Source of the DNA: Vulcanimicrobiota bacterium | Lineage (GTDB): Bacteria > Vulcanimicrobiota > Vulcanimicrobiia > Vulcanimicrobiales > Vulcanimicrobiaceae | Assembly: GCA_027459645.1 (NCBI GenBank) | Contig: DAIDHQ010000022.1 | Location: 62,001-126,000, forward strand | Direction: 5' to 3' | DNA: 64,000 nt | Shown here: piece after piece, positions 1-64,000 of the stretch | Position numbering within the stretch: position 1 is the first letter of the stretch | Layout of the letters: every line of letters starts with the position of its first letter | Position numbers and translations under genes: made by a program | Notes under the pieces: model-generated | What the model was told of the DNA's origin: nothing | What the model saw: the letters and a program-made list of their open reading frames with translations, nothing else | Databases searched by the model: none

Positions 1-848
1 GTCGATCCGCCGACGACGAGATTCGTGATGGAAGAGGGCGTATAATTCAGCGTTGCTAGCGGCAACGTCGCAAGCGTCGTTCCATTAAAAGAAAAGACGA
101 GCGCAGCCGTCGATCCAAGCGCGCCTTTCGATGAGTCATAGCTGATGGCGATCGTGTTTGAAGCACCGCTCGTGCCGTCGGGTTGCGAAAACGACGAGGG
201 TGTAACGGTAATCGCACCGGTTGGCGCATTGGTGGGCGTAACGGTGATCGCTCCGCCGTACGTCACGGCGCCGGTCAACGGTGTCGTGCCGTTATAGACG
301 GTAAGCACGGCCTTCTGCGTTACCGGTGTTGAGGAACCCGTGTTCGCGAAGCTGATCGACGATTTGGCGAACGTTATCGACGAGGGATAATCGCCGAGCG
401 TCAAGGGCGCCGGCGTCGCATTCGGGATGGTCGTATCGATCGTGAGCGTGCCGACGTTGAGTTCGTTGCCGTTTGCATCGAAGGTTGCAACCTGAATCGT
501 GACGCTCGTCGCGATCGGTACCAGGTAGGTGATTCTGCACGACGTCGAGCCGGCGTTCGTGGTGCAGTACGTAGGATCCGTGATGGACACCGTTAACGGC
601 GGCGGCGTCGGTGCAACCGGCGGCGCACCGTTGACCGCTACGACCGATAGAACGATCGTCGCCGTATTGGGCGAGACGATCTTCCGTTGCGAAGCAGCCG
701 GGGACGCTTTGGGGATGGTGATGAGGATCTGCGCGTTCGCGTTGCCACTCTTTTGAATGGGCGCAGGAACCGGCGACGAGGAGCCGCCCCCGCCACACCC
801 CGCAGCGGCTATTGAAACGAAAAGAACGGCAAGCAACCAGCGCTTCAT
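1..848 (-). CDS. Secreted lipoprotein with Ig-like/adhesion-type beta repeats (partial, 3' end outside window)
   Basis: An open minus-strand frame runs from an ATG at 848 to the window edge, giving 282 residues without a stop. The N-terminus is a lipoprotein signal peptide: MKRWLL, a hydrophobic stretch, then a lipobox AAGCGGGG with the lipidated Cys at about residue 18. The rest is rich in Thr, Ser, Val, Pro and Asn, with alternating hydrophobic patches typical of all-beta extracellular domains. Repeated T-P-x-N/A-P-x-G-A-I-T-V-T-P phrases suggest internal repeats. No enzymatic motif is visible. It lies downstream of the RND pump gene on the same strand, separated by a terminator-like hairpin that also contains its likely ribosome binding site. 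Function unknown; probably an outer-surface or periplasmic structural lipoprotein. Confidence 0.75.
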   Translation of the reverse strand, partial: MKRWLLAVLFVSIAAAGCGGGGSSSPVPAPIQKSGNANAQILITIPKASPAASQRKIVSPNTATIVLSVVAVNGAPPVAPTPPPLTVSITDPTYCTTNAGSTSCRITYLVPIATSVTIQVATFDANGNELNVGTLTIDTTIPNATPAPLTLGDYPSSITFAKSSISFANTGSSTPVTQKAVLTVYNGTTPLTGAVTYGGAITVTPTNAPTGAITVTPSSFSQPDGTSGASNTIAISYDSSKGALGSTAALVFSFNGTTLATLPLATLNYTPSSITNLVVGGS

Positions 849-886
849 AAAAAAGCAACCCTCACTACTAAGGCAGAGGGTTGCTT
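849..886 (-). terminator. Intrinsic terminator of the RND gene, overlapping the leader of the next lipoprotein
   Basis: Reading the minus strand, an 11-bp perfect stem (AAGCAACCCTC pairing with GAGGGTTGCTT) encloses a 12-nt loop. Six T residues follow and end immediately before the ATG at 848. It begins five bases after the RND stop codon at 891. The 3' arm contains GAGGG, the only Shine-Dalgarno-like sequence in front of the lipoprotein ATG, so the hairpin could both end RND transcription and hide the ribosome binding site. Confidence 0.75.
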
Positions 887-890
887 GGTT

Positions 891-3800
891 CTACACTTCC
901 GCCGCCGCTTCTTTCGCTATTTGCGCTCGTTCGTGTTGGTGCCGGTTGCCGCGGCGGAACCCACCCATATGCGGCTCGATCCGCCGGGCGCTCCACAGAT
1001 AGAGCGTCGGCACCACAATGAGCGAGAGCATCGTGGAGCACAACAGACCCCCGATGACCACCGTCCCCAGGGGAGCTTGCGTCTGGCTGCCTGCTTCGAT
1101 ACCAAGCGCAATCGGCAGCATGCCGCCGATGGAGGCGAGCGTCGTCATCAAGATCGGACGCAGTCGCAGGGGAGCCGCGCGAAGCACGGCCTCACGCGGA
1201 TCGTAGCCGCGCTCGCGGAGCTGATTCGTGAATTCCACGACGAGAATGGCGTTCTTAACGACGATGCCGACCAGCATGAGCACGCCGATGAATGCCGTCA
1301 AACCGAACGAACGATGGGTGATCACGAGCGCCGCTACGATACCCGCCAGCGAGAGCGGGACCGAAAGCATGATAACGAGCGGATGCAACAGCGATTCGAA
1401 CTGCGCCGCAAGCAGCATATAGATAAGGACGATGGCGAGCAGCACGATCAGGCCGAGGCTTCCAAAGGTGTCGCTTTGCTGCGTTACGGATTGGCCGAAT
1501 TGCCAGTAGTAGCCGGGTGGCAACGTCACCGCGTTCATGATCTTCGTCGCTTGTTGAACCGCTTGCCCGAGCGGAATATTGTTCAAGCCCGCATCGATTT
1601 CGATCATGCGCTGTTTGTTCTGCCGCGTGATCTCTGAAGGGCCCGCGCCGAACGAAATGTTTGCAAGTTCGGCCAGCGGCATGACGGGAAGCGTTTGCGC
1701 GGCGGTCGGCGTGGATGCCGACGTCGCAGATTGGGCCACTTGCGAGGCGAGCGGCGACGTATTTGCGCCGAGCGGAATGTTCAATGAGTCGATCGCCTGC
1801 AGCGAGCGTCGTTCGTCCGGCGGCAACTGCACGACGATCGGATACTCGGTGCCGTTGATCTGCATGTAGCTCGCGATCGATCCCGCGGTCGCCGTATCGA
1901 TGACGCTCGAAATGCTTTGCGTCGAGAGCCCGAGTTGCGCAGCCTTAGAGCGATCGACGCTGATGTTTAACTGCGGCTGCGAGTTGTTGATGTTCGTGTT
2001 CGGCGTTTGAATTCCGGGGATGCGCGAAAGCTCCGGAATCACTTTGTTCCAGGCGGTGTTATAGAGCGTGGTGACGTCCGGGCCGTAGATCTGAATCGTC
2101 AGCGCGTCCTGTCCCCGTGCGATGGTGCCTTGCACGATGTCGATGGTGCGGCCGAACATGCGTAGCCCGGGAATGGGGTCGCCGAAGCGTTTGCGGAATT
2201 GTGCGACCTGCGCTTTGTTAAAATGGCCGCCGCCGCCGCGCATGAACGAGGCGCCCGTTAGCGCCATCTGCCATTGTGAAACAAAGCGAGCGGCTTGGTC
2301 GCCGCTGATATTCGGCTTCAAATTGATCGAGAGGTTCGATTGGTTCGTCACCGCCGTTTGACTGATGAAGCCTTCGGTTCCGACCTGCGCGCCAATGTCT
2401 TGGACGCGCGGGTCTTTCATCATGCGATCTTCGACCTCTTTGGTGACCGCGTTTGTCACCGCGACCGACGTGCCGGTCGGCATGTGCAGATTCATGCGAA
2501 CGAAGGTCGAGTTCGAGGGCGGAAACATTTCCGTTTGCACGGCGCCGAATTTGAGCGCGATGAGCGTCACCGCAAGCACGCCGACCGCGATCAACGTCAC
2601 CAAGCCCGGGCGATCGACGGCCGCAGTGAGCACCTTTGTGTACCAGCGCGCGAACTTTTCGTAGGTTCGGTCGAACGCGCGCGTGAAGCGGGCATAGACG
2701 CCGTTTGACGCGTGTCCGTTGGTCGGAACGACCGCTGCGCCGTTGGGCGCGGCGTTGGTCGAACCATTTGCGTGCGCGACGGCATACTTGTTCTTCACGA
2801 GGATCGTGGCGAGCATCGGCACCGTCGTAACGGCCACCACGAACGAAAGGGCGACCGCGCCCATGACCATCACCGCAAACGGCGTGAAGATCAGCCCTTG
2901 CAATCCCGGAATGAGCACGAGCGGCACGAACACGGTGACGACGGTGATCGACGATGCCATGACCGCCGAGAAAATTTCGGATGTGGCTGATTCTGCAGCG
3001 TCTCGCGGCGCTTGTCCCAGCGCCATGTGCCTATAGATGTTTTCGATGACGACGATGGCGTCGTCGACGATCAAGCCTACGGCGAGCGCCAAGCCTCCGA
3101 GCGTCATGATGTTGAGCGAGTAGCCCGCGACGTAGGCGATAAAGAGGGCACCGAGCACGGAGACCGGCAGCGAGATCGCGACGATCAGCGTCGTGCGCCA
3201 CGAGTGCAGGAACAAGAAGATGATGATGACCGCTAGAATCGCGCCGTAGATCGCGGTGTGCTCCAGCGCGTCGATCGCCTGCACGATGAACTCGCGCTGG
3301 TCGAATACGACCGACATCTTCATGCCGGGGTAGCGCGATTGAATGTCGTGAACTTTTTGGTAGATGCCGACGGCGGTTGCGACGATGTTCGCGTTGGGCT
3401 GCGCGTTGATGATGATTCCGAGCGCCGGCGTGCCGTTGAGGCGCTGAAAGCTGCGCTGTTCGGTAATCGAGTCGCTGACTTTGGCGACGTCGCCGATGCG
3501 GATCGGCGAGCCGTTTTTCGTTGCAACGATGAGTTGCGATACTTGCTGCGCCGATTTCAAGAGTTCGTTGCTTTGAACTTGATACTCGTTGGGGCCGACC
3601 TGCACGATGCCCGCCGGCAGATTCAAGTTCTCTTGCGAGATGCGATTGGTCACTTGAGCGAGCGTCAAGCCGTTTGCCGCTAACAGGTTGGCATTCGGTT
3701 CCACCATGATCGCCCGATTTTGATCGCTCGTCACCGTCACGGCCGCCACGCCGTCGACCGACGCGAATTCATCCGAGAGCGTGTTGGTGAAGAGATCGCC

Positions 3801-4265
3801 CATGGCGCGCAGCGTCATATTGGGATCGGTCACGTACAGACGCACGACCGGAAACGCGTTCGAGTCGAACTTCGAGACCTGCGGCTGCTGCAGATTCGGG
3901 TCGTTCGGAAGCTGGCTTCGAACCCGATCGACCTGCTGCTGGACGTCGACCGCGGCGGTGTCCAGGTTTGTGCCGTAATAGAACTGGGCCCGCACCTCGG
4001 ATTGGCCTTCGGAGGAGCTCGAGTTGATGAGCTGGACGCCGTTGACCCGGCTGACCGCATTTTCGAGCGGCCGGGTGACGAGCGCTTCCATCTGCTCGGG
4101 CCCGACGTTCGGGTAGGTTACGCTCACGTTGACGACCGGGTAGGTGAAGTTCGGTAAGAGGGCCACCGGCAGGCGTGGGAGGGCGAAAATGCCGAGGACG
4201 ACGATTGCCAGGGCAATCATCGAAACGGCGATGCGGCGGCTTACGGCAAATCGGGCAACGGGCAT
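891..4265 (-). CDS. RND-family efflux pump inner-membrane permease (AcrB/HAE1-like)
   Basis: A protein of 1124 residues, close to the ~1040-residue family norm. It is a proton-driven resistance-nodulation-division permease that would act with a periplasmic adaptor and an outer-membrane channel, neither of which is in the window. Visible hallmarks are the N-terminal helix followed by FPRLPVALLPNFTYPVVNV-type sequence, the paired aspartates of helix 4 in GLIVDDAIVVIENIY (about residue 400), and the matching lysine in GIVVKNAILVVEF in the second half. The proton relay therefore looks intact. An Ala/Asn/Gly-rich insertion of about 30 residues (around residues 492-522) lies between the two halves. 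I chose the ATG at 4265 (MPVARFAVSRR); longer frames extend backwards through rpsF and are artefacts. Substrate cannot be told from sequence. Confidence 0.93.
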   Translation of the reverse strand: MPVARFAVSRRIAVSMIALAIVVLGIFALPRLPVALLPNFTYPVVNVSVTYPNVGPEQMEALVTRPLENAVSRVNGVQLINSSSSEGQSEVRAQFYYGTNLDTAAVDVQQQVDRVRSQLPNDPNLQQPQVSKFDSNAFPVVRLYVTDPNMTLRAMGDLFTNTLSDEFASVDGVAAVTVTSDQNRAIMVEPNANLLAANGLTLAQVTNRISQENLNLPAGIVQVGPNEYQVQSNELLKSAQQVSQLIVATKNGSPIRIGDVAKVSDSITEQRSFQRLNGTPALGIIINAQPNANIVATAVGIYQKVHDIQSRYPGMKMSVVFDQREFIVQAIDALEHTAIYGAILAVIIIFLFLHSWRTTLIVAISLPVSVLGALFIAYVAGYSLNIMTLGGLALAVGLIVDDAIVVIENIYRHMALGQAPRDAAESATSEIFSAVMASSITVVTVFVPLVLIPGLQGLIFTPFAVMVMGAVALSFVVAVTTVPMLATILVKNKYAVAHANGSTNAAPNGAAVVPTNGHASNGVYARFTRAFDRTYEKFARWYTKVLTAAVDRPGLVTLIAVGVLAVTLIALKFGAVQTEMFPPSNSTFVRMNLHMPTGTSVAVTNAVTKEVEDRMMKDPRVQDIGAQVGTEGFISQTAVTNQSNLSINLKPNISGDQAARFVSQWQMALTGASFMRGGGGHFNKAQVAQFRKRFGDPIPGLRMFGRTIDIVQGTIARGQDALTIQIYGPDVTTLYNTAWNKVIPELSRIPGIQTPNTNINNSQPQLNISVDRSKAAQLGLSTQSISSVIDTATAGSIASYMQINGTEYPIVVQLPPDERRSLQAIDSLNIPLGANTSPLASQVAQSATSASTPTAAQTLPVMPLAELANISFGAGPSEITRQNKQRMIEIDAGLNNIPLGQAVQQATKIMNAVTLPPGYYWQFGQSVTQQSDTFGSLGLIVLLAIVLIYMLLAAQFESLLHPLVIMLSVPLSLAGIVAALVITHRSFGLTAFIGVLMLVGIVVKNAILVVEFTNQLRERGYDPREAVLRAAPLRLRPILMTTLASIGGMLPIALGIEAGSQTQAPLGTVVIGGLLCSTMLSLIVVPTLYLWSARRIEPHMGGFRRGNRHQHERAQIAKEAAAEV

Positions 4266-4358
4266 GATTACAGAATATGAAACCGACCGGGCTTGATAAG
4301 GGGCTGAGGTTTGCGGTAAAATTCCGAAGTTTGATGGCTCTCTGAGCCGTCTCCCTCT

Positions 4359-4381
4359 ACCCGCTTCGTTTGGGAGCGGGT
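4359..4381 (+). promoter_or_regulatory. Stem-loop in the rpsF leader
   Basis: ACCCGCT (4359-4365) pairs with AGCGGGT (4375-4381) around a 9-nt loop, about 50 bases before the rpsF start. Many bacteria have an S6:S18-binding leader at this place. I cannot confirm that consensus here, so the role is a guess; the 168-base gap must also hold the rpsF promoter. Confidence 0.25.
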
Positions 4382-4433
4382 CACGGGTCCGACCGAAGTC
4401 GCATGCCCGTGTCCAAAGACTGGAATATCGACC

Positions 4434-4781
4434 GTGAACGAGTACGAAGTTACCTATATTTTGCGCCCGAATCTCGAGGAAGCAGACGTGGACGCTCGCG
4501 CGACCGCGATCGCCGAGATCATCAAAGGACAGGGCGGTGAGGTCCTGGGCTACGAGAAGCTTGGCAAGAAGCGCCTGGCCTATGAGATCGCCGACCTGCG
4601 CGAGGGCAACTACGTGGTGATGCGCTTCCGCAGCACCGGCGTGGCCTCGAAGGAGCTCGAGCGCCAGATGAAGCTGCACGAGGACGTCCTGCGAGCCCTC
4701 GTCATTCACTTGGACAAGCACGCGCTGGCCGCCATGGAGCAGGCCGCGCTCGCCCCGCAGGCAGCGCCCGCCCAAGTCTAA
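4434..4781 (+). CDS. rpsF: 30S ribosomal protein S6
   Basis: 115 residues beginning with a GTG codon (MNEYEVTYILRPNLEE). The order is that of S6: a beta strand, then a helix around DARATAIAEIIKGQGGEV, then YEKLGKKRLAYEI and the strand GNYVVMRFRS. The C-terminal tail is Ala/Pro/Gln-rich (AALAPQAAPAQV). S6 binds S18 on the 30S platform. It is followed by a strong terminator and then ssb. The usual partner genes rpsR and rplI are not adjacent but lie 31 kb away at 35817. A GTG start with only a weak upstream GGA suggests modest initiation. Confidence 0.96.
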   Translation: MNEYEVTYILRPNLEEADVDARATAIAEIIKGQGGEVLGYEKLGKKRLAYEIADLREGNYVVMRFRSTGVASKELERQMKLHEDVLRALVIHLDKHALAAMEQAALAPQAAPAQV

Positions 4782-4799
4782 AATCTTCCCAAGACCGTG

Positions 4800-4837
4800 A
4801 ACGGGCCGTGCCGCACGTGTGGCACAGGCCCGTTTTA
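4800..4837 (+). terminator. Rho-independent terminator after rpsF
   Basis: AACGGGCC and TGCC (4800-4812) pair with GGCA and GGCCCGTT (4821-4833) around an 8-nt loop, with a two-base bulge on the 3' side, followed by TTTTATC. It lies 18 bases after the rpsF stop and implies that ssb is at least partly transcribed on its own. Confidence 0.85.
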
Positions 4838-4854
4838 TCTTTCGGGCATAGCGA

Positions 4855-4893
4855 GGGCTACGAAAAGTTCGCGCTGCAAACTTTTCGTAGCCC
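4855..4893. repeat. 15-bp perfect inverted repeat between rpsF and ssb
   Basis: GGGCTACGAAAAGTT (4855-4869) and its exact reverse complement (4879-4893) enclose a 9-nt loop. It is a second, separate hairpin immediately after the rpsF terminator, 36 bases before the ssb start. No T tract follows, so it is not an obvious terminator; it could be a regulatory stem or a small dispersed palindrome. Confidence 0.8.
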
Positions 4894-4929
4894 CATAGCT
4901 CCGCGACATTAGCGAAAGAGAGTACGACA

Positions 4930-5364
4930 ATGGCAGGTTCTTATAATCGAGTGATTCTGGTCGGCAACTTGACGCGCGACCCCGAGATTCGGTACACGCA
5001 ATCCGGTAAAGCGGTGACGAAGTTCACGCTCGCCGTGAACAACCCTCGCAACAAAGAAGAGACGACGTTCGTGGACATCGTCGCGTGGGACCGTCTCGGC
5101 GAAACCTGCAACACGTATCTAAAGAAGGGCAGCAACACGCTGGTCGAAGGCCGCCTCGTCATTCGCTCGTATGACGACAAGGACGGCAACAAACGCAAAG
5201 CCACCGAGGTCGTGATCGACAACATGCAAATGCTCGGATCGCGTCAAGGCGGCGCGGGCGGCGACGACTTCGGCAACGGCAACGCTTACGCCGGCGCGCG
5301 CGCAGCCGCACCCGCCGCGGGCGACTCGTTCAACGACGAACTGGACGACGAAATTCCGTTCTGA
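4930..5364 (+). CDS. ssb: Single-stranded DNA-binding protein
   Basis: 144 residues. Residues 1-105 form the OB fold, with the typical opening NRVILVGNLTRDPEIRYT and the strand-loop FVDIVAWDRLGETC. A Gly/Ala-rich flexible linker follows, and the acidic tip DDEIPF is the conserved C-terminal peptide that recruits replication and repair partners. A purine-rich GAAAGAGAG lies about 10 bases before the ATG at 4930. It protects single-stranded DNA in replication, recombination and repair. It retains the common rpsF-ssb order but is cut off from rpsR. Confidence 0.97.
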   Translation: MAGSYNRVILVGNLTRDPEIRYTQSGKAVTKFTLAVNNPRNKEETTFVDIVAWDRLGETCNTYLKKGSNTLVEGRLVIRSYDDKDGNKRKATEVVIDNMQMLGSRQGGAGGDDFGNGNAYAGARAAAPAAGDSFNDELDDEIPF

Positions 5365-5367
5365 TGC

Positions 5368-5484
5368 TGTCATCCTGAGCGGAAGCGCGAAGCGCTGTAG
5401 GCGAAGGACCGCAACGCATGTGTCATCCTGAGCAAAGCGCACGAAGTGCGCTGTCATGGTGAGCTTGTCGAACCACGAAGGACC
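5368..5484. repeat. Cluster of three TGTCATCCTGAGC-type intergenic repeats
   Basis: Three imperfect units start at 5368, 5421 and 5452 (TGTCATCCTGAGC, TGTCATCCTGAGC, TGTCATGGTGAGC). The first and third end in CGAAGGACC. Units of this shape are widespread non-coding dispersed repeats in environmental bacterial genomes. Here they fill the gap between ssb and the next gene and sit at the left edge of the 30-kb accessory block. Confidence 0.75.
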
Positions 5485-5535
5485 GTATCGAATGAAGAGC
5501 CCGGCGAGAGATTGCTGGGTTCTTTTGGTCCCTTC

Positions 5536-6324
5536 ATGAAAAGGGCATTCGAAATGGCAAGCGATAGCGGTCGTGTGGTCCTGGTAACCGGTGATGCACC
5601 GTATCTCGGAGGGCCTGCAACATGGGCGCGCCTGCGCGAAGCAGCCCCGGAATTCGAATTTATCGAAGTCGATCTTATGGAGATCGCGTTCGAGGAACGT
5701 CTGCGCGATGCAGCACGCAGTCGCATCGAGTCCGCTCTCCGCGGCGCTCGTGCAATAATCGCGCACGGCACCGCTGCCCCTATTGCCATCGAAGCGGTTT
5801 CAGCGACGGACCCGGCGATTCCGATACTTCTGCTCTCGCCGCGCATCGTTATGCGGCCATCGCCCTTGCTGGCCGCGATCCAGACGATTTTCAGCGGTAA
5901 AGGTGCCGATATCCTTAACGCGTTTGCGCGTTCGAAGCACCGTCGCCTGTTGAAGAACGATGCGTATGTCCGCAAGCAGCTTGCCCTCCTCGTGCGCAAT
6001 GACCTCATTACCGAAGAACTCCTGAACGACGCAAAAGCACGGATTGCCGACCCGGGAATGGAAGCGATCGTGAGCCGAAGCGCTGAGAGTTTGCGTGCGC
6101 TTCTGACGCCTATCGACGAGCACGCAAATACAGCCGTATCGAAGCGCATGGTTCTGCTTGGCGAAGGTCCAATGGATCGCAAGGCGCGTTTTCGCGGCGG
6201 CGCGACCGTACTGGAAGGCGCATGGGCCGCGCCGATGATTGAAGCGCCTCAAGCAGTCGCGGATACCCTCCGCGCCCTTATCTCCCGCTCGCCCAGCCGA
6301 ACCGCCGAAGATCTGACACGGTAA
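5536..6324 (+). CDS. Alpha/beta-hydrolase-like protein lacking the nucleophile
   Basis: 262 residues from the ATG at 5536 (MKRAFEMASDSG); the frame is open further upstream only through the repeats. The opening strand VVLVTGDAP, the segment ARAIIAHGTAAPIAIEAV and the later strand MVLLGEGP resemble the beta3, nucleophile-elbow and beta-sheet parts of an alpha/beta-hydrolase. At the elbow, where G-x-S-x-G is expected, the sequence reads H-G-T-A-A, so no Ser nucleophile is present. The C-terminus GAWAAPMIEAPQAVADTLRA resembles the last helix of such folds. It may be a non-catalytic relative or a different Rossmann-like fold. No operon partner is evident; the next gene starts 44 bases later on the same strand. 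Confidence 0.5.
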   Translation: MKRAFEMASDSGRVVLVTGDAPYLGGPATWARLREAAPEFEFIEVDLMEIAFEERLRDAARSRIESALRGARAIIAHGTAAPIAIEAVSATDPAIPILLLSPRIVMRPSPLLAAIQTIFSGKGADILNAFARSKHRRLLKNDAYVRKQLALLVRNDLITEELLNDAKARIADPGMEAIVSRSAESLRALLTPIDEHANTAVSKRMVLLGEGPMDRKARFRGGATVLEGAWAAPMIEAPQAVADTLRALISRSPSRTAEDLTR

Positions 6325-6368
6325 AAACTCAGGGGCTCGAAGACGCGGCGGAAATCGAACGAATCCGT

Positions 6369-6919
6369 ATGGCGAAATTGGTCTTTGCGATGACGCAGTC
6401 GCTGGATGGATACGTTGCGGCTCCAGACGGCGCCCTGTTCGATCCACCCGGCCCCGGGCTTTTCGATCATTTCGTGCAGCATGAACGGAGTTTGGCCGGC
6501 TCGCTGTACGGCCGTCGCGTGTACGAGCTGTTGCGCTTTTGGGAAAGCGATCGCCCCCAATGGAGCGCTCGAGAGCGAGACTTTGCATCAACGTGGCGAG
6601 CACATCCAACCTGGGTCGTATCGCGCTCGCTACGATCGACCGGACCGAACGCCGAGGTCGTCACGGGCGACGTTGAAGCATTCGTGCGGCGCCTGAAATC
6701 CGAAATGGACGGGACGATTGCGGTTGCCGGTCCCGATTTGGCCGCGAGCTTAGCGCGCATGGGCCTGCTCGAGAATATCACCTCTACGTTCGCCCCATCG
6801 TACTTGGCGCAGGGAAGCCCTATTTTGCGGGCATTCGGCCGGCGCTGCGCCTTATCGCGAGCGATCGGATCGGCGAAGACGCCGTGCGACTGGTGTACGA
6901 AAGAGTAGCGGACGCATAG
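6369..6919 (+). pseudogene. RibD-C/dihydrofolate-reductase-like protein, interrupted by a frameshift
   Basis: The frame from ATG 6369 encodes MAKLVFAMTQSLDGYVAAPDG, the usual start of the DHFR-like RibD C-terminal family (often annotated YyaP/YwjB). It continues through SLYGRRVYELLRFW and a MDGTIAVAGPDLAASL segment. After codon 134 (around 6771-6773) family similarity jumps frame. The annotated frame degenerates and stops at 6908. The frame one base back reads EYHLYVRPIVLGAGKPYFAG, then ends ...ASDRIGEDAVRLVYERVADA with a stop at 6917-6919, exactly the expected C-terminus. One base appears to be missing in CTCGAGAATAT. It is either a genuine recent inactivation or a sequence error. Members reduce unknown pterin- or flavin-like substrates with NADPH. 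Confidence 0.8.
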
Positions 6920-6965
6920 CCGGTGTGGAATGGCATAGCGGTCCGTTCGCGTAACTACTAGAGCA

Positions 6966-7388
6966 ATGAATCAACGCTCGTCCAACACGCTTAGCTGGCC
7001 CGCGCTCCTGGCGGCGCTGCAACAGCGCTCCGGCGCATCCGTCCTTATTCGCGACGGTAAACTTACCGAACCGGCCGGCTCCGTACGCAGCCGCCCGGCT
7101 GCCAAAGGGACCGAGCTGTGCTTGTTCCCGGCCGAGAGCCCGTCGACGCGCCTGGAACTCATCGAACAACTCGAAACGCTTTCGAAACGTGCGGACCGGC
7201 GCTTTAAGACCTCCGCTCGCGCGCGGGTCGGCGATACACATCTGTTGATCGAAGGCGTGGCAGATGAGGATATCGACGGTACGACGGTCACGGTCATAAA
7301 AACGCGCCGGCCGAAGCTTGGCTACAATCAAAGCCTGCAAACCGGTGATTCCACCACGTTGCGCTCGAAGCGCATCAAGAACGGATGA
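6966..7388 (+). CDS. Hypothetical protein, 140 residues
   Basis: Soluble, no signal peptide or membrane segment. It begins MNQRSSNTLSWPALLAALQQ and has a basic C-terminus (VIKTRRPKLGYNQS...RSKRIKNG). A central acidic strand-turn stretch (GVADEDIDGTTVTVI) follows a charged helix (RLELIEQLETLSKRADRR). I do not recognise a family. Its stop overlaps the start of the next gene in an ATGA, so the two are translationally coupled and probably work together. Confidence 0.6.
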   Translation: MNQRSSNTLSWPALLAALQQRSGASVLIRDGKLTEPAGSVRSRPAAKGTELCLFPAESPSTRLELIEQLETLSKRADRRFKTSARARVGDTHLLIEGVADEDIDGTTVTVIKTRRPKLGYNQSLQTGDSTTLRSKRIKNG

Positions 7389-7675
7389 GCACGTACAAGG
7401 ACGAATTGGCGCAAGCCGAACGTCAGGGTAAAGCCGCGCACGATGCGATGGAAGAATGGGTGAACCGGCCGCTCGGCGCGCCCGACGTTCCCGGCGCCGT
7501 GCTGGAAGCGCACGCGCAAAGCTTACGCGCGAGCCGCGAACGAATCCAGGCACTGCTGCGTCAAGAGGGAGTGCGCGACGATCTCGAAGCGGCGCTCGCG
7601 CGAAACGAGCAGTACCATAGATCCCTCGGGTTGAGCATCCGCGACAAACCCGAAGAAGAAGAAGAAGCGGACTAA
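7385..7675 (+). CDS. Small helical hypothetical protein coupled to the preceding gene
   Basis: 96 residues, almost entirely charged and helical (DELAQAERQGKAAHDAMEEW, ...LRASRERIQALLRQEGVRDD), ending in a run of acidic residues. It looks like a short coiled coil and has no signal peptide. It starts in an ATGA overlap with the upstream gene. Its 3' end overlaps the convergent primase-like gene by four bases (7672-7675). Function unknown. Confidence 0.6.
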   Translation: MSTYKDELAQAERQGKAAHDAMEEWVNRPLGAPDVPGAVLEAHAQSLRASRERIQALLRQEGVRDDLEAALARNEQYHRSLGLSIRDKPEEEEEAD

Positions 7676-8448
7676 GCGTCAGCGCTTTTCGCGGTGCCTT
7701 CGGGAATCCGAAGTTTTTCGAGCGCCGCTCTGATCATTGCCGCCGGCGTCGCGCTGCCATGCACGAACGCGTCGAAACGTTGCCATGATGCATCCACGTC
7801 GAGTAAGCCTTCGGGCGTAACCACGTGGCTAAAGGCTTTGGTCTTCGCATGCTGCGTTCCGAACAGGCGCAACGAGACTTCGTCAACGATGTTGACGTCG
7901 GGATAAAAGCTGAACTTCACGACGCGGTGATTGTCGCCTCGGACCATCAGCGGAAGAAGCGCGCGCGCTGCGGTAGCGACCATGAAATCATAGAGGATCG
8001 TGTTCTCGACCGGCTCGTTCGCGCGCACCCATACATGGTATCCGCGGCCGCTCGCGACGATCAGGGGTTCGCATCCAAGGTCGGCGAGGCAGGTTCGCAG
8101 CGTGTCGAGCGCTTCGCTCAATTGCGGAATGATCGCGGTGTTGTCAGTCCGGTAATTGTTATCGATATTGAAGCACAGGAGCTCATTTTTCTCGGTGCCG
8201 AAATACCGGCAGACGTTCAGCTGTCCCGAAAGATGCAACTGAAGCAGCTCGTCCATTCGCCGCTCCGAAACGTTCGCGAGCCGATACTTATGGAGCGCGC
8301 CGGTGTCGGTCAGTTGGCCGTAATCAAGCGTCCCATCGGAAAGCAGCCATTCGAGAAAGGGAAAGCCGAACTGCTCCGCCTCGATCTTGACTCTATCGAG
8401 AATGAAGCTCTTGGAGAACTCTTTGAGCAGCGCTATTCTTGGATCCAT
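7672..8448 (-). CDS. Archaeo-eukaryotic primase (AEP)-like protein
   Basis: 258 residues from ATG 8448. Three segments match the AEP catalytic signature in order. Motif I lies at residues 92-98 (CFNIDNN), where the usual Asp-x-Asp is Asn94-Ile-Asp96. Motif II is SGRGYHVW at residues 133-140, with the key His138. Motif III is NIVDEVSLRLFGTQHAKTK at residues 186-204, close to the VD...RL..S.HgKT stretch of archaeal PriS. AEPs make primers or fill gaps on DNA; the motif I substitution could change metal binding or abolish synthesis. There is no fused helicase or zinc domain. The gene overlaps the end of the upstream HAD nucleotidase by 16 bases, so the two form an operon. Assignment is by motif reading only. 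Confidence 0.6.
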   Translation of the reverse strand: MDPRIALLKEFSKSFILDRVKIEAEQFGFPFLEWLLSDGTLDYGQLTDTGALHKYRLANVSERRMDELLQLHLSGQLNVCRYFGTEKNELLCFNIDNNYRTDNTAIIPQLSEALDTLRTCLADLGCEPLIVASGRGYHVWVRANEPVENTILYDFMVATAARALLPLMVRGDNHRVVKFSFYPDVNIVDEVSLRLFGTQHAKTKAFSHVVTPEGLLDVDASWQRFDAFVHGSATPAAMIRAALEKLRIPEGTAKSADA

Positions 8449-9023
8449 CGCTTCACTTCGTCGAACGTATGGAATCCGCGCGCGTCGTTGGGCGGAAGCG
8501 ACGGCTGGTGCGCCAGGATCGGATAATAGACGTTGATGCCGTACTGCTTTCCGTGAACGATATTGAACGGCGAATCGTCGACCAGGTGCGGGATGCCCCA
8601 CGCCCAGCAGAACGCGATCTTGTTCGCCGCCATGAAAAGGTAATCGAACGGGATGCCGTTTTGCTCGAGCCACGATCGGCTCGCATCGTAAGCGTGCCGC
8701 ATATCGCGCATAGTGCAAATCACGATACGCCAGTCGTTGTGCCGCAGCCATCGCATGAACTCGACACCGTCGGGGCGCGCGCGAGCTTGCTCCCAACACT
8801 GCCGGTGAATCTTGTAGCGGCAATAGTTATAGCCCGTGCTCATGAGGCCGCTCGAATCCGGCTCTCCCGCGCGAATGCGTTGAAGATAGTGCTCGAACGT
8901 CTCTCGAGGCAGCGAGTCGGCCGGATCGTAGGGAAAGTCGCCGCCCTGTAACGTTTCGTTGAAATTATTCAGCGTGTCGTCCAGGTCGACGGCGATCGTT
9001 CGCGGATGGGCGTTGGCAGGCAT
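8433..9023 (-). CDS. HAD-superfamily 5'-nucleotidase-like phosphatase (NT5C type)
   Basis: 196 residues. All four HAD motifs are visible: DLDDT at residues 13-17 (nucleophile and acid Asp), Thr in VICTMRD, Lys in AANKIAFCWAWG, and the acidic pair in HLVDDSPFNI. The small insert with CRYKIHRQCWEQARARPDG is like the cap of the NT5C/YqfW deoxyribonucleotidase group, so a (deoxy)nucleoside monophosphate substrate is plausible. Its 3' end overlaps the start of the AEP-like gene by 16 bases, which argues for a shared role in nucleotide or DNA metabolism. It is divergent from a second HAD gene at 9122 with a 98-base shared promoter region. Confidence 0.8.
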   Translation of the reverse strand: MPANAHPRTIAVDLDDTLNNFNETLQGGDFPYDPADSLPRETFEHYLQRIRAGEPDSSGLMSTGYNYCRYKIHRQCWEQARARPDGVEFMRWLRHNDWRIVICTMRDMRHAYDASRSWLEQNGIPFDYLFMAANKIAFCWAWGIPHLVDDSPFNIVHGKQYGINVYYPILAHQPSLPPNDARGFHTFDEVKRWIQE

Positions 9024-9121
9024 CAGTCCTATCGGTTGGGCGCCAAGATTTTGCCGCCTGCTTTACGAGCGCTTTCCGCCCGGAATGGGAGGTCCGCCGC
9101 CATCCTCGAACCTACCAGGCC

Positions 9122-9823
9122 ATGCCCGAAGCGATCATCTTTGATTTTGACGGCGTCGTTGCCGACACCGAAGTCCTCGCGAATCGAACCCTTGCGGAAA
9201 TGGTGACGGAACTCGGCGTTCCGACGACGCTTGAAGATGCCTATCGCATCTACAAAGGCAAGCGCTTCCATGAGGTCCTCGCGCTCGTCGAAACCAACGT
9301 GGGACGTGCGGTACCGGGCTTTGGCGATGCGTATATGGCTCGCGCGCTAGAAAGCTTTCGGAGGGAACTTCGTCCCGTCGCGGGCGTGCGCGAATTTATC
9401 GCGAGGTTCGATCGTCTGCCGCGCTGCATCGCCTCGAATTCCTTACCGGAACGCGTGGCTCTCTGTCTCGAGGTGCTCGATATGACGGCACTCTTTCCGG
9501 GCGGCGTATTTAGCGCGTCGGATGTGGTGCACGGCAAACCGAGCCCCGATATCTTTCTGCATGCGGCCGCCCGCATGGGGGTTCAACCGGAACGATGCAT
9601 CGTTATCGAGGATAGCGTGCTTGGCGTCGTCGCGGCCCGCGCGGCGGGCGCAACGGTCATCGGCTTGCTCGCGGGCAGCCACATGCAGCCGGGCGATCGA
9701 GCGCTGCTTCTGGATGCCGGCGCCCATCACGTTGCGGCGGACTACGACGAAGCCGCGCAGGTGATGAACGCTTACTTTTCGGAGTTGGAAAGGCCGTTGA
9801 GCGAAAACGGCTTCTGCGCGTAG
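9122..9823 (+). CDS. HAD-family hydrolase, beta-phosphoglucomutase/phosphoglycolate phosphatase-like
   Basis: 233 residues. Motif I is FDFDGVVADTE, motif II is the Ser of CIASNSLPERV, motif III is the Lys of GKPSPDIFLHAA, and motif IV is VIEDSVLGVVAARAAG. A helical cap between residues 20 and 90 (GKRFHEVLALVETNVG) makes it subfamily IA, like the beta-phosphoglucomutase and GPH/YniC-type sugar phosphatases. The substrate is probably a small sugar phosphate; specificity cannot be assigned. Its last 52 bases overlap a convergent small gene. Confidence 0.88.
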   Translation: MPEAIIFDFDGVVADTEVLANRTLAEMVTELGVPTTLEDAYRIYKGKRFHEVLALVETNVGRAVPGFGDAYMARALESFRRELRPVAGVREFIARFDRLPRCIASNSLPERVALCLEVLDMTALFPGGVFSASDVVHGKPSPDIFLHAAARMGVQPERCIVIEDSVLGVVAARAAGATVIGLLAGSHMQPGDRALLLDAGAHHVAADYDEAAQVMNAYFSELERPLSENGFCA

Positions 9824-9954
9824 GCGTACTTTTCGCCGCAGATACGGCAGACGTTGAGAGGACTTCCAAAGTGCTCGTGCGGCGGATAGATCTTTTTCGC
9901 CGCGGGTTGAGCCCGCTTAGCGGGGACGAGGACCGGGACGCGCTTGCGTTCCAT
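9772..9954 (-). CDS. Small basic CxxC protein
   Basis: 60 residues from ATG 9954 (MERKRVPVLVPAKRAQP). The N-terminal half is very basic and Pro-rich. The second half has one CRICG knuckle and an aromatic KYAYAQKPF. A single CxxC pair could bind metal only as a dimer or with partner residues. It overlaps the 3' end of the HAD gene on the other strand by 52 bases, so a chance frame cannot be excluded. Confidence 0.4.
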   Translation of the reverse strand: MERKRVPVLVPAKRAQPAAKKIYPPHEHFGSPLNVCRICGEKYAYAQKPFSLNGLSNSEK

Positions 9955-10232
9955 CGATGTTTTTAACGTTTCCGGCTCTCGAGCTGAGAGCTGCACGCGT
10001 TCAGAATTGAAGACGTACCGTCTTTATTCGCGATTCTTTCAAAACGCGCCTCTTATTTCAGACGACTTTGGCCCAAACGCGTCTAAAGGTGCGTAAACGT
10101 GGTAAAATGAAGAACGCCTCATCGCAACTCGTAGGCGCGATTGAAATTTCGCGATTTCGACGCCCCCAGCGCTCCACAGTACTGGCGAGTCCGAAACACC
10201 AACCAACCAGAGAATTATAGGGAGACTCGCGA

Positions 10233-10553
10233 ATGTACACTGACGAAGATCTTACTTGCGTGGACTGCGGACGCTCGTTCCCGTTTACTGCAAGCGAACA
10301 GGAATTTTTCGCAAACAAGGGCTTTACGAATAAACCGAGCCGGTGCTCGGATTGCCGTGCGGCGCGTAAAGCGGCCGGCGGCGGGCGCCCGAGCGGCAAC
10401 CGGAACGGCGGCGGTTTCGGCGGCAGCCAGCGCGAGATGTTCAAAGCCACCTGTAGCCAATGCGGTGGCGTCGCCGAAGTGCCGTTCCAGCCGCGCGGCG
10501 ACAAGCCCGTGTATTGCCGCGACTGCTTCGCATCGCGCTCAAGCCAGCGCTAA
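10233..10553 (+). CDS. Double zinc-ribbon protein
   Basis: 106 residues with two four-cysteine ribbons. The first is CVDCG...CSDC at residues 9-42, separated by the FPFTASEQEFFANKGF stretch seen in the 'probable zinc-ribbon' family. The second is CSQCG...CRDC at residues 74-98, in a MFKATCSQCGGVAEVPF context known from CxxC-CxxC proteins. A Gly/Arg/Asn-rich linker connects them and could bind nucleic acid. A strong AGGGAG lies about 10 bases before the ATG. Such proteins are often cold- or stress-induced in Acidobacteria and related phyla, but the function is unknown. The desaturase gene starts one base after its stop. Confidence 0.8.
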   Translation: MYTDEDLTCVDCGRSFPFTASEQEFFANKGFTNKPSRCSDCRAARKAAGGGRPSGNRNGGGFGGSQREMFKATCSQCGGVAEVPFQPRGDKPVYCRDCFASRSSQR

Positions 10554-10554
10554 A

Positions 10555-11373
10555 TTGGCCGACGATCGGATTCGCGCTCGGATCAACGCGGTTGGTCTGA
10601 GCGCGATTCATATCGGCGCTCTTGCGGCGTTCCTCCCCGGGACGTTCCGCTGGAGTGCGGTTTTGGCGGCCGCCGTTCTCATGTATCTCACCGGCGGTCT
10701 CGGCGTTACCCTGTGCTATCATCGCTCGCTCACGCACCGCGGATTGCGCCTGCGCAAGCCTTTGGAATACGCGTTGGCCATTTTGGGCGCGCTCGCTTTG
10801 CAAGGCGATCCGATACGCTGGGTTGCGACCCATCGCAAACATCACGTGCATGCCGATGCAGCCGGAGATCCGCACGGTCGCAACGTGGGATTTCGTTGGG
10901 CGCACGTGCATTGGCTGTACAAACGCAACGATGCGCTGCCGTCCGAAGAAGAACTGCGCAAATTCGCGCCGGATCTAGAGGCGCAACCGTTTTATCGCGT
11001 GCTTCGATACATTCACGCGCCGCTACAATTGCTACTTGCCGGCCTGCTCTTCGCCTTGGGCGGATGGCCGTGGGTCATCTGGGGCATTTTCGTGCGGCTC
11101 GTCGTGAGCTACCATGCCACGTGGCTGGTCAACAGCGCGGCTCACTCCGCAGGCTACCGCACCTATGGCACGCGCGATCTCTCGACCAACTGCTGGTGGG
11201 TCGCGCTCATCTCATGGGGTGAGGGATGGCACAACAACCATCACGCGTTCCCCTATTCGGCTCGTCACGGTCTGCGCTGGTTCGAAATCGATCCCACCTG
11301 GTGGGGAGTGAAAATCCTCGCGCTCTTACGCCTCGCCGATCGCGTGAAGGTGCCTCCAGCCCTCAATCTGTAA
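10555..11373 (+). CDS. Membrane fatty-acid (acyl-CoA type, delta-9-like) desaturase
   Basis: 272 residues from a TTG at 10555, the only start that keeps the first membrane helix; the next ATG (10681) would remove it. Three His boxes are visible: HRSLTH, HRKHH and HNNHH. There are hydrophobic segments on both sides (SAIHIGALAAFLPG, LLLAGLLFALGGWPWVIWG). These ligate the di-iron centre that introduces a double bond into acyl chains, which raises membrane fluidity. It follows the zinc-ribbon stop by one base, so the two genes are co-transcribed and probably coupled; shared cold or stress response is an inference. Confidence 0.9.
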   Translation: MADDRIRARINAVGLSAIHIGALAAFLPGTFRWSAVLAAAVLMYLTGGLGVTLCYHRSLTHRGLRLRKPLEYALAILGALALQGDPIRWVATHRKHHVHADAAGDPHGRNVGFRWAHVHWLYKRNDALPSEEELRKFAPDLEAQPFYRVLRYIHAPLQLLLAGLLFALGGWPWVIWGIFVRLVVSYHATWLVNSAAHSAGYRTYGTRDLSTNCWWVALISWGEGWHNNHHAFPYSARHGLRWFEIDPTWWGVKILALLRLADRVKVPPALNL

Positions 11374-11429
11374 CCTACCGCTAGCTTGGGAACGCCGAGA
11401 GCGGCTTGCCGTTTGATCGGAGAGGGTTG

Positions 11430-13066
11430 ATGTTGGAACGGAAGTATATTTCGCGCGCGCGCCTTCTTCAGGGCGTCTTTGCTACCGGTGCGCTCGCTGC
11501 GTGCGGCGGCGGTACGAGCAACACGCCTTTGGTGAATCCGAGCCCAAGTCCGACGCCGCTTTCGGGCACGTGCGCTCCGCTCGCGACGATTCCCGGCGAT
11601 CGCTACGGCTTGAACGAAGTGCTCTCGAAGCCGCAATTTAGCCACATCGACAAGCGGTGGCTGCTCGACACCTTCGACCCCGTACCGGCGCTCGAAGCGC
11701 TTCATCGCCCGTACTTCAGCCAACCCTGCGTCCAAATCCAGCAGGGGAGTACGATCTATTCCATCCCGAGTTCGGGCGTGTGCATCACCGCCCCGGGTAC
11801 GTATACACTCGGCGGTAATATTACGTGGAGCCCGGGCACCGCCACTACGGTGGCGGCGATTACCATTCAAGCGAGTAACGTAAACCTCGATTTAGGGGGA
11901 TACACGCTGACGGCATCGGGTACCAGCCCGGGGTTGCAGGTCAGCGGCATCACCGTTAACGGACCGGTTGACAACATTACCATCAAAAACGGAACGCTGG
12001 CCGCGTTTACCGATCACGGAATTTTGGCTCAGAACGTGTGCGGTCTCGCGATTTCGAATATCACCGTTACGGGTCTCTCCCTAAGCAACTTGAACGTGCG
12101 ATACCTCACCCCGAGCGGAATTCTCGTTTCGGGTAGCGTCAACGTGGCGATCTCCGGTTGTACGGTGACGCAGGCAAACGTTACGACGGATTCTTGCGCC
12201 GGCATTCAGTTGCTTTCGACCACGCTTTCAACGATCAGCGGCTGCACCGTAAGTTCGCTCGTGAACAACGACGGATCGGTCCAGGGCTTCAGCTACGTCG
12301 GCTGTTCTTACATCACGACCGAATCCTGTACGGCCCAAACGTTTCAATCGTTTTTTAACGGAAACGTGCTGACCGCCGGGCATACCGTCATCGGATTTCT
12401 GCCGACGTTTTGCAATAACCTCACCTTCACGAACTGCTCGGCGAGCGCGATGACGGGGTGCTGTGACGACTGTCACGGGATGTCCGTCTTTCTCTGTTGG
12501 CTGGTCACGGTTCAAGGATTTAGCGCCAGCCAGATCCTCGACGGCGTAAACACCTCGACGCACGATCAGTCCGGCGCAAAGGCAACCGGCCTCGAGATCT
12601 ATAGCTTGGGTGGCGTCAAAGCGCTCGATTGCACGGCAAGCAACGTACGCGCCATCAATCCCGAAGATCTTCAGGCCGCCGGATTTAGCTCCTGGGGTAC
12701 GGCAATCGGCTTCGAACGCTGTTCCGCATCGAACGTGTCGGTTCAAAACGATAAAGGCGTATCGGATATGCGCGGCATCGGATTCGGTTGGCGCCCGACC
12801 CGCGGGCCGCGTTCAAAAATACTACGGCATACCTGGTCAGCTACCTGGACTGTACCGCCGACAGTTGCGACGTCGCTTTCGATACCTGGGATCACGTCGA
12901 TTCAATCTGGACGGGGACATCGTATACGAACTGTAAGACCGGCTATCTCGTCGAGCCTTTGCTCACGGTGAGAGTGGTGTCGTGCGACGGCTGTTCCGAA
13001 TGTCTGACCCCGATTCCGAACCAGCCACTGTATAACGCTGCATTCGGGAACACCTTACCGTCATAA
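11430..13066 (+). pseudogene. Parallel beta-helix (NosD-like) lipoprotein, interrupted by a frameshift near 12785
   Basis: ATG 11430 lies behind a good GGAGAGGG site. The protein begins with a basic stretch (ERKYISRARLLQG) and a lipobox (ALAACGGG). From about residue 120 it shows regular right-handed beta-helix coils: DNITIKNGTLAAF, NVAISGCTVTQANV, LSTISGCTVSS, NLTFTNCSASAM. It is unusually Cys-rich. The first frame degenerates after DMRGIGFGW and stops at 12971. The frame one base back continues with APDPRAAFKNTTAYLVSYL and DCTADSCDVAFDTWDH, ending cleanly at 13066. A single base seems missing around 12780-12790. Intact, it would be about 545 residues. Such proteins are usually surface carbohydrate-binding or modifying proteins. 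Confidence 0.75.
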
Positions 13067-13082
13067 CCCGTTTAAAAGCGGT

Positions 13083-13865
13083 ATGACCGCTAAAGTCACG
13101 CCAACGGGCTTCGGTAGAAAAGTTCCGTCGATCACGGCGATCTTTTGGATCGTCAAGGTTCTGACGACGGCGCTCGGTGAGAGCGTCTCCGATTACTTGG
13201 TCTTTGCGATCAACCCCTACGTTGCGGTCGGCCTGGGAGCGCTCGGTTTTACACTCGCGCTCGTGTTGCAATTCCGGGCGCGACGATACAATGCATGGAT
13301 CTATTGGTTCGCGGTGACCATGGTCGCCGTTTTTGGAACGATGGCCGCCGACGTCACGCACGTCGTTCTGGGCGTTCCTTACGTCCTTTCGACGGCGGCG
13401 TTTTCGGTTGCATTAGCCGTGATTTTCATCCTTTGGCGCAGATTCGAAAGCACGATCTCGATTCACAGCATCGACCGGCCGCGTCGCGAGGTGTTCTATT
13501 GGCTGACCGTCGTTACGACGTTTGCGCTCGGAACCGCGACCGGCGACATGGCGGCGATCACGCTGCACCTGGGCTATCTGGCTGCCGGCATGCTCTTCGG
13601 CGCACTCATTGCGGCGATCGGTCTCGCCCGCTATGCGGTCGTCACCGTGGCGCGCCTCGAACGTCATCGCGTTTCGAGAAACGCCGTCTTCGCGTTCTGG
13701 GCCGCTTACGTATTGACGCGGCCGCTCGGGGCATCGTTCGCCGATTGGACCGGCAAGCCGCAGTCCTGGGGTGGTCTTGGATGGGGGGACGGTCGCGTTG
13801 CCGCCGTCCTCGTCGTCGCATTGGTGAGCGGCGTTGCATACCTCGCGCGTACCAGCACGGCGTGA
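13083..13865 (+). CDS. COG4705-like multi-pass membrane protein
   Basis: 260 residues with about seven or eight hydrophobic helices. A repeated motif K-x-L-T-T-x-x-G-E/T-x-x-x-D recurs four times: KVLTTALGESVSDYL, FGTMAADVTHVVLG, TTFALGTATGDMAA and VLTRPLGASFADWTG. This points to internal duplication and conserved acidic residues inside the membrane. It matches the uncharacterised COG4705 membrane family. It starts 16 bases after the beta-helix gene. Role unknown; transport or ion coupling is a guess from the buried Asp/Glu. Confidence 0.75.
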   Translation: MTAKVTPTGFGRKVPSITAIFWIVKVLTTALGESVSDYLVFAINPYVAVGLGALGFTLALVLQFRARRYNAWIYWFAVTMVAVFGTMAADVTHVVLGVPYVLSTAAFSVALAVIFILWRRFESTISIHSIDRPRREVFYWLTVVTTFALGTATGDMAAITLHLGYLAAGMLFGALIAAIGLARYAVVTVARLERHRVSRNAVFAFWAAYVLTRPLGASFADWTGKPQSWGGLGWGDGRVAAVLVVALVSGVAYLARTSTA

Positions 13866-13923
13866 GCGTGCCCGCGGCGCGGTCGAAGAGGTTTCGCGCT
13901 ACGCCAAATGCTAAGAATGCGCC

Positions 13924-14148
13924 ATGATCAAATGGTGTCAGGTTCGCGTCTTTATTGCCACGTGCTTGGGTGTCGCCGTCGGTAACGTTCTTGCGAGATC
14001 GCTGCACGTAGCACCCTTGTTCGTCGTAGCAATCGCGGGTGTCGCGGGTTGGCTCCTTGGAAACGGTTTGAACGCCTTGATCGCTACGAGAAGCACGACC
14101 GCATGCCAGCCGGTCTTGCCGCGAACGGGGACCGATTCAGCGAAGTAG
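13924..14148 (+). CDS. Small membrane protein
   Basis: 74 residues with two predicted membrane helices (VFIATCLGVAVGNVLA and LFVVAIAGVAGWLLGNGL) joined by a short loop, plus a polar tail. No recognisable family. Its 3' end overlaps the convergent secreted-protein gene by 12 bases. Coding is suggested by the clean helix pattern only. Confidence 0.45.
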   Translation: MIKWCQVRVFIATCLGVAVGNVLARSLHVAPLFVVAIAGVAGWLLGNGLNALIATRSTTACQPVLPRTGTDSAK

Positions 14149-14817
14149 CGCCGCCAAGCCGTCCGACCAATGGGCGACGGGAACGAAGAAGAGCGCCCAC
14201 GGTTCGGGCATGGCATGGTGTTGCGAATCAAACATTACGGGCGATCGTTTGCGATCGGCTCCCCAATCGGCGCCGCTCGATGCGGCGTCGCGCGCGGGCT
14301 CGTAGAACATCAGGTGCGGGTGCCACGCTTTCGCACCGTCGTTCAAGTATTGTTGCTTCGACATCATATAAGCCATCGCACCGGGTTGCGGAGTCGGAAG
14401 CACGCGCGCCGCGATCGCCGACTTGATTCGCGCAAAGATCTGTGCTTCGGTTGCGCCGCTAAGCGCGAGCGCCGTGCGCTTAAGGGTGTATGGCAGAATG
14501 GTGCGCGAGGCTTCGGCGTTATAACACACCGGCGCGCGCATCCGCGGATTCCAGAACGAGGACGCGTCGAACGCCTGCATCCACGGGCGCTCGACAAGGC
14601 ACGTAAAACCGTTGTTTCCCTTTGCCGCGGTGACGTAGCCGCGAGGGGTCAAGACGAGCACCGTCGCGTGCTGGGATATCGACGGCGGAGCGGCGCTGCG
14701 CGCCAGCGCGATCTCCGCCTGAGGGTTCATCAGGTATGCGGAAAGCTTCGGCATGCTCGATGACGTCGCGGCAACGAGCGCGGCGAAAACGATAAAACGC
14801 GTCACATAGGGCTGCAA
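14137..14817 (-). CDS. Conserved secreted hypothetical protein
   Basis: Up to 226 residues. The start is a TTG at 14817 or a GTG at 14805; there is no ATG before the signal peptide (TRFIVFAALVAATSS). Recognisable conserved stretches are VLVLTPRGYVTAAKG, NGFTCLVERPWMQ, FWNPRMRAPVCYNAEA and GAMAYMMSKQQYLND, then WHPHLMFYEP and WALFFVPVAHWSDG. I recall proteins of this pattern as unannotated secreted proteins in soil bacteria. The two Cys and the WHPHLMF box may mark an active or binding site. Function unknown. Confidence 0.65.
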   Translation of the reverse strand: MQPYVTRFIVFAALVAATSSSMPKLSAYLMNPQAEIALARSAAPPSISQHATVLVLTPRGYVTAAKGNNGFTCLVERPWMQAFDASSFWNPRMRAPVCYNAEASRTILPYTLKRTALALSGATEAQIFARIKSAIAARVLPTPQPGAMAYMMSKQQYLNDGAKAWHPHLMFYEPARDAASSGADWGADRKRSPVMFDSQHHAMPEPWALFFVPVAHWSDGLAALLR

Positions 14818-14991
14818 CGAGATGCGTGCCTAGCGTGTGACTCACTCGAGCGACAGGAGCCGGTCTTAGCCCGAGTGCGCCGAACGCTCGTTCGACGAGG
14901 CGCGCTGGGGCGCCCACGAGAGTAAGTCGCGCGTCGTTCACAGAAATCGGAACGCCGAAAACATGTGCCAGGGTTTCGAAAGGAGCTAGCC

Positions 14992-15483
14992 ATGCTACCG
15001 GTCGCGATGTCGATGCTTCTCGCCGTTATGCCGATCGCCAAAGGTTCCGGCGAAAAGATGTGCGTCCTTACCCCAGCCGATTTTCACGCCGTCGGTCTCG
15101 TGGCCGACAAGCCGCACGCGAACGTCGATGACGGCGGCAATAGCGTCTATTGCATCTACCGCGGCGTTTCCGGTGCGATGGGCGGCATCGAACTCGACGT
15201 GTTTTATCCCGCCGGTGCGTCGCCGGCCGATATCGTCGGAACCTGGAAGACGATGTTGGCGTCGAATCCCGGCGTGCGATATCAGCTGGAGGGGTTGTCG
15301 GGCGTCGATGCATCGCTCTACTCCCTTGCCGTTCCCCAGGCCGGTCATCCGAACTTTGCCGCAAATGCCGTCCGGCGAGGCGATCTGATCTTCACGATAT
15401 CGATGCCCTCGACGCCGAAGACGAAAGCGATCTTGCAAAGGCTCAGTGGCATCGTGTTGCAACGCCTGCGACAAGAGCGTTGA
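14992..15483 (+). CDS. Secreted hypothetical protein
   Basis: 163 residues from ATG 14992, chosen because AGGAG lies 7-11 bases upstream. The signal peptide is MLPVAMSMLLAVMPIAKG. The mature part is an alpha/beta domain with two Cys (MCVLTPADFHAVGL, SVYCIYRG) and a final helix KTKAILQRLSGIVLQRL. The pattern resembles small periplasmic domains found alone or with DUF3558-like lipoproteins; no function assigned. The serine hydrolase gene starts eight bases after its stop. Confidence 0.65.
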   Translation: MLPVAMSMLLAVMPIAKGSGEKMCVLTPADFHAVGLVADKPHANVDDGGNSVYCIYRGVSGAMGGIELDVFYPAGASPADIVGTWKTMLASNPGVRYQLEGLSGVDASLYSLAVPQAGHPNFAANAVRRGDLIFTISMPSTPKTKAILQRLSGIVLQRLRQER

Positions 15484-15491
15484 CCCCTGCA

Positions 15492-16898
15492 ATGATGCTG
15501 CTGCCGTTCGTTCTCGCAAACGCTCTCGCATTTTCACCCGTGCAAGCGCGGCGCATCGACGCCGGGGTTACGTCGCTGATGAATGCGGCGCATACACCTG
15601 GCGTATCGATCGCCATCGTCAACGACGGACGCATCGTCTATGCGCGCGGGTACGGCTTCCGGAATCTCGCCGCAAAAAAGCCGGTCGATGCGAACACCGT
15701 CTTTCGCTGGGGTTCGGTCAGCAAGCAGTTCGTGGCGGGTGCCGCATTGATGCTCGCCGGCGAAGCAAAGCTTTCGCTCGACGATCCCGTCGCGCGGTGG
15801 TTTCCCGCATTCACCGGCGCGCGGACGATCGCGCTGCGCGATCTCCTCAACCAGGTTTCCGGCTATAAGGACTACTACCCACTCGATTACGTCGATCTCG
15901 AGATGTCACGGCCGACCACGACGAGCGCAGTTCTCGACGAGTATGCGAAGGCGCCGCTTACCGCGCCGCCGCGTACGCGTTGGGAATACAGCAACACGAA
16001 CTACACGATCGCCGGCGCGATCGTGCAACGCGCTTCGGGAGAGCGGCTCTCACGCTATTACGCCAAGCACATCTTCGCGCCGCTGGGAATGACGCGATCG
16101 TGGTACGACGAGCCATATCGTCCCGCGAAGGATCGCGCGACGGGTTACAACTCGTATTGGACGGAGCCGCAACATCGGGACGCATTAGAATGGAACGGGT
16201 GGTTGAACGCAGCGGGTGCGCTCGCGGGAACCGCAAGCGATCTGGCGCGCTGGGACATCGGATTGATGACGCATCGTATCTTGCGCGCCGCGCAGTTTGC
16301 CGAAATGACGAAAGACCGGCACATTGCGGACGGAAAGATCGATACGCATTATGGACTGGGCGTGGGCGTGTATCGCGTGCACGGGCACCTGATGATCGAA
16401 CACGGCGGCAACGTCATCGGCTTTGCTTCGGAAAATATCATGCTGCCCGACGATCGCACCGCAATCGTCGTCCTGACCAATTCTTACGAGGCGCCGGCCG
16501 GCGCGATCGCGCGAAAGATCGCCGCGCTTCTCGTCCCGGCCCTTTCGTCCGAGCCCAAGAAAGCGCAGGCGAGTACGCGGCCGGTGAACCCGAACGCCGC
16601 GCAAGCTGCCGTCGTCGCGCGCGTGCGCGCGGGGCTTCAAGAGCTTGCGAAGGGAACGATGCCGCGTTCTGCGATGACACCCGACTTCGCGCACCTGATG
16701 AACGCGCGCAACCGGTCGCGGGCGCGGGCGGCGCTCGCGCGGCTTGGAACGATCGAGCGTATCGCATGGCTGAGCACGCGGCCGCGGGGCGGCCTCGATG
16801 TTACGGCGGCACGCGTGACCTTCGCTAACGGCTCGGCGACGGCGCTCTTGTACGAAACGCCGGCCCATCGAATCGCCGAACTCATGCTGTTTCCCTAG
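15492..16898 (+). CDS. Secreted serine hydrolase of the beta-lactamase/class C penicillin-binding family
   Basis: 468 residues from ATG 15492; longer frames run into the previous gene. A signal peptide (LLPFVLANALAFSPVQA) precedes the domain. The catalytic SxxK is SVSK (about residue 76), the YxN box is YSN in RWEYSNTNY, and the third box is HGG in IEHGGNVIG instead of KTG, as is usual in this esterase/peptidase branch. The C-terminal 110 residues form an extra domain (AQAAVVARVRAGLQEL...). It would act in the periplasm on a D-amino-acid peptide or ester. It probably forms a two-gene operon with the upstream secreted protein. Confidence 0.9.
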   Translation: MMLLPFVLANALAFSPVQARRIDAGVTSLMNAAHTPGVSIAIVNDGRIVYARGYGFRNLAAKKPVDANTVFRWGSVSKQFVAGAALMLAGEAKLSLDDPVARWFPAFTGARTIALRDLLNQVSGYKDYYPLDYVDLEMSRPTTTSAVLDEYAKAPLTAPPRTRWEYSNTNYTIAGAIVQRASGERLSRYYAKHIFAPLGMTRSWYDEPYRPAKDRATGYNSYWTEPQHRDALEWNGWLNAAGALAGTASDLARWDIGLMTHRILRAAQFAEMTKDRHIADGKIDTHYGLGVGVYRVHGHLMIEHGGNVIGFASENIMLPDDRTAIVVLTNSYEAPAGAIARKIAALLVPALSSEPKKAQASTRPVNPNAAQAAVVARVRAGLQELAKGTMPRSAMTPDFAHLMNARNRSRARAALARLGTIERIAWLSTRPRGGLDVTAARVTFANGSATALLYETPAHRIAELMLFP

Positions 16899-16976
16899 TC
16901 CGCGCCGTTCACAGATTTCCACAAGTCTTCGGGCGATATGAATAGTGTCGTCTGGTTACTTCTTGGAGGTTCGTGT

Positions 16977-18002
16977 ATGGCGTCGTGCTATAGACTGCGG
17001 CTTAGTTGTGCATTTTTAACGACGATCGTGCTCGCCGCGTGCGGCGGTGGCGGCGGCGAAGCAGCCAGCATCGGCACCACGCCGGCGACCCCGGTTGCGA
17101 CCGCGACGCCCACGCCGACGGTTTTTCCGAGCGCAACGCCCACGCCGACGGTTTTTCCGAGCGCAACGCCGACACCCGAGGCGACGATCAATCCCGCTGC
17201 AATTCCAATGGGAATGATCTCCTCGAGCATAGGAAAGTGGTCGGCGACCACGCCGCAGGCCGGTTACGTGTACTCTTGCCAGAGCTCGTTTACCGGCGGC
17301 AGCAGCAACGCGCCGTGGATCGACAACACCAATCTCACGTGGAATTCCACGACGAAGCCGCACGTCGAAGGCAGCGTGAGCTGGACGTCGACCTATACCG
17401 TAGGCGCGCAGAGCGGTTCGTCGTTCACGATTTCGACGAACGATCTGCCGTTGAACGAAACGACCGGAATTTATCCGATTCAGGCAACGGATCCCGCGTA
17501 TCAGTACGATAAAAATCCGAACAGCATTCTGGCGCAAGTCTATAGCTGGACGTTGCCTTGGACTCCCACGGTAGCTTCGCAGCCAAGTTGCGTTCCGATG
17601 GGACCGATCGGCGTTACGACCGACGGTGTGGTCATGTTCAACGCGCTCGACGCAAACGGTCGTGACGCGGCAGCGTACGAAGTCCTCGACGCGTGCGGCG
17701 GCCATCCGCAGAGCAACGGCGTGTATCACTATCACGCCCTTTCGACGGCCTGTTTGAACGACACGCACGATACCGACGGACACTCGGGATTGGTCGGCTA
17801 CGCGTTCGACGGTTTCGGGGTGTACGGTCCCGACGGCGTGGGCGGAAATCAATTACAAGACAGCGATCTCGACGCGTGCCACGGGCATACGCACATGGTG
17901 CTCTTTCACGGCGTCGAGCAAGTCATCTATCACTATCATATGACGACGGAGTTTCCGTACACCGTCGGATGCTTCAAGGGAACACCGATAGCCGGGTATT
18001 AG
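16977..18002 (+). CDS. YHYH-domain lipoprotein
   Basis: 341 residues from ATG 16977, seven bases after GGAGG. The lipobox VLAACGGGGG is followed by a Thr/Pro linker containing a perfect 10-residue repeat. The YHYH domain covers the rest: GVYHYHAL in the middle, then GYAFDGFGVYGPDG, DACHGHTH and VIYHYHMTTEFPYTVGCF near the end. YHYH proteins are extracellular and of unknown function; the His clusters suggest metal (copper or nickel) binding. The 3' end is duplicated 5.2 kb away (23147-23209). It converges with the nickel/DUF4331 operon. Confidence 0.88.
   Translation: MASCYRLRLSCAFLTTIVLAACGGGGGEAASIGTTPATPVATATPTPTVFPSATPTPTVFPSATPTPEATINPAAIPMGMISSSIGKWSATTPQAGYVYSCQSSFTGGSSNAPWIDNTNLTWNSTTKPHVEGSVSWTSTYTVGAQSGSSFTISTNDLPLNETTGIYPIQATDPAYQYDKNPNSILAQVYSWTLPWTPTVASQPSCVPMGPIGVTTDGVVMFNALDANGRDAAAYEVLDACGGHPQSNGVYHYHALSTACLNDTHDTDGHSGLVGYAFDGFGVYGPDGVGGNQLQDSDLDACHGHTHMVLFHGVEQVIYHYHMTTEFPYTVGCFKGTPIAGY
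17106..17165 (+). repeat. Perfect 30-bp tandem duplication in the lipoprotein linker
   Basis: Two identical 30-bp units (17106-17135 and 17136-17165) each encode the TPTPTVFPSA linker decapeptide downstream of the lipobox. Exact identity at the DNA level indicates a recent slippage or duplication event that lengthens the spacer between membrane anchor and YHYH domain. Confidence 0.9.
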
Positions 18003-18025
18003 CGACTCGTCACGCCGAAAGATGC
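17964..18025 (+). repeat. Direct repeat, copy A (3' end of YHYH gene)
   Basis: 62 bases covering the last codons of the YHYH gene (VGCFKGTPIAGY and stop) and 23 bases beyond. Copy B at 23147-23209 differs by two substitutions and one inserted A. The pair brackets the whole minus-strand nickel/DUF4331 operon. Confidence 0.9.
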
Positions 18026-18040
18026 ACCCGATATACGCGC

Positions 18041-19354
18041 CTACTCCAATTTCGAGAGCTGCGCACGTGCATCGTCGGCTTCGGTCGGGTGAAAATTCGG
18101 GTTCTCCGCAAGCGCCTGCTTTAGCCGCCGCTTCGCCTCACGCCGGTGACCCGTATGCAGTGCGATGATTGCAGCGTGATATTGAAGTTCCGCATCCTGC
18201 GTGTTAAAGCGGACCGCGCGCTTCGAGTAGACACGTGCTTGGCGCCACTTTCCCATCGCGGCAAGCGTCCAGCTCATCGTATCATCGGCGTATATTTCAT
18301 CCCCACGCCGGTCGTAGTCACTGCGCGCCGAGTTCAGCGCGATGTTTAAGTGCACGCCCCGTTGCGCATAGTAATTCGCGAGCAAGCGATCGTTTATACC
18401 CTGCGCGTTAAAGAGACGAACTTCGGCGCCGATTAGCGCGTCGGTCTGTCGCGCATCGGACGTCATTCCGAGCGCCCGCTCTGCGTCTGCCTCATAGCCC
18501 AGCGCCTGCGGCAACGGGTAGAGCGCCGCGGCGGCCTTCGCGGCCTTTAACGTCGCACGCCAGCGCTTTTCCGCGCGAAACATGCGTGCTTGAAAGATCA
18601 GGGCCATCGCGTTGTCGGGGAACATCGTCAGGCAGGTCGCAAACTCTCGTTGCGCGGTCGCGAAATCGCCGGCCTCGAACGCCAACTGAGCGGCGCGCAT
18701 ATGAAACCACGAACGATCGGAGGCAGGGTTATTCACGTCAGAGTCGGCGATGCGCATGGCCCGGTCGATCAAGATGCGCGCCTCCGGAAGCTTGCCGGTT
18801 AGCTCGTCGTAGCGCGCCCACACGGAGTCGATGGTCGGGTTTTCGGAGGCAGGCGAACGGATCGAACGCAGCGTCGCCTTCGCCTGCGCGTATTCGCCAA
18901 GCTCCATCTGTAGCGATGCAATCTGTGCTTGCGCGTTGGCATTCGAAGGCTCGCCGCTCCAGGCGTCGCGTTCGTGCACCATTGCCTGGCGGAAATGATG
19001 ATAGGTGAGCAGCGCATTTGCGAGCGTCATCTGTGCCGGCGTATTGCCCTGCGGCTGCAACTGGATCGAGCGCCTCGCGAGCGCTTCGGCGCGGGTCACG
19101 TCGCCCAAATCGAACTGCTCTTTAAAGCGTTGCATGTAAAGGCCCGCGAGCATGCGCATTTTTATTTGATCGTTCGGAGTCCGACGCATCTCGCGTTCGT
19201 AAAACGCCACGAGCTGATCGCGCGTCTGATAGTCCGCGATCAATGGCGCGGGCGTGAACGTCGCCGTCGGCGCGCGATTCGCGCCAAAAAGCGGCCACAT
19301 GGCGAGCGCGACGATCGCGCCCGCCATGATCGGAAGTAATGACCGCAGCCGCAA
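18041..19354 (-). CDS. Membrane-anchored tetratricopeptide-repeat protein
   Basis: 437 residues from a TTG at 19354, three bases after the upstream stop; an ATG at 19327 is the alternative. An N-terminal membrane segment (LLPIMAGAIVALAMWPLF) would face the rest outward. The body is helical with TPR spacing: TRAEALARRSIQLQPQGNT, GEYAQAKATLRS, GDFATAQREFATCLTMFPDN, KWRQARVYSKRAVRFNTQDAE and HRREAKRRLKQALAENPNF. It is the last gene of a five-gene operon with nickel/cobalt transport and DUF4331 proteins and probably serves as a periplasmic scaffold for them. Confidence 0.82.
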   Translation of the reverse strand: MRLRSLLPIMAGAIVALAMWPLFGANRAPTATFTPAPLIADYQTRDQLVAFYEREMRRTPNDQIKMRMLAGLYMQRFKEQFDLGDVTRAEALARRSIQLQPQGNTPAQMTLANALLTYHHFRQAMVHERDAWSGEPSNANAQAQIASLQMELGEYAQAKATLRSIRSPASENPTIDSVWARYDELTGKLPEARILIDRAMRIADSDVNNPASDRSWFHMRAAQLAFEAGDFATAQREFATCLTMFPDNAMALIFQARMFRAEKRWRATLKAAKAAAALYPLPQALGYEADAERALGMTSDARQTDALIGAEVRLFNAQGINDRLLANYYAQRGVHLNIALNSARSDYDRRGDEIYADDTMSWTLAAMGKWRQARVYSKRAVRFNTQDAELQYHAAIIALHTGHRREAKRRLKQALAENPNFHPTEADDARAQLSKLE

Positions 19355-19357
19355 AGC

Positions 19358-19942
19358 CTAGACCGGGCCTTGCGAGTAGGGGAATGTCGTCGAGGTGAGG
19401 TAAGACGGCGTCGCTCCGGACAGGTTATCCGTAGCAAGACACGGCGATTCCTTACCGTCGTCCGGCACGACCCCGAGCGCTGAGAGTGCATTGCCAAAGA
19501 TTGCCGAGAGCGAGACATCTATCACGTCGTCGGTCAACGCGCGACCGCCGAATGTCGTCCCGACTTTGCCGCCGGTTTCAACGCCAAGGTAGCCGGCGGT
19601 AGAAGCGGATGATGAGAGGTCGACGATCATCTCATTTGGATAGAGGACGCTTTGGAGGGCGTCGGCCGTCGTCGTGCTGCGTCCGGCCACCGTGGTGGCA
19701 AACGAGACGATGTCGTTGCTGATCGTCGAGTCATTATAGGGCTCGCTCCGGTTGGTAGGGTCATGATCGCCAAAGCTCTCAAATGCTTCTTTCACCGCGG
19801 GACGGGAAAGGAGTTCGATTTGCTGATACACGGCGTTCTGCGTTGTTGGAGGAGTGGAATTGCCGCCGCCGCTGTTGCAGGCACTGAGCAGCAGCGCAAG
19901 TAATCCGCCGGCCGCCGCGCCGGCCAGTATCGTACGAAACAT
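19358..19942 (-). CDS. Lipoprotein equivalent to the C-terminal part of DUF4331
   Basis: 194 residues with a lipobox (LLALLLSACNSGGG). The mature part reads like the C-terminal third of DUF4331 proteins: VYQQIELLSRPAVKEAFESF, GGRALTDDVIDVSLSAIF and the closing TTFPYSQGP. The preceding gene supplies the N-terminal part, so the domain seems split into a secreted half and a lipid-anchored half. Both are in one operon, three bases apart. Function of DUF4331 is unknown. Confidence 0.75.
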   Translation of the reverse strand: MFRTILAGAAAGGLLALLLSACNSGGGNSTPPTTQNAVYQQIELLSRPAVKEAFESFGDHDPTNRSEPYNDSTISNDIVSFATTVAGRSTTTADALQSVLYPNEMIVDLSSSASTAGYLGVETGGKVGTTFGGRALTDDVIDVSLSAIFGNALSALGVVPDDGKESPCLATDNLSGATPSYLTSTTFPYSQGPV

Positions 19943-19945
19943 GGT

Positions 19946-20740
19946 TTAGCTCCCCGTCGTCGTGCTGGTCGTCGCCCAGAGCCCGATCTTACCGAGTGCG
20001 GAACCGGTTGGTTCGAGCATGGTCTTCGGAAGCTCTATTGCGATTTGCAGCACGTTGTAGTTAGAAAGGAAGTCCGCCGCCGGTGCGGTCGCACATCCGT
20101 TAGGATTTCCCGCCGCGAATCCGTTGAACGACGTCGCCGTCGGCGACGGCACCGTCTGACCCGGCGCATGGTACGCCGCATCGCGGTCGGGAAGGATTTT
20201 GAAGAACTGCGCGAGATCGAAGAAGAACGGATCGCGTCGCGTCCCGGCAAAGACCTGAATCTGGCCGTTGTCGAGCGTCGCCGGTTGATTGAAGGTGACG
20301 CTTCCCATCTTCGCGGTCGTCACGATTGTATTCGACGTGGACACCTCATTCGGAGGCGTCGGCCCGTACATGGTGAGCGTTTGGCTCTGCCCCGTTCCGT
20401 TCACACTGAACTGCACCACCATCGACTCGTTGTAGTTCTTATTCGCAACACCGTTTGCGATTTTGAATTGATATAACACCGCCGGATCGAAGGCGTATTG
20501 CGCATTCGACGACATGCCGCCCGGTATCAGGGGATAGACGTCCATCGCCAAGACAACGTTATTGGCATTGTCCGGGGCGGGATAAGCATAGACGTCGGTG
20601 ATATCGGCTCCGGGCCTTGCAACGACGGTCGGGGAGTCCTGATGGTCTGAACTCCGGGCCGCTTGCATGCCGTAGAGCGAGATCGCCGCGACAACGAGTG
20701 CCGATGTGGCAAACGCTGCGAGACCTCGAATAGCGTTCAT
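19946..20740 (-). CDS. DUF4331 family secreted protein (N-terminal part)
   Basis: 264 residues with a signal peptide. The hallmark SSDHQDSPTVVARPGADITD lies just after it, followed by DVYAYPAPDNANNVVLAMDVYPL, FAGTRRDPFFFDLAQFFKIL and NVLQIAIELPKTML. These are the defining parts of DUF4331; full-length members are usually longer and the missing C-terminal part is in the next gene. The start ATG overlaps the stop of the NiCoT gene (ATGA). The conserved DHxDSP motif could bind metal, consistent with the neighbouring nickel/cobalt transporters. Confidence 0.85.
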   Translation of the reverse strand: MNAIRGLAAFATSALVVAAISLYGMQAARSSDHQDSPTVVARPGADITDVYAYPAPDNANNVVLAMDVYPLIPGGMSSNAQYAFDPAVLYQFKIANGVANKNYNESMVVQFSVNGTGQSQTLTMYGPTPPNEVSTSNTIVTTAKMGSVTFNQPATLDNGQIQVFAGTRRDPFFFDLAQFFKILPDRDAAYHAPGQTVPSPTATSFNGFAAGNPNGCATAPAADFLSNYNVLQIAIELPKTMLEPTGSALGKIGLWATTSTTTGS

Positions 20741-21534
20741 GGTAGTTGCTCCATTAGTGGTTCACGGCGCGGCAATCGCGTCGCGAAGAAGATCCAAACG
20801 AAAACCGCGAGTAACCCGGCAACCAGGACGATGCTCACGTCGACGTCAGGAAAGGGCGGTCTCCAACCGAGCACGCGAACGAGCTCGTATGCCGCAACCG
20901 CGACGGCAAAAGTCGTTACGGCGATGATCCAGACACGCATGACGCGCGGCAGCGCGCCGGAACGGTACGAAACCAGCCGGTGGATGAAGAGCGAATCGAG
21001 GGTATCGGTACATACCATTCCGACGCAGAACATCGAGCCTACGAGTAAGGCGCCGGCGACGCCGGCGTCTGCAGCAAACGCGACGGCGTATGTCGCTACC
21101 TGACTCGACGTTTCAAAGCCGAAGCCGAACAGCAGGCCGATCGGTACGGCGATCCAAGGCGAGGTCGCGTCGCGTAGGGCGGCCGGTAAAACGCGGGATT
21201 TTAGACCGAAGAGACGGTCGTTTTGCCCCGCGCGCAATTGACGCACGTTGATCGCGGCGATCGCAAGCAGCACCAAGATCGACACCCAAGTTCCGGTTGC
21301 CTCGACGAGCGCTCTTTGCGCGGTGAATCGGCTGCCGAGGTAGCCGACGAGCGCGGCGATTGCCAGCACCATAATCGTGTGGCCGGCGGCAAAGAGCGTC
21401 CCGATAAAGCGCGAGAGGATCGGCGCACGTCCGACCGAGTTGCGGGTCATGTTGTCGATTGCCGCAAGATGATCGGGATCCGCGCCGTGGCGCAAGCCGA
21501 GCGCGTAAACCGTAAAGGCGTTGGTAACGATCAT
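20737..21534 (-). CDS. NiCoT-family nickel/cobalt transporter (HoxN/NixA type)
   Basis: 265 residues from ATG 21534, which overlaps the upstream stop (ATGA). The NiCoT signature in helix II reads GLRHGADPDHLAAIDN (the RHA.DADHI motif). Later helices carry GLLFGFGFETSSQVA and GMVCTDTLDSL. About eight membrane segments. It transports Ni2+ or Co2+ across the inner membrane. Coupled translation with a NicO-type efflux protein upstream and a DUF4331 protein downstream points to one metal-handling module. Confidence 0.88.
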   Translation of the reverse strand: MIVTNAFTVYALGLRHGADPDHLAAIDNMTRNSVGRAPILSRFIGTLFAAGHTIMVLAIAALVGYLGSRFTAQRALVEATGTWVSILVLLAIAAINVRQLRAGQNDRLFGLKSRVLPAALRDATSPWIAVPIGLLFGFGFETSSQVATYAVAFAADAGVAGALLVGSMFCVGMVCTDTLDSLFIHRLVSYRSGALPRVMRVWIIAVTTFAVAVAAYELVRVLGWRPPFPDVDVSIVLVAGLLAVFVWIFFATRLPRREPLMEQLP

Positions 21535-23039
21535 GATTCTCCTACGGTACGGGCATGAGTGTGCGGCGGTACGAGCGCGTAGCCGCCGATCGCAAGTATG
21601 CAAAGCGCAGCGACGGCCCAAATCGACAGCGGAACGCCCTGTGCGACGAATCCTTGACCGACCATAAGAGCGCCGACGAACGAGATGAGAATTGCGGAGA
21701 AGAGCGGCCCCAAACGCACGAGGCGTTCGAACTTGCCGCTGCGGGACACGAATGCCGACCCGTGCACGACGGCGAGACCAAGGCCGGTCAAGACCGCAGC
21801 TAGACCCATGCTAAAGACGACGATCAGGAACATACCATAGCCGAGTTGATGCAACCGTAGCGCCGCGAGCATTACGACGATCGCCGCCGGGCACGGCGCC
21901 ACGCCGCCACTGAGCGCGGCAACGACCGCGCCGCGAAAATCGATTGGGCCGTTCCCCGGGATCACGTGGGCGTGTCCGTCGGCACCGTCGCCGTGATGGT
22001 GGTCGCCCGTATGAGCGTGACGATGCATCACGCCTTCGTGTTCGTGCCCGTAGCGCGCTCGAACGAACTTAGCGAGGTTACGAGCGCCGATGATCGCCAC
22101 CGCCGCTCCCGAAAGAAGCGTGATCCAAGGATAGATCGATTCTGATGCAAAGCCGACTGCGAAGAACAACACGAACCCTAGAATGAACACTCCGACCGTG
22201 TGGGCGAAGGTAAGCGACGCTGCCAGTATCACCGCTTGACGTACGGTTGCGCGCGACCCGACAAGCGTAAACGCGAGGAGCGCCTTGCCATGTCCCGGTT
22301 CGATCGCGTGCAACGCGCCGAGACCGAAGGCGACTAGAATGGTGAACAAAACGAAAAGCGGCGTGCGGTTACCGCTCGAAAACATTTCGGAAAGCGCGTT
22401 GATTCGAACGAGCGAGTTGGAGCCGTTGATGTCGGCGACGGCTTCGCTGGACGCAACGATGTGCGAAGGCACACCCGTTGGGGACAGGACAAAAGCCAGA
22501 CGGTTGATCTGTCGAGGCGACCCTATGAGGGCCGATGGATAATGACGCAGTTCGTTCGTGGGCTCCGTCTGGGGCGAAATGATGATGTCTTTCCAGCCAA
22601 TTCGACGCTCGCGATACACCGTGTCCGATACCAAAACGCGTCGAGTTCCTGGCGGAAGGGTCGCCGTAAAGTCCGCAACCCAGTAGAGCAGCGGCAACCC
22701 GGCGGCGCCTGGGCGAATGCGTGCGTGTTCGTGCACAAGCTGCAAGCGCAGGTCCGAGCTGTCGACGGTGACGTGGAGTCCGTGCAGAACTGTCGGAACT
22801 TCGCTTGCGGCCCAGCGGTTCAAGTCGCGCGAGGTCCAGCGCCCGGTTGGAGATGACGCTCGCATGATCTGAAAACTGGGTATTTCCGCGATATCCAGCA
22901 CGTAGCGAACGTGCAGCGTGCTACCGCTCGCGCGGAGCACGGCAAGATGATTGATGGTGAAATTCCCAAGCGGGTGAGCCCATGCCGTTCCGCATAAGCT
23001 CGCAAACAAGACAACCGCCGCCACGATGCGTCGCCACAT
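21531..23039 (-). CDS. NicO/RcnA-like nickel/cobalt efflux protein with periplasmic N-terminal domain
   Basis: 502 residues. A signal peptide ends at AWA and is followed by HPLGNFTINHLAVLR and a domain of about 190 residues (the HupE/UreJ-like 'HPLGNFS' region). The membrane part starts near residue 225 with GALHAIEPGHGKALLAF, the NicO signature. It contains a cytoplasmic His-rich loop (HEHEGVMHRHAHTGDHHHG) and ends with GGVAPCPAAIVVM and further helices. His-rich loops are typical of metal sensing or binding in RcnA relatives. It is the first gene of the operon, so it sets its expression; upstream I see no recognised riboswitch. Confidence 0.87.
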   Translation of the reverse strand: MWRRIVAAVVLFASLCGTAWAHPLGNFTINHLAVLRASGSTLHVRYVLDIAEIPSFQIMRASSPTGRWTSRDLNRWAASEVPTVLHGLHVTVDSSDLRLQLVHEHARIRPGAAGLPLLYWVADFTATLPPGTRRVLVSDTVYRERRIGWKDIIISPQTEPTNELRHYPSALIGSPRQINRLAFVLSPTGVPSHIVASSEAVADINGSNSLVRINALSEMFSSGNRTPLFVLFTILVAFGLGALHAIEPGHGKALLAFTLVGSRATVRQAVILAASLTFAHTVGVFILGFVLFFAVGFASESIYPWITLLSGAAVAIIGARNLAKFVRARYGHEHEGVMHRHAHTGDHHHGDGADGHAHVIPGNGPIDFRGAVVAALSGGVAPCPAAIVVMLAALRLHQLGYGMFLIVVFSMGLAAVLTGLGLAVVHGSAFVSRSGKFERLVRLGPLFSAILISFVGALMVGQGFVAQGVPLSIWAVAALCILAIGGYALVPPHTHARTVGES

Positions 23040-23091
23040 GGTCGGTTAACGGTACCCAGTAAGAGCCGGATGTATGCCGCTCAGGAAATTT

Positions 23092-23185
23092 TATGGGAGC
23101 GGGCCACCCGATTCGCCGATGGAAGTTTCCGGATACGGCGGAAGGCGTCGGATGCTTCAAGGAAACACCGATAGCCGGGTATTAG
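23092..23185 (+). pseudogene. Relic of a second YHYH gene (3' end only)
   Basis: An open stretch from ATG 23093 reads MGAGHPIRRWKFPDTAEG and then VGCFKETPIAGY with a TAG at 23183-23185. The last 12 residues differ from the YHYH lipoprotein C-terminus at one position only, and KFPDTAEG aligns loosely with its EFPYT. The rest of the domain is absent. It overlaps the promoter region of the NicO operon. Confidence 0.7.
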
Positions 23186-23209
23186 GGACTCGTCACGCCG
23201 AAAAGATGC
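23147..23209 (+). repeat. Direct repeat, copy B
   Basis: 63 bases nearly identical to 17964-18025, including the stop codon and 24 bases of non-coding sequence. Because the match extends past the stop, it reflects DNA duplication, not protein-level conservation. Confidence 0.9.
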
Positions 23210-23225
23210 TGCGCGTTTTCACGAC

Positions 23226-24668
23226 ATGAATTCACACAGCGTCTTTTTGTTTTTCGGCATCGTCGCAGCCCTTGCGTCACAAGCGCTTGCCGGCGAGCGT
23301 ATCACTACGTTGCGCGATCAGCGGTCGGTGAACGTCACGATCTATAACGACGGCAACGCGCTCGTCCACGACCGCCGCAGCGTCGCTCTGCAAGCGGGGC
23401 TCAATCGCATCGCGTGGCGGGACGTAAGCGCTTCGCTCGATCCGACCTCGGCGATACTCGATGCACCGGGCAGCCGCGACGCGATCAGCGTTCTGGAGCA
23501 GAATTTTAACTACGACGTTCTCAACGGGCAGTCGTTGCTTCACGCATACCTGGGACATTGGGTTACCGTCGTGCATCCGCCGCGCTTCAAAGGGGAGAAA
23601 ACTTGGCGGGAACGCGCCAAGATTTTGAGCCTCGATAACGGCATCGTGCTGCAGTATGCCGACCGTATCGAGACCCGGCTTGACGGATATATCGATTTTC
23701 CGGCCGTCCCGAAGAGCTTACGCGACCGTCCGACGCTCACGCTCGACGTGCAAAGCCCGAGCTTCGGGCGCCGAGATCTCGATCTGCGCTACCTCACGAG
23801 CGGCTTGACGTGGAGCGTAGACTACGTTGCAACGCTTGCGCCAGACCGCTCGTCGATGAGGCTGCTCGGGCTCGTGACGTTGCAGAATACCAGCGGCACT
23901 TCCTACGACAACGCGAGGCTGCAACTCGTCGCGGGCAGCATTCACACGGCGGTACGCCCGCAGCCCCTCAAGTCGATCGCTTTGGTGACCTCGGGTACGA
24001 CGGCCGACGTCTATAGCGTGAATGGAAGCGCCGCGCAGCAAGACATGTTCGAATACCATCTCTACACGATCTCGCATCGCACGACGATCTTAAACAAGCA
24101 GACGAAACAGCTTGCGCTGCTCTCGGCGGCGCGCGTGCCGGTTCGAACGACGCTCGAGCTTCACGGATACAGCTGGTACTACTATACCCGGCGCCCTACT
24201 TTGGGCGATCGCCTGCCCGTCGGCGTCTACGTATCGTTCGTAAACCGGGGAGGCGAGCTGGGTATTCCGCTGCCTGCGGGCATCGTGCGGGTGTACGCTA
24301 ATGATGCAAACGGGCTCGCGCAATACCTTGGTTCGGATTCGATCCAACACACGCCGCGCGACGAAAGCGTACGTTTACATCTCGGCGATGCCTTCGACGT
24401 GGTAGCGAGTATGAGGCAGACGGACTTCACGCTCGAGACGAAGTGCGAGAGCCGGGGTTCCTACGACGTCCACCTGCTCAACGCCAAGGACGCACCGCAA
24501 TCAGTTAAAGTGCTCGAACTGATTCCGGGCGATTGGCATATTACGAAAGAGGATCTGCCGCACGTTAAAACGTCGGCTAACACGGCATCCTGGACGGTTC
24601 CCGTGCCGGCGCGGGGCAGCACCGATCTGACGTACACTGCCGACGTCAGATGGTGCCGCGACCGCTAA
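23226..24668 (+). CDS. Secreted DUF4139 protein
   Basis: 480 residues with a signal peptide (VFLFFGIVAALASQALA). The sequence follows DUF4139: VNVTIYNDGNALVHDRRSV at the start, the DVSASLDPTSAIL strand, SGLTWSVDYVATLAPDRSSM, LQNTSGTSYDNARLQLVAG, then a middle loop and the closing KVLELIPGDWHI and VPVPARGSTDLTYTADVRW. It is an all-beta periplasmic or surface protein, function unknown. It begins 16 bases after the YHYH relic and is divergent from the NicO operon. Confidence 0.85.
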   Translation: MNSHSVFLFFGIVAALASQALAGERITTLRDQRSVNVTIYNDGNALVHDRRSVALQAGLNRIAWRDVSASLDPTSAILDAPGSRDAISVLEQNFNYDVLNGQSLLHAYLGHWVTVVHPPRFKGEKTWRERAKILSLDNGIVLQYADRIETRLDGYIDFPAVPKSLRDRPTLTLDVQSPSFGRRDLDLRYLTSGLTWSVDYVATLAPDRSSMRLLGLVTLQNTSGTSYDNARLQLVAGSIHTAVRPQPLKSIALVTSGTTADVYSVNGSAAQQDMFEYHLYTISHRTTILNKQTKQLALLSAARVPVRTTLELHGYSWYYYTRRPTLGDRLPVGVYVSFVNRGGELGIPLPAGIVRVYANDANGLAQYLGSDSIQHTPRDESVRLHLGDAFDVVASMRQTDFTLETKCESRGSYDVHLLNAKDAPQSVKVLELIPGDWHITKEDLPHVKTSANTASWTVPVPARGSTDLTYTADVRWCRDR

Positions 24669-24677
24669 GCGTTTATG

Positions 24678-25313
24678 CTAGCACTTCCGGGTGAGGTGGA
24701 GATCGCCGCTGAGATGCTTGCCGTCTTTCGAAAGCGTCAGCGTGTGCAATCCGTAATAGGCGATCGAAGCTTTGTCGCCGTTGAGCGCCCAGTTGCCGGA
24801 GACGCCGTCTTGATCGGTTAAGCCGCCGTCCGCCGTCATCGTGATGACTTTGGTCGAATCGTTATCGTTCGTCCAGGTGCCGAGCAGATTGGTCGTCGTG
24901 CAACCGCTGGGCGGCGGGGTCGGCGTCGGCAACGGGTAGACTTGCTGTCCCGAAAACTTGTGCGCTACGTCGAGGCACAGAATCTCCGCAGTGTACGGAT
25001 TCGGCGGTGCTTGGATGGCGCACACGAACATTGCCGAGTAGCCCTTTTGATAGGGAACGCAACGGACGACGGCGGTGGCGGTGTTAGCCGTCGTTCCTTG
25101 CGGACCGTTTGCCGTCCACACGCCGCTGTTGGCCGCCGTTTCGGCGACGTTTGAAAGGTACGTACTGAGCGCTTCTTGCGCTTTGGTATTGCACGTCGCG
25201 AGCGGCTCGTTCGGTTCGACGTAACGAATGCCCGAAGTCATTTGGAGTTCCGCGTGCGCGGCGCCGGAGAGCGCGAGAACCGCGACGGCGAAGGCGGCGA
25301 GAAAACGCTTCAC
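24678..25313 (-). CDS. Secreted hypothetical protein with C-terminal lipocalin-like domain
   Basis: 211 residues from GTG 25313, which forms a GTGA overlap with the upstream stop. Signal peptide FLAAFAVAVLALSGAAHA. The N-terminal domain (residues 20-110, with paired Cys at ATCNTKAQEAL and VVRCVPYQKG) is homologous to the upstream protein. After a Pro/Thr linker (LPTPTPPPSGC) a second domain TNLLGTWTNDNDST...SGNWALNGDKASIAYYG resembles a small lipocalin/'META'-type beta barrel. Function unknown. Confidence 0.7.
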   Translation of the reverse strand: MKRFLAAFAVAVLALSGAAHAELQMTSGIRYVEPNEPLATCNTKAQEALSTYLSNVAETAANSGVWTANGPQGTTANTATAVVRCVPYQKGYSAMFVCAIQAPPNPYTAEILCLDVAHKFSGQQVYPLPTPTPPPSGCTTTNLLGTWTNDNDSTKVITMTADGGLTDQDGVSGNWALNGDKASIAYYGLHTLTLSKDGKHLSGDLHLTRKC

Positions 25314-25696
25314 GGCGTACCGAACGCTTTGCTGATCTTCGTGCAAAGATCGGTTGCCGTTTCACCGCCGGCCGCGGTTTGCACGGCGCAGGTGAACGAG
25401 ACGATGTATCCTTCGTCGGTTGGGAAGCAGTGTACCGCTGCCGACGCTTTGGTCTTGGGATCGGGAGCGTCTTTTGCTACCCACATGCCCGTGCCGGTGC
25501 CGATTTCCACGGCGCCGGTCAGCGCGCTATCCAATGCAGCCTTCGCTTTGGTGCTGCAGTCGGCGAGCGGACCTTTCGCGATCGTAATCGGCGGCCCGGC
25601 GTACAGGTCGACCGACGCAAGTGCCGGTGCGGCCGTCAAGAGTACGGCGGCCACCGGCGCAAAGAACAAGAGGGTTCGAGGATGCGCCAAATTCAT
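25310..25696 (-). CDS. Small secreted hypothetical protein
   Basis: 128 residues with signal peptide RTLLFFAPVAAVLLTAAPALA. The mature part has four Cys-bearing strands (ADCSTKAKAALDSALTG, AAVHCFPTDEGYIVSFTCAV, TDLCTKISKAFG). The same layout recurs in the downstream gene, so the two are tandem paralogues in one operon. No function recognised. Confidence 0.7.
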   Translation of the reverse strand: MNLAHPRTLLFFAPVAAVLLTAAPALASVDLYAGPPITIAKGPLADCSTKAKAALDSALTGAVEIGTGTGMWVAKDAPDPKTKASAAVHCFPTDEGYIVSFTCAVQTAAGGETATDLCTKISKAFGTP

Positions 25697-25736
25697 AGCC
25701 TCGCGACGTTCCCCGTGTCCGGCCGGGCGCCCTACC

Positions 25737-26033
25737 TTAGCCGCCCGCGATGGCTCCGACGATCAAAAACGGCTCCGCGCCCGATGCTACGGCGTCGGGC
25801 AGCAGAGCATCCGGCGCGTCGTGCGAGAGATCGCGCTCGCAGGCGAAAAATCGGATGAACGGGCGGCGTTTTCGCGTCGTGCGATCGCGGATCGTCCCCT
25901 TTAACATCGGGTAGAGGCTCTCGATTGCGCTAAGAACGGCGTCCTGAGTAACCGCTCCCGTCACCGCTACGCTGAGTTCCCCTTCGATACGTGCGAGTGC
26001 GCGCAAGTGCGCGGGCAGCACGACGCGGATCAC
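25737..26033 (-). CDS. MoaD/ThiS-like ubiquitin-fold protein
   Basis: 98 residues from GTG 26033 in a GTGA overlap with the propeller gene upstream. [20 protein letters not shown] and [19 protein letters not shown] match the beta-hairpin and helix of MoaD-like folds. It ends with VGAIAGG, the C-terminal Gly-Gly that is adenylated and thiocarboxylated in sulfur carriers. No molybdopterin or thiamin genes are nearby. I have seen the pairing of such a protein with a BNR-propeller gene in other phyla, but no role is known to me. Confidence 0.75.
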
Positions 26034-27145
26034 GCGAGCGTTTGAACTTCGACCGAGAGCACGCCGGGAAGATCGCGGACGATCTCGTGCCAGTGATCGC
26101 CGGCGTCGGGTGAAGCATAGACGCTTCCGCCGGTCGTCCCGAAGTACACGCCGCACGAATCCAGCGAGTCGACGGCCATCGCGTCGCGCAACACGTTGAC
26201 GTAGCAGTGCTCTTGCGGAAGTCCGTTCGTCAACGGTTCCCACTCGTTTCCGCCACTGCGGCTGCGATAGACGCGCAATTTACCGTCGGGCGGGAAGTGA
26301 TGAGAGTCGCTCGTGATCGGAACGACGTAGAGCGTTTCCGGATCGTGCGCGTGGACGTCGATCGGAAATCCAAAATCCGTCGGAAGATTGCCGCTAATCT
26401 CACGCCAGCTCTCCCCCGCATCGTCGCTGCGCATCACGTCCCAATGCTTTTGCATGAAGAGCGTCTGCGGTCGCGCGGGATGCATCGCCAGGCGATGAAC
26501 GCAATGGCCGACTTCGGCATCTCCGTCGGGAAGGTGCGCCGAGCGCAGACCTTGGTTGATTGCCTTCCACGTCGTACCGCCGTCGTCGGTACGGAACGCT
26601 CCCGCCGCGGAGATGGCGACGAACATGCGGCGTTCGTCGCTCGGGTCCAGAACGATCGTGTGCAAACACATGCCGCCCGCACCTGGCTGCCAGCTCGATC
26701 CCGTACCGTGTCCGCGTAGACCGGAGAGCTCGCTCCACGTCCTACCGCCGTCGGTCGATTTAAAAAGCGCGGCGTCCTCGACGCCCGCGTAGACGGTGTC
26801 CGCATCGGTGCGCGACGGTTCCAGGTGCCACACGCGTGCGAACTCCCACGGATGCGGCGTGCCATCGTACCATTGGTGCGTGCCGGGGGCGCCCTCGTAA
26901 GCGAATTCGTTGCCGACCGGGTTCCACGTTTTGCCTCCGTCGTCGGAGCGCTGCACGACCTGGCCGAACCATCCGCTCGTCTGTGAAGCGTAGATCCGTT
27001 GCGGCTCCGCGGGAGAGCCCTTGACGTGGTAGATCTCCCAGCCCGGGAAATGCGGGCCGTCGACTGTCCAGCGATCGCGCTTGCCGTCGGCGGTCAGGAC
27101 AAACGCGCCCTTGCGCGTCCCGACCAATACGCGTACACCACTCAT
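26030..27145 (-). CDS. BNR/sortilin-like beta-propeller protein
   Basis: 371 residues with no signal peptide ([20 protein letters not shown]). Asp-box repeats recur around the propeller: [32 protein letters not shown], and a weaker SPDAGDHW. Motifs such as [20 protein letters not shown] and [14 protein letters not shown] are specific to this family, often annotated as exo-alpha-sialidase although no sialidase active-site Arg triad is evident. It is likely cytoplasmic and a binding protein. Coupled by GTGA to a MoaD-like gene. Confidence 0.85.
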
Positions 27146-27436
27146 GGTTCGGGCCTTCGTCGCATGCCGGGCCTTCCCCGGCGATGCGGTACGACGGCTC
27201 TGCGCTCCCTTGGATTCATTCGGCGGCCTCGAACTGCCGATGCCTATCTGGTGAGCGTCTTACCCCTCTCGGTGACGATGTCTTGGGCGATCTCGCAGTA
27301 CCGTTCGGTGCTCGCGGTTATCGCCACTCGCTCCGAATCGCTTCGAGCCGTTGCGCGTGCACCGCGTGAGTCGCCCGAAGCGCTCAACTACCTTCGCTCG
27401 ATCGGGATCGGCCGTAACATCGACGCCTACGCGTAG
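27146..27436. other. 291-base gap with no supported gene
   Basis: It lies between the divergent propeller gene and the Tat-subunit gene. Frames here have neither family resemblance nor a plausible start. It presumably holds the two divergent promoters; I could not identify convincing -35/-10 boxes. Confidence 0.5.
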
Positions 27437-27901
27437 ATGAACCGCAGGCAATGGATCGGCTCTGCCGTTGCTGCGGGCGTGCTTATCGCCGGAGCGGGTG
27501 CCGCCTACGAATTTCAGCCGGATAGCGATCGAGCGATCTTGGCGGCCATCGGACCCGTGATGCTCGAGGGCTCGCTTCCCCCCGATGCAATGCAAGCGTT
27601 TCTCGATGGATTTGACATCGCGGTTGCCGGACTCACGCCGAGCGTACAGCACGACGTCGAGCAACTGATGACGCTCTTGCGCTTGCCGCCGACGCGATTG
27701 CTTTTAGCCGGCGTCATTAAGCCGTGGCATCTCGCTTCGCGCGATGAGATCGCCGCGTTTCTCACGCGATGGCGCTATAGCGGCATGGCAACGTTGCGTT
27801 CGGCCTACGATGCTTTGCACCAGCTCAGTTGCGCGGCGTGGTACGGCAACGACCGGGCGTGGCCGCAAACCGGCTATCCGGGGCCGCCGAAGCTGCGATG
27901 A
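27437..27901 (+). CDS. Tat-signal small subunit of a GMC oxidoreductase
   Basis: 154 residues beginning MNRRQWIGSAVAAGVLIAGAG, a twin-arginine-like signal. The mature part is helical (AILAAIGPVMLEGSLPP, HDVEQLMTLLRLPPTRLLL, TLRSAYDALHQL) and resembles gluconate-2-dehydrogenase subunit 3-type partners. Its TGA overlaps the ATG of the GMC gene, which has no signal of its own. This suggests the flavoprotein is carried through the Tat system on this subunit. Confidence 0.7.
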   Translation: MNRRQWIGSAVAAGVLIAGAGAAYEFQPDSDRAILAAIGPVMLEGSLPPDAMQAFLDGFDIAVAGLTPSVQHDVEQLMTLLRLPPTRLLLAGVIKPWHLASRDEIAAFLTRWRYSGMATLRSAYDALHQLSCAAWYGNDRAWPQTGYPGPPKLR

Positions 27902-29451
27902 CGTCGATCTACGACGCGTCGCGTTTCGAAAGCGACCACACGTTCGAAGCCGACGTGGCCATCGTCGGCACGGGGGCCGGGGGCGGCACCGCCGCCGAAA
28001 TTTTGTCGCAACACGGGCTGCGCGTGATCATGCTGGAGGAAGGGCCGTATTGGACGGCCGCGGATTTCAAGATGCTCGAGCGCGAGTCGTATCCGAATCT
28101 CTATCAAGAGTCGGCGGCGCGCAAAACCAAAGACAAGGGCGTCAACATTCTGCAAGGACGCGCCGTCGGCGGATCGACGACGGTGAACTGGACGAGCAGC
28201 TTTCGAACGCCGGCGAAAACGCTCGACTACTGGCGCGAACGCTTTGGGCTATCCGATTATACCGATGCGGCACTCGCACCGTATTTCGAGGAGCGCGAAC
28301 GCAGGCTGAACGTTGCGCGCTGGGCCGAACCGCCGAATGCAAACAACGACGTGTTGCAGCGCGGTGCGGCCGCACTCGGCATTCCTACCGCGATCGTTCC
28401 GCGCAACGTCAAAGGTTGTTGGAACCTGGGGTACTGCGGCATGGGGTGCCCTACGAACGCGAAGCAGTCGATGTTGATCACGACGATCCCTTCGGCGCTT
28501 TCGAGAGGCGCCACGCTCGTCAGCCGCGTGCGCGCGGAGCGTTTCGTTCTCGACGCTCGCGGGCGCGTCGCTTCGTTAGAGTGTCTCGCGATGGACGGCC
28601 GCGGCATCCATCCAACCGCCCACCGCGTGACCGTGCGCGCTCGGCACTTTATCGCGGCCGCGGGAGCGATCGGCTCGCCCGCCCTCTTGCTGCGCAGCGC
28701 GCTGCCCGATCCTCATGCGCGCGTCGGCAAACGCACGTTTTTGCATCCGACCGTCATTTCGGCCGCCGTCATGCCGCAAACGGTCGACGCGTTCTCGGGC
28801 GCGCCGCAATCGGTCTATTCGGATCACTTCTTGTATATCGCGCCGCTGGACGGTCCGATCGGTTTCAAGCTCGAAGTCCCGCCGCTGCATCCGGTGCTGA
28901 CTTCCACCACGATCACGGCGTTCGGTCTGGATGAAACGCGCGCGATGGCATCGTTTCGCAACACGAGCGCGATTATCGCGCTCCTGCGCGACGGATTCCA
29001 TCCGGAAAGCGAAGGCGGAATGGTAGAATTACAAAGCGACGGCACGCCTTTGCTGGATTACCCCTTCACCGCCTATGTTTGGGAAGGTGCGCGGCGCGCG
29101 CTCGACGCGATGGCGAAGATTCAGTTCGCTGCGGGCGCGCGTACGGTTTTTCCGCTACACGAAAATGCGCGACCCTACCGGTCGCTCGCGCACGCGCGGG
29201 CGGCGATCGCCGCTTTCCCGATGGAGATCTTGCGCACGCGAGTAGCAAGCGCGCACGTGATGGGCGGCTGTGCGATGGGCGCCGATCCGAAACGCTCGGT
29301 CGTCGATGGGGACGGCCGCCACCACCATGTGGATAACGTATCGGTGTTTGACGGGTCCGTCTTCCCGACGAGCATTGGGGCCAATCCACAGCTCTCCATC
29401 TACGGCATCGTTGCGCGTAACGCGCAGCGACTTGCGTCGGCCTTAATCTAA
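27898..29451 (+). CDS. GMC-family FAD-dependent oxidoreductase
   Basis: 517 residues. An FAD-binding Rossmann motif VAIVGTGAGGGTAAEIL lies near residue 25. The GMC loop is ILQGRAVGGSTTVNWTSSFR, a four-Cys patch KGCWNLGYCGMGCPTNAK follows, and the C-terminal GMC_C box has HVMGGCAMGADPKRSVVD and VFDGSVFPTSIGANPQLSIY. The Cys patch is typical of the bacterial cholesterol-oxidase-like/gluconate-dehydrogenase branch. The second catalytic residue, usually His-Asn/His, lies in the GANPQLS segment. Substrate is an alcohol or sugar, unknown. Expected periplasmic with the upstream subunit. Confidence 0.9.
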   Translation: MTSIYDASRFESDHTFEADVAIVGTGAGGGTAAEILSQHGLRVIMLEEGPYWTAADFKMLERESYPNLYQESAARKTKDKGVNILQGRAVGGSTTVNWTSSFRTPAKTLDYWRERFGLSDYTDAALAPYFEERERRLNVARWAEPPNANNDVLQRGAAALGIPTAIVPRNVKGCWNLGYCGMGCPTNAKQSMLITTIPSALSRGATLVSRVRAERFVLDARGRVASLECLAMDGRGIHPTAHRVTVRARHFIAAAGAIGSPALLLRSALPDPHARVGKRTFLHPTVISAAVMPQTVDAFSGAPQSVYSDHFLYIAPLDGPIGFKLEVPPLHPVLTSTTITAFGLDETRAMASFRNTSAIIALLRDGFHPESEGGMVELQSDGTPLLDYPFTAYVWEGARRALDAMAKIQFAAGARTVFPLHENARPYRSLAHARAAIAAFPMEILRTRVASAHVMGGCAMGADPKRSVVDGDGRHHHVDNVSVFDGSVFPTSIGANPQLSIYGIVARNAQRLASALI

Positions 29452-29545
29452 CCCTCTCGTTTTACCGCTTGGCCAAAGGCCTGGCGTCCGCGTTGTATAA
29501 CCGTCGCATCAACACCGAAGCCCGAGCAGGAGAACGACGAGGATC

Positions 29546-30967
29546 ATGCCTGAGTTGCGCGAGTTTTTGGAGCTTCCATATACGGAGCTCGAAGAGCGGA
29601 ACCTCAAAGCCAAACAACAGCGTAAGGATCGCATCACACCGGAGAAGCTTCAGGAAGAACGCCTGAAGTATCTCGCGGGCCAACCGGGGATCAAGGCGGT
29701 GACGGTACTCTTCAGCGATCTCGAAGGGCGCCTGCACATGCTCGATTACGACAAGAAATTCTTGTTGAAATCGTTCGACAACCTGACGTTCGACGGTTCG
29801 TCGATCCGCGGTTTCACCGCACAACGTGAAAGCGACTTGCGTCTCTCCCTGGACTGGTCGTCGTTCTATTGGGCGCCGGCCGACGTCTTCGGCGCCGGTA
29901 AAGTGCTCGTGTTTTCCGACGTGCTCAACCGCGACGGATCGCCGTACGCCGGCGACATCCGCTGCGTGCTCAAGGGCTTCGCAAAAGAGCAGTACGAGAA
30001 GCACGGCTACACGCTTCAGGCGGCAAACGAAATCGAAGGCTTCCTCTTCGAAGGGCTCGATGCGGAGCAAAAATTCCACGACACCGGCCGCTTCGAATAC
30101 GTCAATACCGGCGGCTACTATCACTCCTTGCCGGGCGATCCGCTACGTTCGTTCATCGATACCGTCGCCGAGGTGCAACGCGCGATGGGATTCGAAAATG
30201 AAAAGGACCACCCCGAGGTGGCACCGTCGCAGTTCGAGATCAACTATAGCTACGGCGACGTCGTTGCGGCCGCAGATCAAATCCAGCTCTATAAATTGAT
30301 ATGCCGGCAAGTCGCGACGCGCATGGGAATGACGGCGAGCTTTTTGCCCAAGCCGGTCGTCGGCGTGAACGGCAGCGGCATGCATACCAACGTCTCGGTC
30401 AGCAAGGACGGCAAGAACCTGTTCTGGGATCCCAACGGTTCCGAGAAGCTCAGCACCTTCGCTTGGGAGTTCGTCGATCGCATCCTAACGCACGGCGACG
30501 AGCTGTGCCTGGTCTTTAATGCGAGCGTGAACGCATACCGCCGTTTGGACCCGCACTTCGAAGCACCCAACCAAATCAAGGCTTCGGCCGTCGACCGCGG
30601 ATCGATGGTGCGTTTTCCGATCGGCAACGAACGCAGCGCACGTATCGAAGTGCGTTCGGTCGGCCCCGACGCCAATCCGTACATGGTCATGCTGGGCGTG
30701 TTTATGACCGGCTTGGAAGCGAAGGCGCGGCCGGGCGTGCGCTACGACGAGCGTTATCTTTCCGACAACATCTACAGCGCGCTCGATCACTTCCGCAAGG
30801 CGGAATGGACGACGAAACTGCTGGGCGCCGACGTCAAGGAGCGGTACGCGGAACTGAAACAAGCCTCGGCCGACCGCTGCCCGCGCATGCTCGGTACCTT
30901 CGTAAAGGCGCCGGAAGTGCAGTTCCACCACGAAGTCTACAACCAGTTCTTGTGGAACCTGTTCTAA
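29546..30967 (+). CDS. glnA: Type I glutamine synthetase (GSI-alpha-like)
   Basis: 473 residues. The beta-grasp N-domain has VTVLFSDLEGRLHML and TFDGSSIRGF. The catalytic barrel has ANEIEGFLF (metal Glu), VAPSQFEINY, and VNGSGMHTNVSVS, where the first His is kept and the second is Asn as in Gram-positive-type enzymes. RSARIEVRSVGPDANPY follows. The adenylylation loop with Tyr (NLYDLP) is absent, so control by GlnE is not expected. The loop usually reading LVPGYEAP is LDPHFEAPNQIKAS, a divergence that leaves some doubt whether glutamate is the substrate. A GAGGATC stretch precedes the ATG. Confidence 0.85.
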   Translation: MPELREFLELPYTELEERNLKAKQQRKDRITPEKLQEERLKYLAGQPGIKAVTVLFSDLEGRLHMLDYDKKFLLKSFDNLTFDGSSIRGFTAQRESDLRLSLDWSSFYWAPADVFGAGKVLVFSDVLNRDGSPYAGDIRCVLKGFAKEQYEKHGYTLQAANEIEGFLFEGLDAEQKFHDTGRFEYVNTGGYYHSLPGDPLRSFIDTVAEVQRAMGFENEKDHPEVAPSQFEINYSYGDVVAAADQIQLYKLICRQVATRMGMTASFLPKPVVGVNGSGMHTNVSVSKDGKNLFWDPNGSEKLSTFAWEFVDRILTHGDELCLVFNASVNAYRRLDPHFEAPNQIKASAVDRGSMVRFPIGNERSARIEVRSVGPDANPYMVMLGVFMTGLEAKARPGVRYDERYLSDNIYSALDHFRKAEWTTKLLGADVKERYAELKQASADRCPRMLGTFVKAPEVQFHHEVYNQFLWNLF

Positions 30968-31011
30968 CGATAGGCTGAAACTCGCGGCCGCCTGGCGCTG
31001 TCGTTTCGTTC

Positions 31012-31773
31012 ATGATATTGAACGATACGGTAGCAGTCGTAACGGGCGCGAGTTCCGGCATCGGTGAGGCGACGGCGCGCGCCCTTGCTTTGCAAGGAGC
31101 GCGCGTCGTGCTTGCAGCCCGCCGCCGGGAACGCTTGGAGGCGCTCGCGCATCAAGTCGAGGGCTCGGGCGGAAAGGCCCACGTCGTCGAAGCCGACGTC
31201 ACGGACCCAGTGCAAGGCGAACGCGTGATCGAGGAGGCGGTAAAGGCCTTCGGACGTCTCGACATCCTCATCAACAATGCCGGCGTCATGCTGCTCGGGC
31301 CCATCGTGAACGCACCGGTCCAAGAGTGGCATCGCATGATCGATCTCAACCTCACGGCGCTCTTGCGCTGCACGCACGCCGCGCTCCCACACCTTCTAAA
31401 AGCCGCGAGCGAGCAGCCGCGAAGGGTAGCCGACGTGGTCAATATCAGCTCGGTAGCGGGCCGCGTCGCTCGCATGAATTCGGGCGTCTATAACGCGACG
31501 AAGTTCGCCGTGGGAGCCTTCAGCGAATCGCTTCGGCAAGAGGTTACCACGAGGCACGTTCGTGTCGGGTTAATCGAACCCGGTATGGTCGTCACCGAAT
31601 TGCAGAACCACCTGCGGCCCGAAGTCCGGGAAGCCCTCAAAGGGCGCTTCGCCAGCATCAACGATCCATTGCAGGCGGAAGATATCGCCGATGCGATCGC
31701 GTATATGGTCACTCGTCCGCGGCACGTCGCGATCAACGAAATGCTGATTCGCCCGACCGAACAGGAAGGCTAA
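31012..31773 (+). CDS. Short-chain dehydrogenase/reductase
   Basis: 253 residues. NADP-binding TGASSGIGEATA and AARRRERLEAL, the NNAG box, the Ser of NISSVAGR and the YNATK pair (Tyr-x-x-x-Lys) are all intact. The C-terminus EDIADAIAYMVTRPRHVAINEMLIRPT is typical of the YdfG/serine-3-dehydrogenase-like SDR group. Substrate unknown. It starts 44 bases after glnA and is followed at four bases by a small acidic gene. Confidence 0.9.
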   Translation: MILNDTVAVVTGASSGIGEATARALALQGARVVLAARRRERLEALAHQVEGSGGKAHVVEADVTDPVQGERVIEEAVKAFGRLDILINNAGVMLLGPIVNAPVQEWHRMIDLNLTALLRCTHAALPHLLKAASEQPRRVADVVNISSVAGRVARMNSGVYNATKFAVGAFSESLRQEVTTRHVRVGLIEPGMVVTELQNHLRPEVREALKGRFASINDPLQAEDIADAIAYMVTRPRHVAINEMLIRPTEQEG

Positions 31774-31776
31774 CAC

Positions 31777-31938
31777 GTGGACGACGACACCGACATCCCC
31801 GAGGAAATGGTCGAAGACTTGGGCATCGCTCCCGGCGCCGCGGTCGACGACCGGCAGCGCTTCGAGTTGTTGCGCGAATGGCATCGCCGGGACGCGCAGC
31901 GCGAAGAAGAGGAAAAGAACGAGAAAGGGCCGCGTTAG
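31777..31938 (+). CDS. Small acidic protein, 53 residues
   Basis: GTG 31777 to TAG 31938. It reads VDDDTDIPEEMVEDLGI, then RFELLREWHRRDAQREEEE and ends NEKGPR. Strongly charged, helical, no Cys. It follows the SDR gene by three bases and its last codons are embedded in the terminator stem, with the stop codon straddling the loop. Probably a genuine small gene co-transcribed with the SDR. Confidence 0.55.
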   Translation: MDDDTDIPEEMVEDLGIAPGAAVDDRQRFELLREWHRRDAQREEEEKNEKGPR

Positions 31939-31949
31939 CGGCCCTTTTT
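31927..31949 (+). terminator. Rho-independent terminator after the SDR operon
   Basis: GGGCCGC (31927-31933), loop GTTA, GCGGCCC (31938-31944), then TTTTT. It overlaps the end of the small acidic gene. Confidence 0.9.
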
Positions 31950-31966
31950 GCCTGTCGGTAGCCGCG

Positions 31967-33232
31967 CTATCCGTCGTGCGCGTTATCGATATCTTGCAAC
32001 GGGATCGCGTAGAGCGAGCCGGTACGGCTGCCGATGACCAGCGTTTGCCCGACGGCGACCGGCGAGTCGACGTTGAAGCCGCTGCGCATGCGCTTGCATC
32101 CTACGACGTGGCCGGTGCGTTCGTCGAGCGACCATAGATAGCCGTGAAGGTCGCCGAAGTACAGGCGGCCGTTGACCGCCACGATACCGCCCTTGACCGG
32201 GCCGCGGACTTTCTGCGTCCATAAGACGCGGCCGGTCGCAACATCGACGGCATGCATGTACGGTGCGATCGAACTCCCGAAATAGGCGACGCCGCGATCG
32301 ATCAACGGAATCGATGCTTCGTTACGGATCGGGAGCACGCCGCGCTCGAGCGTGATATCCCATCGCTTCGCGCCCGTCTTTAAATCGAGAGCGTAGGCGT
32401 GCTGCACGGCGAGTACGCCGGGAGTCGTGTATTTGGTTGGAGGCACAGGCATCATATACACGCATACCATCACGTTGCCGTCGCTTGCCGGCGGGCAGTC
32501 GCCGTGGCCCGATCCCGCCGCAGAAAAATTCGTTTGCCAGAGCGTCTTCCCGTCGTTCAATTGCAGCTTGAAGACGGAATTCGAGAGCACGCCGATCGTC
32601 ACGAAGGCGTTATTGCCGTCGGGAAGGATGGCCGTCATGGATGCGATCGAATGAAGATAGCGACGGTAGAGAATGTGCCCGTCGGATGGATCGAGTGCCG
32701 TGATCCAACCCGCGCCGTTGTGCTCCACGTAGGTGCCGTTGATGATCGCCCCCGTGGGCATAGCCGAACCGGCAACGTTCCTGTACCATTTGGTCGCGCC
32801 GGTTTGCGCGTCGAGCGCGACGATCGCGCTCGTACCCTCTCCGACGTACACGGAACTCGGGTCCGAACCAAAACTCTGCTCGTCGCCTTCACCGACGATC
32901 AGTTCGCCGTCATACAAAAGCGGCTGGCTCATGACATCGTTCGAAAGATGACGGCTCCAGATGATGCGGCCCGTGCGAGCGTCGATGGCGTCGACGAAGC
33001 CGTGGTTGTTGCCGATATAGACGGTGTTGCCGGAGACGATCGGGCTCGAAGAAATAGGGCCGCCGGTAACGGTCGTCCAATTCGCGCGCAGCGCGTTACC
33101 GATCACGACGTTATGCGTCGTGTCGAGCCGGAATTGCGTCCAGTTCGATTGCGGCTGCATCGCGGCGATCGTCGCGCTTGCAACGAGAGCCCCACAACCT
33201 GCAGCTTTTAGCAACGGCGAAATGATGGCCAT
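31967..33232 (-). CDS. Secreted PQQ-like beta-propeller protein
   Basis: 421 residues with a weak signal peptide (LLKAAGCGALVASATIAA). PQQ-type repeats are visible: VYIGNNHGFVDAIDARTGRIIW, IVALDAQTGATKW, WITALDPSDGHILY, AYALDLKTGAKRW, MHAVDVATGRVLW and LWSLDERTGHVVG. The catalytic features of quinoprotein dehydrogenases (a vicinal Cys pair, metal Glu/Asn/Asp set) are not apparent, so it is likely a scaffold or binding propeller like BamB. Confidence 0.85.
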   Translation of the reverse strand: MAIISPLLKAAGCGALVASATIAAMQPQSNWTQFRLDTTHNVVIGNALRANWTTVTGGPISSSPIVSGNTVYIGNNHGFVDAIDARTGRIIWSRHLSNDVMSQPLLYDGELIVGEGDEQSFGSDPSSVYVGEGTSAIVALDAQTGATKWYRNVAGSAMPTGAIINGTYVEHNGAGWITALDPSDGHILYRRYLHSIASMTAILPDGNNAFVTIGVLSNSVFKLQLNDGKTLWQTNFSAAGSGHGDCPPASDGNVMVCVYMMPVPPTKYTTPGVLAVQHAYALDLKTGAKRWDITLERGVLPIRNEASIPLIDRGVAYFGSSIAPYMHAVDVATGRVLWTQKVRGPVKGGIVAVNGRLYFGDLHGYLWSLDERTGHVVGCKRMRSGFNVDSPVAVGQTLVIGSRTGSLYAIPLQDIDNAHDG

Positions 33233-33316
33233 GTGCCATCGTTATTTCCCTCGAAGCTGAGAATTGAATGAACGAGATGGGTAAATCTTTTCGCCAGCAG
33301 ACGGTCGCCCGTATGC

Positions 33317-33682
33317 TTATGAGAGCGCGCCGCGAACGACCGTGAGAATCTCTGCCGGCTCCGCCGGTTTCGGGACGATGTGCGTTATGCGATTCACCGC
33401 CATGAAATCGCGCATCGTGTCGTCGACGGCCGTTCCGGTGTAAAGCGCGATGGGAAGCGAACCGCGCGCCGGATCGCGCCGAATGCGGCGAATCAAATCC
33501 GTTCCACTGACGACGGGCATGAAGAGATCGACGATCATCAGGTCGACGTCGAGGATAGCGAGCTGCGCCAGCGCTTCGTCGCCGTTTTCAGAGAGATGTA
33601 CCTCGTGTCCGTCGACTGCGAGCACGGCGCGCAGGAGAGCGCGATTTGCCGCTTCGTCGTCGACGACTAAAATCACGGCCAT
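33317..33682 (-). CDS. Single-domain response regulator
   Basis: 121 residues from ATG 33682. A complete receiver domain: acidic pair VVDDE, phospho-acceptor Asp in LMIVDLFMPV, Thr in ALYTGTA and Lys in HIVPKPAEP. No output domain. It starts one base after the upstream double-receiver gene in a three-gene operon with a histidine kinase. Confidence 0.9.
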   Translation of the reverse strand: MAVILVVDDEAANRALLRAVLAVDGHEVHLSENGDEALAQLAILDVDLMIVDLFMPVVSGTDLIRRIRRDPARGSLPIALYTGTAVDDTMRDFMAVNRITHIVPKPAEPAEILTVVRGALS

Positions 33683-33683
33683 A

Positions 33684-34424
33684 TCAGCTTCCCACCGCCG
33701 AGCGCACCGCATCGAGCAACGCTTCCGGTTCGATCGGCCGCAAAATAAAACGGTCCGCGCCAAGGTTCATCGCGCGCTGGCGGTCGGAGGTCTTCCAAGC
33801 GGTCGAGGACATGACAAAGACCGGAACGTCGCGCAGGCGATCGTCGTTCTTGACGTATTCGATGAGTTCGTAGCCGTTGCCGCCGGGCATGTGCACGTCA
33901 CACAGGATCAGCGCGGGCCGTTCTCGCTGCACGGCCGCAATGGCCTCGGGTACGCTATTGGCGCGAACGACGCGGAAACCAAACGGTTGCAGCGTATGTT
34001 CGAGCACGTCGAGATTGACGGAAAGATCGTCGACGGCGAGGACCGACGGACGGGAATCGTGCCTTGGAAGAAAGCCTTCAACGGTGAGGACGAAGTTTTC
34101 GGGGTCGATCGGCTTGGCGATATAGCCGTCGAATCCGGCGTCGAGTAGTTGTTCTTTATCGCCGACCATGGCGAGTGCGGTAACGGCTATAACGCGCGGC
34201 GGCGAATCGGGCCGTGCTTCGCGAAACCGCCGGAGCAATTCGTACCCGTCCATCTCCGGCATCAATACGTCGGTGACGATGGCGTCGTACGGCCCGGACA
34301 ACGCACGCGCGAGCCCGTCCGTCGACGACGCCGTCGCATCGACTTCGTGCCCGAAGGCACGCAGAAGATACGCCATCAATTGCAAGCTCGAAAGGGTGTC
34401 GTCGATGACTAAAAGCTTCGACAT
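33684..34424 (-). CDS. Double receiver-domain (REC-REC) protein
   Basis: 246 residues. REC1 (1-120) has VIDDT, Asp in AIVTDVLMPEMDG and Lys in GYIAKPIDP. REC2 (126-246) has LAVDDLS, Asp in LILCDVHMPGGNG, but Arg replaces the conserved Lys (FILRPIEP), which may weaken phosphorylation-driven switching. No DNA-binding output. Its start overlaps the kinase stop by one base. Probably a phosphate-sharing intermediate. Confidence 0.9.
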   Translation of the reverse strand: MSKLLVIDDTLSSLQLMAYLLRAFGHEVDATASSTDGLARALSGPYDAIVTDVLMPEMDGYELLRRFREARPDSPPRVIAVTALAMVGDKEQLLDAGFDGYIAKPIDPENFVLTVEGFLPRHDSRPSVLAVDDLSVNLDVLEHTLQPFGFRVVRANSVPEAIAAVQRERPALILCDVHMPGGNGYELIEYVKNDDRLRDVPVFVMSSTAWKTSDRQRAMNLGADRFILRPIEPEALLDAVRSAVGS

Positions 34425-35557
34425 CAGATGCGCGGCATGCGGAATGTGAAGGTACTGCCGGACCCGTATTCGCTTTCGACCGCGATCGTGCCGCCGAGCA
34501 AGTGCGCTAGCGTCTGCGAGAGGTGCAACCCAAGGCCCGCGCCTTGAAAGCGGCGCGTGTTGGAATCGTCGACCTGTTCGAAGGCGCGAAACAAGCGCGA
34601 GAGATCTTCTTCCTTGATTCCAATGCCGGTGTCGCGCACGCGTACTTCGACCTCGCGCCGGCCATCCGCGTCGACCGGAGCGACGGTAAATTCGACGCTG
34701 CCGCGGTCGGTGTACTTGATCGCGTTGCTCGCGAGATTGAGCAGTATTTGATGGAGCGCGCGACGATCCGCGCGAACGGGCATCTCGACGGGAGCGAAGG
34801 AGACGCGCAGGTCCAGCCCTTTGGCTTTCGCGCTCGGCTCGAGCGCTTGGACCACTTCGCGCACCAGGTCGCGCACGAAGAGCTGCTCGAAGTGCAGCTC
34901 GAGTTTGCCGGATTCGATCCGCGCGAGATCCAGGATGTCGTTGATGAGCGAGAGCAAGTGCCGCGCGCTGGTCTGAATCGTGCGCAACTGCTGTTCTTGT
35001 TCGTTCGTGAGCGGCCCGGGAAGCTTCATCAGCAGCGTTCCGGTAAACCCAATGATCGCATTGAGCGGCGTGCGCAATTCGTGACTCATCGAGGCGAGAA
35101 AGCGGTCCTTGGCTTGCCCGGCTCGCTCGAGCGCCACGTTTTTCTCCCGCAATTCGCGCTCGATGCGTTTGCGCTCGGTGATGTCGCGAATCGCGCTTGC
35201 CACCAAGGTGCCGTCGGGACCGGCAATCGGGCTCAGGCTGATCTCGACGGGAAATTCCGTCCCATCCTTACGCATCCCATAGAGTTCCATGCCGGCGCCC
35301 ATGGGGCGCACCCGGGGGTCCGCAACATAGTCCGAACGATGGGCGACGTGGGCACCATGGAATCGGGACGGGATGAGACGCTCGATGGTTCCGCCGAGCA
35401 GCTCGTCGCGCGTATAGCCGAAAAGGGATTCAACCTGGGCGTTTGCGAGGACGATGCGGCCTTCGCCGTCGGCGACGACGATGGCGTCGGGCGCGGACTC
35501 TAAGATCGCCCGGAACGTCGCGGTCGAATGGTTCGAGAGAAGGTCGCCCACCATCAA
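34424..35557 (-). CDS. PAS-domain sensor histidine kinase (cytoplasmic)
   Basis: 377 residues without a membrane segment. A PAS domain (residues 12-130: [52 protein letters not shown]) is followed by the dimerisation H-box SHELRTPLN (His about residue 158). The ATPase domain has N-box [12 protein letters not shown]1 [11 protein letters not shown] and G2 [13 protein letters not shown]. It senses a soluble or redox signal through PAS and phosphorylates the two downstream receiver proteins. AGGAG lies about 14 bases before the start. Confidence 0.93.
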
Positions 35558-35691
35558 GGAAGTTCTCCTAGGAGCTACAGGCTATTCGTGAAGGGCATTG
35601 ATGATTCTTCAACCGAACGTATGTTCGTAACGTCCTGCTAGGCCGGCACTAGCACCCGCGGGGCGCGCCGTGGTAAGATAACGGCTCGTCT

Positions 35692-35738
35692 CGGGGGCAA
35701 CCCCGGGGCGTTTTCGTGGCGCAGGCTTGCTGCGTCAC
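35692..35738 (+). promoter_or_regulatory. Structured rpsR leader with terminator-like hairpin
   Basis: CGGGG-GCAA-CCCCG (35692-35705) is a GNRA-capped stem followed by GGGCGTTTT. A second stem, GTGGCGCAG with CTGCGTCAC around GCTTG, covers 35716-35738. Both lie 80-125 bases before rpsR. Such an arrangement could attenuate transcription of the rpsR operon, perhaps by S6:S18 binding, but the consensus was not checked. Confidence 0.4.
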
Positions 35739-35816
35739 ATGGCTAGGGTCGTCAGGACACTGCTTCGGCACTCTCGGCGGCCGCCAACCACCTAGCTTTA
35801 TAAGGACAACTGCATA

Positions 35817-36062
35817 ATGGCAACCAAAACCAAGCGCGCGGTCAAAGACCGCCGCCCGAAGCGCAAGTCGTGCAATTTCTGCGGCGACAAAGTACTCGAT
35901 ATTAGCTATCGCGACGCCAATCGTTTGAAGAAGTACGTATCGGAACGCGGCAAGATCGTTCCGCGCCGTATCTCGGGCAACTGTGCGAAGCATCAACGTT
36001 TGCTGACGGTCGCAATCAAGCGGGCGCGGGTCATCGCCCTACTCCCCTTCGTCTCCGAATAA
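35817..36062 (+). CDS. rpsR: 30S ribosomal protein S18 (zinc-binding form)
   Basis: 81 residues. [16 protein letters not shown] and SGNCAKHQR contain the CxxC ... CxxH set of the zinc-binding ('C+') S18. The core [19 protein letters not shown] is the 16S-binding helix. It partners S6, whose gene lies 31 kb away. It is preceded by a structured leader and followed by a 111-base palindrome before rplI. Confidence 0.97.
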
Positions 36063-36165
36063 CGAGGAGTTTTTTGCCGGCTTGTCGTTGAGCCGAAGCT
36101 CGTGGACGCAGTAGTCCACGTCGCTTCGGCTCGCCTAAATCCGACAGAAAATCCTCGTTATTCGG
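36055..36165. repeat. 111-base imperfect palindrome between rpsR and rplI
   Basis: The outer arms CCGAATAACGAGGA (36055-36068) and TCCTCGTTATTCGG (36152-36165) are exact complements; the left one includes the rpsR stop. Inside, GAGCCGAAGC (36090-36099) pairs with GCTTCGGCTC (36123-36132) and CGTGGAC pairs with GTCCACG at the tip. The two roughly 54-base arms stay similar along most of their length, so the whole region can form one long hairpin or cruciform. Confidence 0.9.
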
Positions 36166-36198
36166 CTCGTTCATTCAACGCAATTATCTGGAGAGTTC

Positions 36199-36645
36199 AT
36201 GAAAGTCATTCTGGTCAGCGACGTGAAGGCGCTCGGGAAGAAGGGTGAGGTCGTCGAAGTTGCCGAGGGATACGCTCGCAATTTCTTGCTGCCGCGCAAC
36301 CTTGCTTCCGAAGCGAACAAAGGTGCACTGGCAGCGCACGCCGATCAAAAACGTGCGAACGAAAAGCGCGAAGCCCAAGCCCTTTCCGAGGCGAAAGATC
36401 TCGCCAGCCGCCTAGAGCAGACGCAGCTTCCGGTCAAAGTCAAGGCCGGCGGCAACGGTAAGCTCTTCGGCGCCGTAACCAATGCCGACGTCGCCGATGC
36501 GATCGCACACGCCCTCGCAATCGACGTCGACAAGCACAAGATCGAGATCAAGAGCCAAATCAAGGCGCTCGGTTCGTATCCGGTGGAGGTGAAGCTCCAC
36601 AAGAACGTCGTCGCCAAGGCGACGATCAGCGTCGTCTCCGCTTAG
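36199..36645 (+). CDS. rplI: 50S ribosomal protein L9
   Basis: 148 residues. The N-domain MKVILVSDVKALGKKGEVVEV and EGYARNFLLPRNLA is the L9 signature. A long connecting helix and the C-domain VKVKAGGNGKLFGAVTNADVADAI follow. GGAGAG lies eight bases before ATG 36199. L9 binds 23S rRNA at the base of the L1 stalk. The Lon-family gene starts 11 bases later. Confidence 0.97.
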   Translation: MKVILVSDVKALGKKGEVVEVAEGYARNFLLPRNLASEANKGALAAHADQKRANEKREAQALSEAKDLASRLEQTQLPVKVKAGGNGKLFGAVTNADVADAIAHALAIDVDKHKIEIKSQIKALGSYPVEVKLHKNVVAKATISVVSA

Positions 36646-36655
36646 GAGTACTCGC

Positions 36656-38629
36656 ATGCCCGGCACGGAATCGGCGTACGCGTCGCGTCTGCGGCGCAAG
36701 TACGGCGTCGAAGACGAGCTCAACCGTTATGTTTCGGCTCTCTACGAGATGCTTGCAAACGTAGTCGGTCAAGACAAACTCGTGCTCCGTGCCGGCAAAG
36801 TGAGCGCGCTCAAAATGATGCGCTCGCAACATCTTCCCGACCGCCTCTGCGCGCTCGCGCGCCTCGTGTTCGAAGATCCGACCATCGAGCGGGCGACGAC
36901 GCGCGCGCAGCAGCGCAAAGCGATCGCGGATATCGAAGAAGCGCTCGCCGATCTGATGGCGCAGAAGACGGTCGAAGACGCGATCGAGCGCAAAGTCTCC
37001 GAAAAGATGAACGCGCGCCATCAAGAGTACCTGAAGGACCTCAAGCTCGAGGCGTTGCGCGAAGACAGCGGCCCCGAAACACCCTCGACGCAGGCCAAGC
37101 TCGATGAACTGAACGCGCTCTCGCAGCGTAGTCTCGCCGCGTCGGCGCTGCAGCAGTTGCGCCCATCGCGTCTGAGCGAAATCGTCGGGCAAGAAACGGC
37201 GATCAAAGCGCTGCTCTCAAAAATCAGTTCGCCCTATCCGCAGCACGTGATCCTCTACGGGCCGCCGGGCGTGGGTAAGACGACGGCGGCGCGCCTTGCG
37301 CTCGAACTCGCGAAGACGCGCCCGTACACGCCGTTTGCAAAAGATGCGCCGTTCGTGGAAACGAGCGGGACGACGCTTCGCTGGGATCCGCGCGAAACCA
37401 CCAATCCGCTCCTGGGCTCGGTCCACGATCCCATCTATCAGGGCAGCCGGCGTGAATTTGCGGAAGCGGGAATCCCGGAACCCAAACTCGGCCTGGTAAC
37501 GCGCGCGCACGGTGGCGTGCTCTTCATCGACGAGATCGGCGAACTCGACGCGCTGCTGCAGACGCGTTTGTTGAAGGTGCTCGAAGAGCGCCGGGTGACG
37601 TTCGAATCGTCGTATTTCGACGAAAACGCGCCAAACGTGCCGGAATACGTGAAGAAGCTTTTCCGCGAAGGCGCGCCCGCCGATTTCATTTTGATCGGAG
37701 CGACGACGCGCGATCCGTCGGAGATCGATCCGGCGATTCGCTCGCGGTGCGCGGAGATCTACTTTCAACCCTTGACGCAGTCGCAGATCGTCTCGATCGT
37801 CCAAGGCGCGATGAAGCGCCTGCGTGCGAAGGCTGCGCGCGGCGTCGCGCAGACCATCGCCTCCTATACGATTGAAGGACGCAAGGCCGTGCAGATCGTG
37901 GCCGATGCATACGGGCAAGCGCTCTACCGCGTCGATCCGAAACGCAGCGGCGGCACGGTAACGATTTCGGAAGACGACGTTCGCGCGGTCGTCCAGACGA
38001 GCCGGCTCGTGCAGCATACGCTCGTCAGAGCCCGCGCCACGCGCGAAATCGGTAAAACCTTCGGGTTGGGCGTGCACAATTATCTGGGCAGCATCATCGA
38101 AATCGAAGCCGTTTCTTTCCCGGCATCGCAAGCCGGGAAGGGAACGATTCGTTTTAACGACACCGCCGGTTCGATGGCGAAGGACTCCGTCTTTAACGCG
38201 GCCAGCGTTTTGCGCGCGCAGACGGGAATCGACGTCGGCGACTACGATCTGCACATCAACGTCGTCGGCGGCGGAAACATCGACGGACCATCGGCGGGCC
38301 TTGCGATTTTTCTGGCGCTCTATTCCGCGATCACCAAGACGCCGCTTCCCCAAGACGTCGCCGTGACGGGCGAGCTCTCGATCCAAGGGAAGATCCGGGC
38401 GGTCGGCGGCGTCATCGAGAAGCTCTATGCCGCAAGGCAGAGCGGCATGCGCGCGATGATTCTGCCGAAGGAAAACATCCGCGAAGTCGACGCATCGCTC
38501 TCGGGCATCGCGTTGCAGGCGGTCGCGACCGTCGATCAAGCGTTGCGGCTTATGCACACGAAGAAGAAGTTATCCACCTCTCGTTCGCAAGGTCGCTCAC
38601 AGGCGCGCCGCCGTAAGGTTCGCGCGTAG
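36656..38629 (+). CDS. Lon-family AAA+ serine protease (LonB/LonC-like)
   Basis: 657 residues. A helical N-terminal region of about 170 residues lacks the LonA substrate domain. The AAA+ module has Walker A GPPGVGKTT (about residue 202), Walker B GGVLFIDEIGELD, sensor IGATTRDPSEID and arginine finger PAIRSRCAEI. The protease domain (from about 460) has the catalytic Ser in GPSAGLA and the Lys in GGVIEKLYAA. The C-terminus is a basic tail (RSQARRRKVRA). Both ATP sites and the Ser/Lys dyad are intact. The rplI-lon-dnaB order is also found in some Firmicutes. It starts 11 bases after rplI and ends three before dnaB. Confidence 0.92.
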   Translation: MPGTESAYASRLRRKYGVEDELNRYVSALYEMLANVVGQDKLVLRAGKVSALKMMRSQHLPDRLCALARLVFEDPTIERATTRAQQRKAIADIEEALADLMAQKTVEDAIERKVSEKMNARHQEYLKDLKLEALREDSGPETPSTQAKLDELNALSQRSLAASALQQLRPSRLSEIVGQETAIKALLSKISSPYPQHVILYGPPGVGKTTAARLALELAKTRPYTPFAKDAPFVETSGTTLRWDPRETTNPLLGSVHDPIYQGSRREFAEAGIPEPKLGLVTRAHGGVLFIDEIGELDALLQTRLLKVLEERRVTFESSYFDENAPNVPEYVKKLFREGAPADFILIGATTRDPSEIDPAIRSRCAEIYFQPLTQSQIVSIVQGAMKRLRAKAARGVAQTIASYTIEGRKAVQIVADAYGQALYRVDPKRSGGTVTISEDDVRAVVQTSRLVQHTLVRARATREIGKTFGLGVHNYLGSIIEIEAVSFPASQAGKGTIRFNDTAGSMAKDSVFNAASVLRAQTGIDVGDYDLHINVVGGGNIDGPSAGLAIFLALYSAITKTPLPQDVAVTGELSIQGKIRAVGGVIEKLYAARQSGMRAMILPKENIREVDASLSGIALQAVATVDQALRLMHTKKKLSTSRSQGRSQARRRKVRA

Positions 38630-38631
38630 CC

Positions 38632-39999
38632 ATGGCCGTTTCGCCTCTTCACAGCGGTTCGATCGACCGCATTCCTCCGCACAATCTGGAAGCGGAGATG
38701 GCGCTGATCGGTTCGGTGCTCGTCGATCGCGAAATCATGGGCACGGTCGAACAGATCGTCGCGCCGGCGGATTTCTACGCGCACGTGCACGAAGCGATCT
38801 TCGCGGTGCTGCAAGACCTCTTCAATCGGGGCGAACCGCTCGACAAGATCACGGTTGCCGAGGCGCTGCGCACGCGAGATGCGCTCGAGCGCGTCGGCGG
38901 CCTGCCGTATTTGAGTTCGCTGATGGACACCGTGCAAACGGCCGCATCGGCGAAATACTACGCAACCATCGTTCGCGAGAAATCCGTGCTGCGCTCGCTG
39001 ATCCACGCGGGAACGCAGATCACGCAGATGGGCTACGAGGCGGAAGAAGACGTCGATGCCGCGCTCGATCAATCGGAACAACTGATCTTTAAGATCGGGG
39101 AGCGCCAAATGCGCGGCGATTTTATCCCGGTCAATCAGTTGATGAAAGATACCTTCGACTACATGGACCGGCTCTTCCATCTGCGCGGCGAACAGACCGG
39201 CCTGACCTCGGGCTTCCGCGACGTCGACGCGATGACGACCGGCTTCCAGCCCGGGAATTTCGTCATTATCGCGGCGCGGCCGGGTATGGGCAAGACGTCG
39301 TTTGCGCTCAATATGGCCGTGGCCGCCGCCGAACGCAAAGAACCGATCGCGTTTTTCTCGCTCGAAATGTCGAACAACGAACTCGTGCAGCGTCTGATCT
39401 GCGCCGAAGCACGTCTTTCCATGCACGACATGCGTCGGGGCAACATCAAGGCCCATCAGTGGGAAGATATCGCGCGCGCCATGGGCCGCTTAAACGAACT
39501 GCCCATCTACCTCGACGATACCGGCGGCATGAGCGTCACGGAAGTCCGCAGCCGTTGCCGCCGCTTGAAATCGACGACCGGGCTCGGCGCGATCTTTATC
39601 GACTACTTGCAGTTGCTTCGCCCCGGCGTTCTTTCCAAGAACATGAATCGCAACGAAGAGCTTTCGGAAATTTGCCGCACGCTGAAGGTGACCGCGAAGG
39701 ATCTGGAAGTGCCGATCATCGCGCTCGCCCAGCTCAATCGCGGCGTGGAAACGCGCAACGACAAGCGCCCGATGCTCGCCGACCTGCGCGATTCCGGATC
39801 GCTCGAACAAGAGGCCGACATGGTGTCGTTCTTGTATCGCGAGGGATACTACAACAAAGAGGCTCCCGAGCCCGATGTCGCCGAGTTCATCATCAGCAAA
39901 CACCGCAACGGTCCCACCGGCACGGTGCGTTTGCGCTTTCAGGAGCAGTACACGCTCTTCGTGCCGTACGCCGACGAGCGCAATTTTCCGAGCGCCTAG
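38632..39999 (+). CDS. dnaB: Replicative DNA helicase
   Basis: 455 residues. The N-domain IPPHNLEAEMALIGSVLVD and the linker helix precede the RecA-like core: Walker A ARPGMGKTSFALN (about residue 215), FFSLEMSNNELVQRL, Walker B FIDYLQLL and the C-terminal ISKHRNGPTGTVRLRF. No intein interrupts the Walker motifs. It is the last gene of the rpsR operon, three bases after the Lon gene, and converges with the YbjN-like pair with a seven-base gap. Confidence 0.98.
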   Translation: MAVSPLHSGSIDRIPPHNLEAEMALIGSVLVDREIMGTVEQIVAPADFYAHVHEAIFAVLQDLFNRGEPLDKITVAEALRTRDALERVGGLPYLSSLMDTVQTAASAKYYATIVREKSVLRSLIHAGTQITQMGYEAEEDVDAALDQSEQLIFKIGERQMRGDFIPVNQLMKDTFDYMDRLFHLRGEQTGLTSGFRDVDAMTTGFQPGNFVIIAARPGMGKTSFALNMAVAAAERKEPIAFFSLEMSNNELVQRLICAEARLSMHDMRRGNIKAHQWEDIARAMGRLNELPIYLDDTGGMSVTEVRSRCRRLKSTTGLGAIFIDYLQLLRPGVLSKNMNRNEELSEICRTLKVTAKDLEVPIIALAQLNRGVETRNDKRPMLADLRDSGSLEQEADMVSFLYREGYYNKEAPEPDVAEFIISKHRNGPTGTVRLRFQEQYTLFVPYADERNFPSA

Positions 40000-40005
40000 G
40001 GCGCG

Positions 40006-40410
40006 CTATTCTTCGTCGTCGCGCAGTTCTTCGAAGAACTCGGCGGCGGTATCGCGCAGCACGTCCAGCAAGCGGCCGAAGTTCGGACGCACCTCCTCGG
40101 CGTCTCGCACGCAAAGCTCGACCGTGAAGAGCACGTCGCGTTCGTCTTCCCATAAGGCCGTCTTCACGAACTTCTTGCGCACGTTGAGCGTGTTGGCGAC
40201 GTCGAGCGCGTCGAACAGTTCGATTTCCGCCGGCAGCGCCCACCCCGATCCGATCATGAGGAAGTTGGGGTCGTCCCGGTAGGCCACGACGAAATAGCGG
40301 TCGCCTTCGCTCTTGAATGCAACGCGAAACGTGTCTTCGTCATCGTCGCGCGTGAAGAAGAGCCCCTCGTCGTCGAGCGCGATCTCGATCGGCGTCAACG
40401 GATCGCTCAT
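40006..40410 (-). CDS. YbjN-like protein (second of a pair)
   Basis: 134 residues from ATG 40410, overlapping the upstream stop (ATGA). EIALDDEGLFFTRDDDEDTFRV, RYFVVAYRDD and DVANTLNVRKKFVKTALWED follow the beta-strand/helix pattern of the YbjN/type III chaperone-like fold. The Asp-rich start and acidic tail (FFEELRDDEE) are notable. Such proteins are thought to act as adaptors; the partner is unknown. It probably forms a complex with its upstream paralogue. Confidence 0.7.
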   Translation of the reverse strand: MSDPLTPIEIALDDEGLFFTRDDDEDTFRVAFKSEGDRYFVVAYRDDPNFLMIGSGWALPAEIELFDALDVANTLNVRKKFVKTALWEDERDVLFTVELCVRDAEEVRPNFGRLLDVLRDTAAEFFEELRDDEE

Positions 40411-40874
40411 TGGTCGCCGCGCATAAACGAATTGATGAATTTTTCGGCGGCTGCTTTGCTTTCGGTACGATCGACGATGCGCTCGATGGCGCTCGCGCCG
40501 GCTTCGCGGACGCGCGCGACCGTTTCCCAGAACGAAAGCGTGAACGCCTCGGGCGATCCCGGCTCTTCTTCGGCGCTCGCGACGAAGAGCGCGCCGTCGT
40601 GGGCCATGATGAAGGTGATGTCGGGGAAGTCTTCGTTCACCGTTTGCAACGTCTCGGCGGTCTGCGTGCGTTCGTAGGCCCACTCGGGAACTTCGTACGC
40701 GGTCGACACGACGTACGTGCCCGGATCGCGCTCGTACGTCGTTACGGAAAAGACCTGTCCGCGCGATTTAAAGAGGATCTCGCTGACACCGTCGTCGTCG
40801 TCGACCGGCGAAACGTCGACTTTGTGCCCCTCGTTTTGAATGAACGTCGCGATGGTCTCACGGACGAGCGGCAT
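40407..40874 (-). CDS. YbjN-like protein (first of a pair)
   Basis: 155 residues from ATG 40874 (MPLVRETIATFIQNEGHKVD); a TTG just upstream is less likely. The core GQVFSVTTYERDPGTYVVST and ETLQTVNEDFPDITFIMAHDG parallel the downstream protein. A long helix (TLSFWETVARVREAGASAIERIV) closes it. The start lies 16 bases inside the upstream gamma-carbonic-anhydrase gene. Confidence 0.7.
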   Translation of the reverse strand: MPLVRETIATFIQNEGHKVDVSPVDDDDGVSEILFKSRGQVFSVTTYERDPGTYVVSTAYEVPEWAYERTQTAETLQTVNEDFPDITFIMAHDGALFVASAEEEPGSPEAFTLSFWETVARVREAGASAIERIVDRTESKAAAEKFINSFMRGDQ

Positions 40875-41379
40875 CAATTCCCTCGTGGATGTAGCTGCGC
40901 GAAAGGTGCACGTACTCGTCCGCGGCGATCTCGATCCAGCGTTTCGCTTCGCCCTCGATCGCCTTTTTCACCTTGGCGGGCGCGCCGGCCACCAGCACGT
41001 GATCCGGAATCTCGACACGTTCGCCGACGACGCTGCCCGCGGCCACGAGCGAGCCTTCGCCGACGATGCTGCCGTTGAGGAGCACCGCGTTGCTGCCGAT
41101 CAGTGCGTGGCGCTTGACGTGGCAATCCTCCATCACGGCAGCGTGACCGATCGTCACGTCGTCGTCGATGCGCGTGAGGTCGGTGACGTGGATGACGGCG
41201 TTGTCCTGCACGCTGGTCCGTGCGCCGATCCGGATCGGGCCGTTGTCGCCGCGAAGCACGGCGCCGAACCAGATGCTCGACTCCTCGCCCACCTCGACGT
41301 CGCCGATCAAGACGGCCGTAGGAGCGATAAATGCGCTGGGGTGCACTTTCGGGGTTTTTCCCCGGTACGTGATGATCAT
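40858..41379 (-). CDS. Gamma-carbonic-anhydrase-like hexapeptide-repeat protein
   Basis: 173 residues from ATG 41379. Left-handed beta-helix repeats (SAFIAPTAVLIGDVEVGEESS, IWFGAVLRGDNGPIRIGART) and the C-terminal PAKVKKAIEGEA match the YrdA/PaaY gamma-CA group. Zinc ligands His64 (NAVIHV) and His79 (TIGHAAV) are kept, but the third, normally HGC, reads EDC with Glu84; His87 follows two residues after the Cys. Activity therefore needs testing. It overlaps the YbjN-like gene by 17 bases and is divergent from a small gene starting 18 bases away. Confidence 0.85.
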   Translation of the reverse strand: MIITYRGKTPKVHPSAFIAPTAVLIGDVEVGEESSIWFGAVLRGDNGPIRIGARTSVQDNAVIHVTDLTRIDDDVTIGHAAVMEDCHVKRHALIGSNAVLLNGSIVGEGSLVAAGSVVGERVEIPDHVLVAGAPAKVKKAIEGEAKRWIEIAADEYVHLSRSYIHEGIDAARP

Positions 41380-41397
41380 GTGGCGAATGCTTACGCC

Positions 41398-41652
41398 ATG
41401 CATCGCCACAACACCCCGCTACGCGGCGTCAAGGCCGTCCCGAAGCCGGCCGAGGGCAATCCCGACTATACGGACGTGCATTACCGCTACGCCGGGCGAG
41501 CGGGCAACATCCACGAAGTCGTCGAGATCGACGGCCGGAAGCTTGCGAAGGTGGGCTTTCCCGACCGGAAGATCGTGTACTATTTTCTTGACGACCTGGA
41601 GCTGGACGGGACCGCCAAGCGCGGGACCTTCCACGACGACGAGTCATCGTGA
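41398..41652 (+). CDS. Small hypothetical protein, 84 residues
   Basis: ATG 41398. MHRHNTPLRGVKAVPKPAEGN, then DVHYRYAGRAGNIHEVVEIDG, KLAKVGFPDRKIVYYFLDDL. Compact beta-rich protein with no Cys, signal peptide or recognised family. It shares an 18-base divergent gap with the gamma-CA gene, so one of the two start assignments could be off. Confidence 0.6.
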   Translation: MHRHNTPLRGVKAVPKPAEGNPDYTDVHYRYAGRAGNIHEVVEIDGRKLAKVGFPDRKIVYYFLDDLELDGTAKRGTFHDDESS

Positions 41653-41704
41653 ACTCGTCGCGGGCGTTCATCATACCGTCATCGCTAATTGTTAGGTTGG
41701 TCGC

Positions 41705-42610
41705 ATGCCTATCGTTCCTGTAACGGCCGTGCAGCCCGTTCATCCCGGGGGCGGCTTTGATTACCTCACCGTCGATGCCGCGCGCAAGCGCGTCTACGGC
41801 GCACATCACACCGGTCTGCTTATCGCCGACGCCGATACGGGGAACGTCCTCGGTATCGTCAACGTCGGCCCGATGTCCGGCGTAGCGGTAAATCCCGCCA
41901 ATGGTTACGTCTACACCGGCAACAGTAGTTCGAACACCGTCAGCGAGATCGATCCGGTCTCGCAAAAGATTCTCCGCACCGTGGTTCTCGGCGGCCACAT
42001 CGACGCGCTCCAGTACGATCCCGTGCTCGATCGCATCTACGCCGATCAAGACGACGGCACGCACCTCTACGTGATCGATGTAAAGACGTTCAAACTCATC
42101 AAGGCGGTAAAGCTGCCGGGGCACAAGCCCGAGTATCTGCAGATCGATCCGAAGACCCACGACGTCTACCAAAATATCGCGACGGACAGCGAGATCGCGG
42201 TGATCGATCCCAAGACGCTGAAGGTCTCGCGGATCATCAAAACGCCCGAAATCAAAGACAACCATCCGCTACAGTACGACGCGCGCGATAACGTGCTGCT
42301 CGTTGCGGGCGAAAACAAGGTGCTTTCGGTGTATAGCACCGACGGCAAGAAACTCTACTCGACGGCCATGCCGGGCCGCGTCGACCAATGCGACTGGAAC
42401 GCAACGCGCGGTTGGCTGGCATGTGCGGGCGGGGGTATCGCGCTCTTTTCGTTTGACGGAAAGTCCGCGCCCACGCTGCTGGACAATCACCCGGTCAACC
42501 CGGGCGTGCACAACGTCGCGATCGACGATCGCACCGGCACGATCTGGGTGGATTGGGGCAGCCGCACGGGAGGCGGCGCTTCCTTGCAGGGCTTCACGTA
42601 TAAGCCCTAG
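41705..42610 (+). CDS. YVTN-type beta-propeller protein
   Basis: 301 residues. Repeats such as GFDYLTVDAARKRVYGAHHTG, VAVNPANGYVYTGNSSSNTV, LQYDPVLDRIYADQDDGTHL and LQIDPKTHDVYQNIATDSE are regular YVTN/SMP-30-like blades. No signal peptide is visible, unusual for this group; a start further upstream is not available. Likely a binding or lactonase-like propeller; active-site residues cannot be assigned. Confidence 0.8.
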   Translation: MPIVPVTAVQPVHPGGGFDYLTVDAARKRVYGAHHTGLLIADADTGNVLGIVNVGPMSGVAVNPANGYVYTGNSSSNTVSEIDPVSQKILRTVVLGGHIDALQYDPVLDRIYADQDDGTHLYVIDVKTFKLIKAVKLPGHKPEYLQIDPKTHDVYQNIATDSEIAVIDPKTLKVSRIIKTPEIKDNHPLQYDARDNVLLVAGENKVLSVYSTDGKKLYSTAMPGRVDQCDWNATRGWLACAGGGIALFSFDGKSAPTLLDNHPVNPGVHNVAIDDRTGTIWVDWGSRTGGGASLQGFTYKP

Positions 42611-42690
42611 CGGCCGGTCTACCCAAAAGTAGGTATGTAAGGTCCTCCCCCGCGCCCGGTATCGTCGAGCGTGGAGGAGGACGCATACCA

Positions 42691-44493
42691 ATGAAACGAC
42701 TTGCCCCTGGGGCGCTCGCGCTGAGCGCCGTGCTGGCATCGTGCGGAGGTCACGGCGGTTCGGCTATCCCGAACGCCCCGGCCGCAGCGCCATCGAATCT
42801 TGGAACTCACGACACGCGAGCGGCCGCGACGGTCGCCGCACCCGCCGGTTGGGCCGCAACCGCCACCGGCGTTTTGAATCTCGCCAATGCGACGGATCTG
42901 GGCGCACTGCCCGCGACGCAATCGATTACGATCCGCCTGGCGCTTCAACTGAACAACGCGAACGCGCTCAAGTCGCTAATCGCATCCGGACAGACGGTCT
43001 CGCCGGCGGATTTCACGGCCAACTATGGGCCCACCGCGGCGCAAGTTCATGCGGCCGTCGCGTATCTGCAGCAACAGGGTTTTACCAATATCACGACCGA
43101 GCCGAACAACATCCTCGTTGACGCAACGGCGCCGGCGTCGGTGGTGCAGAAGGCATTCGATACGACGCTGCACGGCTTCACGCAGAACGGCCTGAACGTC
43201 TATGCGAACACGTCGCCAGCCTACATTCCGCAGGCACTCGCGGGCAACGTCATCGCGGTTCTCGGATTGAACGACGCACAAGCCGCTGCGGCGCGGCACG
43301 AGCGTCAGGAAAACACGCTCGCAACGCCGACGCCCGCGCCCACGGCGAATCCGTGCACGGAGAACGTCAATACGACCACGGGCACGGCCGTCTGCCCGCG
43401 TTTTTACACGCCCGCAGATTATAAGATCGCCTACGATGCTACGAGCGTTCCCGATGCAACGCGCACGTCGATTGCGATTATGACCGAAGGCCAGCTCTCG
43501 CAATCGATCAGCGATTTCCGCGACAACGAAACGCGCGACGGCCTCCCGGAGGTGCCGATCACCACGGTGCAAGTGCAACCGATGAGCAGCGATACGTCGG
43601 GCGGTGAAGAGTGGACGCTGGACATGCTCGCGTCGACGGGTCTAGCAGGAAACGTGAAGATGCTCTATCTCTATAACTTTGCATCGCTCTCCGATGCCGA
43701 CATCGTCGAAGGCTATAATCGTTGGGTCACCGACGACAAAGCGCCGATTGCGAATTCGTCGTTCGGCGGATGCGAGGTCTTCCCGTACCAAGACGGTGCG
43801 ATGCTTGCGGCCGACGAGATTCTGGTCGAGGCCGCCGCGCAAGGTCAGACGATGTTCGTTTCGACCGGCGATACCGGCGGGTATTGCGGGATCGCGGGCG
43901 TGCCGCCCAACGGCGCGCCGGGAGGATTACCGTTCGTCGAATGGCCGGCCGCATCGCCCTACGTTACCGCGGTCGGCGGAACGGATTTGTTCACGAATCC
44001 GGACGGCTCGTATTTAGGCGAAAGCGCGTGGGAAGCCGGCGGCGGCGGCGTGAGCCAGTTCGAATACGGGCCGTATTGGGAATCCGGCGTGCAGCCGGTA
44101 TCGTCGACGCCCGCAGGCTTTACGTTCCGCGGCGTCCCCGACGTCGCGATGGATGCGGCGCTCGAAACCGGCATGGACATTTGGTTCAGCGGAACGGAAT
44201 ACATTATCGGCGGGACGAGTCTCGCGTCGCCGCTTGCGGCGGGTGCCTATGCGCGCTTGCAAAGCGCGCACGATAACACACTCGGGTTTGCACCGATCAA
44301 GTTCTACTCGATCTACAGTCAGAACCAAGGCGCGCCGTCGTCGATGAGCGCCGGTCCGCCGCCGTGGCAAATGATCGGCGGATTCCACGACATCTTGAGC
44401 GGCAGCAACGGCGCGTACACCGCGCTTCCCAAATACGACTACACGACGGGCTTGGGCAGTATCGACATTGCCAAGCTGAACGCGGAGATCTAA
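42691..44493 (+). CDS. S53 sedolisin/kumamolisin-type peptidase lipoprotein, copy 1
   Basis: 600 residues after a strong GGAGGAGG site. Lipobox AVLASCGGHG. A pro-kumamolisin activation domain (about residues 60-200: SLIASGQTVSPADFTANYGP, VAYLQQQGFTNI) is followed by the peptidase. Catalytic Glu and Asp lie in GEEWTLDM (about residues 306/310), the oxyanion Asp in STGDTGG and the Ser in GGTSLASP (about 509). The calcium site near the C-terminus is suggested by HDILSGSNGAYTA and YDYTTGLGSIDI. Acid-acting secreted endopeptidase, autoactivated. The next gene is a paralogue two bases on. Confidence 0.93.
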   Translation: MKRLAPGALALSAVLASCGGHGGSAIPNAPAAAPSNLGTHDTRAAATVAAPAGWAATATGVLNLANATDLGALPATQSITIRLALQLNNANALKSLIASGQTVSPADFTANYGPTAAQVHAAVAYLQQQGFTNITTEPNNILVDATAPASVVQKAFDTTLHGFTQNGLNVYANTSPAYIPQALAGNVIAVLGLNDAQAAAARHERQENTLATPTPAPTANPCTENVNTTTGTAVCPRFYTPADYKIAYDATSVPDATRTSIAIMTEGQLSQSISDFRDNETRDGLPEVPITTVQVQPMSSDTSGGEEWTLDMLASTGLAGNVKMLYLYNFASLSDADIVEGYNRWVTDDKAPIANSSFGGCEVFPYQDGAMLAADEILVEAAAQGQTMFVSTGDTGGYCGIAGVPPNGAPGGLPFVEWPAASPYVTAVGGTDLFTNPDGSYLGESAWEAGGGGVSQFEYGPYWESGVQPVSSTPAGFTFRGVPDVAMDAALETGMDIWFSGTEYIIGGTSLASPLAAGAYARLQSAHDNTLGFAPIKFYSIYSQNQGAPSSMSAGPPPWQMIGGFHDILSGSNGAYTALPKYDYTTGLGSIDIAKLNAEI

Positions 44494-44495
44494 CG

Positions 44496-46268
44496 ATGCG
44501 ACCGGATATCACGTGCAAAACGCGCCTTGCAGCCGTTGCTGCAGCGATCTCACTCGCGGCGTGCTCGGGACACGGCGCAAACACTGGGCCGCTGCCTCAG
44601 ACGGCCGCCGGAAGCCGCGCCGGAACGCCGGCAGCGGTAGCGGCGCCGACCGGATGGGCGGCAACGGCCACGCAAGGAGCGACGATCGCCAACGCAACCG
44701 CTCTTGGCGCGCTCGATCCGTCGACGAAGATGACGATTCGCGTTGCAATGAACTTGCACAACGTCTCGCAGTTGCAGTCGCTCATCGCGTCGGGGCAAAC
44801 GATCTCGCCGGGGCAGTTTGCCGCACAATTCGGCCCAACGGCGAGCGACGTTACGGCCGTCGAGCAGTACTTGCAACAGCAGGGCTTCACCAACATCGTT
44901 GCCGAGGGACAGCTCGTGAGTGCCGACGGTACCGCGGCGATCGTCACCAAGGCCTTCGATACGTCGCTCTCGTCGTTCTCGCTCGGTGGCGCGAACGTCT
45001 ATGTCAACACCGAGCCAGCCTTCGTTCCGGCGAATTTGGGCAACGTGGTCGCCGCCGTCCTGGGCTTGAACGACGCCGCTAAAATGACGGCGAAACCGCG
45101 TACCGACGCGTGTTTCCTTGCCGCGCCGAACGGAGCATGTTTGACCGAGTTCGATGCGAGCACGGTGCAGCAGTACTATGACGCGGCGCCGCTTCCGCCC
45201 GCAACGAACGCGACGATTGCCGTGATCAGCGAAGGCGACGTCAGCGGCGTCATCACCGATCTACGCTACGCGGAAGCGCAGCAAGGTCTGCCGCAGGTGC
45301 CGGTCTCGATCGTCACCGTCGGGCTTTCGAGCCCCGACACGTCGGGCGTCGCGGAGTGGGATCTCGACACGCAAAGCTCCACCGGGATGGCGCAGAACGT
45401 GTCGCATCTCTACCTGTATGCAACGACGTCGCTCACCGATTCCGATATCGCCAACGCGTACAACTCGTGGGTGACGCAACACGTAGCGCGCCTCGGCAAT
45501 TCGTCGTTCGGTGAATGCGAATATCAAGCATGGCTCGATGGGTCGATGAAGGTCGACGACAACGAATTCATGCAAGCTGCCGCGCAAGGCCAGACGATGT
45601 TCGCCTCGAGCGGCGACACGGGATCGGCGTGCGCGCTCGTCGGCACGAACGGCGTGCCGGGGTCGGGTCTGCCGATGGTCGAGTATCCATCCGCATCGCC
45701 CTACGTCATGTCGGTCGGCGGAACCACGGTTGTGGGGCAGTCCGGCAGCGCAAACTACGTGGGTGAAACGGCATGGAACGCCGGCGGCGGCGGTTTGAGT
45801 CAATTCGAAAACGGCACCAGTTGGGAAGCGACGGAGCAGCCGACGCAAGGGACGCTCGCCGCTGCAAATCTCCGCGGGTTGCCCGACATGGCGATGGCTG
45901 CCGATGCCAACTCCGGCGCGTATATCGTGTACGGCCAGAACATCCCGGGAGTCGGCGCATGTCCGACCGGCTGCGGCATCGGAGGGACGAGCGAAGCTTC
46001 GCCGCTTGCCATGGGTGCCTACGCGCGCATCCTCTCGGCGCACAACGACGCGCTCGGCTTTGCGCCGCCGCTCTACTATAAGAACTTTGCCGAGAACGCC
46101 GGCTCAGCCGTCACCGTGACGGGGCCGCCGCCGACGCAAAGCACGGGCGGCTTCCACGACATTATCACCGGCGCGAACGGCGCGTACACGGCCCTCCCCG
46201 GTTACGACTACACGACCGGGCTCGGCTCACTGGACGTCGCCAAAATGAGTGCTCTCATCGGGCAGTGA
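44496..46268 (+). CDS. S53 sedolisin/kumamolisin-type peptidase lipoprotein, copy 2
   Basis: 590 residues from ATG 44496, two bases after copy 1. Lipobox SLAACSGHG, pro-domain with SLIASGQTISPGQF and YLQQQGFTNI. Catalytic Glu/Asp in VAEWDLDT, oxyanion Asp in SSGDTGSAC, Ser in GGTSEASP. The overall layout matches copy 1, and shared phrases (NSSFG.CE, AAQGQTMF, SPYV..VGGT, YDYTTGLGS) show tandem duplication. Extra Cys (GVGACPTGCGIGG) near the Ser are not in copy 1. Ends before a terminator. Confidence 0.93.
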   Translation: MRPDITCKTRLAAVAAAISLAACSGHGANTGPLPQTAAGSRAGTPAAVAAPTGWAATATQGATIANATALGALDPSTKMTIRVAMNLHNVSQLQSLIASGQTISPGQFAAQFGPTASDVTAVEQYLQQQGFTNIVAEGQLVSADGTAAIVTKAFDTSLSSFSLGGANVYVNTEPAFVPANLGNVVAAVLGLNDAAKMTAKPRTDACFLAAPNGACLTEFDASTVQQYYDAAPLPPATNATIAVISEGDVSGVITDLRYAEAQQGLPQVPVSIVTVGLSSPDTSGVAEWDLDTQSSTGMAQNVSHLYLYATTSLTDSDIANAYNSWVTQHVARLGNSSFGECEYQAWLDGSMKVDDNEFMQAAAQGQTMFASSGDTGSACALVGTNGVPGSGLPMVEYPSASPYVMSVGGTTVVGQSGSANYVGETAWNAGGGGLSQFENGTSWEATEQPTQGTLAAANLRGLPDMAMAADANSGAYIVYGQNIPGVGACPTGCGIGGTSEASPLAMGAYARILSAHNDALGFAPPLYYKNFAENAGSAVTVTGPPPTQSTGGFHDIITGANGAYTALPGYDYTTGLGSLDVAKMSALIGQ

Positions 46269-46297
46269 TTCGTCCTCCTCGCCGGGTGGGGGCATCG

Positions 46298-46326
46298 AAG
46301 GGGCGGCGTGTGTTGCGCCGCCCCTT
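46298..46326 (+). terminator. Rho-independent terminator after the S53 pair
   Basis: AAGGGGCGGCG (46298-46308), 7-nt loop, CGCCGCCCCTT (46316-46326): an 11-bp stem, but only two T residues follow, so termination may be partial. Confidence 0.65.
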
Positions 46327-46334
46327 CACTGTCG

Positions 46335-47231
46335 ATGACTACTCCAATGAGCATCGTGCACGGCACGCTGATGGAGAGCGTTCTCGCGGGGCAACCCAAC
46401 ACCGACGAGGAGTGGCTGGAATACTTCCGCACGTTCCACGAACTGCTTCCCAACGCCAACGACCTCTTCGCGCTCCTGCGCACGCGAACGAACGACACCA
46501 GCTACACGATTGTGGCGAAGTCCGTATCCTCGGCGGTGCGAGACGTGTTGGACCTGGCCTGCGGCGACGGCAATCTCATCGACGACCTGCTGGTGCAACT
46601 TCCCAATGCCCGCATCTACGGCGTCGACGTCTGCGCTGCAGAGATCGCCATCGCACGAGGCCGGTTCGCGGACGAATCGCGCGTTACGCTCGATATCGCC
46701 GATGCGGCGGCGCTGCCCTACGACGACAACTCGTTCGATTGCGTCATCGCGCATCAGTTCTTGAATTTCTTGCCCGACATTCAGAGGTATTTACGCGAGA
46801 TCGCGCGCGTACTCAAACCCGGCGGCCGTCTATTGTCGGTGTCGAATCGCGGCTGGCAGAGCGATCGCGAAGCGATCTGGATCAAGATCAACGAGGCGGC
46901 GTTTGACGCGGTGAAGCGTTTCTATCCCGAGGTGGTGTGGCCCAAGATGGGCGACATGCGTTTTTATCGCGAAAACGGCGTTCGCGAGGTCTTCGCGCAA
47001 TCGACGTACTTCGACGCGCAGACGTTCTCGACGGGCTCGTTCGTATCGAGCGTCATGCTGACGCCCGATCGGGTCGCGGCGATCTACAACCGCCTGTATT
47101 TCTACGGCTTGCTTGCGGAGAAGAAGCACGTGCTCGAGGCGGTTACCGAGCGGGCCAAGCAACTCGCCAAGGGCGATCTGGTGGAGATGACGCTGCCATT
47201 CCGGCTGGTCAGCGTACGCGTAAAGGGCTAG
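46335..47231 (+). CDS. Class I SAM-dependent methyltransferase
   Basis: 298 residues from ATG 46335 (an ATG at 46347 is also possible; neither has a clear ribosome site). The SAM motif I is VLDLACGDGNLIDDLL, motif II ARIYGVDVCAAEIAIA, post-motif DAAALPYDDNSFDCVIAHQ and LKPGGRLLSV. The C-terminal half (FYPEVVWPKMGDMRFY, AIYNRLYFYGLLAEKK) is specific and unrecognised. Substrate unknown. It stands alone between a terminator and tRNA-Thr. Confidence 0.87.
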   Translation: MTTPMSIVHGTLMESVLAGQPNTDEEWLEYFRTFHELLPNANDLFALLRTRTNDTSYTIVAKSVSSAVRDVLDLACGDGNLIDDLLVQLPNARIYGVDVCAAEIAIARGRFADESRVTLDIADAAALPYDDNSFDCVIAHQFLNFLPDIQRYLREIARVLKPGGRLLSVSNRGWQSDREAIWIKINEAAFDAVKRFYPEVVWPKMGDMRFYRENGVREVFAQSTYFDAQTFSTGSFVSSVMLTPDRVAAIYNRLYFYGLLAEKKHVLEAVTERAKQLAKGDLVEMTLPFRLVSVRVKG

Positions 47232-47317
47232 AATACACCGACGGATGCCGCATTCGCAGTCGGTGAACATGGGACGAGGATTAGCATCGACCCCGACGAA
47301 TCACGGGCGGTCGTAAT

Positions 47318-47390
47318 GCCGACGTAGCTCAGTTGGTAGAGCAGCTGATTCGTAATCAGCAGGTCGCCGGTTCGAGTCCGGCCGTCGGCT
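47318..47390 (+). tRNA. tRNA-Thr (anticodon CGU)
   Basis: 73 bases folding as a full cloverleaf. The acceptor stem GCCGACG pairs with CGTCGGC (47383-47389), with discriminator T47390. D arm GCTCAGTTGGTAGAGC, anticodon stem GCTGA/TCAGC with loop TTCGTAA (anticodon CGT at 47351-47353), and TTCGAGT in the T loop. No CCA is encoded. A strong terminator starts at the next base. Confidence 0.97.
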
Positions 47391-47430
47391 AAATGAGGCG
47401 AGGGGGTTGTACCCCTCGCCTCATTTATTT
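47391..47430 (+). terminator. Rho-independent terminator after tRNA-Thr
   Basis: A 15-bp perfect stem AAATGAGGCGAGGGG / CCCCTCGCCTCATTT (47391-47405, 47412-47426) with loop GTTGTA, followed by ATTT. It abuts the tRNA 3' end. Confidence 0.92.
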
Positions 47431-47479
47431 CTCAATCCGGAGACGCGGGGCAAGGAAGCAATTACACGGAATCGAACAT

Positions 47480-47632
47480 ATGTTCGCTATGGAGCGTGTT
47501 TGTTTTCGAGCGTCTTGCGATCGCCCCGTTGCGCGTCGCGCGCGTTTCTGTTCCAACCGATGCCAAATCGACTACCAATACGAGTCTACGATTTTTATAA
47601 GTCGAAGCTTCCGCAGGGCTCCGAGAAGATGA
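47480..47632 (+). CDS. Possible small Cys-rich protein, 50 residues
   Basis: ATG 47480. MERVCFRASCDRPVARRARF and CSNRCQIDYQYE contain C-x4-C and C-x3-C pairs in the style of FCS..C zinc fingers. No ribosome site is evident, and the overlapping second frame carries a better-conserved fragment, so this could be chance. Confidence 0.3.
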   Translation: MFAMERVCFRASCDRPVARRARFCSNRCQIDYQYESTIFISRSFRRAPRR

Positions 47633-47772
47633 AAGTGTCGAGCGGCGCCGAGTCGATGGCGACGTTCAGCGTGCAGGATGCTCGAGCGGGAGAAACGACC
47701 GTGATGCTCGACTCGAAAGGTACCGACGGCACGACCATTCTCATCACGCACAGAGACGCGACGACGCAGTAG
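47560..47772 (+). pseudogene. C-terminal fragment of a conserved secreted-protein domain
   Basis: The frame from ATG 47560 reads MPNRLPIRVYDFYKSKLPQG, then SVQDARAGETTVMLDSKG and ends TTILITHRDATTQ. The V-x-x-FYKSKLP and TT..I.ITH segments look like the end of a 'YPGA...' periplasmic domain seen in many soil bacteria, but the N-terminal part is missing and other frames upstream carry only scraps. Probably a truncated gene. The 450-base gap between the tRNA and the DUF4382 gene holds nothing else convincing. Confidence 0.4.
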
Positions 47773-47807
47773 CGCGCTCCGGCCACCGGCACGATGTGGG
47801 ACAGGCG

Positions 47808-47836
47808 GAGCCCCGCGTTAACGCGGGGCTCTTTCT
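47808..47836. terminator. Palindromic terminator hairpin
   Basis: GAGCCCCGCGTTAACGCGGGGCTC (47808-47831) is a perfect palindrome, followed by TTTCTCT on the plus strand. It lies between the fragment above and the convergent DUF4382 gene and may serve both. Confidence 0.85.
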
Positions 47837-47880
47837 CTAGATTGCAGCGATACGCAGGTCTATCGGTGCGAAGATTTTAG

Positions 47881-48804
47881 CTAGTCGGTTATCGAGACGC
47901 CGCTGGTCGTCTGTCCGGCGGTTACCGTGACGTTCGGACCGGTAACGTCAGCCGTGCCGTCGGCACCGGTTGCGGCTTCCGTCGCACCGGCCTGATTCGT
48001 CCAGGTATTTTTCACGACGAGCGTGTACGAGCCGGCCTGCAGCGCGTTAATCTGGAAATTGCCGTTCGTATCCGTCACGCCGGAGTTGATCGCGGTGCCG
48101 TTTTGCTCCGCAAGGACCTCCGCATTGCTCACAGCGTTGCCGGCGTTGTCCGTAACGGTCCCGGAAATCGAGCCCGACGTCGCTTGCGCGGTCGCAACCA
48201 ACACGGGCTTCATCAACCACTGCCCGCTGGAACCGGCTTGAACGATCGATTCTGCGGCGTTAAAGTCGATGAGAAATCCGTATGTGGACCCCGCCTGCGC
48301 GGTGAACGCAGTGTTCACCTTGATGCCGGCCGTGCCGGGGCCGTCTCCCGAATCGGTGCTCGTGTTGCCCCCGAATCCGACGCCGGTTGCGCTAGGAATC
48401 GAAAGCGGATACGTCGTGCCGTTGACCACGACCGAGGTGTTGTCCGGGTTCGATGTGTCGAGGACAAAGCGCAATTGGTGATAGGTGCCCGCCGGTATCG
48501 CGGCGCTACCCAAGGTGAGCGGCGTCGTTTGATAGTTCAAGAGATTAATGGGTTCCGAAGGAGAAAAGCTTGCAATCGTTTGGATGCCGCCGCTCCCTCC
48601 GACCGCCTCCACTTTCTCCAGCGCAATATTTACGGCAGTTACCGTTCCAGCCGATGTCCGAAATGGTCCGTCCATCAACGATGCGCTGACCATTGAGGTC
48701 CCTGCGCCGGGAACCGTACCGGACGTGCTGCCACCGGATCCACCGCCGCAGGCCGCAAGCAACAGTGCGCTTGCGCCGAGCGCTGCAACCAACCGTGCGT
48801 TCAT
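47881..48804 (-). CDS. DUF4382/carboxypeptidase-regulatory-like lipoprotein
   Basis: 307 residues after GGAGGGGGAG. Lipobox LLLAACGGG. The first domain (MVSASLMDGPFRTSAGTVTA, VNIALEKVEAVGG, SEPINLLNYQT, IPAGTYHQLRFVLDTSN) is DUF4382. The second (about 205-300: SISGTVTDNAGNAVSNAEVL, NFQINALQAGSYTLVV) is a carboxypeptidase D regulatory-like beta sandwich. Surface or periplasmic, function unknown. Confidence 0.85.
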   Translation of the reverse strand: MNARLVAALGASALLLAACGGGSGGSTSGTVPGAGTSMVSASLMDGPFRTSAGTVTAVNIALEKVEAVGGSGGIQTIASFSPSEPINLLNYQTTPLTLGSAAIPAGTYHQLRFVLDTSNPDNTSVVVNGTTYPLSIPSATGVGFGGNTSTDSGDGPGTAGIKVNTAFTAQAGSTYGFLIDFNAAESIVQAGSSGQWLMKPVLVATAQATSGSISGTVTDNAGNAVSNAEVLAEQNGTAINSGVTDTNGNFQINALQAGSYTLVVKNTWTNQAGATEAATGADGTADVTGPNVTVTAGQTTSGVSITD

Positions 48805-48951
48805 CGTTCTCCCCCTCCAAAGCGTTCCAACAAGCCGAGCCGCCGTGACCCCGAGGCCGAAAGCGCGCTCGCTTCCCTGCCATCCGGCCGACGTATCGGC
48901 GCCATGGATAACGTACCCACCATGACGCCAAAAAAACGGTCGACGAGCGCG

Positions 48952-50958
48952 TTAGGTTCCCTTCGCGGCGCCTGCGTAGAAGATGATCTTGAAGATCGCT
49001 TGCGGCACCGTCGTGAGGGTGTTCGGGTCGCCATATGCCGCGTAGATCTCGTATCGACGGAAGCGCGTGTGATAGGCGAGCGAAATATTCGTGCACGTCC
49101 CCATGCAGTTGCCGCCGCCGTTGGGCTGCGGAGCGTAACCCACCACTTTGCGGACGCCGATCGCGAACGACGAGTTCCGGCTTATTTGATAGGTGTAGCT
49201 GACGCTGTCGAACCACTGCACGTTGTCGGACGTGACGCCGTGCATCCATTGCGACGTGTTGTCGATTGCGAGCGACAACGCACCACGCGCCCCCAACTGT
49301 ATCGTCGAGTTCCGGTACCACGTGTCGAGGCGACCGTTGCCGTAGCGCCCCGTCGTGTAGTTGATCATCGTCGGCGTGGCCGAACTGCCGTGGTTGGGGA
49401 AGTTCCCCGGATTGCCGGTCTGCAAGCCGCTGTGATAGGTGATCTGGAATCCTCCGCTCTGCGACACGGGCATCAGCATGGAGTCGAGGCGCAGGTAATT
49501 GGATCCGGTGAAGGCTTGGAAATCCCAAGCGCTCTTCGTCAGCAGATCGAACGTTAAACTGTTGTCGCTCTGCGCGAGCCCCTGGTGCGTTCCTTGGTAA
49601 CGGTCGAGAAATGCGCCCAATCCGACGGCAGCAATCTTGCTGCTTTTCGCGCGCGGGTTCCAGATATAGGCGGAATAGATACCATAGCCGGCGACGCCGG
49701 GGTAGGAATCGAATCCGTCGTAGGGATTGAATTGCTCGCCGTAGTTTCTCACCGAGCCGAAGAGACCGAAATGCGCGTCGGACCAGCCGCCGCCGGCATC
49801 GATGAATCGCGCCTTTGACGCATCGCTGACTAGATTTCCGGTTTCGTTGCCCGCGTTGAGATAAACATCCGTGTATTTGTGATCGTACCACGAGAGGCCG
49901 ACCTCGTTTGCGATGTCGTGCACGCCGGTTCCGTTCGCGGCGACGCGTTCGTACGTTCCCTGCCAATAGCGATTCGGTGAAAGATAGGTCATTGCCGTTG
50001 CCTGATCGTTGCGCCGAAAGCCGATGGCATCGAAGCTCGCAAACGAGACGTTGCCTTGTCTTCCTTCCACGGCATACCCGTCGCGCGGCGTCGGGATGCC
50101 CGGCGTGTACAGGATGGTTCTATATCCGTTGCACGCGTTACAGTTGAAGTTTCCGAAATAATTCGCCGACTGCGTGAAGAACGGCCGGACTTCGTTGTAC
50201 GTGCGCGAGAAGACCGTAGGCGAGATCGTCTGCTGATCGAGTTCGACGTTCGAGTAGTCGGGATGGAATGTGGCGAAGAACGACGCCGTCGGCGTAATCG
50301 GGATCGAAATGTCGGCGCCGATTCGCGACGTGCTGCCGCCGTACGCCGCCGTCGTCCCAAGGCCGAGCGCATAAATCTCTGCACGGGGCGCCGGCCGCAG
50401 CGATGCCGCACCCGCGATGTGGAAGAGCAGCTTACCTGAACCCGTTTCGTCGTCGGGGTTCGTCTGAGCGTTGTAATACGACCACACGTCTTGCTCGCCC
50501 GTCGCATGGGTGTAGCGAACGAACTGCGCATGCCAGCTCCCCGAATGGACCCCGCGCATCACGTTGAACGGGATCTCCATCGTGACTTCGTAGCCCGTGC
50601 TGGTCGTCGCGCCGTGCGAAACCCAATGCGGCGCATAGGCGGTGTTTTCGGAGGACGATTCGTAGTGCGTTCCGTTGGGCGTGGCTTGGAACATGTACAT
50701 AAATCCGCCCGATCCGGTCGGCCAAAGATCGACCCAGACGGCATCGTCGCTGCCTTGGCCGACGTCGTCGCTGTGCTGCGTCGCCACGATCGGCTCGTGC
50801 TGGGTTACGTCGAAACGAACGTGGATGTCGTGTGCGTCCGCCCAGATCTTCACGGTCGTGGGTTCGGTGGCCGCGCGCTCGTGGATGACGTCGCGGGTAA
50901 GCGCGAGCGGCTGCGCGCCTGCAGCGCTTCCCGGCACCGTTACGGCTGCTGCGATCAT
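48952..50958 (-). CDS. DUF5916-like outer-membrane protein with carbohydrate-binding-type N-terminal domain
   Basis: 668 residues from ATG 50958. The N-terminal 180 residues (EPTTVKIWADAHDIHVRFDV, DDAVWVDLWPTGSGGFMYMF, VTMEIPFNVMRG, WHAQFVRYTH) are like the CBM9/DOMON-type domain of DUF5916. From about 200 on, alternating strands and PSTRYNEVRPFF-like phrases (YNEVRPFFTQSANYFG) lead to a beta barrel, with a C-terminus ending in alternating aromatic strands. Probably an outer-membrane porin or receptor. The start codon overlaps the stop of a 29-codon open frame. Confidence 0.8.
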   Translation of the reverse strand: MIAAAVTVPGSAAGAQPLALTRDVIHERAATEPTTVKIWADAHDIHVRFDVTQHEPIVATQHSDDVGQGSDDAVWVDLWPTGSGGFMYMFQATPNGTHYESSSENTAYAPHWVSHGATTSTGYEVTMEIPFNVMRGVHSGSWHAQFVRYTHATGEQDVWSYYNAQTNPDDETGSGKLLFHIAGAASLRPAPRAEIYALGLGTTAAYGGSTSRIGADISIPITPTASFFATFHPDYSNVELDQQTISPTVFSRTYNEVRPFFTQSANYFGNFNCNACNGYRTILYTPGIPTPRDGYAVEGRQGNVSFASFDAIGFRRNDQATAMTYLSPNRYWQGTYERVAANGTGVHDIANEVGLSWYDHKYTDVYLNAGNETGNLVSDASKARFIDAGGGWSDAHFGLFGSVRNYGEQFNPYDGFDSYPGVAGYGIYSAYIWNPRAKSSKIAAVGLGAFLDRYQGTHQGLAQSDNSLTFDLLTKSAWDFQAFTGSNYLRLDSMLMPVSQSGGFQITYHSGLQTGNPGNFPNHGSSATPTMINYTTGRYGNGRLDTWYRNSTIQLGARGALSLAIDNTSQWMHGVTSDNVQWFDSVSYTYQISRNSSFAIGVRKVVGYAPQPNGGGNCMGTCTNISLAYHTRFRRYEIYAAYGDPNTLTTVPQAIFKIIFYAGAAKGT

Positions 50959-51044
50959 GGCAGACGCGCTCCCTGAAGATCGTTACGGGCTTGCTGGAGC
51001 GATGGCGCCGTTAGCAGCGCGGCGAGCGGATAGAGACTATTCAT
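50955..51044 (-). CDS. Possible 29-residue leader or split signal peptide
   Basis: ATG 51044 follows GAGGAG closely and reads MNSLYPLAALLTAPSLQQAR and ends GARLP with a TGA that overlaps the DUF5916 ATG. The first 15 residues look like a signal peptide, better than the one on the main protein. It may be a coupled leader peptide, or the real N-terminus separated by a frameshift. Confidence 0.35.
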   Translation of the reverse strand: MNSLYPLAALLTAPSLQQARNDLQGARLP

Positions 51045-51128
51045 GTGCTCCTCGTTGGGAATTCGAGCAATAGGATGCCCGGCACGGGGACCGTGCGTTC
51101 GCGCCGGGTGGATGAAGGACGTAGGGGC

Positions 51129-53054
51129 TTAGCTGTTCATGATCGCGCCGCTCAACGACGAACCGACGACGCGAGCCTTGTTGAGATCGACGTTACGCAG
51201 ATCGGCGTGAGCAAAGTCGCAGCCCATGAACACCGTGCCGTTGACGATTGTGCCGCGCAGATCGGCATGCTCGAAGTTGACACCCGTCACGTGAGCACCG
51301 GAAAGGTCGACGTTCCGGAGCGATGCGTATCGAAGATCAGTACCCATCAGGTGCATTCCGTGCAGATCCTGGCCGTCGAAACGTGCGCCGGCAAGCGTGC
51401 AGCCTTCACAATTCGCCAGGAAGACCTTGGCTTGGGTGGGCGAGAGTGCTTCCGGAACCAGATTGCAACCGGTGAGGGCCGATTCGTCAAATCGAGCTCC
51501 TGCGAGCTTCGCACCTGCAAGGTTACAGCCCATCAGGTTGCTATGTGCGAACGAAACGTCGCGAAGGTCGGCGCCCGAGAAGTTTGCGCCCTCGAGGTTC
51601 GCGCTATTAAAGCGGGCGCCGCGAAGATTTGCGCGCGCGAAGTTTGCCGCTGCCAGATTCGCATGTGAGAAATCCCTTCCGGCGAGGTTCGCGTTCTCGA
51701 AGTTGCAAGCCATGCAGTTTGCGCTCCGGCGGGCGTCGGCTTTCCCGGCCTGCGAAACGCGCACGATCGCAGGTTGCGATGTAATTGCGACCGCCGGAAC
51801 GTGAATCGGAACCGCGACGCGCGTTGGAACCGCGACGTGGATCTCGTGCGTCCGCGTAGGGGGCGGCGTTGGCGGCGCGGGCGTCACTTGTGCGATCCGA
51901 ACCGGTTTCGCGGTCCCGGCAGGCGGTTTCGGTGTTGCGAGGACGGCGGCGGTGCGTGCCGGGATCGGCGAGGGCGCGGAAAGGGCAAATGCGACGCGCG
52001 GCGTTGCCACCCAGGCGAGCGCGCATGCGACGATTAATCCGCCAGTGACGCCGCTCGCGATGCCGGGAGAGATTGCCGACGAGATCGCGCGGCCGGTGCG
52101 CAGCAGCCGTTCGATGCGTATCGAAATATTTTTGCGCGTGATAAAAACGCCGGGCGCGGCTAGCGGCTGATGCGGCCACGCCGTCATCTCGGCCATCTTC
52201 GTCAAACAGAACGCGTACGAACGCACCGCGCCGGTCAATTCCAGCACGTAGTCGTCGCATGCGACCTCACGCTCGATATCGAGTTGGCGGCCGATGAACC
52301 AGACGGCCGGATTGAAGAAGAACAAGGACGAGAGGAGCCGCTGCAATCCGTTCGTCCAGTCGTCGTGGCGCAGAAGGTGCGCGAGCTCGTGCAGGGTGAT
52401 TTGATCGAGCTCGTTCGAGTCGAGCGAGTCGATGAGATGCTGCGGAAGAAGGACCATCGCATCGAAGAGACCGACCGCGACGGGTACGTCGATGCCGTTC
52501 GTCGTGCAGATGCGCACGTCGCGCGCATCTTCGCTTGCGCGACGGTATTGCTCTAAGCGATCCCGCACGTCGATCGAGAGCGGCAACGCATCATGTTTGA
52601 GCTTCTCTAGACGAGCAAGTGCGACGGCGAGCCTCGCGAGCATTGCGAACGCCGCCAAGGCCCACAGCCCGAAGAGCGCCGCCGCCGCGAGAAAGGGGGC
52701 GTTGAGGTGCACCGTGGGGCGGCGGGGAATCGTTAGGCGCGGTTGCGGCTGCCGATCGGTCTGCGGAAGCGCCGTTCGTTTCGCCGGCATCTGATGTTTC
52801 GTTACGACCGAGTGTATCGGCCCTTGGACTCGCGTCGCCGGCGCGGCGAATTCGACATGCGGAATCGAGGTGGCTAAGGCGATGAGCGGTATCGCGAGCA
52901 GTGCAAGGACCCACGCCGCGTAGCGCGTAGAGGCGTTGACGCGCGGGAACGACCGCAGCGCAAGCCATGTAACTCCGGCCACGAGCGCACCTTGCCACAG
53001 GCTGTTAACGAGAATAACGATGGCCGTGCGAGCGAACAGATCGAATGCCACCAT
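51129..53054 (-). CDS. BlaR1/MecR1-type M56 peptidase fused to pentapeptide repeats
   Basis: 641 residues. Four membrane segments (FARTAIVILVNSLWQGALV, YAAWVLALLAIPLIALA, PFLAAAALFGLWALAAFAML, GIASGVTGGLIVACALAW) surround the cytoplasmic M56 metallopeptidase with HELAHLLRHDDW (about residue 220) and the third-ligand region EREVACDDYVLE. After a Pro/Thr/Val-rich periplasmic stretch, residues about 455-635 are pentapeptide repeats (A-N-L-x-x/G-A-x-F) such as FENANLAGRDFSHANLAAAN and LEGANFSGADLRDVSF. The usual penicillin-binding sensor is absent. The BlaI-type repressor gene lies one base upstream. Confidence 0.9.
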   Translation of the reverse strand: MVAFDLFARTAIVILVNSLWQGALVAGVTWLALRSFPRVNASTRYAAWVLALLAIPLIALATSIPHVEFAAPATRVQGPIHSVVTKHQMPAKRTALPQTDRQPQPRLTIPRRPTVHLNAPFLAAAALFGLWALAAFAMLARLAVALARLEKLKHDALPLSIDVRDRLEQYRRASEDARDVRICTTNGIDVPVAVGLFDAMVLLPQHLIDSLDSNELDQITLHELAHLLRHDDWTNGLQRLLSSLFFFNPAVWFIGRQLDIEREVACDDYVLELTGAVRSYAFCLTKMAEMTAWPHQPLAAPGVFITRKNISIRIERLLRTGRAISSAISPGIASGVTGGLIVACALAWVATPRVAFALSAPSPIPARTAAVLATPKPPAGTAKPVRIAQVTPAPPTPPPTRTHEIHVAVPTRVAVPIHVPAVAITSQPAIVRVSQAGKADARRSANCMACNFENANLAGRDFSHANLAAANFARANLRGARFNSANLEGANFSGADLRDVSFAHSNLMGCNLAGAKLAGARFDESALTGCNLVPEALSPTQAKVFLANCEGCTLAGARFDGQDLHGMHLMGTDLRYASLRNVDLSGAHVTGVNFEHADLRGTIVNGTVFMGCDFAHADLRNVDLNKARVVGSSLSGAIMNS

Positions 53055-53055
53055 T

Positions 53056-53436
53056 TCATCGTTCCTCGTAGCGCTCGATCAGCGAACGCAGACGCGCCAG
53101 CTCTTCGTCCGACGGTTTCTGCGATTCGATGAGGCGCAGCGCGAGCTCGCCGTTGCTGTTACCGAAAAATTTCTCGACCACGTTCTTGACCGCGCTCTGT
53201 GCTGCGGTTTCTCGCGCGATGAGCGGGCGGTAGATAAAGGCGCGCCCCGCTTCTTCGTGCGCGACGTGACCTTTTTGTTCCAGAATGCGCAGCGTGGTCA
53301 GCACGCTGTTGTAGGCTACGGGCGGCGGCGGAAGGGCTTCGGTCACTTCCGCGACGCTCGCGCGTTCGCGCTGCCAGAGCACTTCCATGATGCGCAACTC
53401 GGCTTCCGTAAGGGTGGGGGATTTTCGGCGCGGCAT
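53056..53436 (-). CDS. BlaI/MecI/CopY-family repressor
   Basis: 126 residues. Winged-helix start LTEAELRIMEVLWQRERASV and AYNSVLTTLRILEQKGHVAH, then EEAGRAFIYRPLIARE and a C-terminal dimerisation helix. In this family the partner M56 protease cleaves the repressor; a cleavage site such as the MecI Asn-Phe is not evident at the expected position, though FFGNSNGELA is a candidate loop. A promoter with an overlapping palindrome lies upstream (53472-53514). Confidence 0.93.
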   Translation of the reverse strand: MPRRKSPTLTEAELRIMEVLWQRERASVAEVTEALPPPPVAYNSVLTTLRILEQKGHVAHEEAGRAFIYRPLIARETAAQSAVKNVVEKFFGNSNGELALRLIESQKPSDEELARLRSLIERYEER

Positions 53437-53471
53437 CGGCGCGGTCTCCTATCTCCTAAGAATTTAAGAGT

Positions 53472-53514
53472 AAGGTAGCGCATCTTGGAATTGGTGTCAA
53501 CTAATATTTTAGTT
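53472..53514 (-). promoter_or_regulatory. Promoter and candidate operator of the blaI-M56 operon
   Basis: On the minus strand, TTGACA (53500-53495), a 17-base spacer and TACCTT (53477-53472) fit -35/-10 boxes. The inverted repeat AACTAA-TATT-TTAGTT (53499-53514) touches the -35 and is a candidate repressor site; it also contains the stop codon of the upstream gene at 53503-53501. An AGGAGA site precedes the ATG at 53436. Confidence 0.6.
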
Positions 53515-54952
53515 TTGCTAAGGTGTGCCACTGGGCCGGCGTCGTTCCGGCAAAATCGAAGAAGCAGATCCCAAGCGCTCCGGAAGCCTTCGCGGCAGCC
53601 ACCGCGGCGCCGATTTCTGCCGCAGGAGGATGCCCGTTAGGCCCTTGGGCGGCCGTTTGACCGCCGAGCGAAACCGGGACCGGGTGCCCGGCGAGGGCGC
53701 GCAGGCGGGCTACTGCGGCGGGCAGGAGGCGGCGTACCTGCGCCGGCGTCGTCGGCCGGCGCTCCATCATGCGCCAATAGCTCATCGGCTGCAGCGCGCT
53801 CGCGTAGGATGCGATGCGGTCGTAGGGATACGCCGCGTTGTCGAGATGCCCGAAGTACGGGTCCTCGACGGTCGCAACGATCGGATAGCGCGGGCCGAGC
53901 GCCTCGCGGAGCGACTGCGCGTACTGCCACAGCGCGGCGACGCCGTTCCCGGCGCCGCTCATGAAATCCGAGCCGCGCTCCAGATCGACCGCGAGGCCGG
54001 CAATCGGCGTCCCGAGCTGCGTACGGTAGGACGCTGCTGCGATCGACGCGGCAAGATCGTCGAACGACGTATTTCGCGGAACGCTCCACGCGATGGTTGC
54101 GATGCCGTGCGATGCGAGCCCGTCGATGAGCGCATCGACGTTCGCTTTGACGTCGGGCGTGATTTCGAAAAACGCGCCGTAGGCGAGGCGAAGCTCGACG
54201 AAACGCAGGTGCGCGCGCGCGGCCAGCGCGACGATTTTGCTCGTATGCCATCGCCCGGCATAATCGGGGTCGATGGGATTGTTCGAAAATGAAAGCCACA
54301 TGCCGATGCCGCGAACGGCGCCGATGCTCGCGCGCAGGGCGGAGGGCGTTGTGACGACGAGGTCCGCATGCGAGGAGGGCGTGCGCACGTCGTAGCGATA
54401 GCGGTGCGCGGGCCGTACCGATATGTCCCGAAACGACGATGGTGCGGTCGTGACAAACCGCCGAGTTTCGTGCGTCGTTTCGTCATCGCGGACGATCGTC
54501 GTGCGCCCGTCGGCGCGGGGAAACCACCCCAGTTGCACGGCGTGCGGCCCGAGCGCTTGCGCGACGGTCCGCGGTACGTTCCAGCGGCGCGTATCGGTGA
54601 CGAGTTCGACCGCGCCGAGTTGTGGTTCGGTCACCCGTATGTCGGCGTGCAGGAGGCCCGCACGGGTCGTTTTGACGATCGCCGATGGCTGTCCGAAACG
54701 CATCCGGTTTTGCCATTGGACCTCGCCGTCGGGCGAACGCCAATCGACGTTCGTGCCGGAAAGCACGCGCAACGGCCGGTGCCGCGCATCGTAGAAGCGC
54801 GCGGTCAAGAGCCAGCGCGCCGAACCGTCGGGATCGATGCCGAGTTCGTGCTGTTCGATATGAAACGATGCGGGAACCGCCGGCGGATGGGCGATACGGC
54901 CGCACGCCGCGAGGAGCGCAAGCGCAGACGCCCACGGGAGGCGTCTCGTCAT
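53501..54952 (-). CDS. Lipoprotein with TIM-barrel (glycoside-hydrolase-like) domain
   Basis: 483 residues from ATG 54952; longer frames overlap the divergent gene. Lipobox ALLAACGRIA. Residues 30-220 are a beta-sandwich region. From about 225, strands and helices alternate as in a barrel: GIGMWLSFSNNPIDPDYAG, FVELRLAYGAFFEIT, GIATIAWSVPRN, IAGLAVDLERGSDFM, PIVATVEDPYFG, LQPMSYWRMMERR and ALGICFFDFAG. The Asp-x-Glu of AVDLERG is a candidate catalytic pair, as in family 18/GH-like barrels. Function not assigned. Confidence 0.72.
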   Translation of the reverse strand: MTRRLPWASALALLAACGRIAHPPAVPASFHIEQHELGIDPDGSARWLLTARFYDARHRPLRVLSGTNVDWRSPDGEVQWQNRMRFGQPSAIVKTTRAGLLHADIRVTEPQLGAVELVTDTRRWNVPRTVAQALGPHAVQLGWFPRADGRTTIVRDDETTHETRRFVTTAPSSFRDISVRPAHRYRYDVRTPSSHADLVVTTPSALRASIGAVRGIGMWLSFSNNPIDPDYAGRWHTSKIVALAARAHLRFVELRLAYGAFFEITPDVKANVDALIDGLASHGIATIAWSVPRNTSFDDLAASIAAASYRTQLGTPIAGLAVDLERGSDFMSGAGNGVAALWQYAQSLREALGPRYPIVATVEDPYFGHLDNAAYPYDRIASYASALQPMSYWRMMERRPTTPAQVRRLLPAAVARLRALAGHPVPVSLGGQTAAQGPNGHPPAAEIGAAVAAAKASGALGICFFDFAGTTPAQWHTLAKLKY

Positions 54953-55061
54953 TATATGCTTTTTGTCACAGGAATGGTGATAGTCCATTTGAACTAGTCT
55001 CGAACCCTCTTTGGAGCGAGGGTGTATTTTTTTAGCTACTTCGTGGAGGAAATATCTAGAG

Positions 55062-56069
55062 ATGTCATGGTTTTCGCGTCGCGGCATAGCATTTACCGCC
55101 GCGCTCGGCCTTGCCGCATCCGTTCTCGCCGCTTGCGGCGGCGGCGGCTCTACCCTGCCCGGGGCACCGGCGCAGCATTCGGTTCCGAATTTGCATAAGG
55201 TTACGATCGTCACCCGAGCCAGTATCCCAAGCGTGATGGCGAAACTGCTGCATCACGGCGCGTTTTATTCGCCGCGCAAGGGCGCGCACATCAAGCTGCC
55301 GAGCGGCTTTAAAGCGATGACCGTGAACGCCGGAAACAACCTCGTCAATAACGGCGGCCCGGTTCAGACCGGCGCGACGGAATACAATATCCTGGTCAAC
55401 TGTAACGATGAATCGTGCTGGGGCGGCATGATCGGTCAATTCGAAAACGACCTCTTTGCCAGCACGATGATGAATACGGACATCCTTCCGCAATACGGCG
55501 CCGGCGGCACCTATAGCAACGGCGGCGATTACCCGACGCAGTACCAAATCTCGGGGCAGCTGCAGGATCAGGACATCTTCAACATCCTCTACAGCGTCAT
55601 TACCGCGAACAACCTTCCGACCGGATACGGCTCGGAATTCCACGTGTTCCTGGGCCAAGGTGTCGAGGAGTGCAGTCAATCCGCCGGCGGATGCTATTCG
55701 CCGAGCAACACGAGCACGTGGACGTTCTGCGCGTATCACGGAAGCAACGACTGGAGCGATATCGGCCACGTGCTCTACTCCGTCGAACCGTACCAGGACG
55801 TTCAAGGATGTCAAGTGAGCAATCTTCCGTCGCCCAACGGCTCCTTGCAAGATTCGACCGCCTCGACGCTCTCGCACGAGACGTTCGAAACGATCACCGA
55901 TCCGGACATCGCCGCAAATAACCCGGCTTGGTACAACCAGGCAAAGGGTGAGATCGGCGACCTGTGCGCCCCCGCCGCCGGCGTACCCTCGTCGAACGTG
56001 CAGCTGGGCGCGGACACGTGGGAAATTCAGATGGAGTACAACAACTCGATTAGCGATTGTTCGTACTGA
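55062..56069 (+). CDS. EXORDIUM/phosphate-induced-protein-like lipoprotein, copy 1
   Basis: 335 residues from ATG 55062. Lipobox SVLAACGGGG. The domain includes TEYNILVNCNDESCWGGMIG, DIFNILYSVITANNLPTGYG, EFHVFLGQGVEECSQSAGGC and FCAYHGSNDWSDIGHVLYSV. Near the end LSHETFETITDP and AWYNQAKGEIGDLC resemble the HExxExxTNP and AWY...EIaDLC boxes of the plant EXORDIUM family. The HE pair suggests a zinc site, but the second His of HExxH is replaced by Glu. Surface protein of unknown role. Confidence 0.78.
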   Translation: MSWFSRRGIAFTAALGLAASVLAACGGGGSTLPGAPAQHSVPNLHKVTIVTRASIPSVMAKLLHHGAFYSPRKGAHIKLPSGFKAMTVNAGNNLVNNGGPVQTGATEYNILVNCNDESCWGGMIGQFENDLFASTMMNTDILPQYGAGGTYSNGGDYPTQYQISGQLQDQDIFNILYSVITANNLPTGYGSEFHVFLGQGVEECSQSAGGCYSPSNTSTWTFCAYHGSNDWSDIGHVLYSVEPYQDVQGCQVSNLPSPNGSLQDSTASTLSHETFETITDPDIAANNPAWYNQAKGEIGDLCAPAAGVPSSNVQLGADTWEIQMEYNNSISDCSY

Positions 56070-56087
56070 TCTAGGCGCGAAGCAATA

Positions 56088-56122
56088 AAAGCGGCAGCTT
56101 GGTCTTACCAAGCTGCCGTTAG
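56088..56122 (+). terminator. Terminator after EXORDIUM-like copy 1
   Basis: CGGCAGCTTGGT (56092-56103), loop CTT, ACCAAGCTGCCG (56107-56118), a 12-bp perfect stem preceded by AAAA and followed by a short TTAG. Confidence 0.75.
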
Positions 56123-56253
56123 CATTCGCCTGGATACCTAGGTGCATCTGTTTTTTGCCGCGGGAAAGGCGCCGCCGCAACCGAAGCACGAGCGACCGTT
56201 CGCGTGCAGCGTGAGCGGAACATCACGTAATTTCTTGGAGGAATAATTTCGAT

Positions 56254-57270
56254 ATGCTATCGACGATTCGTCGCAGCGTCGGGTGGGGCGTGGCGATTCT
56301 GTTCTTAGGTTCGGTCCTTTCGGCGTGCGGCGGTGGTGGAACATCGATGCAGACGACGCCGTCGAAACCGAGCGGCAGCGTGCCGTCGTACATCCACAAG
56401 ACGACGGTGGTCAGCCGCGCCGACATCTCTCGGGTGATGGGAAAGCTGCTCCGGGCAGGCGCCTATTTTTCGCCGCGCAAGGGCGTTCACATCAAACACA
56501 TTCAGGGCCTCAAGCCGATGACCTCGAGCGCGGGCTACGATCTATCGTACTACGGCGGCCCGGTTATGACCGGAGGCAACGAATACAACATCCTCGTAAA
56601 TTGTAACGACGAGTCGTGCTGGGGCGGTTTGATCAATTCGTTCGAAAATAGTTTGTACGACAGCGCCATGATGAACAGCGACATCCTACCGCAGTACAAC
56701 GCAGCCGGCACGTATTCTGCCGCGGGCGATTATCCGGTTTCGTATCAGATCAGCGGCACACTACAGGACCAAGACATCTTCAACATACTCTATAACGTCA
56801 TCACCGCCAACAATCTGCCGACGGGATACGGATCCGAATTTCATGTGTTTCTCGCGCAGGGCGTCGACGAGTGCAGCAACGCCGCGGGCGGCTGCTATTC
56901 GCCCGACAACCCGTCGCAATGGACCTATTGCGCGTATCACGGCAGCAACGACTGGAGTGACATCGGGCACGTGCTGTACTCCGTCGAGCCGTATCAAGGC
57001 GTGAACGGCTGCGAAGTGAGCAACACCAACTCACCTAACGGCGTCGTCGCCGATTCAACTGCGTCGACGCTCTCGCACGAAACGTTCGAGACGATTACCG
57101 ACCCCGACGTCGCTGTCAACAACATCGCCTGGTACAACTCTTCCTTGGGCGAGATCGGCGACGAATGCGCGCCGGCCGCGGGCGTGCCTACGGGTAACGT
57201 GAACCTGAGCGGCGCCACCTGGGAGATTCAGATGGAGTACAACAACTCGATTAGCGATTGTTCCTACTAG
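56254..57270 (+). CDS. EXORDIUM/phosphate-induced-protein-like lipoprotein, copy 2
   Basis: 338 residues, ATG 56254 after GGAGGAATAAT. Lipobox SVLSACGGGG. Colinear with copy 1 along its whole length, with shared blocks EYNILVNCNDESCWGGLI, DQDIFNILYNVITANNLPT, STASTLSHETFETITDPD and TWEIQMEYNNSISDCSY. The linker and the first 60 residues diverge most. Tandem duplication; each copy has its own ribosome site and terminator and so is independently expressed. Confidence 0.8.
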   Translation: MLSTIRRSVGWGVAILFLGSVLSACGGGGTSMQTTPSKPSGSVPSYIHKTTVVSRADISRVMGKLLRAGAYFSPRKGVHIKHIQGLKPMTSSAGYDLSYYGGPVMTGGNEYNILVNCNDESCWGGLINSFENSLYDSAMMNSDILPQYNAAGTYSAAGDYPVSYQISGTLQDQDIFNILYNVITANNLPTGYGSEFHVFLAQGVDECSNAAGGCYSPDNPSQWTYCAYHGSNDWSDIGHVLYSVEPYQGVNGCEVSNTNSPNGVVADSTASTLSHETFETITDPDVAVNNIAWYNSSLGEIGDECAPAAGVPTGNVNLSGATWEIQMEYNNSISDCSY

Positions 57271-57276
57271 CGTCCG

Positions 57277-57303
57277 AAGGGCCCGGCATTGCCGGGCCCT
57301 TTC
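57277..57303. terminator. Bidirectional terminator between EXORDIUM-like copy 2 and msrB
   Basis: AAGGGCCCGGC (57277-57287), loop ATT, GCCGGGCCCTT (57291-57301), then TCTTATTTC on the plus strand. The symmetric stem sits between convergent genes. Confidence 0.85.
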
Positions 57304-57774
57304 TTATTTCGGAACGAACCGCAACGCTAAGCCGTCGATGCAGTAGCGTTTGTGCGTCGGTGGAGGGCCGTCGTCGAAGATGTGCCCGAGATGGCTTCCG
57401 CAGCGGATGCAGTGCACTTCCGTACGGGGTTCCATGGGGATTTCGTAGTCGGCGCGCGTAAGCGTCGCCTTTGGAAGTACGTTCCAAAACGACGGCCATC
57501 CGTCGCCGCTGTCGTATTTGGTCGCCGATGAAAACAACGCCTGATCGCACGCGTAGCAGCGATAGAGACCCGGTCGGTTCTCCTTGATGAGCGGACTCGA
57601 GAATGCGGGTTCGGTTCCGTTCTCGCGAAGGATGTAGTAGCGGTCCGCCCCCAAGCGCGCTTTCCATTGTGCGTTCGTGTAATGCACGGCATACGCGAGC
57701 ACGCGGCGCGGAAACGCAAGCGCCACAAGGGCAACGGCGGCCGCACCGCCCGCGATAAACTCGGACCGGCGCAT
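57304..57774 (-). CDS. msrB: Peptide-methionine (R)-S-oxide reductase, exported
   Basis: 156 residues from ATG 57774, overlapping the msrA stop by one base (TAATG). It starts [19 protein letters not shown], a twin-arginine-like signal, unlike the cytoplasmic norm. Zinc Cys pairs CYACDQ and CIRCGSHLGH and the catalytic Cys in KRYCIDGLALRF are present, with GDGWPSFW typical of MsrB. It reduces methionine-R-sulfoxide. The signal suggests repair of exported proteins. Confidence 0.93.
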   Translation of the reverse strand: MRRSEFIAGGAAAVALVALAFPRRVLAYAVHYTNAQWKARLGADRYYILRENGTEPAFSSPLIKENRPGLYRCYACDQALFSSATKYDSGDGWPSFWNVLPKATLTRADYEIPMEPRTEVHCIRCGSHLGHIFDDGPPPTHKRYCIDGLALRFVPK

Positions 57775-58247
57775 TACGGCGTCACGTGGCACGCCACGCC
57801 GTGCCGTTCGAAATACCGCTGATGATACTCTTCGGCACGATAAAAGCGCTTCGCCGGTTCGATGACCGTGGCAATCGGCCGTTGGAAATCCGCGCGATGC
57901 TTTTCGAGCGATGCGCGCGCCGCCGCATCTTGTTCCGGAGAATGGGTGAAGATGGCGGAACGGTATTGCGAACCGACGTCGGGCCCCTGGCGGTTCATCT
58001 GCGTCGGGTCGTGGATCTTCCAAAAGATGTCGAGCAAGGCGTTATAGCTCACCTTTGCAGGATCGAAGGTGATCTCGACGGCTTCCGCGTGACCCGTGCG
58101 GTCGCTGCAGACCTGCTGATACGTCGGATTTTCGGTATGACCGCCGGTATAGCCGGAGACGACGTCGACGACGCCCGGGACGGGGACGAACGCCGCTTCG
58201 ACTCCCCAGAAGCAGCCGGCGGCAAAGGTTGCGGATTGCGTGCTCAT
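57774..58247 (-). CDS. msrA: Peptide-methionine (S)-S-oxide reductase
   Basis: 157 residues. Catalytic [12 protein letters not shown] near the N-terminus, [18 protein letters not shown] and [16 protein letters not shown] are the MsrA core. No signal peptide, so likely cytoplasmic. The recycling Cys pair near the C-terminus is reduced to a single Cys (GVACHV). Coupled to msrB and four bases after dacB. Confidence 0.95.
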
Positions 58248-58251
58248 ATAC

Positions 58252-59607
58252 CTAAGGAACGCCGCTCGCGTCGTCTCGGATGCGTTCGAGAAAGCGTTCC
58301 TGGAAGGCCCGCAGGCGCTCGTCGGCTCCTGGGGCGTGATCCATCCAATTGTTGACCATCAGCGCGAAGATCAGCGTGCCGTGCGGCGTTTCCAGGTAAC
58401 CGGCGAGCGTGCGGTTGTGCATCGAGCTGCCGGTTTTGGCAACGACGGTCCCCACGAGCGGGGTGCCAAGGTAGGCGTGCTCGAGCGTGCCGCTTTTGCC
58501 CGCGACGGGTAAGGCGTGCAGCACGATTTCGCGGAACGGTCCGTGCCAGTCGTGCGCGAGGATGATGCCGAGATCTTGCGGCGTGATGCGATCGTAGATC
58601 GACATCCCGCATCCGTCGGCGATCGTCATCGTTCTTGAGTCGATCCCGATCGAGGCGAGCCACTGCCGTTCGCGTTCGATTCCGCGCGCACGGGTCGTTC
58701 CCGCACCGGGCGCTTGCGCGCCGAGTTCTTCCAGCAGCGTTTCGGCGATGAGATTATCGCTCGGAAGCCACATGTCGGCAAGAATCTGCGCCAACTGCGG
58801 CGAGCGGCGTTGCCACAGCACGCGTGCCGACGGCGGCATCGCCGCAAATATTTGCTCGCCGTCGGTGTGGATGCCGGCGTTACCGAATGCGTGAGCGAAG
58901 AGGGCGAGCGTTACGCGTGCCGGGTCGAGCATCGACGCATCGAGCGTCGAGGGCGAGCCGCCCGCGGGTACGCTTCCGACGACGGTAAGCGTTTGAGGGG
59001 TCGTCCAGTCGTAGCGCAGATCCGTCGTATCCTCGCTGCGAGCCGCTCCGGTCGTGGCATCGTTGACGACGCGGACGGCGACGTCGGCGGGTGAAATCGC
59101 GATCGCGGGCGGTTCGCCCGGTGACGATGGTGCAATCGTCAGGTGCAGCGCGTTTTCATCGAACGAGAGCGCCGAAGGCGGCGCTGCATAATCGTAGGGA
59201 AGATCGTCGACTTGCCAGCCCGGGGGATACCGCGAGCCGTCGAACCGCGTAGCATCGCCGATAAGAGCACCGGAAAACGAGGTGAACCCAAGCGCGCGTA
59301 TCGCGGCTGCTCCGTCCTGCAGGTCGCGTTCCCGCAGCAGTACGTCGCCCCCACCTTGCACGTAGAGGTTGCGGCCGTCGGTTCCGACGGTCGTCACGAA
59401 CGAGAACGCGGTTCCAAGATCGTCGAGCGAAGCCGACCCCACGACCAGTTTCATCGTCGAAGCGGGGATGAAGTCCCGCGCCGCGTGACGTTCGTAGAGC
59501 ACCCGACCCGTCTGCGCGTCGGCGACGTATGCGCCGACGTGCGCTCCCGCCAGCGTCGGCGTGGAAAAGAGTGCATCGAGTGCGGCAAGGGCGAAGATGG
59601 CGAGCAT
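58252..59607 (-). CDS. dacB: D-alanyl-D-alanine carboxypeptidase/endopeptidase (PBP4, S13)
   Basis: 451 residues with a signal peptide ([19 protein letters not shown]). Active-site SxxK is STMK (in [12 protein letters not shown]), SxN is SDN ([15 protein letters not shown]) and KTG is in [12 protein letters not shown]. The long insertion between SxxK and SxN is typical of class C PBP4. It trims peptidoglycan peptides in the periplasm. First gene of dacB-msrA-msrB; its start overlaps the divergent amidase start by two bases. Confidence 0.93.
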
Positions 59608-60172
59608 GAGCGCGCTTTCGTCGTGGCGGCCGGTTTTTCCCGAGGGGCGCCTGGAGCGAATCTATCTGCATTGGACCGCCGGCGATTATGCGACGGTGTT
59701 TCCGTCGTATCACTACTGCATCACGTTCAAAGACGGTGAGGCGCGCGTCGTAGAGACGCACGATCTGCGGGCGAACATGTGCGACCTGCGTACCGGAACT
59801 CCGGCGAGCTATGCTGCACACACGGCGGGTCGCAACAGCTTTGCCGCGGGCATTGCGGTTGCGGGCATGCACGAGGCGACGCCGTATAATTTCGGGCGCT
59901 ATCCGCTGCGCGAAGAAGCGATCCAGGCGTTGTGTTTCGTCGCCGGCGCCATCGCGAGCCGTTATTGCATCCCGGTCGATGCGGAACATGTGATGACGCA
60001 TGCGGAAGCGGCGTTGATCGATGGCTATTTTGGCGAACGCTCGGAGGAGCGCTGGGATATCGCAAGATTGGCAGCGCGCACCGAACCGCTCGTGCCGCAA
60101 GACGCACGCGACACCGGCGAGATATTAAGAGCATGGATACGCGATACAGCTTCGCGAATTCGTCTTGCCTAA
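59606..60172 (+). CDS. N-acetylmuramoyl-L-alanine amidase-like protein
   Basis: 188 residues from ATG 59606. Amidase_2/PGRP-type features: IYLHWTAGDY (zinc His), YHYCITFKDGEARVVE, AYAAHTAGRN-like SYAAHTAGRNSFAAGIAVAG and HVMTHAEAALIDGYFG (second His) with the ERWDI end. No signal peptide; the enzyme may be cytoplasmic or exported otherwise. It would cleave the muramoyl-peptide bond, matching its peptidoglycan neighbour dacB. Confidence 0.82.
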   Translation: MSALSSWRPVFPEGRLERIYLHWTAGDYATVFPSYHYCITFKDGEARVVETHDLRANMCDLRTGTPASYAAHTAGRNSFAAGIAVAGMHEATPYNFGRYPLREEAIQALCFVAGAIASRYCIPVDAEHVMTHAEAALIDGYFGERSEERWDIARLAARTEPLVPQDARDTGEILRAWIRDTASRIRLA

Positions 60173-60266
60173 CGCCGTAGTACGGTGAACGCGACGAGAG
60201 CGTGAAAACGATTCTCGGCCGACAATTGTCTGCACGTTTCTACGCTTGCCGGGGCATGATGAACGC

Positions 60267-60605
60267 ATGCTATCGGGTCGACTTTATGGTGTCGGGCTCT
60301 TGCTCGGCGTTCTGACGTTCGGTCTTTCCGTGACGCACGGAGCAAATGCGAGCCCCTCGCAGCCTCATGCCGATATACAACACGGAAAAGCGATCTTTTT
60401 ACGTACCTGCGGCGTCTGCCACGGCTTGAACAGACAGGGCGGCAGTGAGGGTCCGGCGCTAAAAAACATCGTCTCGAAAATCACCCACGCGCAGCTCATC
60501 GCGTGGATCGAGAAGCCGCGTCCGCCTATGCCCGCGCTCTATCCGGGACAACTGAGTAAGCAGAGCGTGTACGACGTCGCGGCGTATGTCGAGACGCTAA
60601 AGTAG
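60267..60605 (+). CDS. Small c-type cytochrome
   Basis: 112 residues from ATG 60267. Signal peptide LYGVGLLLGVLTFGLSVTHG. One heme site CGVCH (TCGVCHGLNRQGG) and a distal Met in PPMPALYPGQLSKQS; the end helix VYDVAAYVETLK is the class I cytochrome c fold. Periplasmic electron carrier; redox partner unknown. It faces lysA convergently. Confidence 0.92.
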   Translation: MLSGRLYGVGLLLGVLTFGLSVTHGANASPSQPHADIQHGKAIFLRTCGVCHGLNRQGGSEGPALKNIVSKITHAQLIAWIEKPRPPMPALYPGQLSKQSVYDVAAYVETLK

Positions 60606-60609
60606 CCGG

Positions 60610-61815
60610 CTATACGTCGGCGCGTAACACGTCTTCAATCGTCTCGCGGCGCGTCCACAGCTGCGCTTCCCGTTTTGTGACGGCAACCACGGGCGGCCGC
60701 GGAAACCGGTTGTAGTTGCTCGCCATACTGTAGGTGTACGCTCCCGTGGTTTCTACCGCCAGCAGATCGCCGGCGCGAATGTCCGCGGGAAGCAGCGCAT
60801 CCCCCAGCTCGTCGTTTTCGCAAGACCGGCCGCATATGGTAACGGCTATGTCGGCCGCGCTGCTCGTTCCGACTGCGCGGATGTGATGGTACGCGCCGTA
60901 GAGCGCCGGTCGCGGATTGTCGGCCATGCCTCCGTCGACCACGACGAACGTCCGCTGGGCAAAGCGTTTAATCGCCATGACGCGATAGATCGACGTCCCC
61001 GCTTCGGCGACGACGGCGCGTCCGGGCTCAACTTCCAGCTTCGCGTGCGGAGCGGCAGCGCGAATCGCGGCAAAAGTTCGATCGACGTCGAGCGTTTCGT
61101 CGCCCGCGCTCGGGTGCATGCGTACGCCGAATCCCCCGCCTGTGACGATGGTATCGGCGCCGTGAAATCCCGCCTCTCGACACCGGGTGAGCGCGGCCGC
61201 GAGCGCTTGCGTGTTTGCCGCAAACGGTTCGATTTCGTACACTTGCGAGCCGACGTGTCCGTGCACGCCTACGAGCCGGAGCGACGGCTGCGAGGCCAAG
61301 AGCGCGAACGCGCGCGCTTCGTCGCGCGGCGCGAGACCAAACTTTGAATCGTCGCCGGCGGTACGAATGAATTCGTGAGTGTGTGCTTCTATGCCGGTAT
61401 TGATGCGAAGCAGCACGTCGAGCGAGCGCCCGGCGGAAAGGGCGACGACGCGCTCGAGTTCGTCGACGGAGTCCACGACGAGCCGTCCGACGCGCCCCTC
61501 GAAGGCCGCGGCGATCTCGTCATCGAGTTTCCCCGCGCCGTGGAGCGTCAGGCGCGATGCCTCGATTCCCGCACGCTCGCACGTTGCGAGTTCTCCAAGC
61601 GAAACGACGTCGATGCCCACGGGCAATGGCTGCAAATGCCGCGCGAGCGCGGTAACGAGCAACGCCTTTGCCGCGTAGGAAACGCGCACGCCGTGGCGTT
61701 CTCCCGCGCGTAAGAAATCGTCGAGTGCGGCGTCGAAGACGTCGAGGTCGATCGCGAGCATCGGCGTTCCAAAGCGCTTCGCCAGCGATTCGGCGGAGAG
61801 GCCGCCGATCGTCAC
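60610..61815 (-). CDS. lysA: Diaminopimelate decarboxylase
   Basis: 401 residues from GTG 61815 in a GTGA overlap with manA. PLP Lys in RVSYAAKALL, HGHVGSQV, the PLP-phosphate glycine loop GGGFGVRM, EPGRAVVAEAG and the active-site CGRSCENDE and TTGAYTYSMASNYN. It makes lysine from meso-diaminopimelate. Last gene of the pabB/C-manA-lysA operon. Confidence 0.93.
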   Translation of the reverse strand: MTIGGLSAESLAKRFGTPMLAIDLDVFDAALDDFLRAGERHGVRVSYAAKALLVTALARHLQPLPVGIDVVSLGELATCERAGIEASRLTLHGAGKLDDEIAAAFEGRVGRLVVDSVDELERVVALSAGRSLDVLLRINTGIEAHTHEFIRTAGDDSKFGLAPRDEARAFALLASQPSLRLVGVHGHVGSQVYEIEPFAANTQALAAALTRCREAGFHGADTIVTGGGFGVRMHPSAGDETLDVDRTFAAIRAAAPHAKLEVEPGRAVVAEAGTSIYRVMAIKRFAQRTFVVVDGGMADNPRPALYGAYHHIRAVGTSSAADIAVTICGRSCENDELGDALLPADIRAGDLLAVETTGAYTYSMASNYNRFPRPPVVAVTKREAQLWTRRETIEDVLRADV

Positions 61816-62873
61816 GAGAATTGCGACATGAAGCGGTCGATGCGTTCTTGATCCACGCCGCCGGCAAGCATGTGGATCGCCCTGTTTTCAGGGTGTGCCG
61901 GAGGCGTGACGAGCATAAACGCGGCGTCGTCGCCGCCGCCCGCGGAGACGGAACACCATTGCGCCGCCGCCGGAACGATCGCCGTTTGATACGCTGCGAG
62001 CGTGACCGGCGTGCCGCCGGCGTCGAGCTGCAGTGGACGGTCGAGCGCCATCACGATCAGGGGGCGCCCCTCGGTCGCAAGCGACCCGGGATCGGAACCC
62101 GCAACGAGTTTTGAGACGCTGAAGCGGCGGTCGGCGATGATAGCCGTGCACTCCATGCCGTCGTCGCGGTACGTCACTTGTTCGACGGCGCCGCGCGTGC
62201 CGCGCGCGTAATCCAACACGTCGGCCGCCTTTTGCACGTGGAGTTCGCGCGGCTTGCCGTCGGAGCCGGTGCGATTCCAATCGAAAATGCGGTAGGTGAG
62301 ATCGCTTGCCTGTTGCGTTTCGAAGAGGATGATGCCCGCACCGATGGCGTGAAGGCTTCCGGCGGGAAGATAATAAGCTTCTCCCGCGTGCACGGGAACG
62401 CGCCGCAGAATCTCGCCGAGCGTTCCGTCCCCTACGCGCCGCTCGTATTCCGCGCGCGACGTGTCGCGGTTCCATCCCAGGACCAATTCGGCACCGGGAT
62501 CGGCGTGCAGGATGTACCAGCATTCCGTCTTGCCGTTCTGTTGGTGCTCGACGCGTTCGGCGTAGGCGTCGTCCGGATGCACCTGCACGGAGAGCCAGTC
62601 GCGCGCGTCGATGATCTTCGTGAGGATTGGAAAGATGCGCGTTGCATCCAGATTGCCCATGAGATCGGCGCCCAGAATGCCGCGCACATCCGCAAGCGTC
62701 TTTCCGGCGTATGCGCCGTTTGCGATGCGGTTTTCATCCCAGCATTCCCACGATTCCCCGATCTTCGCCGATGGATCTCCCGGTTTGCCGAAGCGGGTCA
62801 CGAGCGCGTCGCCTCCCCAAATAGCAGGCGTTTCTTTCGGTTCGATGACGAGCGGGTAGAGCTGGCTGTCCAC
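61812..62873 (-). CDS. manA: Mannose-6-phosphate isomerase, class I
   Basis: 353 residues from GTG 62873. Zinc ligands are in LSVQVHPDDAYA (Gln/His), TECWYILHADPGAE (Glu) and AGSLHAIGAGIILFE (His); YRIFDWNR is a family box. It interconverts fructose-6-phosphate and mannose-6-phosphate for GDP-mannose synthesis. Placed 16 bases after pabB/C and overlapping lysA, an unusual but clear operon. Confidence 0.9.
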   Translation of the reverse strand: MDSQLYPLVIEPKETPAIWGGDALVTRFGKPGDPSAKIGESWECWDENRIANGAYAGKTLADVRGILGADLMGNLDATRIFPILTKIIDARDWLSVQVHPDDAYAERVEHQQNGKTECWYILHADPGAELVLGWNRDTSRAEYERRVGDGTLGEILRRVPVHAGEAYYLPAGSLHAIGAGIILFETQQASDLTYRIFDWNRTGSDGKPRELHVQKAADVLDYARGTRGAVEQVTYRDDGMECTAIIADRRFSVSKLVAGSDPGSLATEGRPLIVMALDRPLQLDAGGTPVTLAAYQTAIVPAAAQWCSVSAGGGDDAAFMLVTPPAHPENRAIHMLAGGVDQERIDRFMSQFS

Positions 62874-62889
62874 GATGTTTCTCCGGATT

Positions 62890-64000
62890 CTATCGATGAA
62901 GGCGCGCGCGCAGCAGCCCGCGAGCCGAATTGCCTACGTAGAGTGCGTCGATTCGTTCGAGGTCGGCTGCGTATATCACTCGTTCCCGCACGCGGCCTTC
63001 GGCGATCAGTTCGCCGCGTAAGACGCCCGGCAGAACGCCGCACGAGAGCGGGGGCGTGATGAGCTGGCCGTCGATCTGCGCGAAGACGTTCGTGCGCGAG
63101 CCCTCGGTGATTTCGCCGCGTTCGTTTTGCAGCATCGCATCGAAGGCCGAGCGCTCGGATGCGTGTGCCCACGCTCGGCTGTGGTGCGGGCGCCAGGAAC
63201 TCTTGATGCCGAGCCAAGGATCGCGGCTATTGACGGTTTCATTGGAGAGAACGACGTCGACCTCGCGCTCGCCGGATTCCACGAGCGCCTCGTCGAGGAT
63301 GCGCAGCCTGCCGTCGTGCGCGAGGCGAACGCGCAACAGCCGCGCCGCGCGCCGTCGCTCCAGCTCTTCGCGCAGCATCGTTTCATCGAAGGGAATCTGC
63401 AAGCGCGCGGCGCTCGAACGCAGACGCGCTATATGCGCTTCGAGCACGTGCGCGGATGCGTCCCCGCGCAGGGTTTCCCACAATTCGAACGGCTGCTGCA
63501 AGAACGCCGTTTTCAAGAAGGCCTCGTGCCATTCGTCCTCGGCGTTCGAGTCGGCGACGATCCCTCCGCCCGCGTGATAGGTTCCGTCGGAACCGTCGAG
63601 CTGCGCCGTGCGAATCGCGATGTTCCACCACCCGCGCCGCTGCGGAGAAAGAAAGCCGATCGTGCCGCAGTAGGCGCCGCGCGAGTACTTCTCCGTCGCG
63701 GCGATTGTCGCCACGGCCGCGCGTTTTGGCGCGCCGGTCACGCTTCCGCACGGAAACGTCGCTTCGAACACGCTTGCCAGGCCCGCGCCGGGGAGCACGC
63801 GCCCTTCGATGCGTGACGTCATCGTCGAAAAGCTTGGATATCGCTCGATCGTTTCGAGCGCGATCACCCGAACGCCGTCACAGATGCGTTGAAGATCGTT
63901 GCGCAGCAGATCCACGATCATCACGTGCTCCGCCCGATTCTTCTCGCTCGAGAGTGCGTCGCTCCGGTCGTTCGGCGCCGTCCCCTTCATCGGTCGCGTC
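62890..64000 (-). CDS. pabB: Aminodeoxychorismate synthase I / aminodeoxychorismate lyase fusion (partial)
   Basis: 369 residues are visible; the frame continues beyond the window with TRPMKGTAPN at the edge, the chorismate-binding motif, so the N-terminal part is missing here. SSEKNRAEHVMIVDLLRNDL, FPCGSVTGAPKRAAV and YCGTIGFLS complete PabB. After a linker, residues about 155-366 form a PabC-like PLP lyase (FELWETLRGDASAHVLEAH, a Lys in LGIKSSWRP, EITEGSRTNVFAQIDGQLIT, GVLPGVLRGELI). Together they make p-aminobenzoate for folate. Confidence 0.93.
   Translation of the reverse strand, partial: TRPMKGTAPNDRSDALSSEKNRAEHVMIVDLLRNDLQRICDGVRVIALETIERYPSFSTMTSRIEGRVLPGAGLASVFEATFPCGSVTGAPKRAAVATIAATEKYSRGAYCGTIGFLSPQRRGWWNIAIRTAQLDGSDGTYHAGGGIVADSNAEDEWHEAFLKTAFLQQPFELWETLRGDASAHVLEAHIARLRSSAARLQIPFDETMLREELERRRAARLLRVRLAHDGRLRILDEALVESGEREVDVVLSNETVNSRDPWLGIKSSWRPHHSRAWAHASERSAFDAMLQNERGEITEGSRTNVFAQIDGQLITPPLSCGVLPGVLRGELIAEGRVRERVIYAADLERIDALYVGNSARGLLRARLHR

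Follow-up and report, generated by a model that had tools for sequence, protein, structure and literature searches.

The operon at positions 18041-23039 of the window, the 64,000-nucleotide stretch of Vulcanimicrobiota DNA that was analysed, probably represents a version of a metal-handling module conserved among bacteria; the role of DUF4331 would be to capture nickel (or cobalt or copper), or to pass it on, at a permease. Its five genes lie on the minus strand in the order NicO permease, NiCoT permease, DUF4331 N-terminal half, DUF4331 C-terminal half and TPR protein (Table 1). The five-gene overlapped arrangement described in an earlier note on this DNA is borne out by coordinates and junctions: there are two ATGA overlaps, at 21531-21534 (NicO/NiCoT) and 20737-20740 (NiCoT/DUF4331 N half), and two gaps of three bases, TAA-ACC-ATG between the DUF4331 halves and TAG-GCT-TTG ahead of the TPR gene. 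Two loci of relatives with a YHYH homologue (2.9 and 3.8 kb) were compared for an empty site between the flanking YHYH and DUF4139 genes, and neither contains DUF4139.

Table 1. Features of the operon and its flanks, in window coordinates.
Feature	Positions	Strand	Basis
NicO/RcnA-type permease with N-terminal extracytoplasmic domain, 502 aa	21531..23039	-	PF03824 and PRK10019, both below cut-off
Predicted NicO signal peptide, ending AWA before His	22977..23039	-	
Predicted Ang-1-like domain, starting NH2-His (HPLGNFTINH)	22374..22976	-	AF2 model, Foldseek, VIA
HX4GH motif HAIEPGH, first permease helix of NicO	22290..22310	-	
His-rich loop of NicO	21966..22046	-	
NiCoT-type Ni/Co permease, 265 aa counted from ATG	20737..21534	-	PF03824, 74.9 bits
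DUF4331 N half, secreted, 264 aa	19946..20740	-	PF14224 positions 1-238, 114.6 bits
Predicted signal peptide of DUF4331 N half, ...AARS (-3 Ala, -1 Ser)	20651..20740	-	(-3,-1) rule
Predicted mature N-terminus Ser-Asp-His (ATCUN-like NH2-X-X-His)	20642..20650	-	
DUF4331 C half, lipoprotein, 194 aa	19358..19942	-	PF14224 positions 247-421, 47.8 bits
Lipobox LSAC of DUF4331 C half	19877..19888	-	
TPR protein with N-terminal hydrophobic segment, 437 aa, TTG start	18041..19354	-	TPR_19, 62 bits
58-nt direct repeat, left copy, in 3' end of YHYH gene	17963..18020	+	
58-nt direct repeat, right copy, 97% identical	23146..23203	+	

Sixty genomes were searched, the window's own and 59 relatives, and 30 of the 60 bear DUF4331. 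PF03824 lies within 5 kb of 27 of 51 DUF4331 loci, spread over 24 of the 30 DUF4331-bearing genomes. Counted from the permease side, 67 PF03824 places were entered (between one and three match rows for each locus, its other fragments being left out), and 44 of them lie within 5 kb of DUF4331; chance alone would give about 0.2, a figure worked out with rounded genome sizes (about 0.6 of 170 Mb). A Ni/Co-class permease and a long TPR protein both lie near DUF4331 in 46 of 77 loci counted without duplicates and in 21 of the 47 loci of a later set, and this triad is found in Eremiobacterota, Cyanobacteriota, Gemmatimonadota, Actinomycetota and Pseudomonadota. The permease family is exchanged (NicO; HupE_UreJ_2) and the DUF4331-TPR pair persists; on two Rhizobium plasmids a non-secreted DUF4331 adjoins a full-length NiCoT (PF03824, 315 bits) and a HupE_UreJ (PF04955, 165 bits). 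Neither partner is near DUF4331 in 22 of the 77 loci and 10 of the later 47. These 22 include seven non-secreted members and three loci of Rhodobacterales that have a type II secretion operon alongside; such an operon stands in place of the partners in five Rhodobacterales loci in all. The association of DUF4331 with permeases is broad but not universal. The earlier note had made its reading depend on an association with metal transporters elsewhere, and this association proved to hold across five phyla and for three Pfam families of nickel permeases. That the TPR gene adjoins by chance was ruled out: in its own genome the window's TPR protein matches itself alone (E 1e-3, 18 candidates scored), and just three TPR matches above 100 bits were noticed away from DUF4331 among the examined loci (L064, L090, L105).

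The DUF4331 halves both exceed the PF14224 gathering cut-off of 27 bits and score 145.6 bits when read through the stop. They are in the same frame, the split consisting of a single TAA and an inserted lipoprotein signal, and single-chain relatives are without the insert. A lipobox was found in 39 of 43 separate C-half rows (by a loose pattern, with duplicates counted and two of these 39 being doubtful) and in all 33 separate C halves of a later set. Split and single-chain states changed five times on the tree, at least four of these changes being forced by supported branches. A pseudogene or sequencing error is ruled out by the lipobox, the insert-free relatives and the repeated changes; judged by sequence, the split is genuine and recurrent, and separate C halves are nearly always predicted lipoproteins. 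Both the lipid-anchored C-terminal half and the periplasmic location that had been ascribed to DUF4331 agree with this. As the N half is soluble and the C half lipid-anchored, the assembled protein would be tethered near the membrane.

The predicted mature N-terminus of DUF4331 is conserved. By a lenient (-3,-1) cleavage rule, His falls at mature position 3 in 66 of 67 secreted members and in 45 of 45 holdout sequences, against 4-42 and 3-30, respectively, in other registers; by a stricter rule it does so in 39 of the 67, the next best register reaching 11. All 12 non-secreted members start with Met/Val-Ser-X-His, a start shared by 25 of the 10,037 ORFs that these loci contain, eight of the 25 being DUF4331 (seven distinct). 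The conserved His is absent from seven of 80 members. Most members (71 of 80) have Ser at predicted mature position 1, and seven of the 45 holdout sequences have Ala there. From the conserved His3 and the Met/Val-Ser-X-His starts we therefore predict an ATCUN-like Ni/Cu site, the free NH2-X-X-His end being present at sequence level with cleavage as predicted by the lenient rule. We tentatively put forward, as one joint proposal that may well fail, that DUF4331 proteins are a widespread family of ATCUN metalloproteins whose Ni/Cu site is made by proteolysis (by signal peptidase I in secreted and methionine aminopeptidase in cytosolic members), and that with the TPR protein and an exchangeable permease they form a type of metal transporter that has not been described before: a secondary permease to which metal is brought by a protein capturing it at its N-terminal amine, this protein being split into soluble and lipid-anchored chains in some lineages. 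DUF4198 and DUF6702 are described in PMC12537917 as N-terminal-His metal-binding proteins, DUF4198 being linked to nickel genes. Like DUF4331 they are extracytoplasmic with the processed N-terminus as metal ligand (predicted for DUF4331); their His is residue 1, whereas that of DUF4331 is predicted to be residue 3.

Against PF03824 the NicO protein reaches 26.0 bits over residues 231-351 (cut-off 27.7) and, in a six-frame genome search, 28.1 bits, barely above the Pfam cut-off; its sole NCBIfam match is PRK10019/RcnA (105.1 bits, E 3.6e-30, below the cut-off of 195). It has no match to PF13795 (HupE_UreJ_2), which is found in proteobacterial operons. With the RcnA/NicO nickel-cobalt efflux proteins it shares the PRK10019 match, the His-rich loop and the HX4GH motif, which we take to be meaningful in such permeases, whereas its large N-terminal extracytoplasmic domain, its sub-cut-off score and the company of DUF4331 and TPR set it apart from RcnA. 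The resemblance of its permease half to this exporter counts against the module reading. At least eight His per 30 residues occur in 44 of 46 NicO ORFs longer than 400 aa, duplicates counted. His directly follows the predicted signal peptide in the window protein (AWA, then HPLGN) and in 39 of 46 NicO ORFs, 30 by pattern and 9 by eye (the -3 residue class of the pattern was too narrow, and five AHPLGN variants were recovered by eye), some genes appearing twice in this set; six of the remaining ORFs are truncated where their locus ends, and one (L081), from a genome without DUF4331, has no N-terminal domain. Among NicO sequences picked via HPLGN an invariant His1 would be circular, and the count rests on the 46-ORF set instead. 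Neither this His1 nor the conserved His of DUF4331 had been pointed out in the earlier note.

A PDB sequence search with NicO gave no match. The AF2 model of its N-terminal domain (pLDDT 85.5) has 9GCE (Ang-1) as best PDB match by Foldseek (E 7.4e-7, probability 1.00, TM 0.46/0.54, 15% identity) and also as top match by VIA (Z 9.3, rmsd 3.4, 136 aligned), and an Ang-1-like fold is predicted, with Cu-bound Ang-1 as nearest solved structure. Ang-1/Ang-2 anglerases fused to HupE/UreJ-2 permeases are described in PMC12537917. The window NicO resembles them in its succession of signal peptide, mature His1, beta-sandwich and nickel-class permease; it differs in that the permease is NicO, not HupE/UreJ-2, and no DUF4331 partner is named for the anglerases, a full-text search for DUF4331 having found no paper. 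The 17 HupE partner ORFs of Gemmatimonadota comprise 10 of 190-205 aa, 6 with unclear starts and 1 of 366 aa, which carries an N-terminal domain; because most of them are without it, the His1 domain is not obligatory.

The NiCoT gene contains HGADPDH (21469-21489), an instance of HX4DH, which we take to be the NiCoT motif. It has this motif and PF03824 in common with the HoxN/NixA permeases, and is unlike them in being short and in scoring 85.1 bits against TIGR00802, far below the cut-off of 333.05.

In the module that we favour, DUF4331, a dedicated TPR protein and a Ni/Co-class permease of the LysE superfamily would act together. Exported DUF4331 would be cut by signal peptidase to leave NH2-Ser-Asp-His (NH2-Ser/Ala-X-His in the family), an end that would suit square-planar Ni(II) or Cu(II), and its fold would be assembled from both halves. 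It would collect nickel (or cobalt or copper) outside the cytoplasmic membrane and exchange the metal with NicO at the latter's His-bearing N-terminal domain, presumably for uptake, with the TPR protein holding the partners together and NiCoT providing a second membrane route. Of the metal complex with DUF4331 envisaged earlier, the link to transporters stands, and export or metallation as its purpose is conjectural: only RcnA likeness favours export, and a dedicated metalloenzyme client was not found. Nickel supply for hydrogenase or urease is not supported in the window's genome (96.55% complete), where neither [NiFe]-hydrogenase nor urease alpha was found. Hydrogenases above 100 bits occur in 12 of the 30 genomes that bear DUF4331 and in 3 of the 30 that do not (Fisher p 0.015, uncorrected for kinship or genome size).

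DUF4331 might instead be a metalloenzyme that receives its metal outside the membrane, delivered and put in place by the permeases and the TPR protein, the purpose being a reaction and not transport. Asp39, Gly156, Gly378 and Arg379 (numbering of the joined window sequence) are invariant in 80 of 80 members and Asp160, Asp316, Asp383 and Asp384 are kept in 73-75, these residues coming from both halves; conservation of so many acidic residues, and of an Arg, would be in keeping with an enzyme. The stand-alone and type II secretion-linked forms without a permease and the missing hydrogenase and urease also favour this reading. No catalytic fold, however, was recognised in the predicted DUF4331 model, a beta-sandwich with helices (pLDDT 83.3, pTM 0.86) that has no convincing relative in the PDB (best Foldseek E 2.0e-3, TM 0.18; VIA Z 6.0, antibody domains; no match by sequence), which need not mean a new fold, and we regard an enzyme as unlikely.

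A metal-tolerance module, with NicO exporting nickel or cobalt like RcnA and DUF4331 binding the exported metal outside, would account for the motif, the His-rich loop and the single NCBIfam match of NicO. It appears improbable, since NicO stands beside NiCoT, or gives way to HupE, and both of these are known as uptake families. An uptake role has been proposed for the Ang-1 domain on such permeases (PMC12537917), which speaks against tolerance too. Nor was an RcnR-like repressor found among ten neighbouring proteins scanned, a small sample. That the N-terminal Ser-X-His is structural or catalytic without a transition metal, the LysE-superfamily permease carrying something else, is very unlikely: an ATCUN site needs less conservation at position 1 than DUF4331 shows and LysE-superfamily permeases have varied substrates, but the adjoining permeases fall in three nickel-permease Pfam families, and the domain of one has a copper-binding protein as nearest solved structure.

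In the literature library that was searched, no paper names 'DUF4331' or 'PF14224', consistent with the absence of a known role stated beforehand, and the family is present in at least six phyla here. For the whole of it, the processed N-terminus offers an immediate functional test and a first testable job, and the 2025 'N-terminal His' approach would be extended to His at position 3. Several uncharacterised nickel-class permeases may work with an outside partner, and the recurrent split with one anchored half would provide a natural example of a protein made from two differently located chains.

Re-inspection of the window sequence bore out the five genes described in the earlier note, in their order and with their junctions (table). 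They lie in a genome of 3.14 Mb whose nearest sequences by similarity search are mostly MAGs labelled Eremiobacterota. The two DUF4331 (PF14224) halves are one reading frame, in which TAA-ACC-ATG together with an added lipoprotein signal makes the break; Pfam profile positions 1-238 fall to the N half and 247-421 to the C half, and a single match covers 1-421 when the stop is read through. On both sides of the operon stands a 58-nt direct repeat, 97% identical between its copies, whose unit is the 3' end of a YHYH (PF14240) gene and whose 35-base core occurs genome-wide at only these two places with up to three mismatches allowed. The operon looks like an insertion that separates the YHYH gene from the DUF4139 gene. 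Two adjoining related ORFs in the window (table) have no Pfam match at E 1e-3.

Coordinates of the features discussed (first two columns: feature and sequence)
Feature	Sequence	Coordinates	Strand
Five-gene operon (NicO, NiCoT, DUF4331 N half, DUF4331 C half, TPR)	window	18041-23039	-
58-nt direct repeat, one copy	window	17963-18020	
58-nt direct repeat, other copy	window	23146-23203	
ORF, one of an adjoining related pair	window	24678-25346	
ORF, other of the pair	window	25310-25696	
Non-secreted DUF4331, Rhizobium plasmid	L122	8109-9254	
Non-secreted DUF4331, Rhizobium plasmid	L123	8033-8596	
Second DUF4331 pair	L045	12895-14387	
Second DUF4331 pair	L097	11049-12550	
Small lipoprotein gene between DUF4331 and TPR	L108	9502-9807	
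Small lipoprotein gene between DUF4331 and TPR	L109	9440-9685	
Small lipoprotein gene between DUF4331 and TPR	L065	8959-9471	

NicO, DUF4331 and TPR genes occur together in 26 of the 29 loci that a similarity search with the window's N half brought in (exceptions L041, L051 and L056; L043 equals L044 in sequence). Across the window's own genome and 59 relatives, DUF4331 is present in 30/60 and PF03824 (NicO/NiCoT) in 36/60, the latter within 5 kb in 27 of the 51 DUF4331 loci; 12 of 146 cyanobacterial genomes carry DUF4331. When the similarity-fetched loci, added cyanobacterial genomes and plasmid records were pooled and duplicates removed, 53 of 77 loci had a homologous TPR gene within 1.5 kb, 48 a NicO/NiCoT/HupE gene within 5 kb, 46 both and 22 neither, a total inflated by the similarity-fetched loci, which are close relatives by construction. 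Seven of the 22 stop no more than 1 kb short of where the stored sequence ends; another entry of the 22, L072, was missed because its cluster has genes on both strands. Both partners were found in 13 of 16 cyanobacterial loci, four of the 16 being similarity-fetched. A later set comprised 40 stretches from 35 of 249 Gemmatimonadota-phylum genomes and eight further plasmid loci; with L182 left out as not scorable, 36 of its 47 loci have TPR, 22 a permease, 21 both and 10 neither.

The permease type varies between lineages while DUF4331 and TPR are constant. NicO is the partner in Eremiobacterota, most cyanobacterial loci and Streptomyces, and HupE_UreJ_2 in Marinobacter, Pseudoalteromonas, Lichenicola, a comamonad, Paraburkholderia and Variovorax. 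Gemmatimonadota mostly have a short HupE_UreJ_2 (Pfam was run on 3 of 17 gemmatimonad ORFs) of about 200 aa without an N-terminal domain (e.g. L157, L163, L169); unlike most of these, the 366-aa protein of L154 has one. Adhaeribacter (Bacteroidota) and Miltoncostaea show DUF4331-TPR and no permease within the stretch seen. At five Rhodobacterales plasmid loci (L110, L111, L112, L120, L121) neither TPR nor permease was found, and DUF4331, which may be a secreted substrate there, adjoins a type II secretion operon; a prepilin peptidase gene is shown in four of the five. The record L045 (JANYGA010000197.1) is titled Rhodospirillales, and the DUF4331 matches of its genome share coordinates with G008, from the window's own family; it is probably a mislabelled MAG.

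Only one DUF4331 histidine is strongly conserved (71/80 in its aligned column, context Ser-[Asp/Ser/Asn]-His). A register test asked whether a signal peptidase I cut could leave it at a given mature position. Under a lenient rule (-1 A/G/S/C/T; -3 A/V/G/S/T/I/L/C), position 3 fits 66 of 67 secreted sequences and other positions 4-42; under a stricter rule it fits 39 of 67, and the next best position 11. The sole miss, L114, has an annotated GTG start giving Val(Met)-Ser-Asn-His. In a holdout with the prediction recorded beforehand, position 3 fitted 45/45 under the lenient rule and other positions 3-30, mature position 1 being Ala instead of Ser in seven; the second copies of L047 and L061, and L063, outside both counts, agree by eye. 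All 12 DUF4331 proteins without signal peptide (L064, L074, L083, L084, L091, L114, L115, L122, L193, L123 by its annotated start, L200, L201) begin Met/Val-Ser-[Asp/His/Asn]-His, a start of this type being found in 25 of 10,037 ORFs of the same loci, eight of them DUF4331 (seven distinct). Methionine before serine would be removed by methionine aminopeptidase, leaving the same NH2-Ser-X-His end as in secreted members. Since many rows are close kin these counts are not independent; the pattern occurs in Eremiobacterota, Cyanobacteriota, Gemmatimonadota, Actinomycetota, Bacteroidota and Pseudomonadota. An end of the form NH2-X-X-His corresponds to the ATCUN motif, and we infer that this ATCUN-like N-terminus binds Ni or Cu. 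The histidine is absent in 7/80 (L086, L094, L101, L102, L103 and the second copies of L045 and L097). Those second copies belong to pairs in the same operon (table), where N-terminal Ser and His are lost together; they are possibly non-binding partners.

In the window's NicO a signal peptide of 21 residues that ends AWA is followed by HPLGNFTINH. A strict pattern is matched by 30 of 46 NicO ORFs, which include a few genes fetched twice; the variants are five AHPLGNFTINH and three cyanobacterial AHWADL or SHWSDL, one ORF has a mis-set start (annotated start AAAHPLGNFTVNH), and six are cut by the locus end, including L001, which duplicates the window's own gene. Only L081, whose genome is without DUF4331, lacks the domain. 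Proteobacterial HupE partners have His after the signal peptide in 4/4, plus L118 and L119. For the NicO domain modelled from 24 sequences (pLDDT 85.5), the best PDB match is 9GCE, a structure with copper bound of the Ang-1 domain from a HupE/UreJ-2 protein (Foldseek E 7.4e-7, probability 1.00, TM 0.46/0.54, 15% identity; VIA Z 9.3, rmsd 3.4, 136 aligned), followed in VIA by zinc-bound ZrgA (Z 8.0) and PA4063 (up to 7.2), with MHC-type folds from Z 5.8 down. According to the available part of PMC12537917, in which the name DUF4331 is absent, Ang-1 binds Cu and Ni with His1 as a ligand, and metal capture for uptake is its proposed role. Among open-licence PMC papers none naming 'DUF4331' or 'PF14224' was found, and, that related paper apart, none of the titles and abstract openings listed by topic searches names the DUF4331-TPR-permease system.

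On a quick tree of 80 DUF4331 sequences (42 single, 38 split), the split state changes five times, at least four changes being forced by well-supported branches, versus about 27 in shuffles; either Eremiobacterota, a cyanobacterial trio and one gemmatimonad split separately, or relatives reverted. Separate C halves nearly always have a lipobox. In the model of the single-chain relative L041 (pLDDT 83.3) the N half is a beta-sandwich, the C half one strand plus helices, and the split point falls between two strands. Both halves contribute conserved polar residues in the alignment and therefore probably assemble. Proteobacterial single-chain systems have a separate small lipoprotein gene (table), as if the split form's lipid anchor had been given its own gene.

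Nickel is favoured as the metal handled, since the permeases found with DUF4331 belong to nickel-permease families and two non-secreted DUF4331 genes adjoin nickel permeases as well: those of L122 and L123, starting Met-Ser-His-His, stand directly before a full-length NiCoT gene and a HupE_UreJ gene (Pfam). The other ten non-secreted members gave no Pfam-confirmed nickel-permease neighbour, judged for L200 and L201 from the annotated neighbours. A search of the window's genome found no [NiFe]-hydrogenase and no urease alpha, which counts against a simple nickel-supply story. DUF4331 may alternatively be an enzyme and client of the metal supply. In the most likely mode of working, however, the processed N-terminus of DUF4331 would bind Ni (or Co/Cu) on the outer side of the membrane, with the lipidated C half as tether; the ion would be taken or given by the His1 domain of NicO and moved by NicO and NiCoT, and the TPR protein would act as organiser.

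Follow-up and report, generated by a model that had tools for sequence, protein, structure and literature searches.

Known BlaI/BlaR1-type switches and the locus under study

The repressor-protease pairs BlaI/BlaR1 and MecI/MecR1 have been described in staphylococci and Bacillus (PMC3305447, PMC3356374; PDB 8exp-8ext), and work on switches of the BlaR1 type has dealt almost exclusively with the sensing of beta-lactams. Here we describe a locus of a soil bacterium in which this protease-repressor switch, known from penicillin resistance, is joined to an outside sensor built of five-residue repeats. The locus is located in a stretch of 64,000 nucleotides of a Vulcanimicrobiota genome (hereafter the window, to which the feature coordinates below refer unless another locus is named). 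With BlaI/BlaR1 and MecI/MecR1 it has in common the Pfam family of the repressor, the adjacency of the two genes and the presence of multiple operators at the promoter, and with BlaR1 and MecR1 an M56 zinc protease with an HExxH and a Glu motif, four predicted membrane helices and a C-terminal sensor predicted to be extracytoplasmic. In contrast to BlaR1 and MecR1, which carry a penicillin-binding domain, the protein bears as its sensor a pentapeptide solenoid attached by a disordered linker; the candidate operator is CTnnTAAnnnnTTAnnAG instead of the TACA/TGTA type of BlaI and MecI; and the operon contains envelope proteins and neither a beta-lactamase nor PBP2a. The chassis is a known one. 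No paper on M56-pentapeptide fusions, and no description of this input module or of this set of outputs, was found in the open-licence literature searched.

The repressor gene and its promoter

The repressor gene and the elements preceding it are arranged as follows:

53056-53436, minus strand: BlaI-family repressor, 126 aa
53453-53470, minus strand: candidate operator O2, CTCTTAAATTCTTAGGAG, just downstream of the -10 box, its centre 45 bp from that of O1
53472-53477, minus strand: -10 box TACCTT, after a 17-bp spacer
53495-53500, minus strand: -35 box TTGACA
53499-53514, minus strand: candidate operator O1, AACTAAAATATTAGTT, which takes in the first two bases of the -35 box

The product of the first gene belongs to the Penicillinase_R family (PF03965, 109.8 bits against a gathering score of 22.6; Pfam) and aligns with the structures of MecI and BlaI. 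Its stop codon (53058-53056) is separated by a single base from the ATG of the M56 gene (53054-53052), as was noted in an earlier sequence-only reading of this DNA. The pair is of the BlaI/BlaR1 type proposed in that reading; it is not a two-gene unit, being part of a conserved operon with paired operators. At the scissile bond of MecI and BlaI (Asn101-Phe102) the aligned residues are Arg-Leu, a replacement that would argue against a direct copy of the staphylococcal mechanism; the repressor may be cut at another position.

CopY and CopR belong, like the window repressor, to a BlaI-like family and likewise have multiple operators in their promoters (PMC7253601, in which the TACA/TGTA operator type of the BlaI/MecI/CopY family is also quoted), and the nearest named NCBIfam model for this repressor is that of CopY/TcrY (55.1 bits, below the cut-off of 122). 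Unlike CopY, which senses the metal itself by means of a C-terminal CxC, the window repressor has no cysteine in its sequence and is paired with a protease; the operator (TACANNTGTA) differs as well.

The promoter TTGACA-17-TACCTT and a palindrome at its -35 box had been recognized in the sequence-only reading, and both are borne out: the O1 palindrome has one match in the window and none in 100 shuffles (one mismatch allowed), and it is conserved. The second palindrome, O2, had been missed. In the 3.14-Mb genome, the O1 motif together with the -35 box (TAANNNNTTAGTTGACA) is found only at this promoter and at that of a paralogous BlaI-M56 pair (control pattern, 0), and O2 at a single place with at most one mismatch (reversed control patterns, none). 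The distance between the centres of O1 and O2 is 45 +/- 1 bp in about 54 of 59 promoter sites; as these sites were chosen by the O1 motif, the conservation of O1 follows from the choice and it is O2 that provides independent evidence. Altogether, two operators 45 bp apart appear to bracket the promoter. The half-sites of the paralogous promoter are CTACTAA, and thus the two circuits of this genome look insulated from each other. In the genome taken as Vulcanimicrobium alpinum WC8-2 (see below) an O1-like site is present, with no clear O2.

A leader ORF of 39-44 residues (RTRVRLP...F.GWGP) between O2 and the BlaI gene is conserved in one sub-clade (loci L028, L032, L058, L063, L065, L066, L068, L076, and L079).

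The M56 protease and its pentapeptide-repeat sensor

The second gene and the parts of its product, defined by Pfam, alignment, AlphaFold2 and Foldseek, are located as follows:

51129-53054, minus strand: M56 metallopeptidase with a pentapeptide-repeat (PPR) sensor, 641 aa
52377-52391, minus strand: zinc motif HELAH, residues 222-226; the third ligand is presumably a Glu of EREVACDD, residues 261-268
51720-52004, minus strand: predicted extracytoplasmic proline-rich linker, residues 351-445, 18% proline, pLDDT mostly below 50
51132-51719, minus strand: predicted pentapeptide-repeat solenoid, residues 446-641, in two halves with a helix (539-547) between them
51705-51716, minus strand: first CxxC cap, C447-C450 in NCMAC, both Cys invariant in 28 of 28 sequences
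51399-51410, minus strand: second CxxC cap, C549-C552 in NCEGC, after the LSPTQAKVFL helix, both Cys at least 90% conserved in the alignment

Pfam assigned residues 23-315 to Peptidase_M56 (116.8 bits) and detected eight stretches of pentapeptide repeats in the same protein (PF00805, 164 bits). Residues H222, E223, H226, E261, E263, D267, and D268 are invariant among 28 aligned homologues, and the zinc region aligns with that of Staphylococcus aureus BlaR1, where HEYAH and NEVEAD are the counterparts; the HExxH with a downstream Glu that is characteristic of BlaR1 and MecR1 is therefore present. Four membrane-length helices are predicted by AlphaFold2 (2-35, 41-66, 121-155, and 330-350), which corresponds to the BlaR1/MecR1 topology of four transmembrane segments with the protease loop between TM3 and TM4 and the C-terminal domain presumably outside. 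The linker is predicted to be disordered, with low confidence at 367-443.

The tandem A(D/N)Lxx repeats are predicted to form a quadrilateral helix at residues 446-635 (pLDDT mostly above 90) with one strand per 20 residues, at 446, 466, 486, 506, and 526 and then at 568, 588, 608, and 628. In Foldseek the chassis matched BlaR1 (8exp-8ext) and the solenoid HetL (E 3e-11), MfpA and Qnr, with which it would share the right-handed quadrilateral beta-helix; it differs from these in that it is fused to a membrane protease, predicted to be extracytoplasmic, capped by CxxC and made of halves joined by a helix. No penicillin-binding domain was detected in the protein by Pfam or in the model, and the score with the NCBIfam blaR1_generic model was 88.9 bits against a cut-off of 400. 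Pfam, AlphaFold2 and Foldseek thus agree with the proposal that about 180 residues of pentapeptide-repeat helix replace the beta-lactam-binding domain; the doubt raised with that proposal, that the repeats might not be predicted as a quadrilateral helix, did not materialize. It had also been stated that the input signal must differ; since the solenoid stands in place of the penicillin sensor, this is very likely.

A link with gyrase inhibitors, raised in the same reading, is not supported. The Qnr and MfpA models scored far below their cut-offs (57.3 bits against 240 and 55.4 against 360, respectively), the predicted location of the solenoid is outside the cytoplasm, and its charge (18 acidic and 15 basic residues) has no strong negative excess. 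The gyrase/quinolone connection was consequently rejected, and gyrase inhibitors are an unlikely input of this sensor.

In some sensors the cap is CxxxC and in a few a single cap is found; for this reason CxGC was dropped as a universal feature.

Distribution of the fusion

Matches were found in 67 of 98 related genomes, with M56 and PPR in one frame in at least 42 (hand count, among the matches listed). These same-frame fusions comprise 38 in the family of the window, its own genome included, and 4 that belong to a second family of its class; among the matches listed for the sister family or for other classes of these 98 genomes there was no such fusion. A scan of GTDB contigs with patterns typical of the clade of the window rendered 49 loci, and the titles of the fusions among these read Ca. 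Eremiobacterota in nearly all cases. With the overlap between the two sets removed there remain 46 distinct M56-PPR sensors, each in a single frame and nearly all labelled Ca. Eremiobacterota. The fusion was also found at L050 (titled "bacterium") and L054 ("Proteobacteria"), which may be mislabelled bins.

Most genomes in this comparison are metagenome assemblies. A closed genome of 3,508,363 bp (G009) was taken as that of V. alpinum WC8-2, a strain whose published genome size is the same (PMC9758169) and which is the first of its phylum in culture. This genome encodes BlaI (126 aa) and M56-PPR (704 aa) together, at about 1360347-1362844 of the chromosome, followed by two further PPR frames in a row, and because it is closed an assembly error is excluded for the fusion. 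A frame error joining two genes around 51850, contemplated in the sequence-only reading, was rejected, as the same fusion occurs in a single frame in the 46 distinct homologous sequences and in the closed genome. The presence of a relative of the system in the first cultured member of the phylum makes non-antibiotic inputs of BlaI/M56 systems directly testable.

The operon: a secreted companion and a predicted outer-membrane protein

Downstream of the sensor gene the window contains:

50955-51044, minus strand: companion remnant, MNSLYPLAALLTAPSLQQARNDLQGARLP followed by a stop, 29 codons, with a hydrophobic start, a C-terminal L.GARLP before the stop and an ATGA overlap with the next gene
48952-50958, minus strand: fourth operon gene, predicted outer-membrane protein of 668 aa with a CBM9-like N-terminal domain and a beta-barrel, distantly DUF5916-like

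By gene content, the conserved operon comprises BlaI, M56-PPR, a secreted CxxC-capped PPR companion and an outer-membrane protein with CBM9 and beta-barrel domains. The companion follows the sensor in 33 of the 46 distinct loci and begins with CxGC after the signal peptide; it is absent in the other 13, including the window, in some of them only through the contig end. A second, independent internal deletion of the companion was observed in L104 (7441-7730), where the 62 codons left encode the signal peptide, a single CxGC cap and the end of the protein.

In the fourth protein a CxxC (C273, C276) is invariant in a 24-member alignment. Its model has a mean pLDDT of 70, and Foldseek matched it to CBM9 (1i82, TM-score 0.64 by target length, and 4jpq) and to the barrels PapC, 4y25, LptD, and AlgE, the barrel matches being weak and unspecific (TM-scores about 0.2-0.4). 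It has in common with DUF5916/CBM9-domain outer-membrane proteins the N-terminal CBM9-like sandwich and the barrel. The window protein scored 18.9 bits with PF19313 (DUF5916), below the cut-off of 22.6, which the relative in L048 passes (27.6 bits). It differs from those proteins in its predicted placement under BlaI/M56 operators. At most of the loci that extend far enough, a homologue lies next to the system, either downstream or divergently, and at L020/L121, L030, L071, L073, and L082 it diverges from a shared operator. In WC8-2 the match to this gene is only partial and lies away from the operon.

The genome G001, of the same genus, retains the companion and has no outer-membrane gene after it, a copy being present elsewhere in the genome; the window represents the opposite loss, with the companion reduced and the outer-membrane gene kept. 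The occurrence of the companion without the outer-membrane gene in G001 indicates that the two outputs are separable.

Some loci carry extra genes, prolyl-oligopeptidase-like and for a secreted protein of 260-300 residues. In the window, a lipoprotein-like gene of 307 aa (47881-48804, start LLAACGGGSGG) lies downstream and has no relative near the other loci.

A parallel system and the match between sensor and companion

The paralogous BlaI-M56 system of the window's genome (contig C42, L097 4980-7725) has helical repeats of the LKSVGVTGDYI type in its sensor, and its secreted companion has the same helical repeat type, an arrangement that is repeated in L077 and L078. Sensor and companion thus agree in repeat type in two repeat classes that are unrelated to each other. 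No other observation hints as strongly at the solenoids as the input side, and the agreement suggests that the sensor reads the periplasmic partner of the companion or the companion itself. As the companion is absent in 13 of the 46 loci, it is no obligatory ligand everywhere.

The similarity of a sensor to its own companion did not exceed that to other companions (mean rank 16 of 33), and co-divergence was weak (partial Mantel 0.19, p 0.014). That the companion arose by recent duplication of the sensor solenoid is not supported, own-companion similarity being at chance.

It can be tentatively proposed that these loci belong to a family of switches that gauge the envelope, in which the solenoid of an M56 protein and a free solenoid of the same repeat type, pentapeptide or helical, secreted from the same operon, might read each other by homotypic stacking or compete for one partner. 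If true, this would be a modular receptor-ligand principle, one that we found described for no BlaI/BlaR1 system. The matched secreted solenoid is the mechanistic question that gives the system its interest.

Another repeat-bearing M56 sensor, with long IDSDYEK-type repeats, was observed in a Zixiibacteriota assembly (L092 1019-4627). Two tandem similar secreted proteins of 352 and 338 aa are encoded in the window (55011-56069 and 56254-57270), and a relative of these is found in L077 near the helical-repeat M56 system.

A model of the switch and its alternatives

Based on the available evidence, we read the locus, with a probability of about 0.6, as an autoregulated BlaI/BlaR1-like transmembrane proteolytic switch of the envelope, in which the solenoid reads an input other than a beta-lactam. 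In the resting state, BlaI dimers would be bound to O1 and O2 around the promoter and the operon would be off. The sensor is predicted to cross the membrane four times and to expose a zinc protease to the cytoplasm and a CxxC-capped solenoid, on a long proline-rich linker, to the periplasm. By analogy with BlaR1, the protease would be activated when the solenoid changes its partner or its cysteine caps change their state, BlaI would be inactivated and the operon expressed. This would yield the two regulators, the CBM9/beta-barrel outer-membrane protein and, except in the window, where it is lost, a secreted solenoid of the type found in the sensor, the circuit acting as an envelope homeostat. 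The solenoid may bind the companion, the outer-membrane protein or a glycan, or the input may lie in the CxxC caps, through their redox or metal state.

The last of these can be formulated as an explanation of its own, in which the protease is set by a thiophilic metal bound at the caps or by a reversible disulphide formed there, and the companion buffers the same signal. The invariant CxxC at the start of the solenoid in the 28-member alignment, the CxGC with which companions begin after the signal peptide and the invariant CxxC of the outer-membrane protein are consistent with it, as is CopY/TcrY being the nearest named model for the repressor, albeit below cut-off. On the other hand, the caps could be purely structural disulphides, they are replaced by CxxxC in some sensors and reduced to one in a few, and no redox or metal-export gene is prominent among the annotated recurrent neighbours, whose families are annotated in part. 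A redox or metal sensor is rather improbable, though of the alternatives it is the one that fares best.

It is less probable still that the system responds to carbohydrate, the solenoid sensing a glycan or a glycan-loaded protein and inducing the CBM9 barrel for uptake or export. The CBM9-like domain of the fourth protein (1i82) would fit such a role, and the barrel resembles polysaccharide porins, among others, but these barrel matches are the weak and unspecific ones given above and no glycoside hydrolase is found among the conserved operon members examined. Moreover, pentapeptide solenoids are not known to bind glycans.

A sensor of cell-wall or beta-lactam stress like the classic BlaR1, its solenoid being a passive spacer or an adaptor to another penicillin-binding protein, would have the same BlaI/M56 chassis but is very improbable, given a protein without a penicillin-binding domain and conserved operon members that are PPR and CBM9/barrel proteins, with no beta-lactamase or transpeptidase.

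In the solenoid-read envelope switch favoured here the chassis is combined with a solenoid and with secreted solenoids to match; its operators are paired, and its target genes form a set that can be defined.

Putative targets in trans

The exact operator motif was found at 18 sites in 12 related genomes (control, 0). Besides BlaI promoters, operators precede a copy of the outer-membrane gene that stands alone (L109), secreted PPR genes that are likewise orphans (L122 and L126) and a gene for a secreted DUF4097-like protein (L114), the identity of the latter being our own reading of its sequence. In the genome of the window every PPR match lies inside the M56-PPR gene, and in WC8-2 every one lies inside the BlaI/M56-PPR operon. 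Operator-like sites were also observed at L117, L120, and L123 (genomes G049 and G031).
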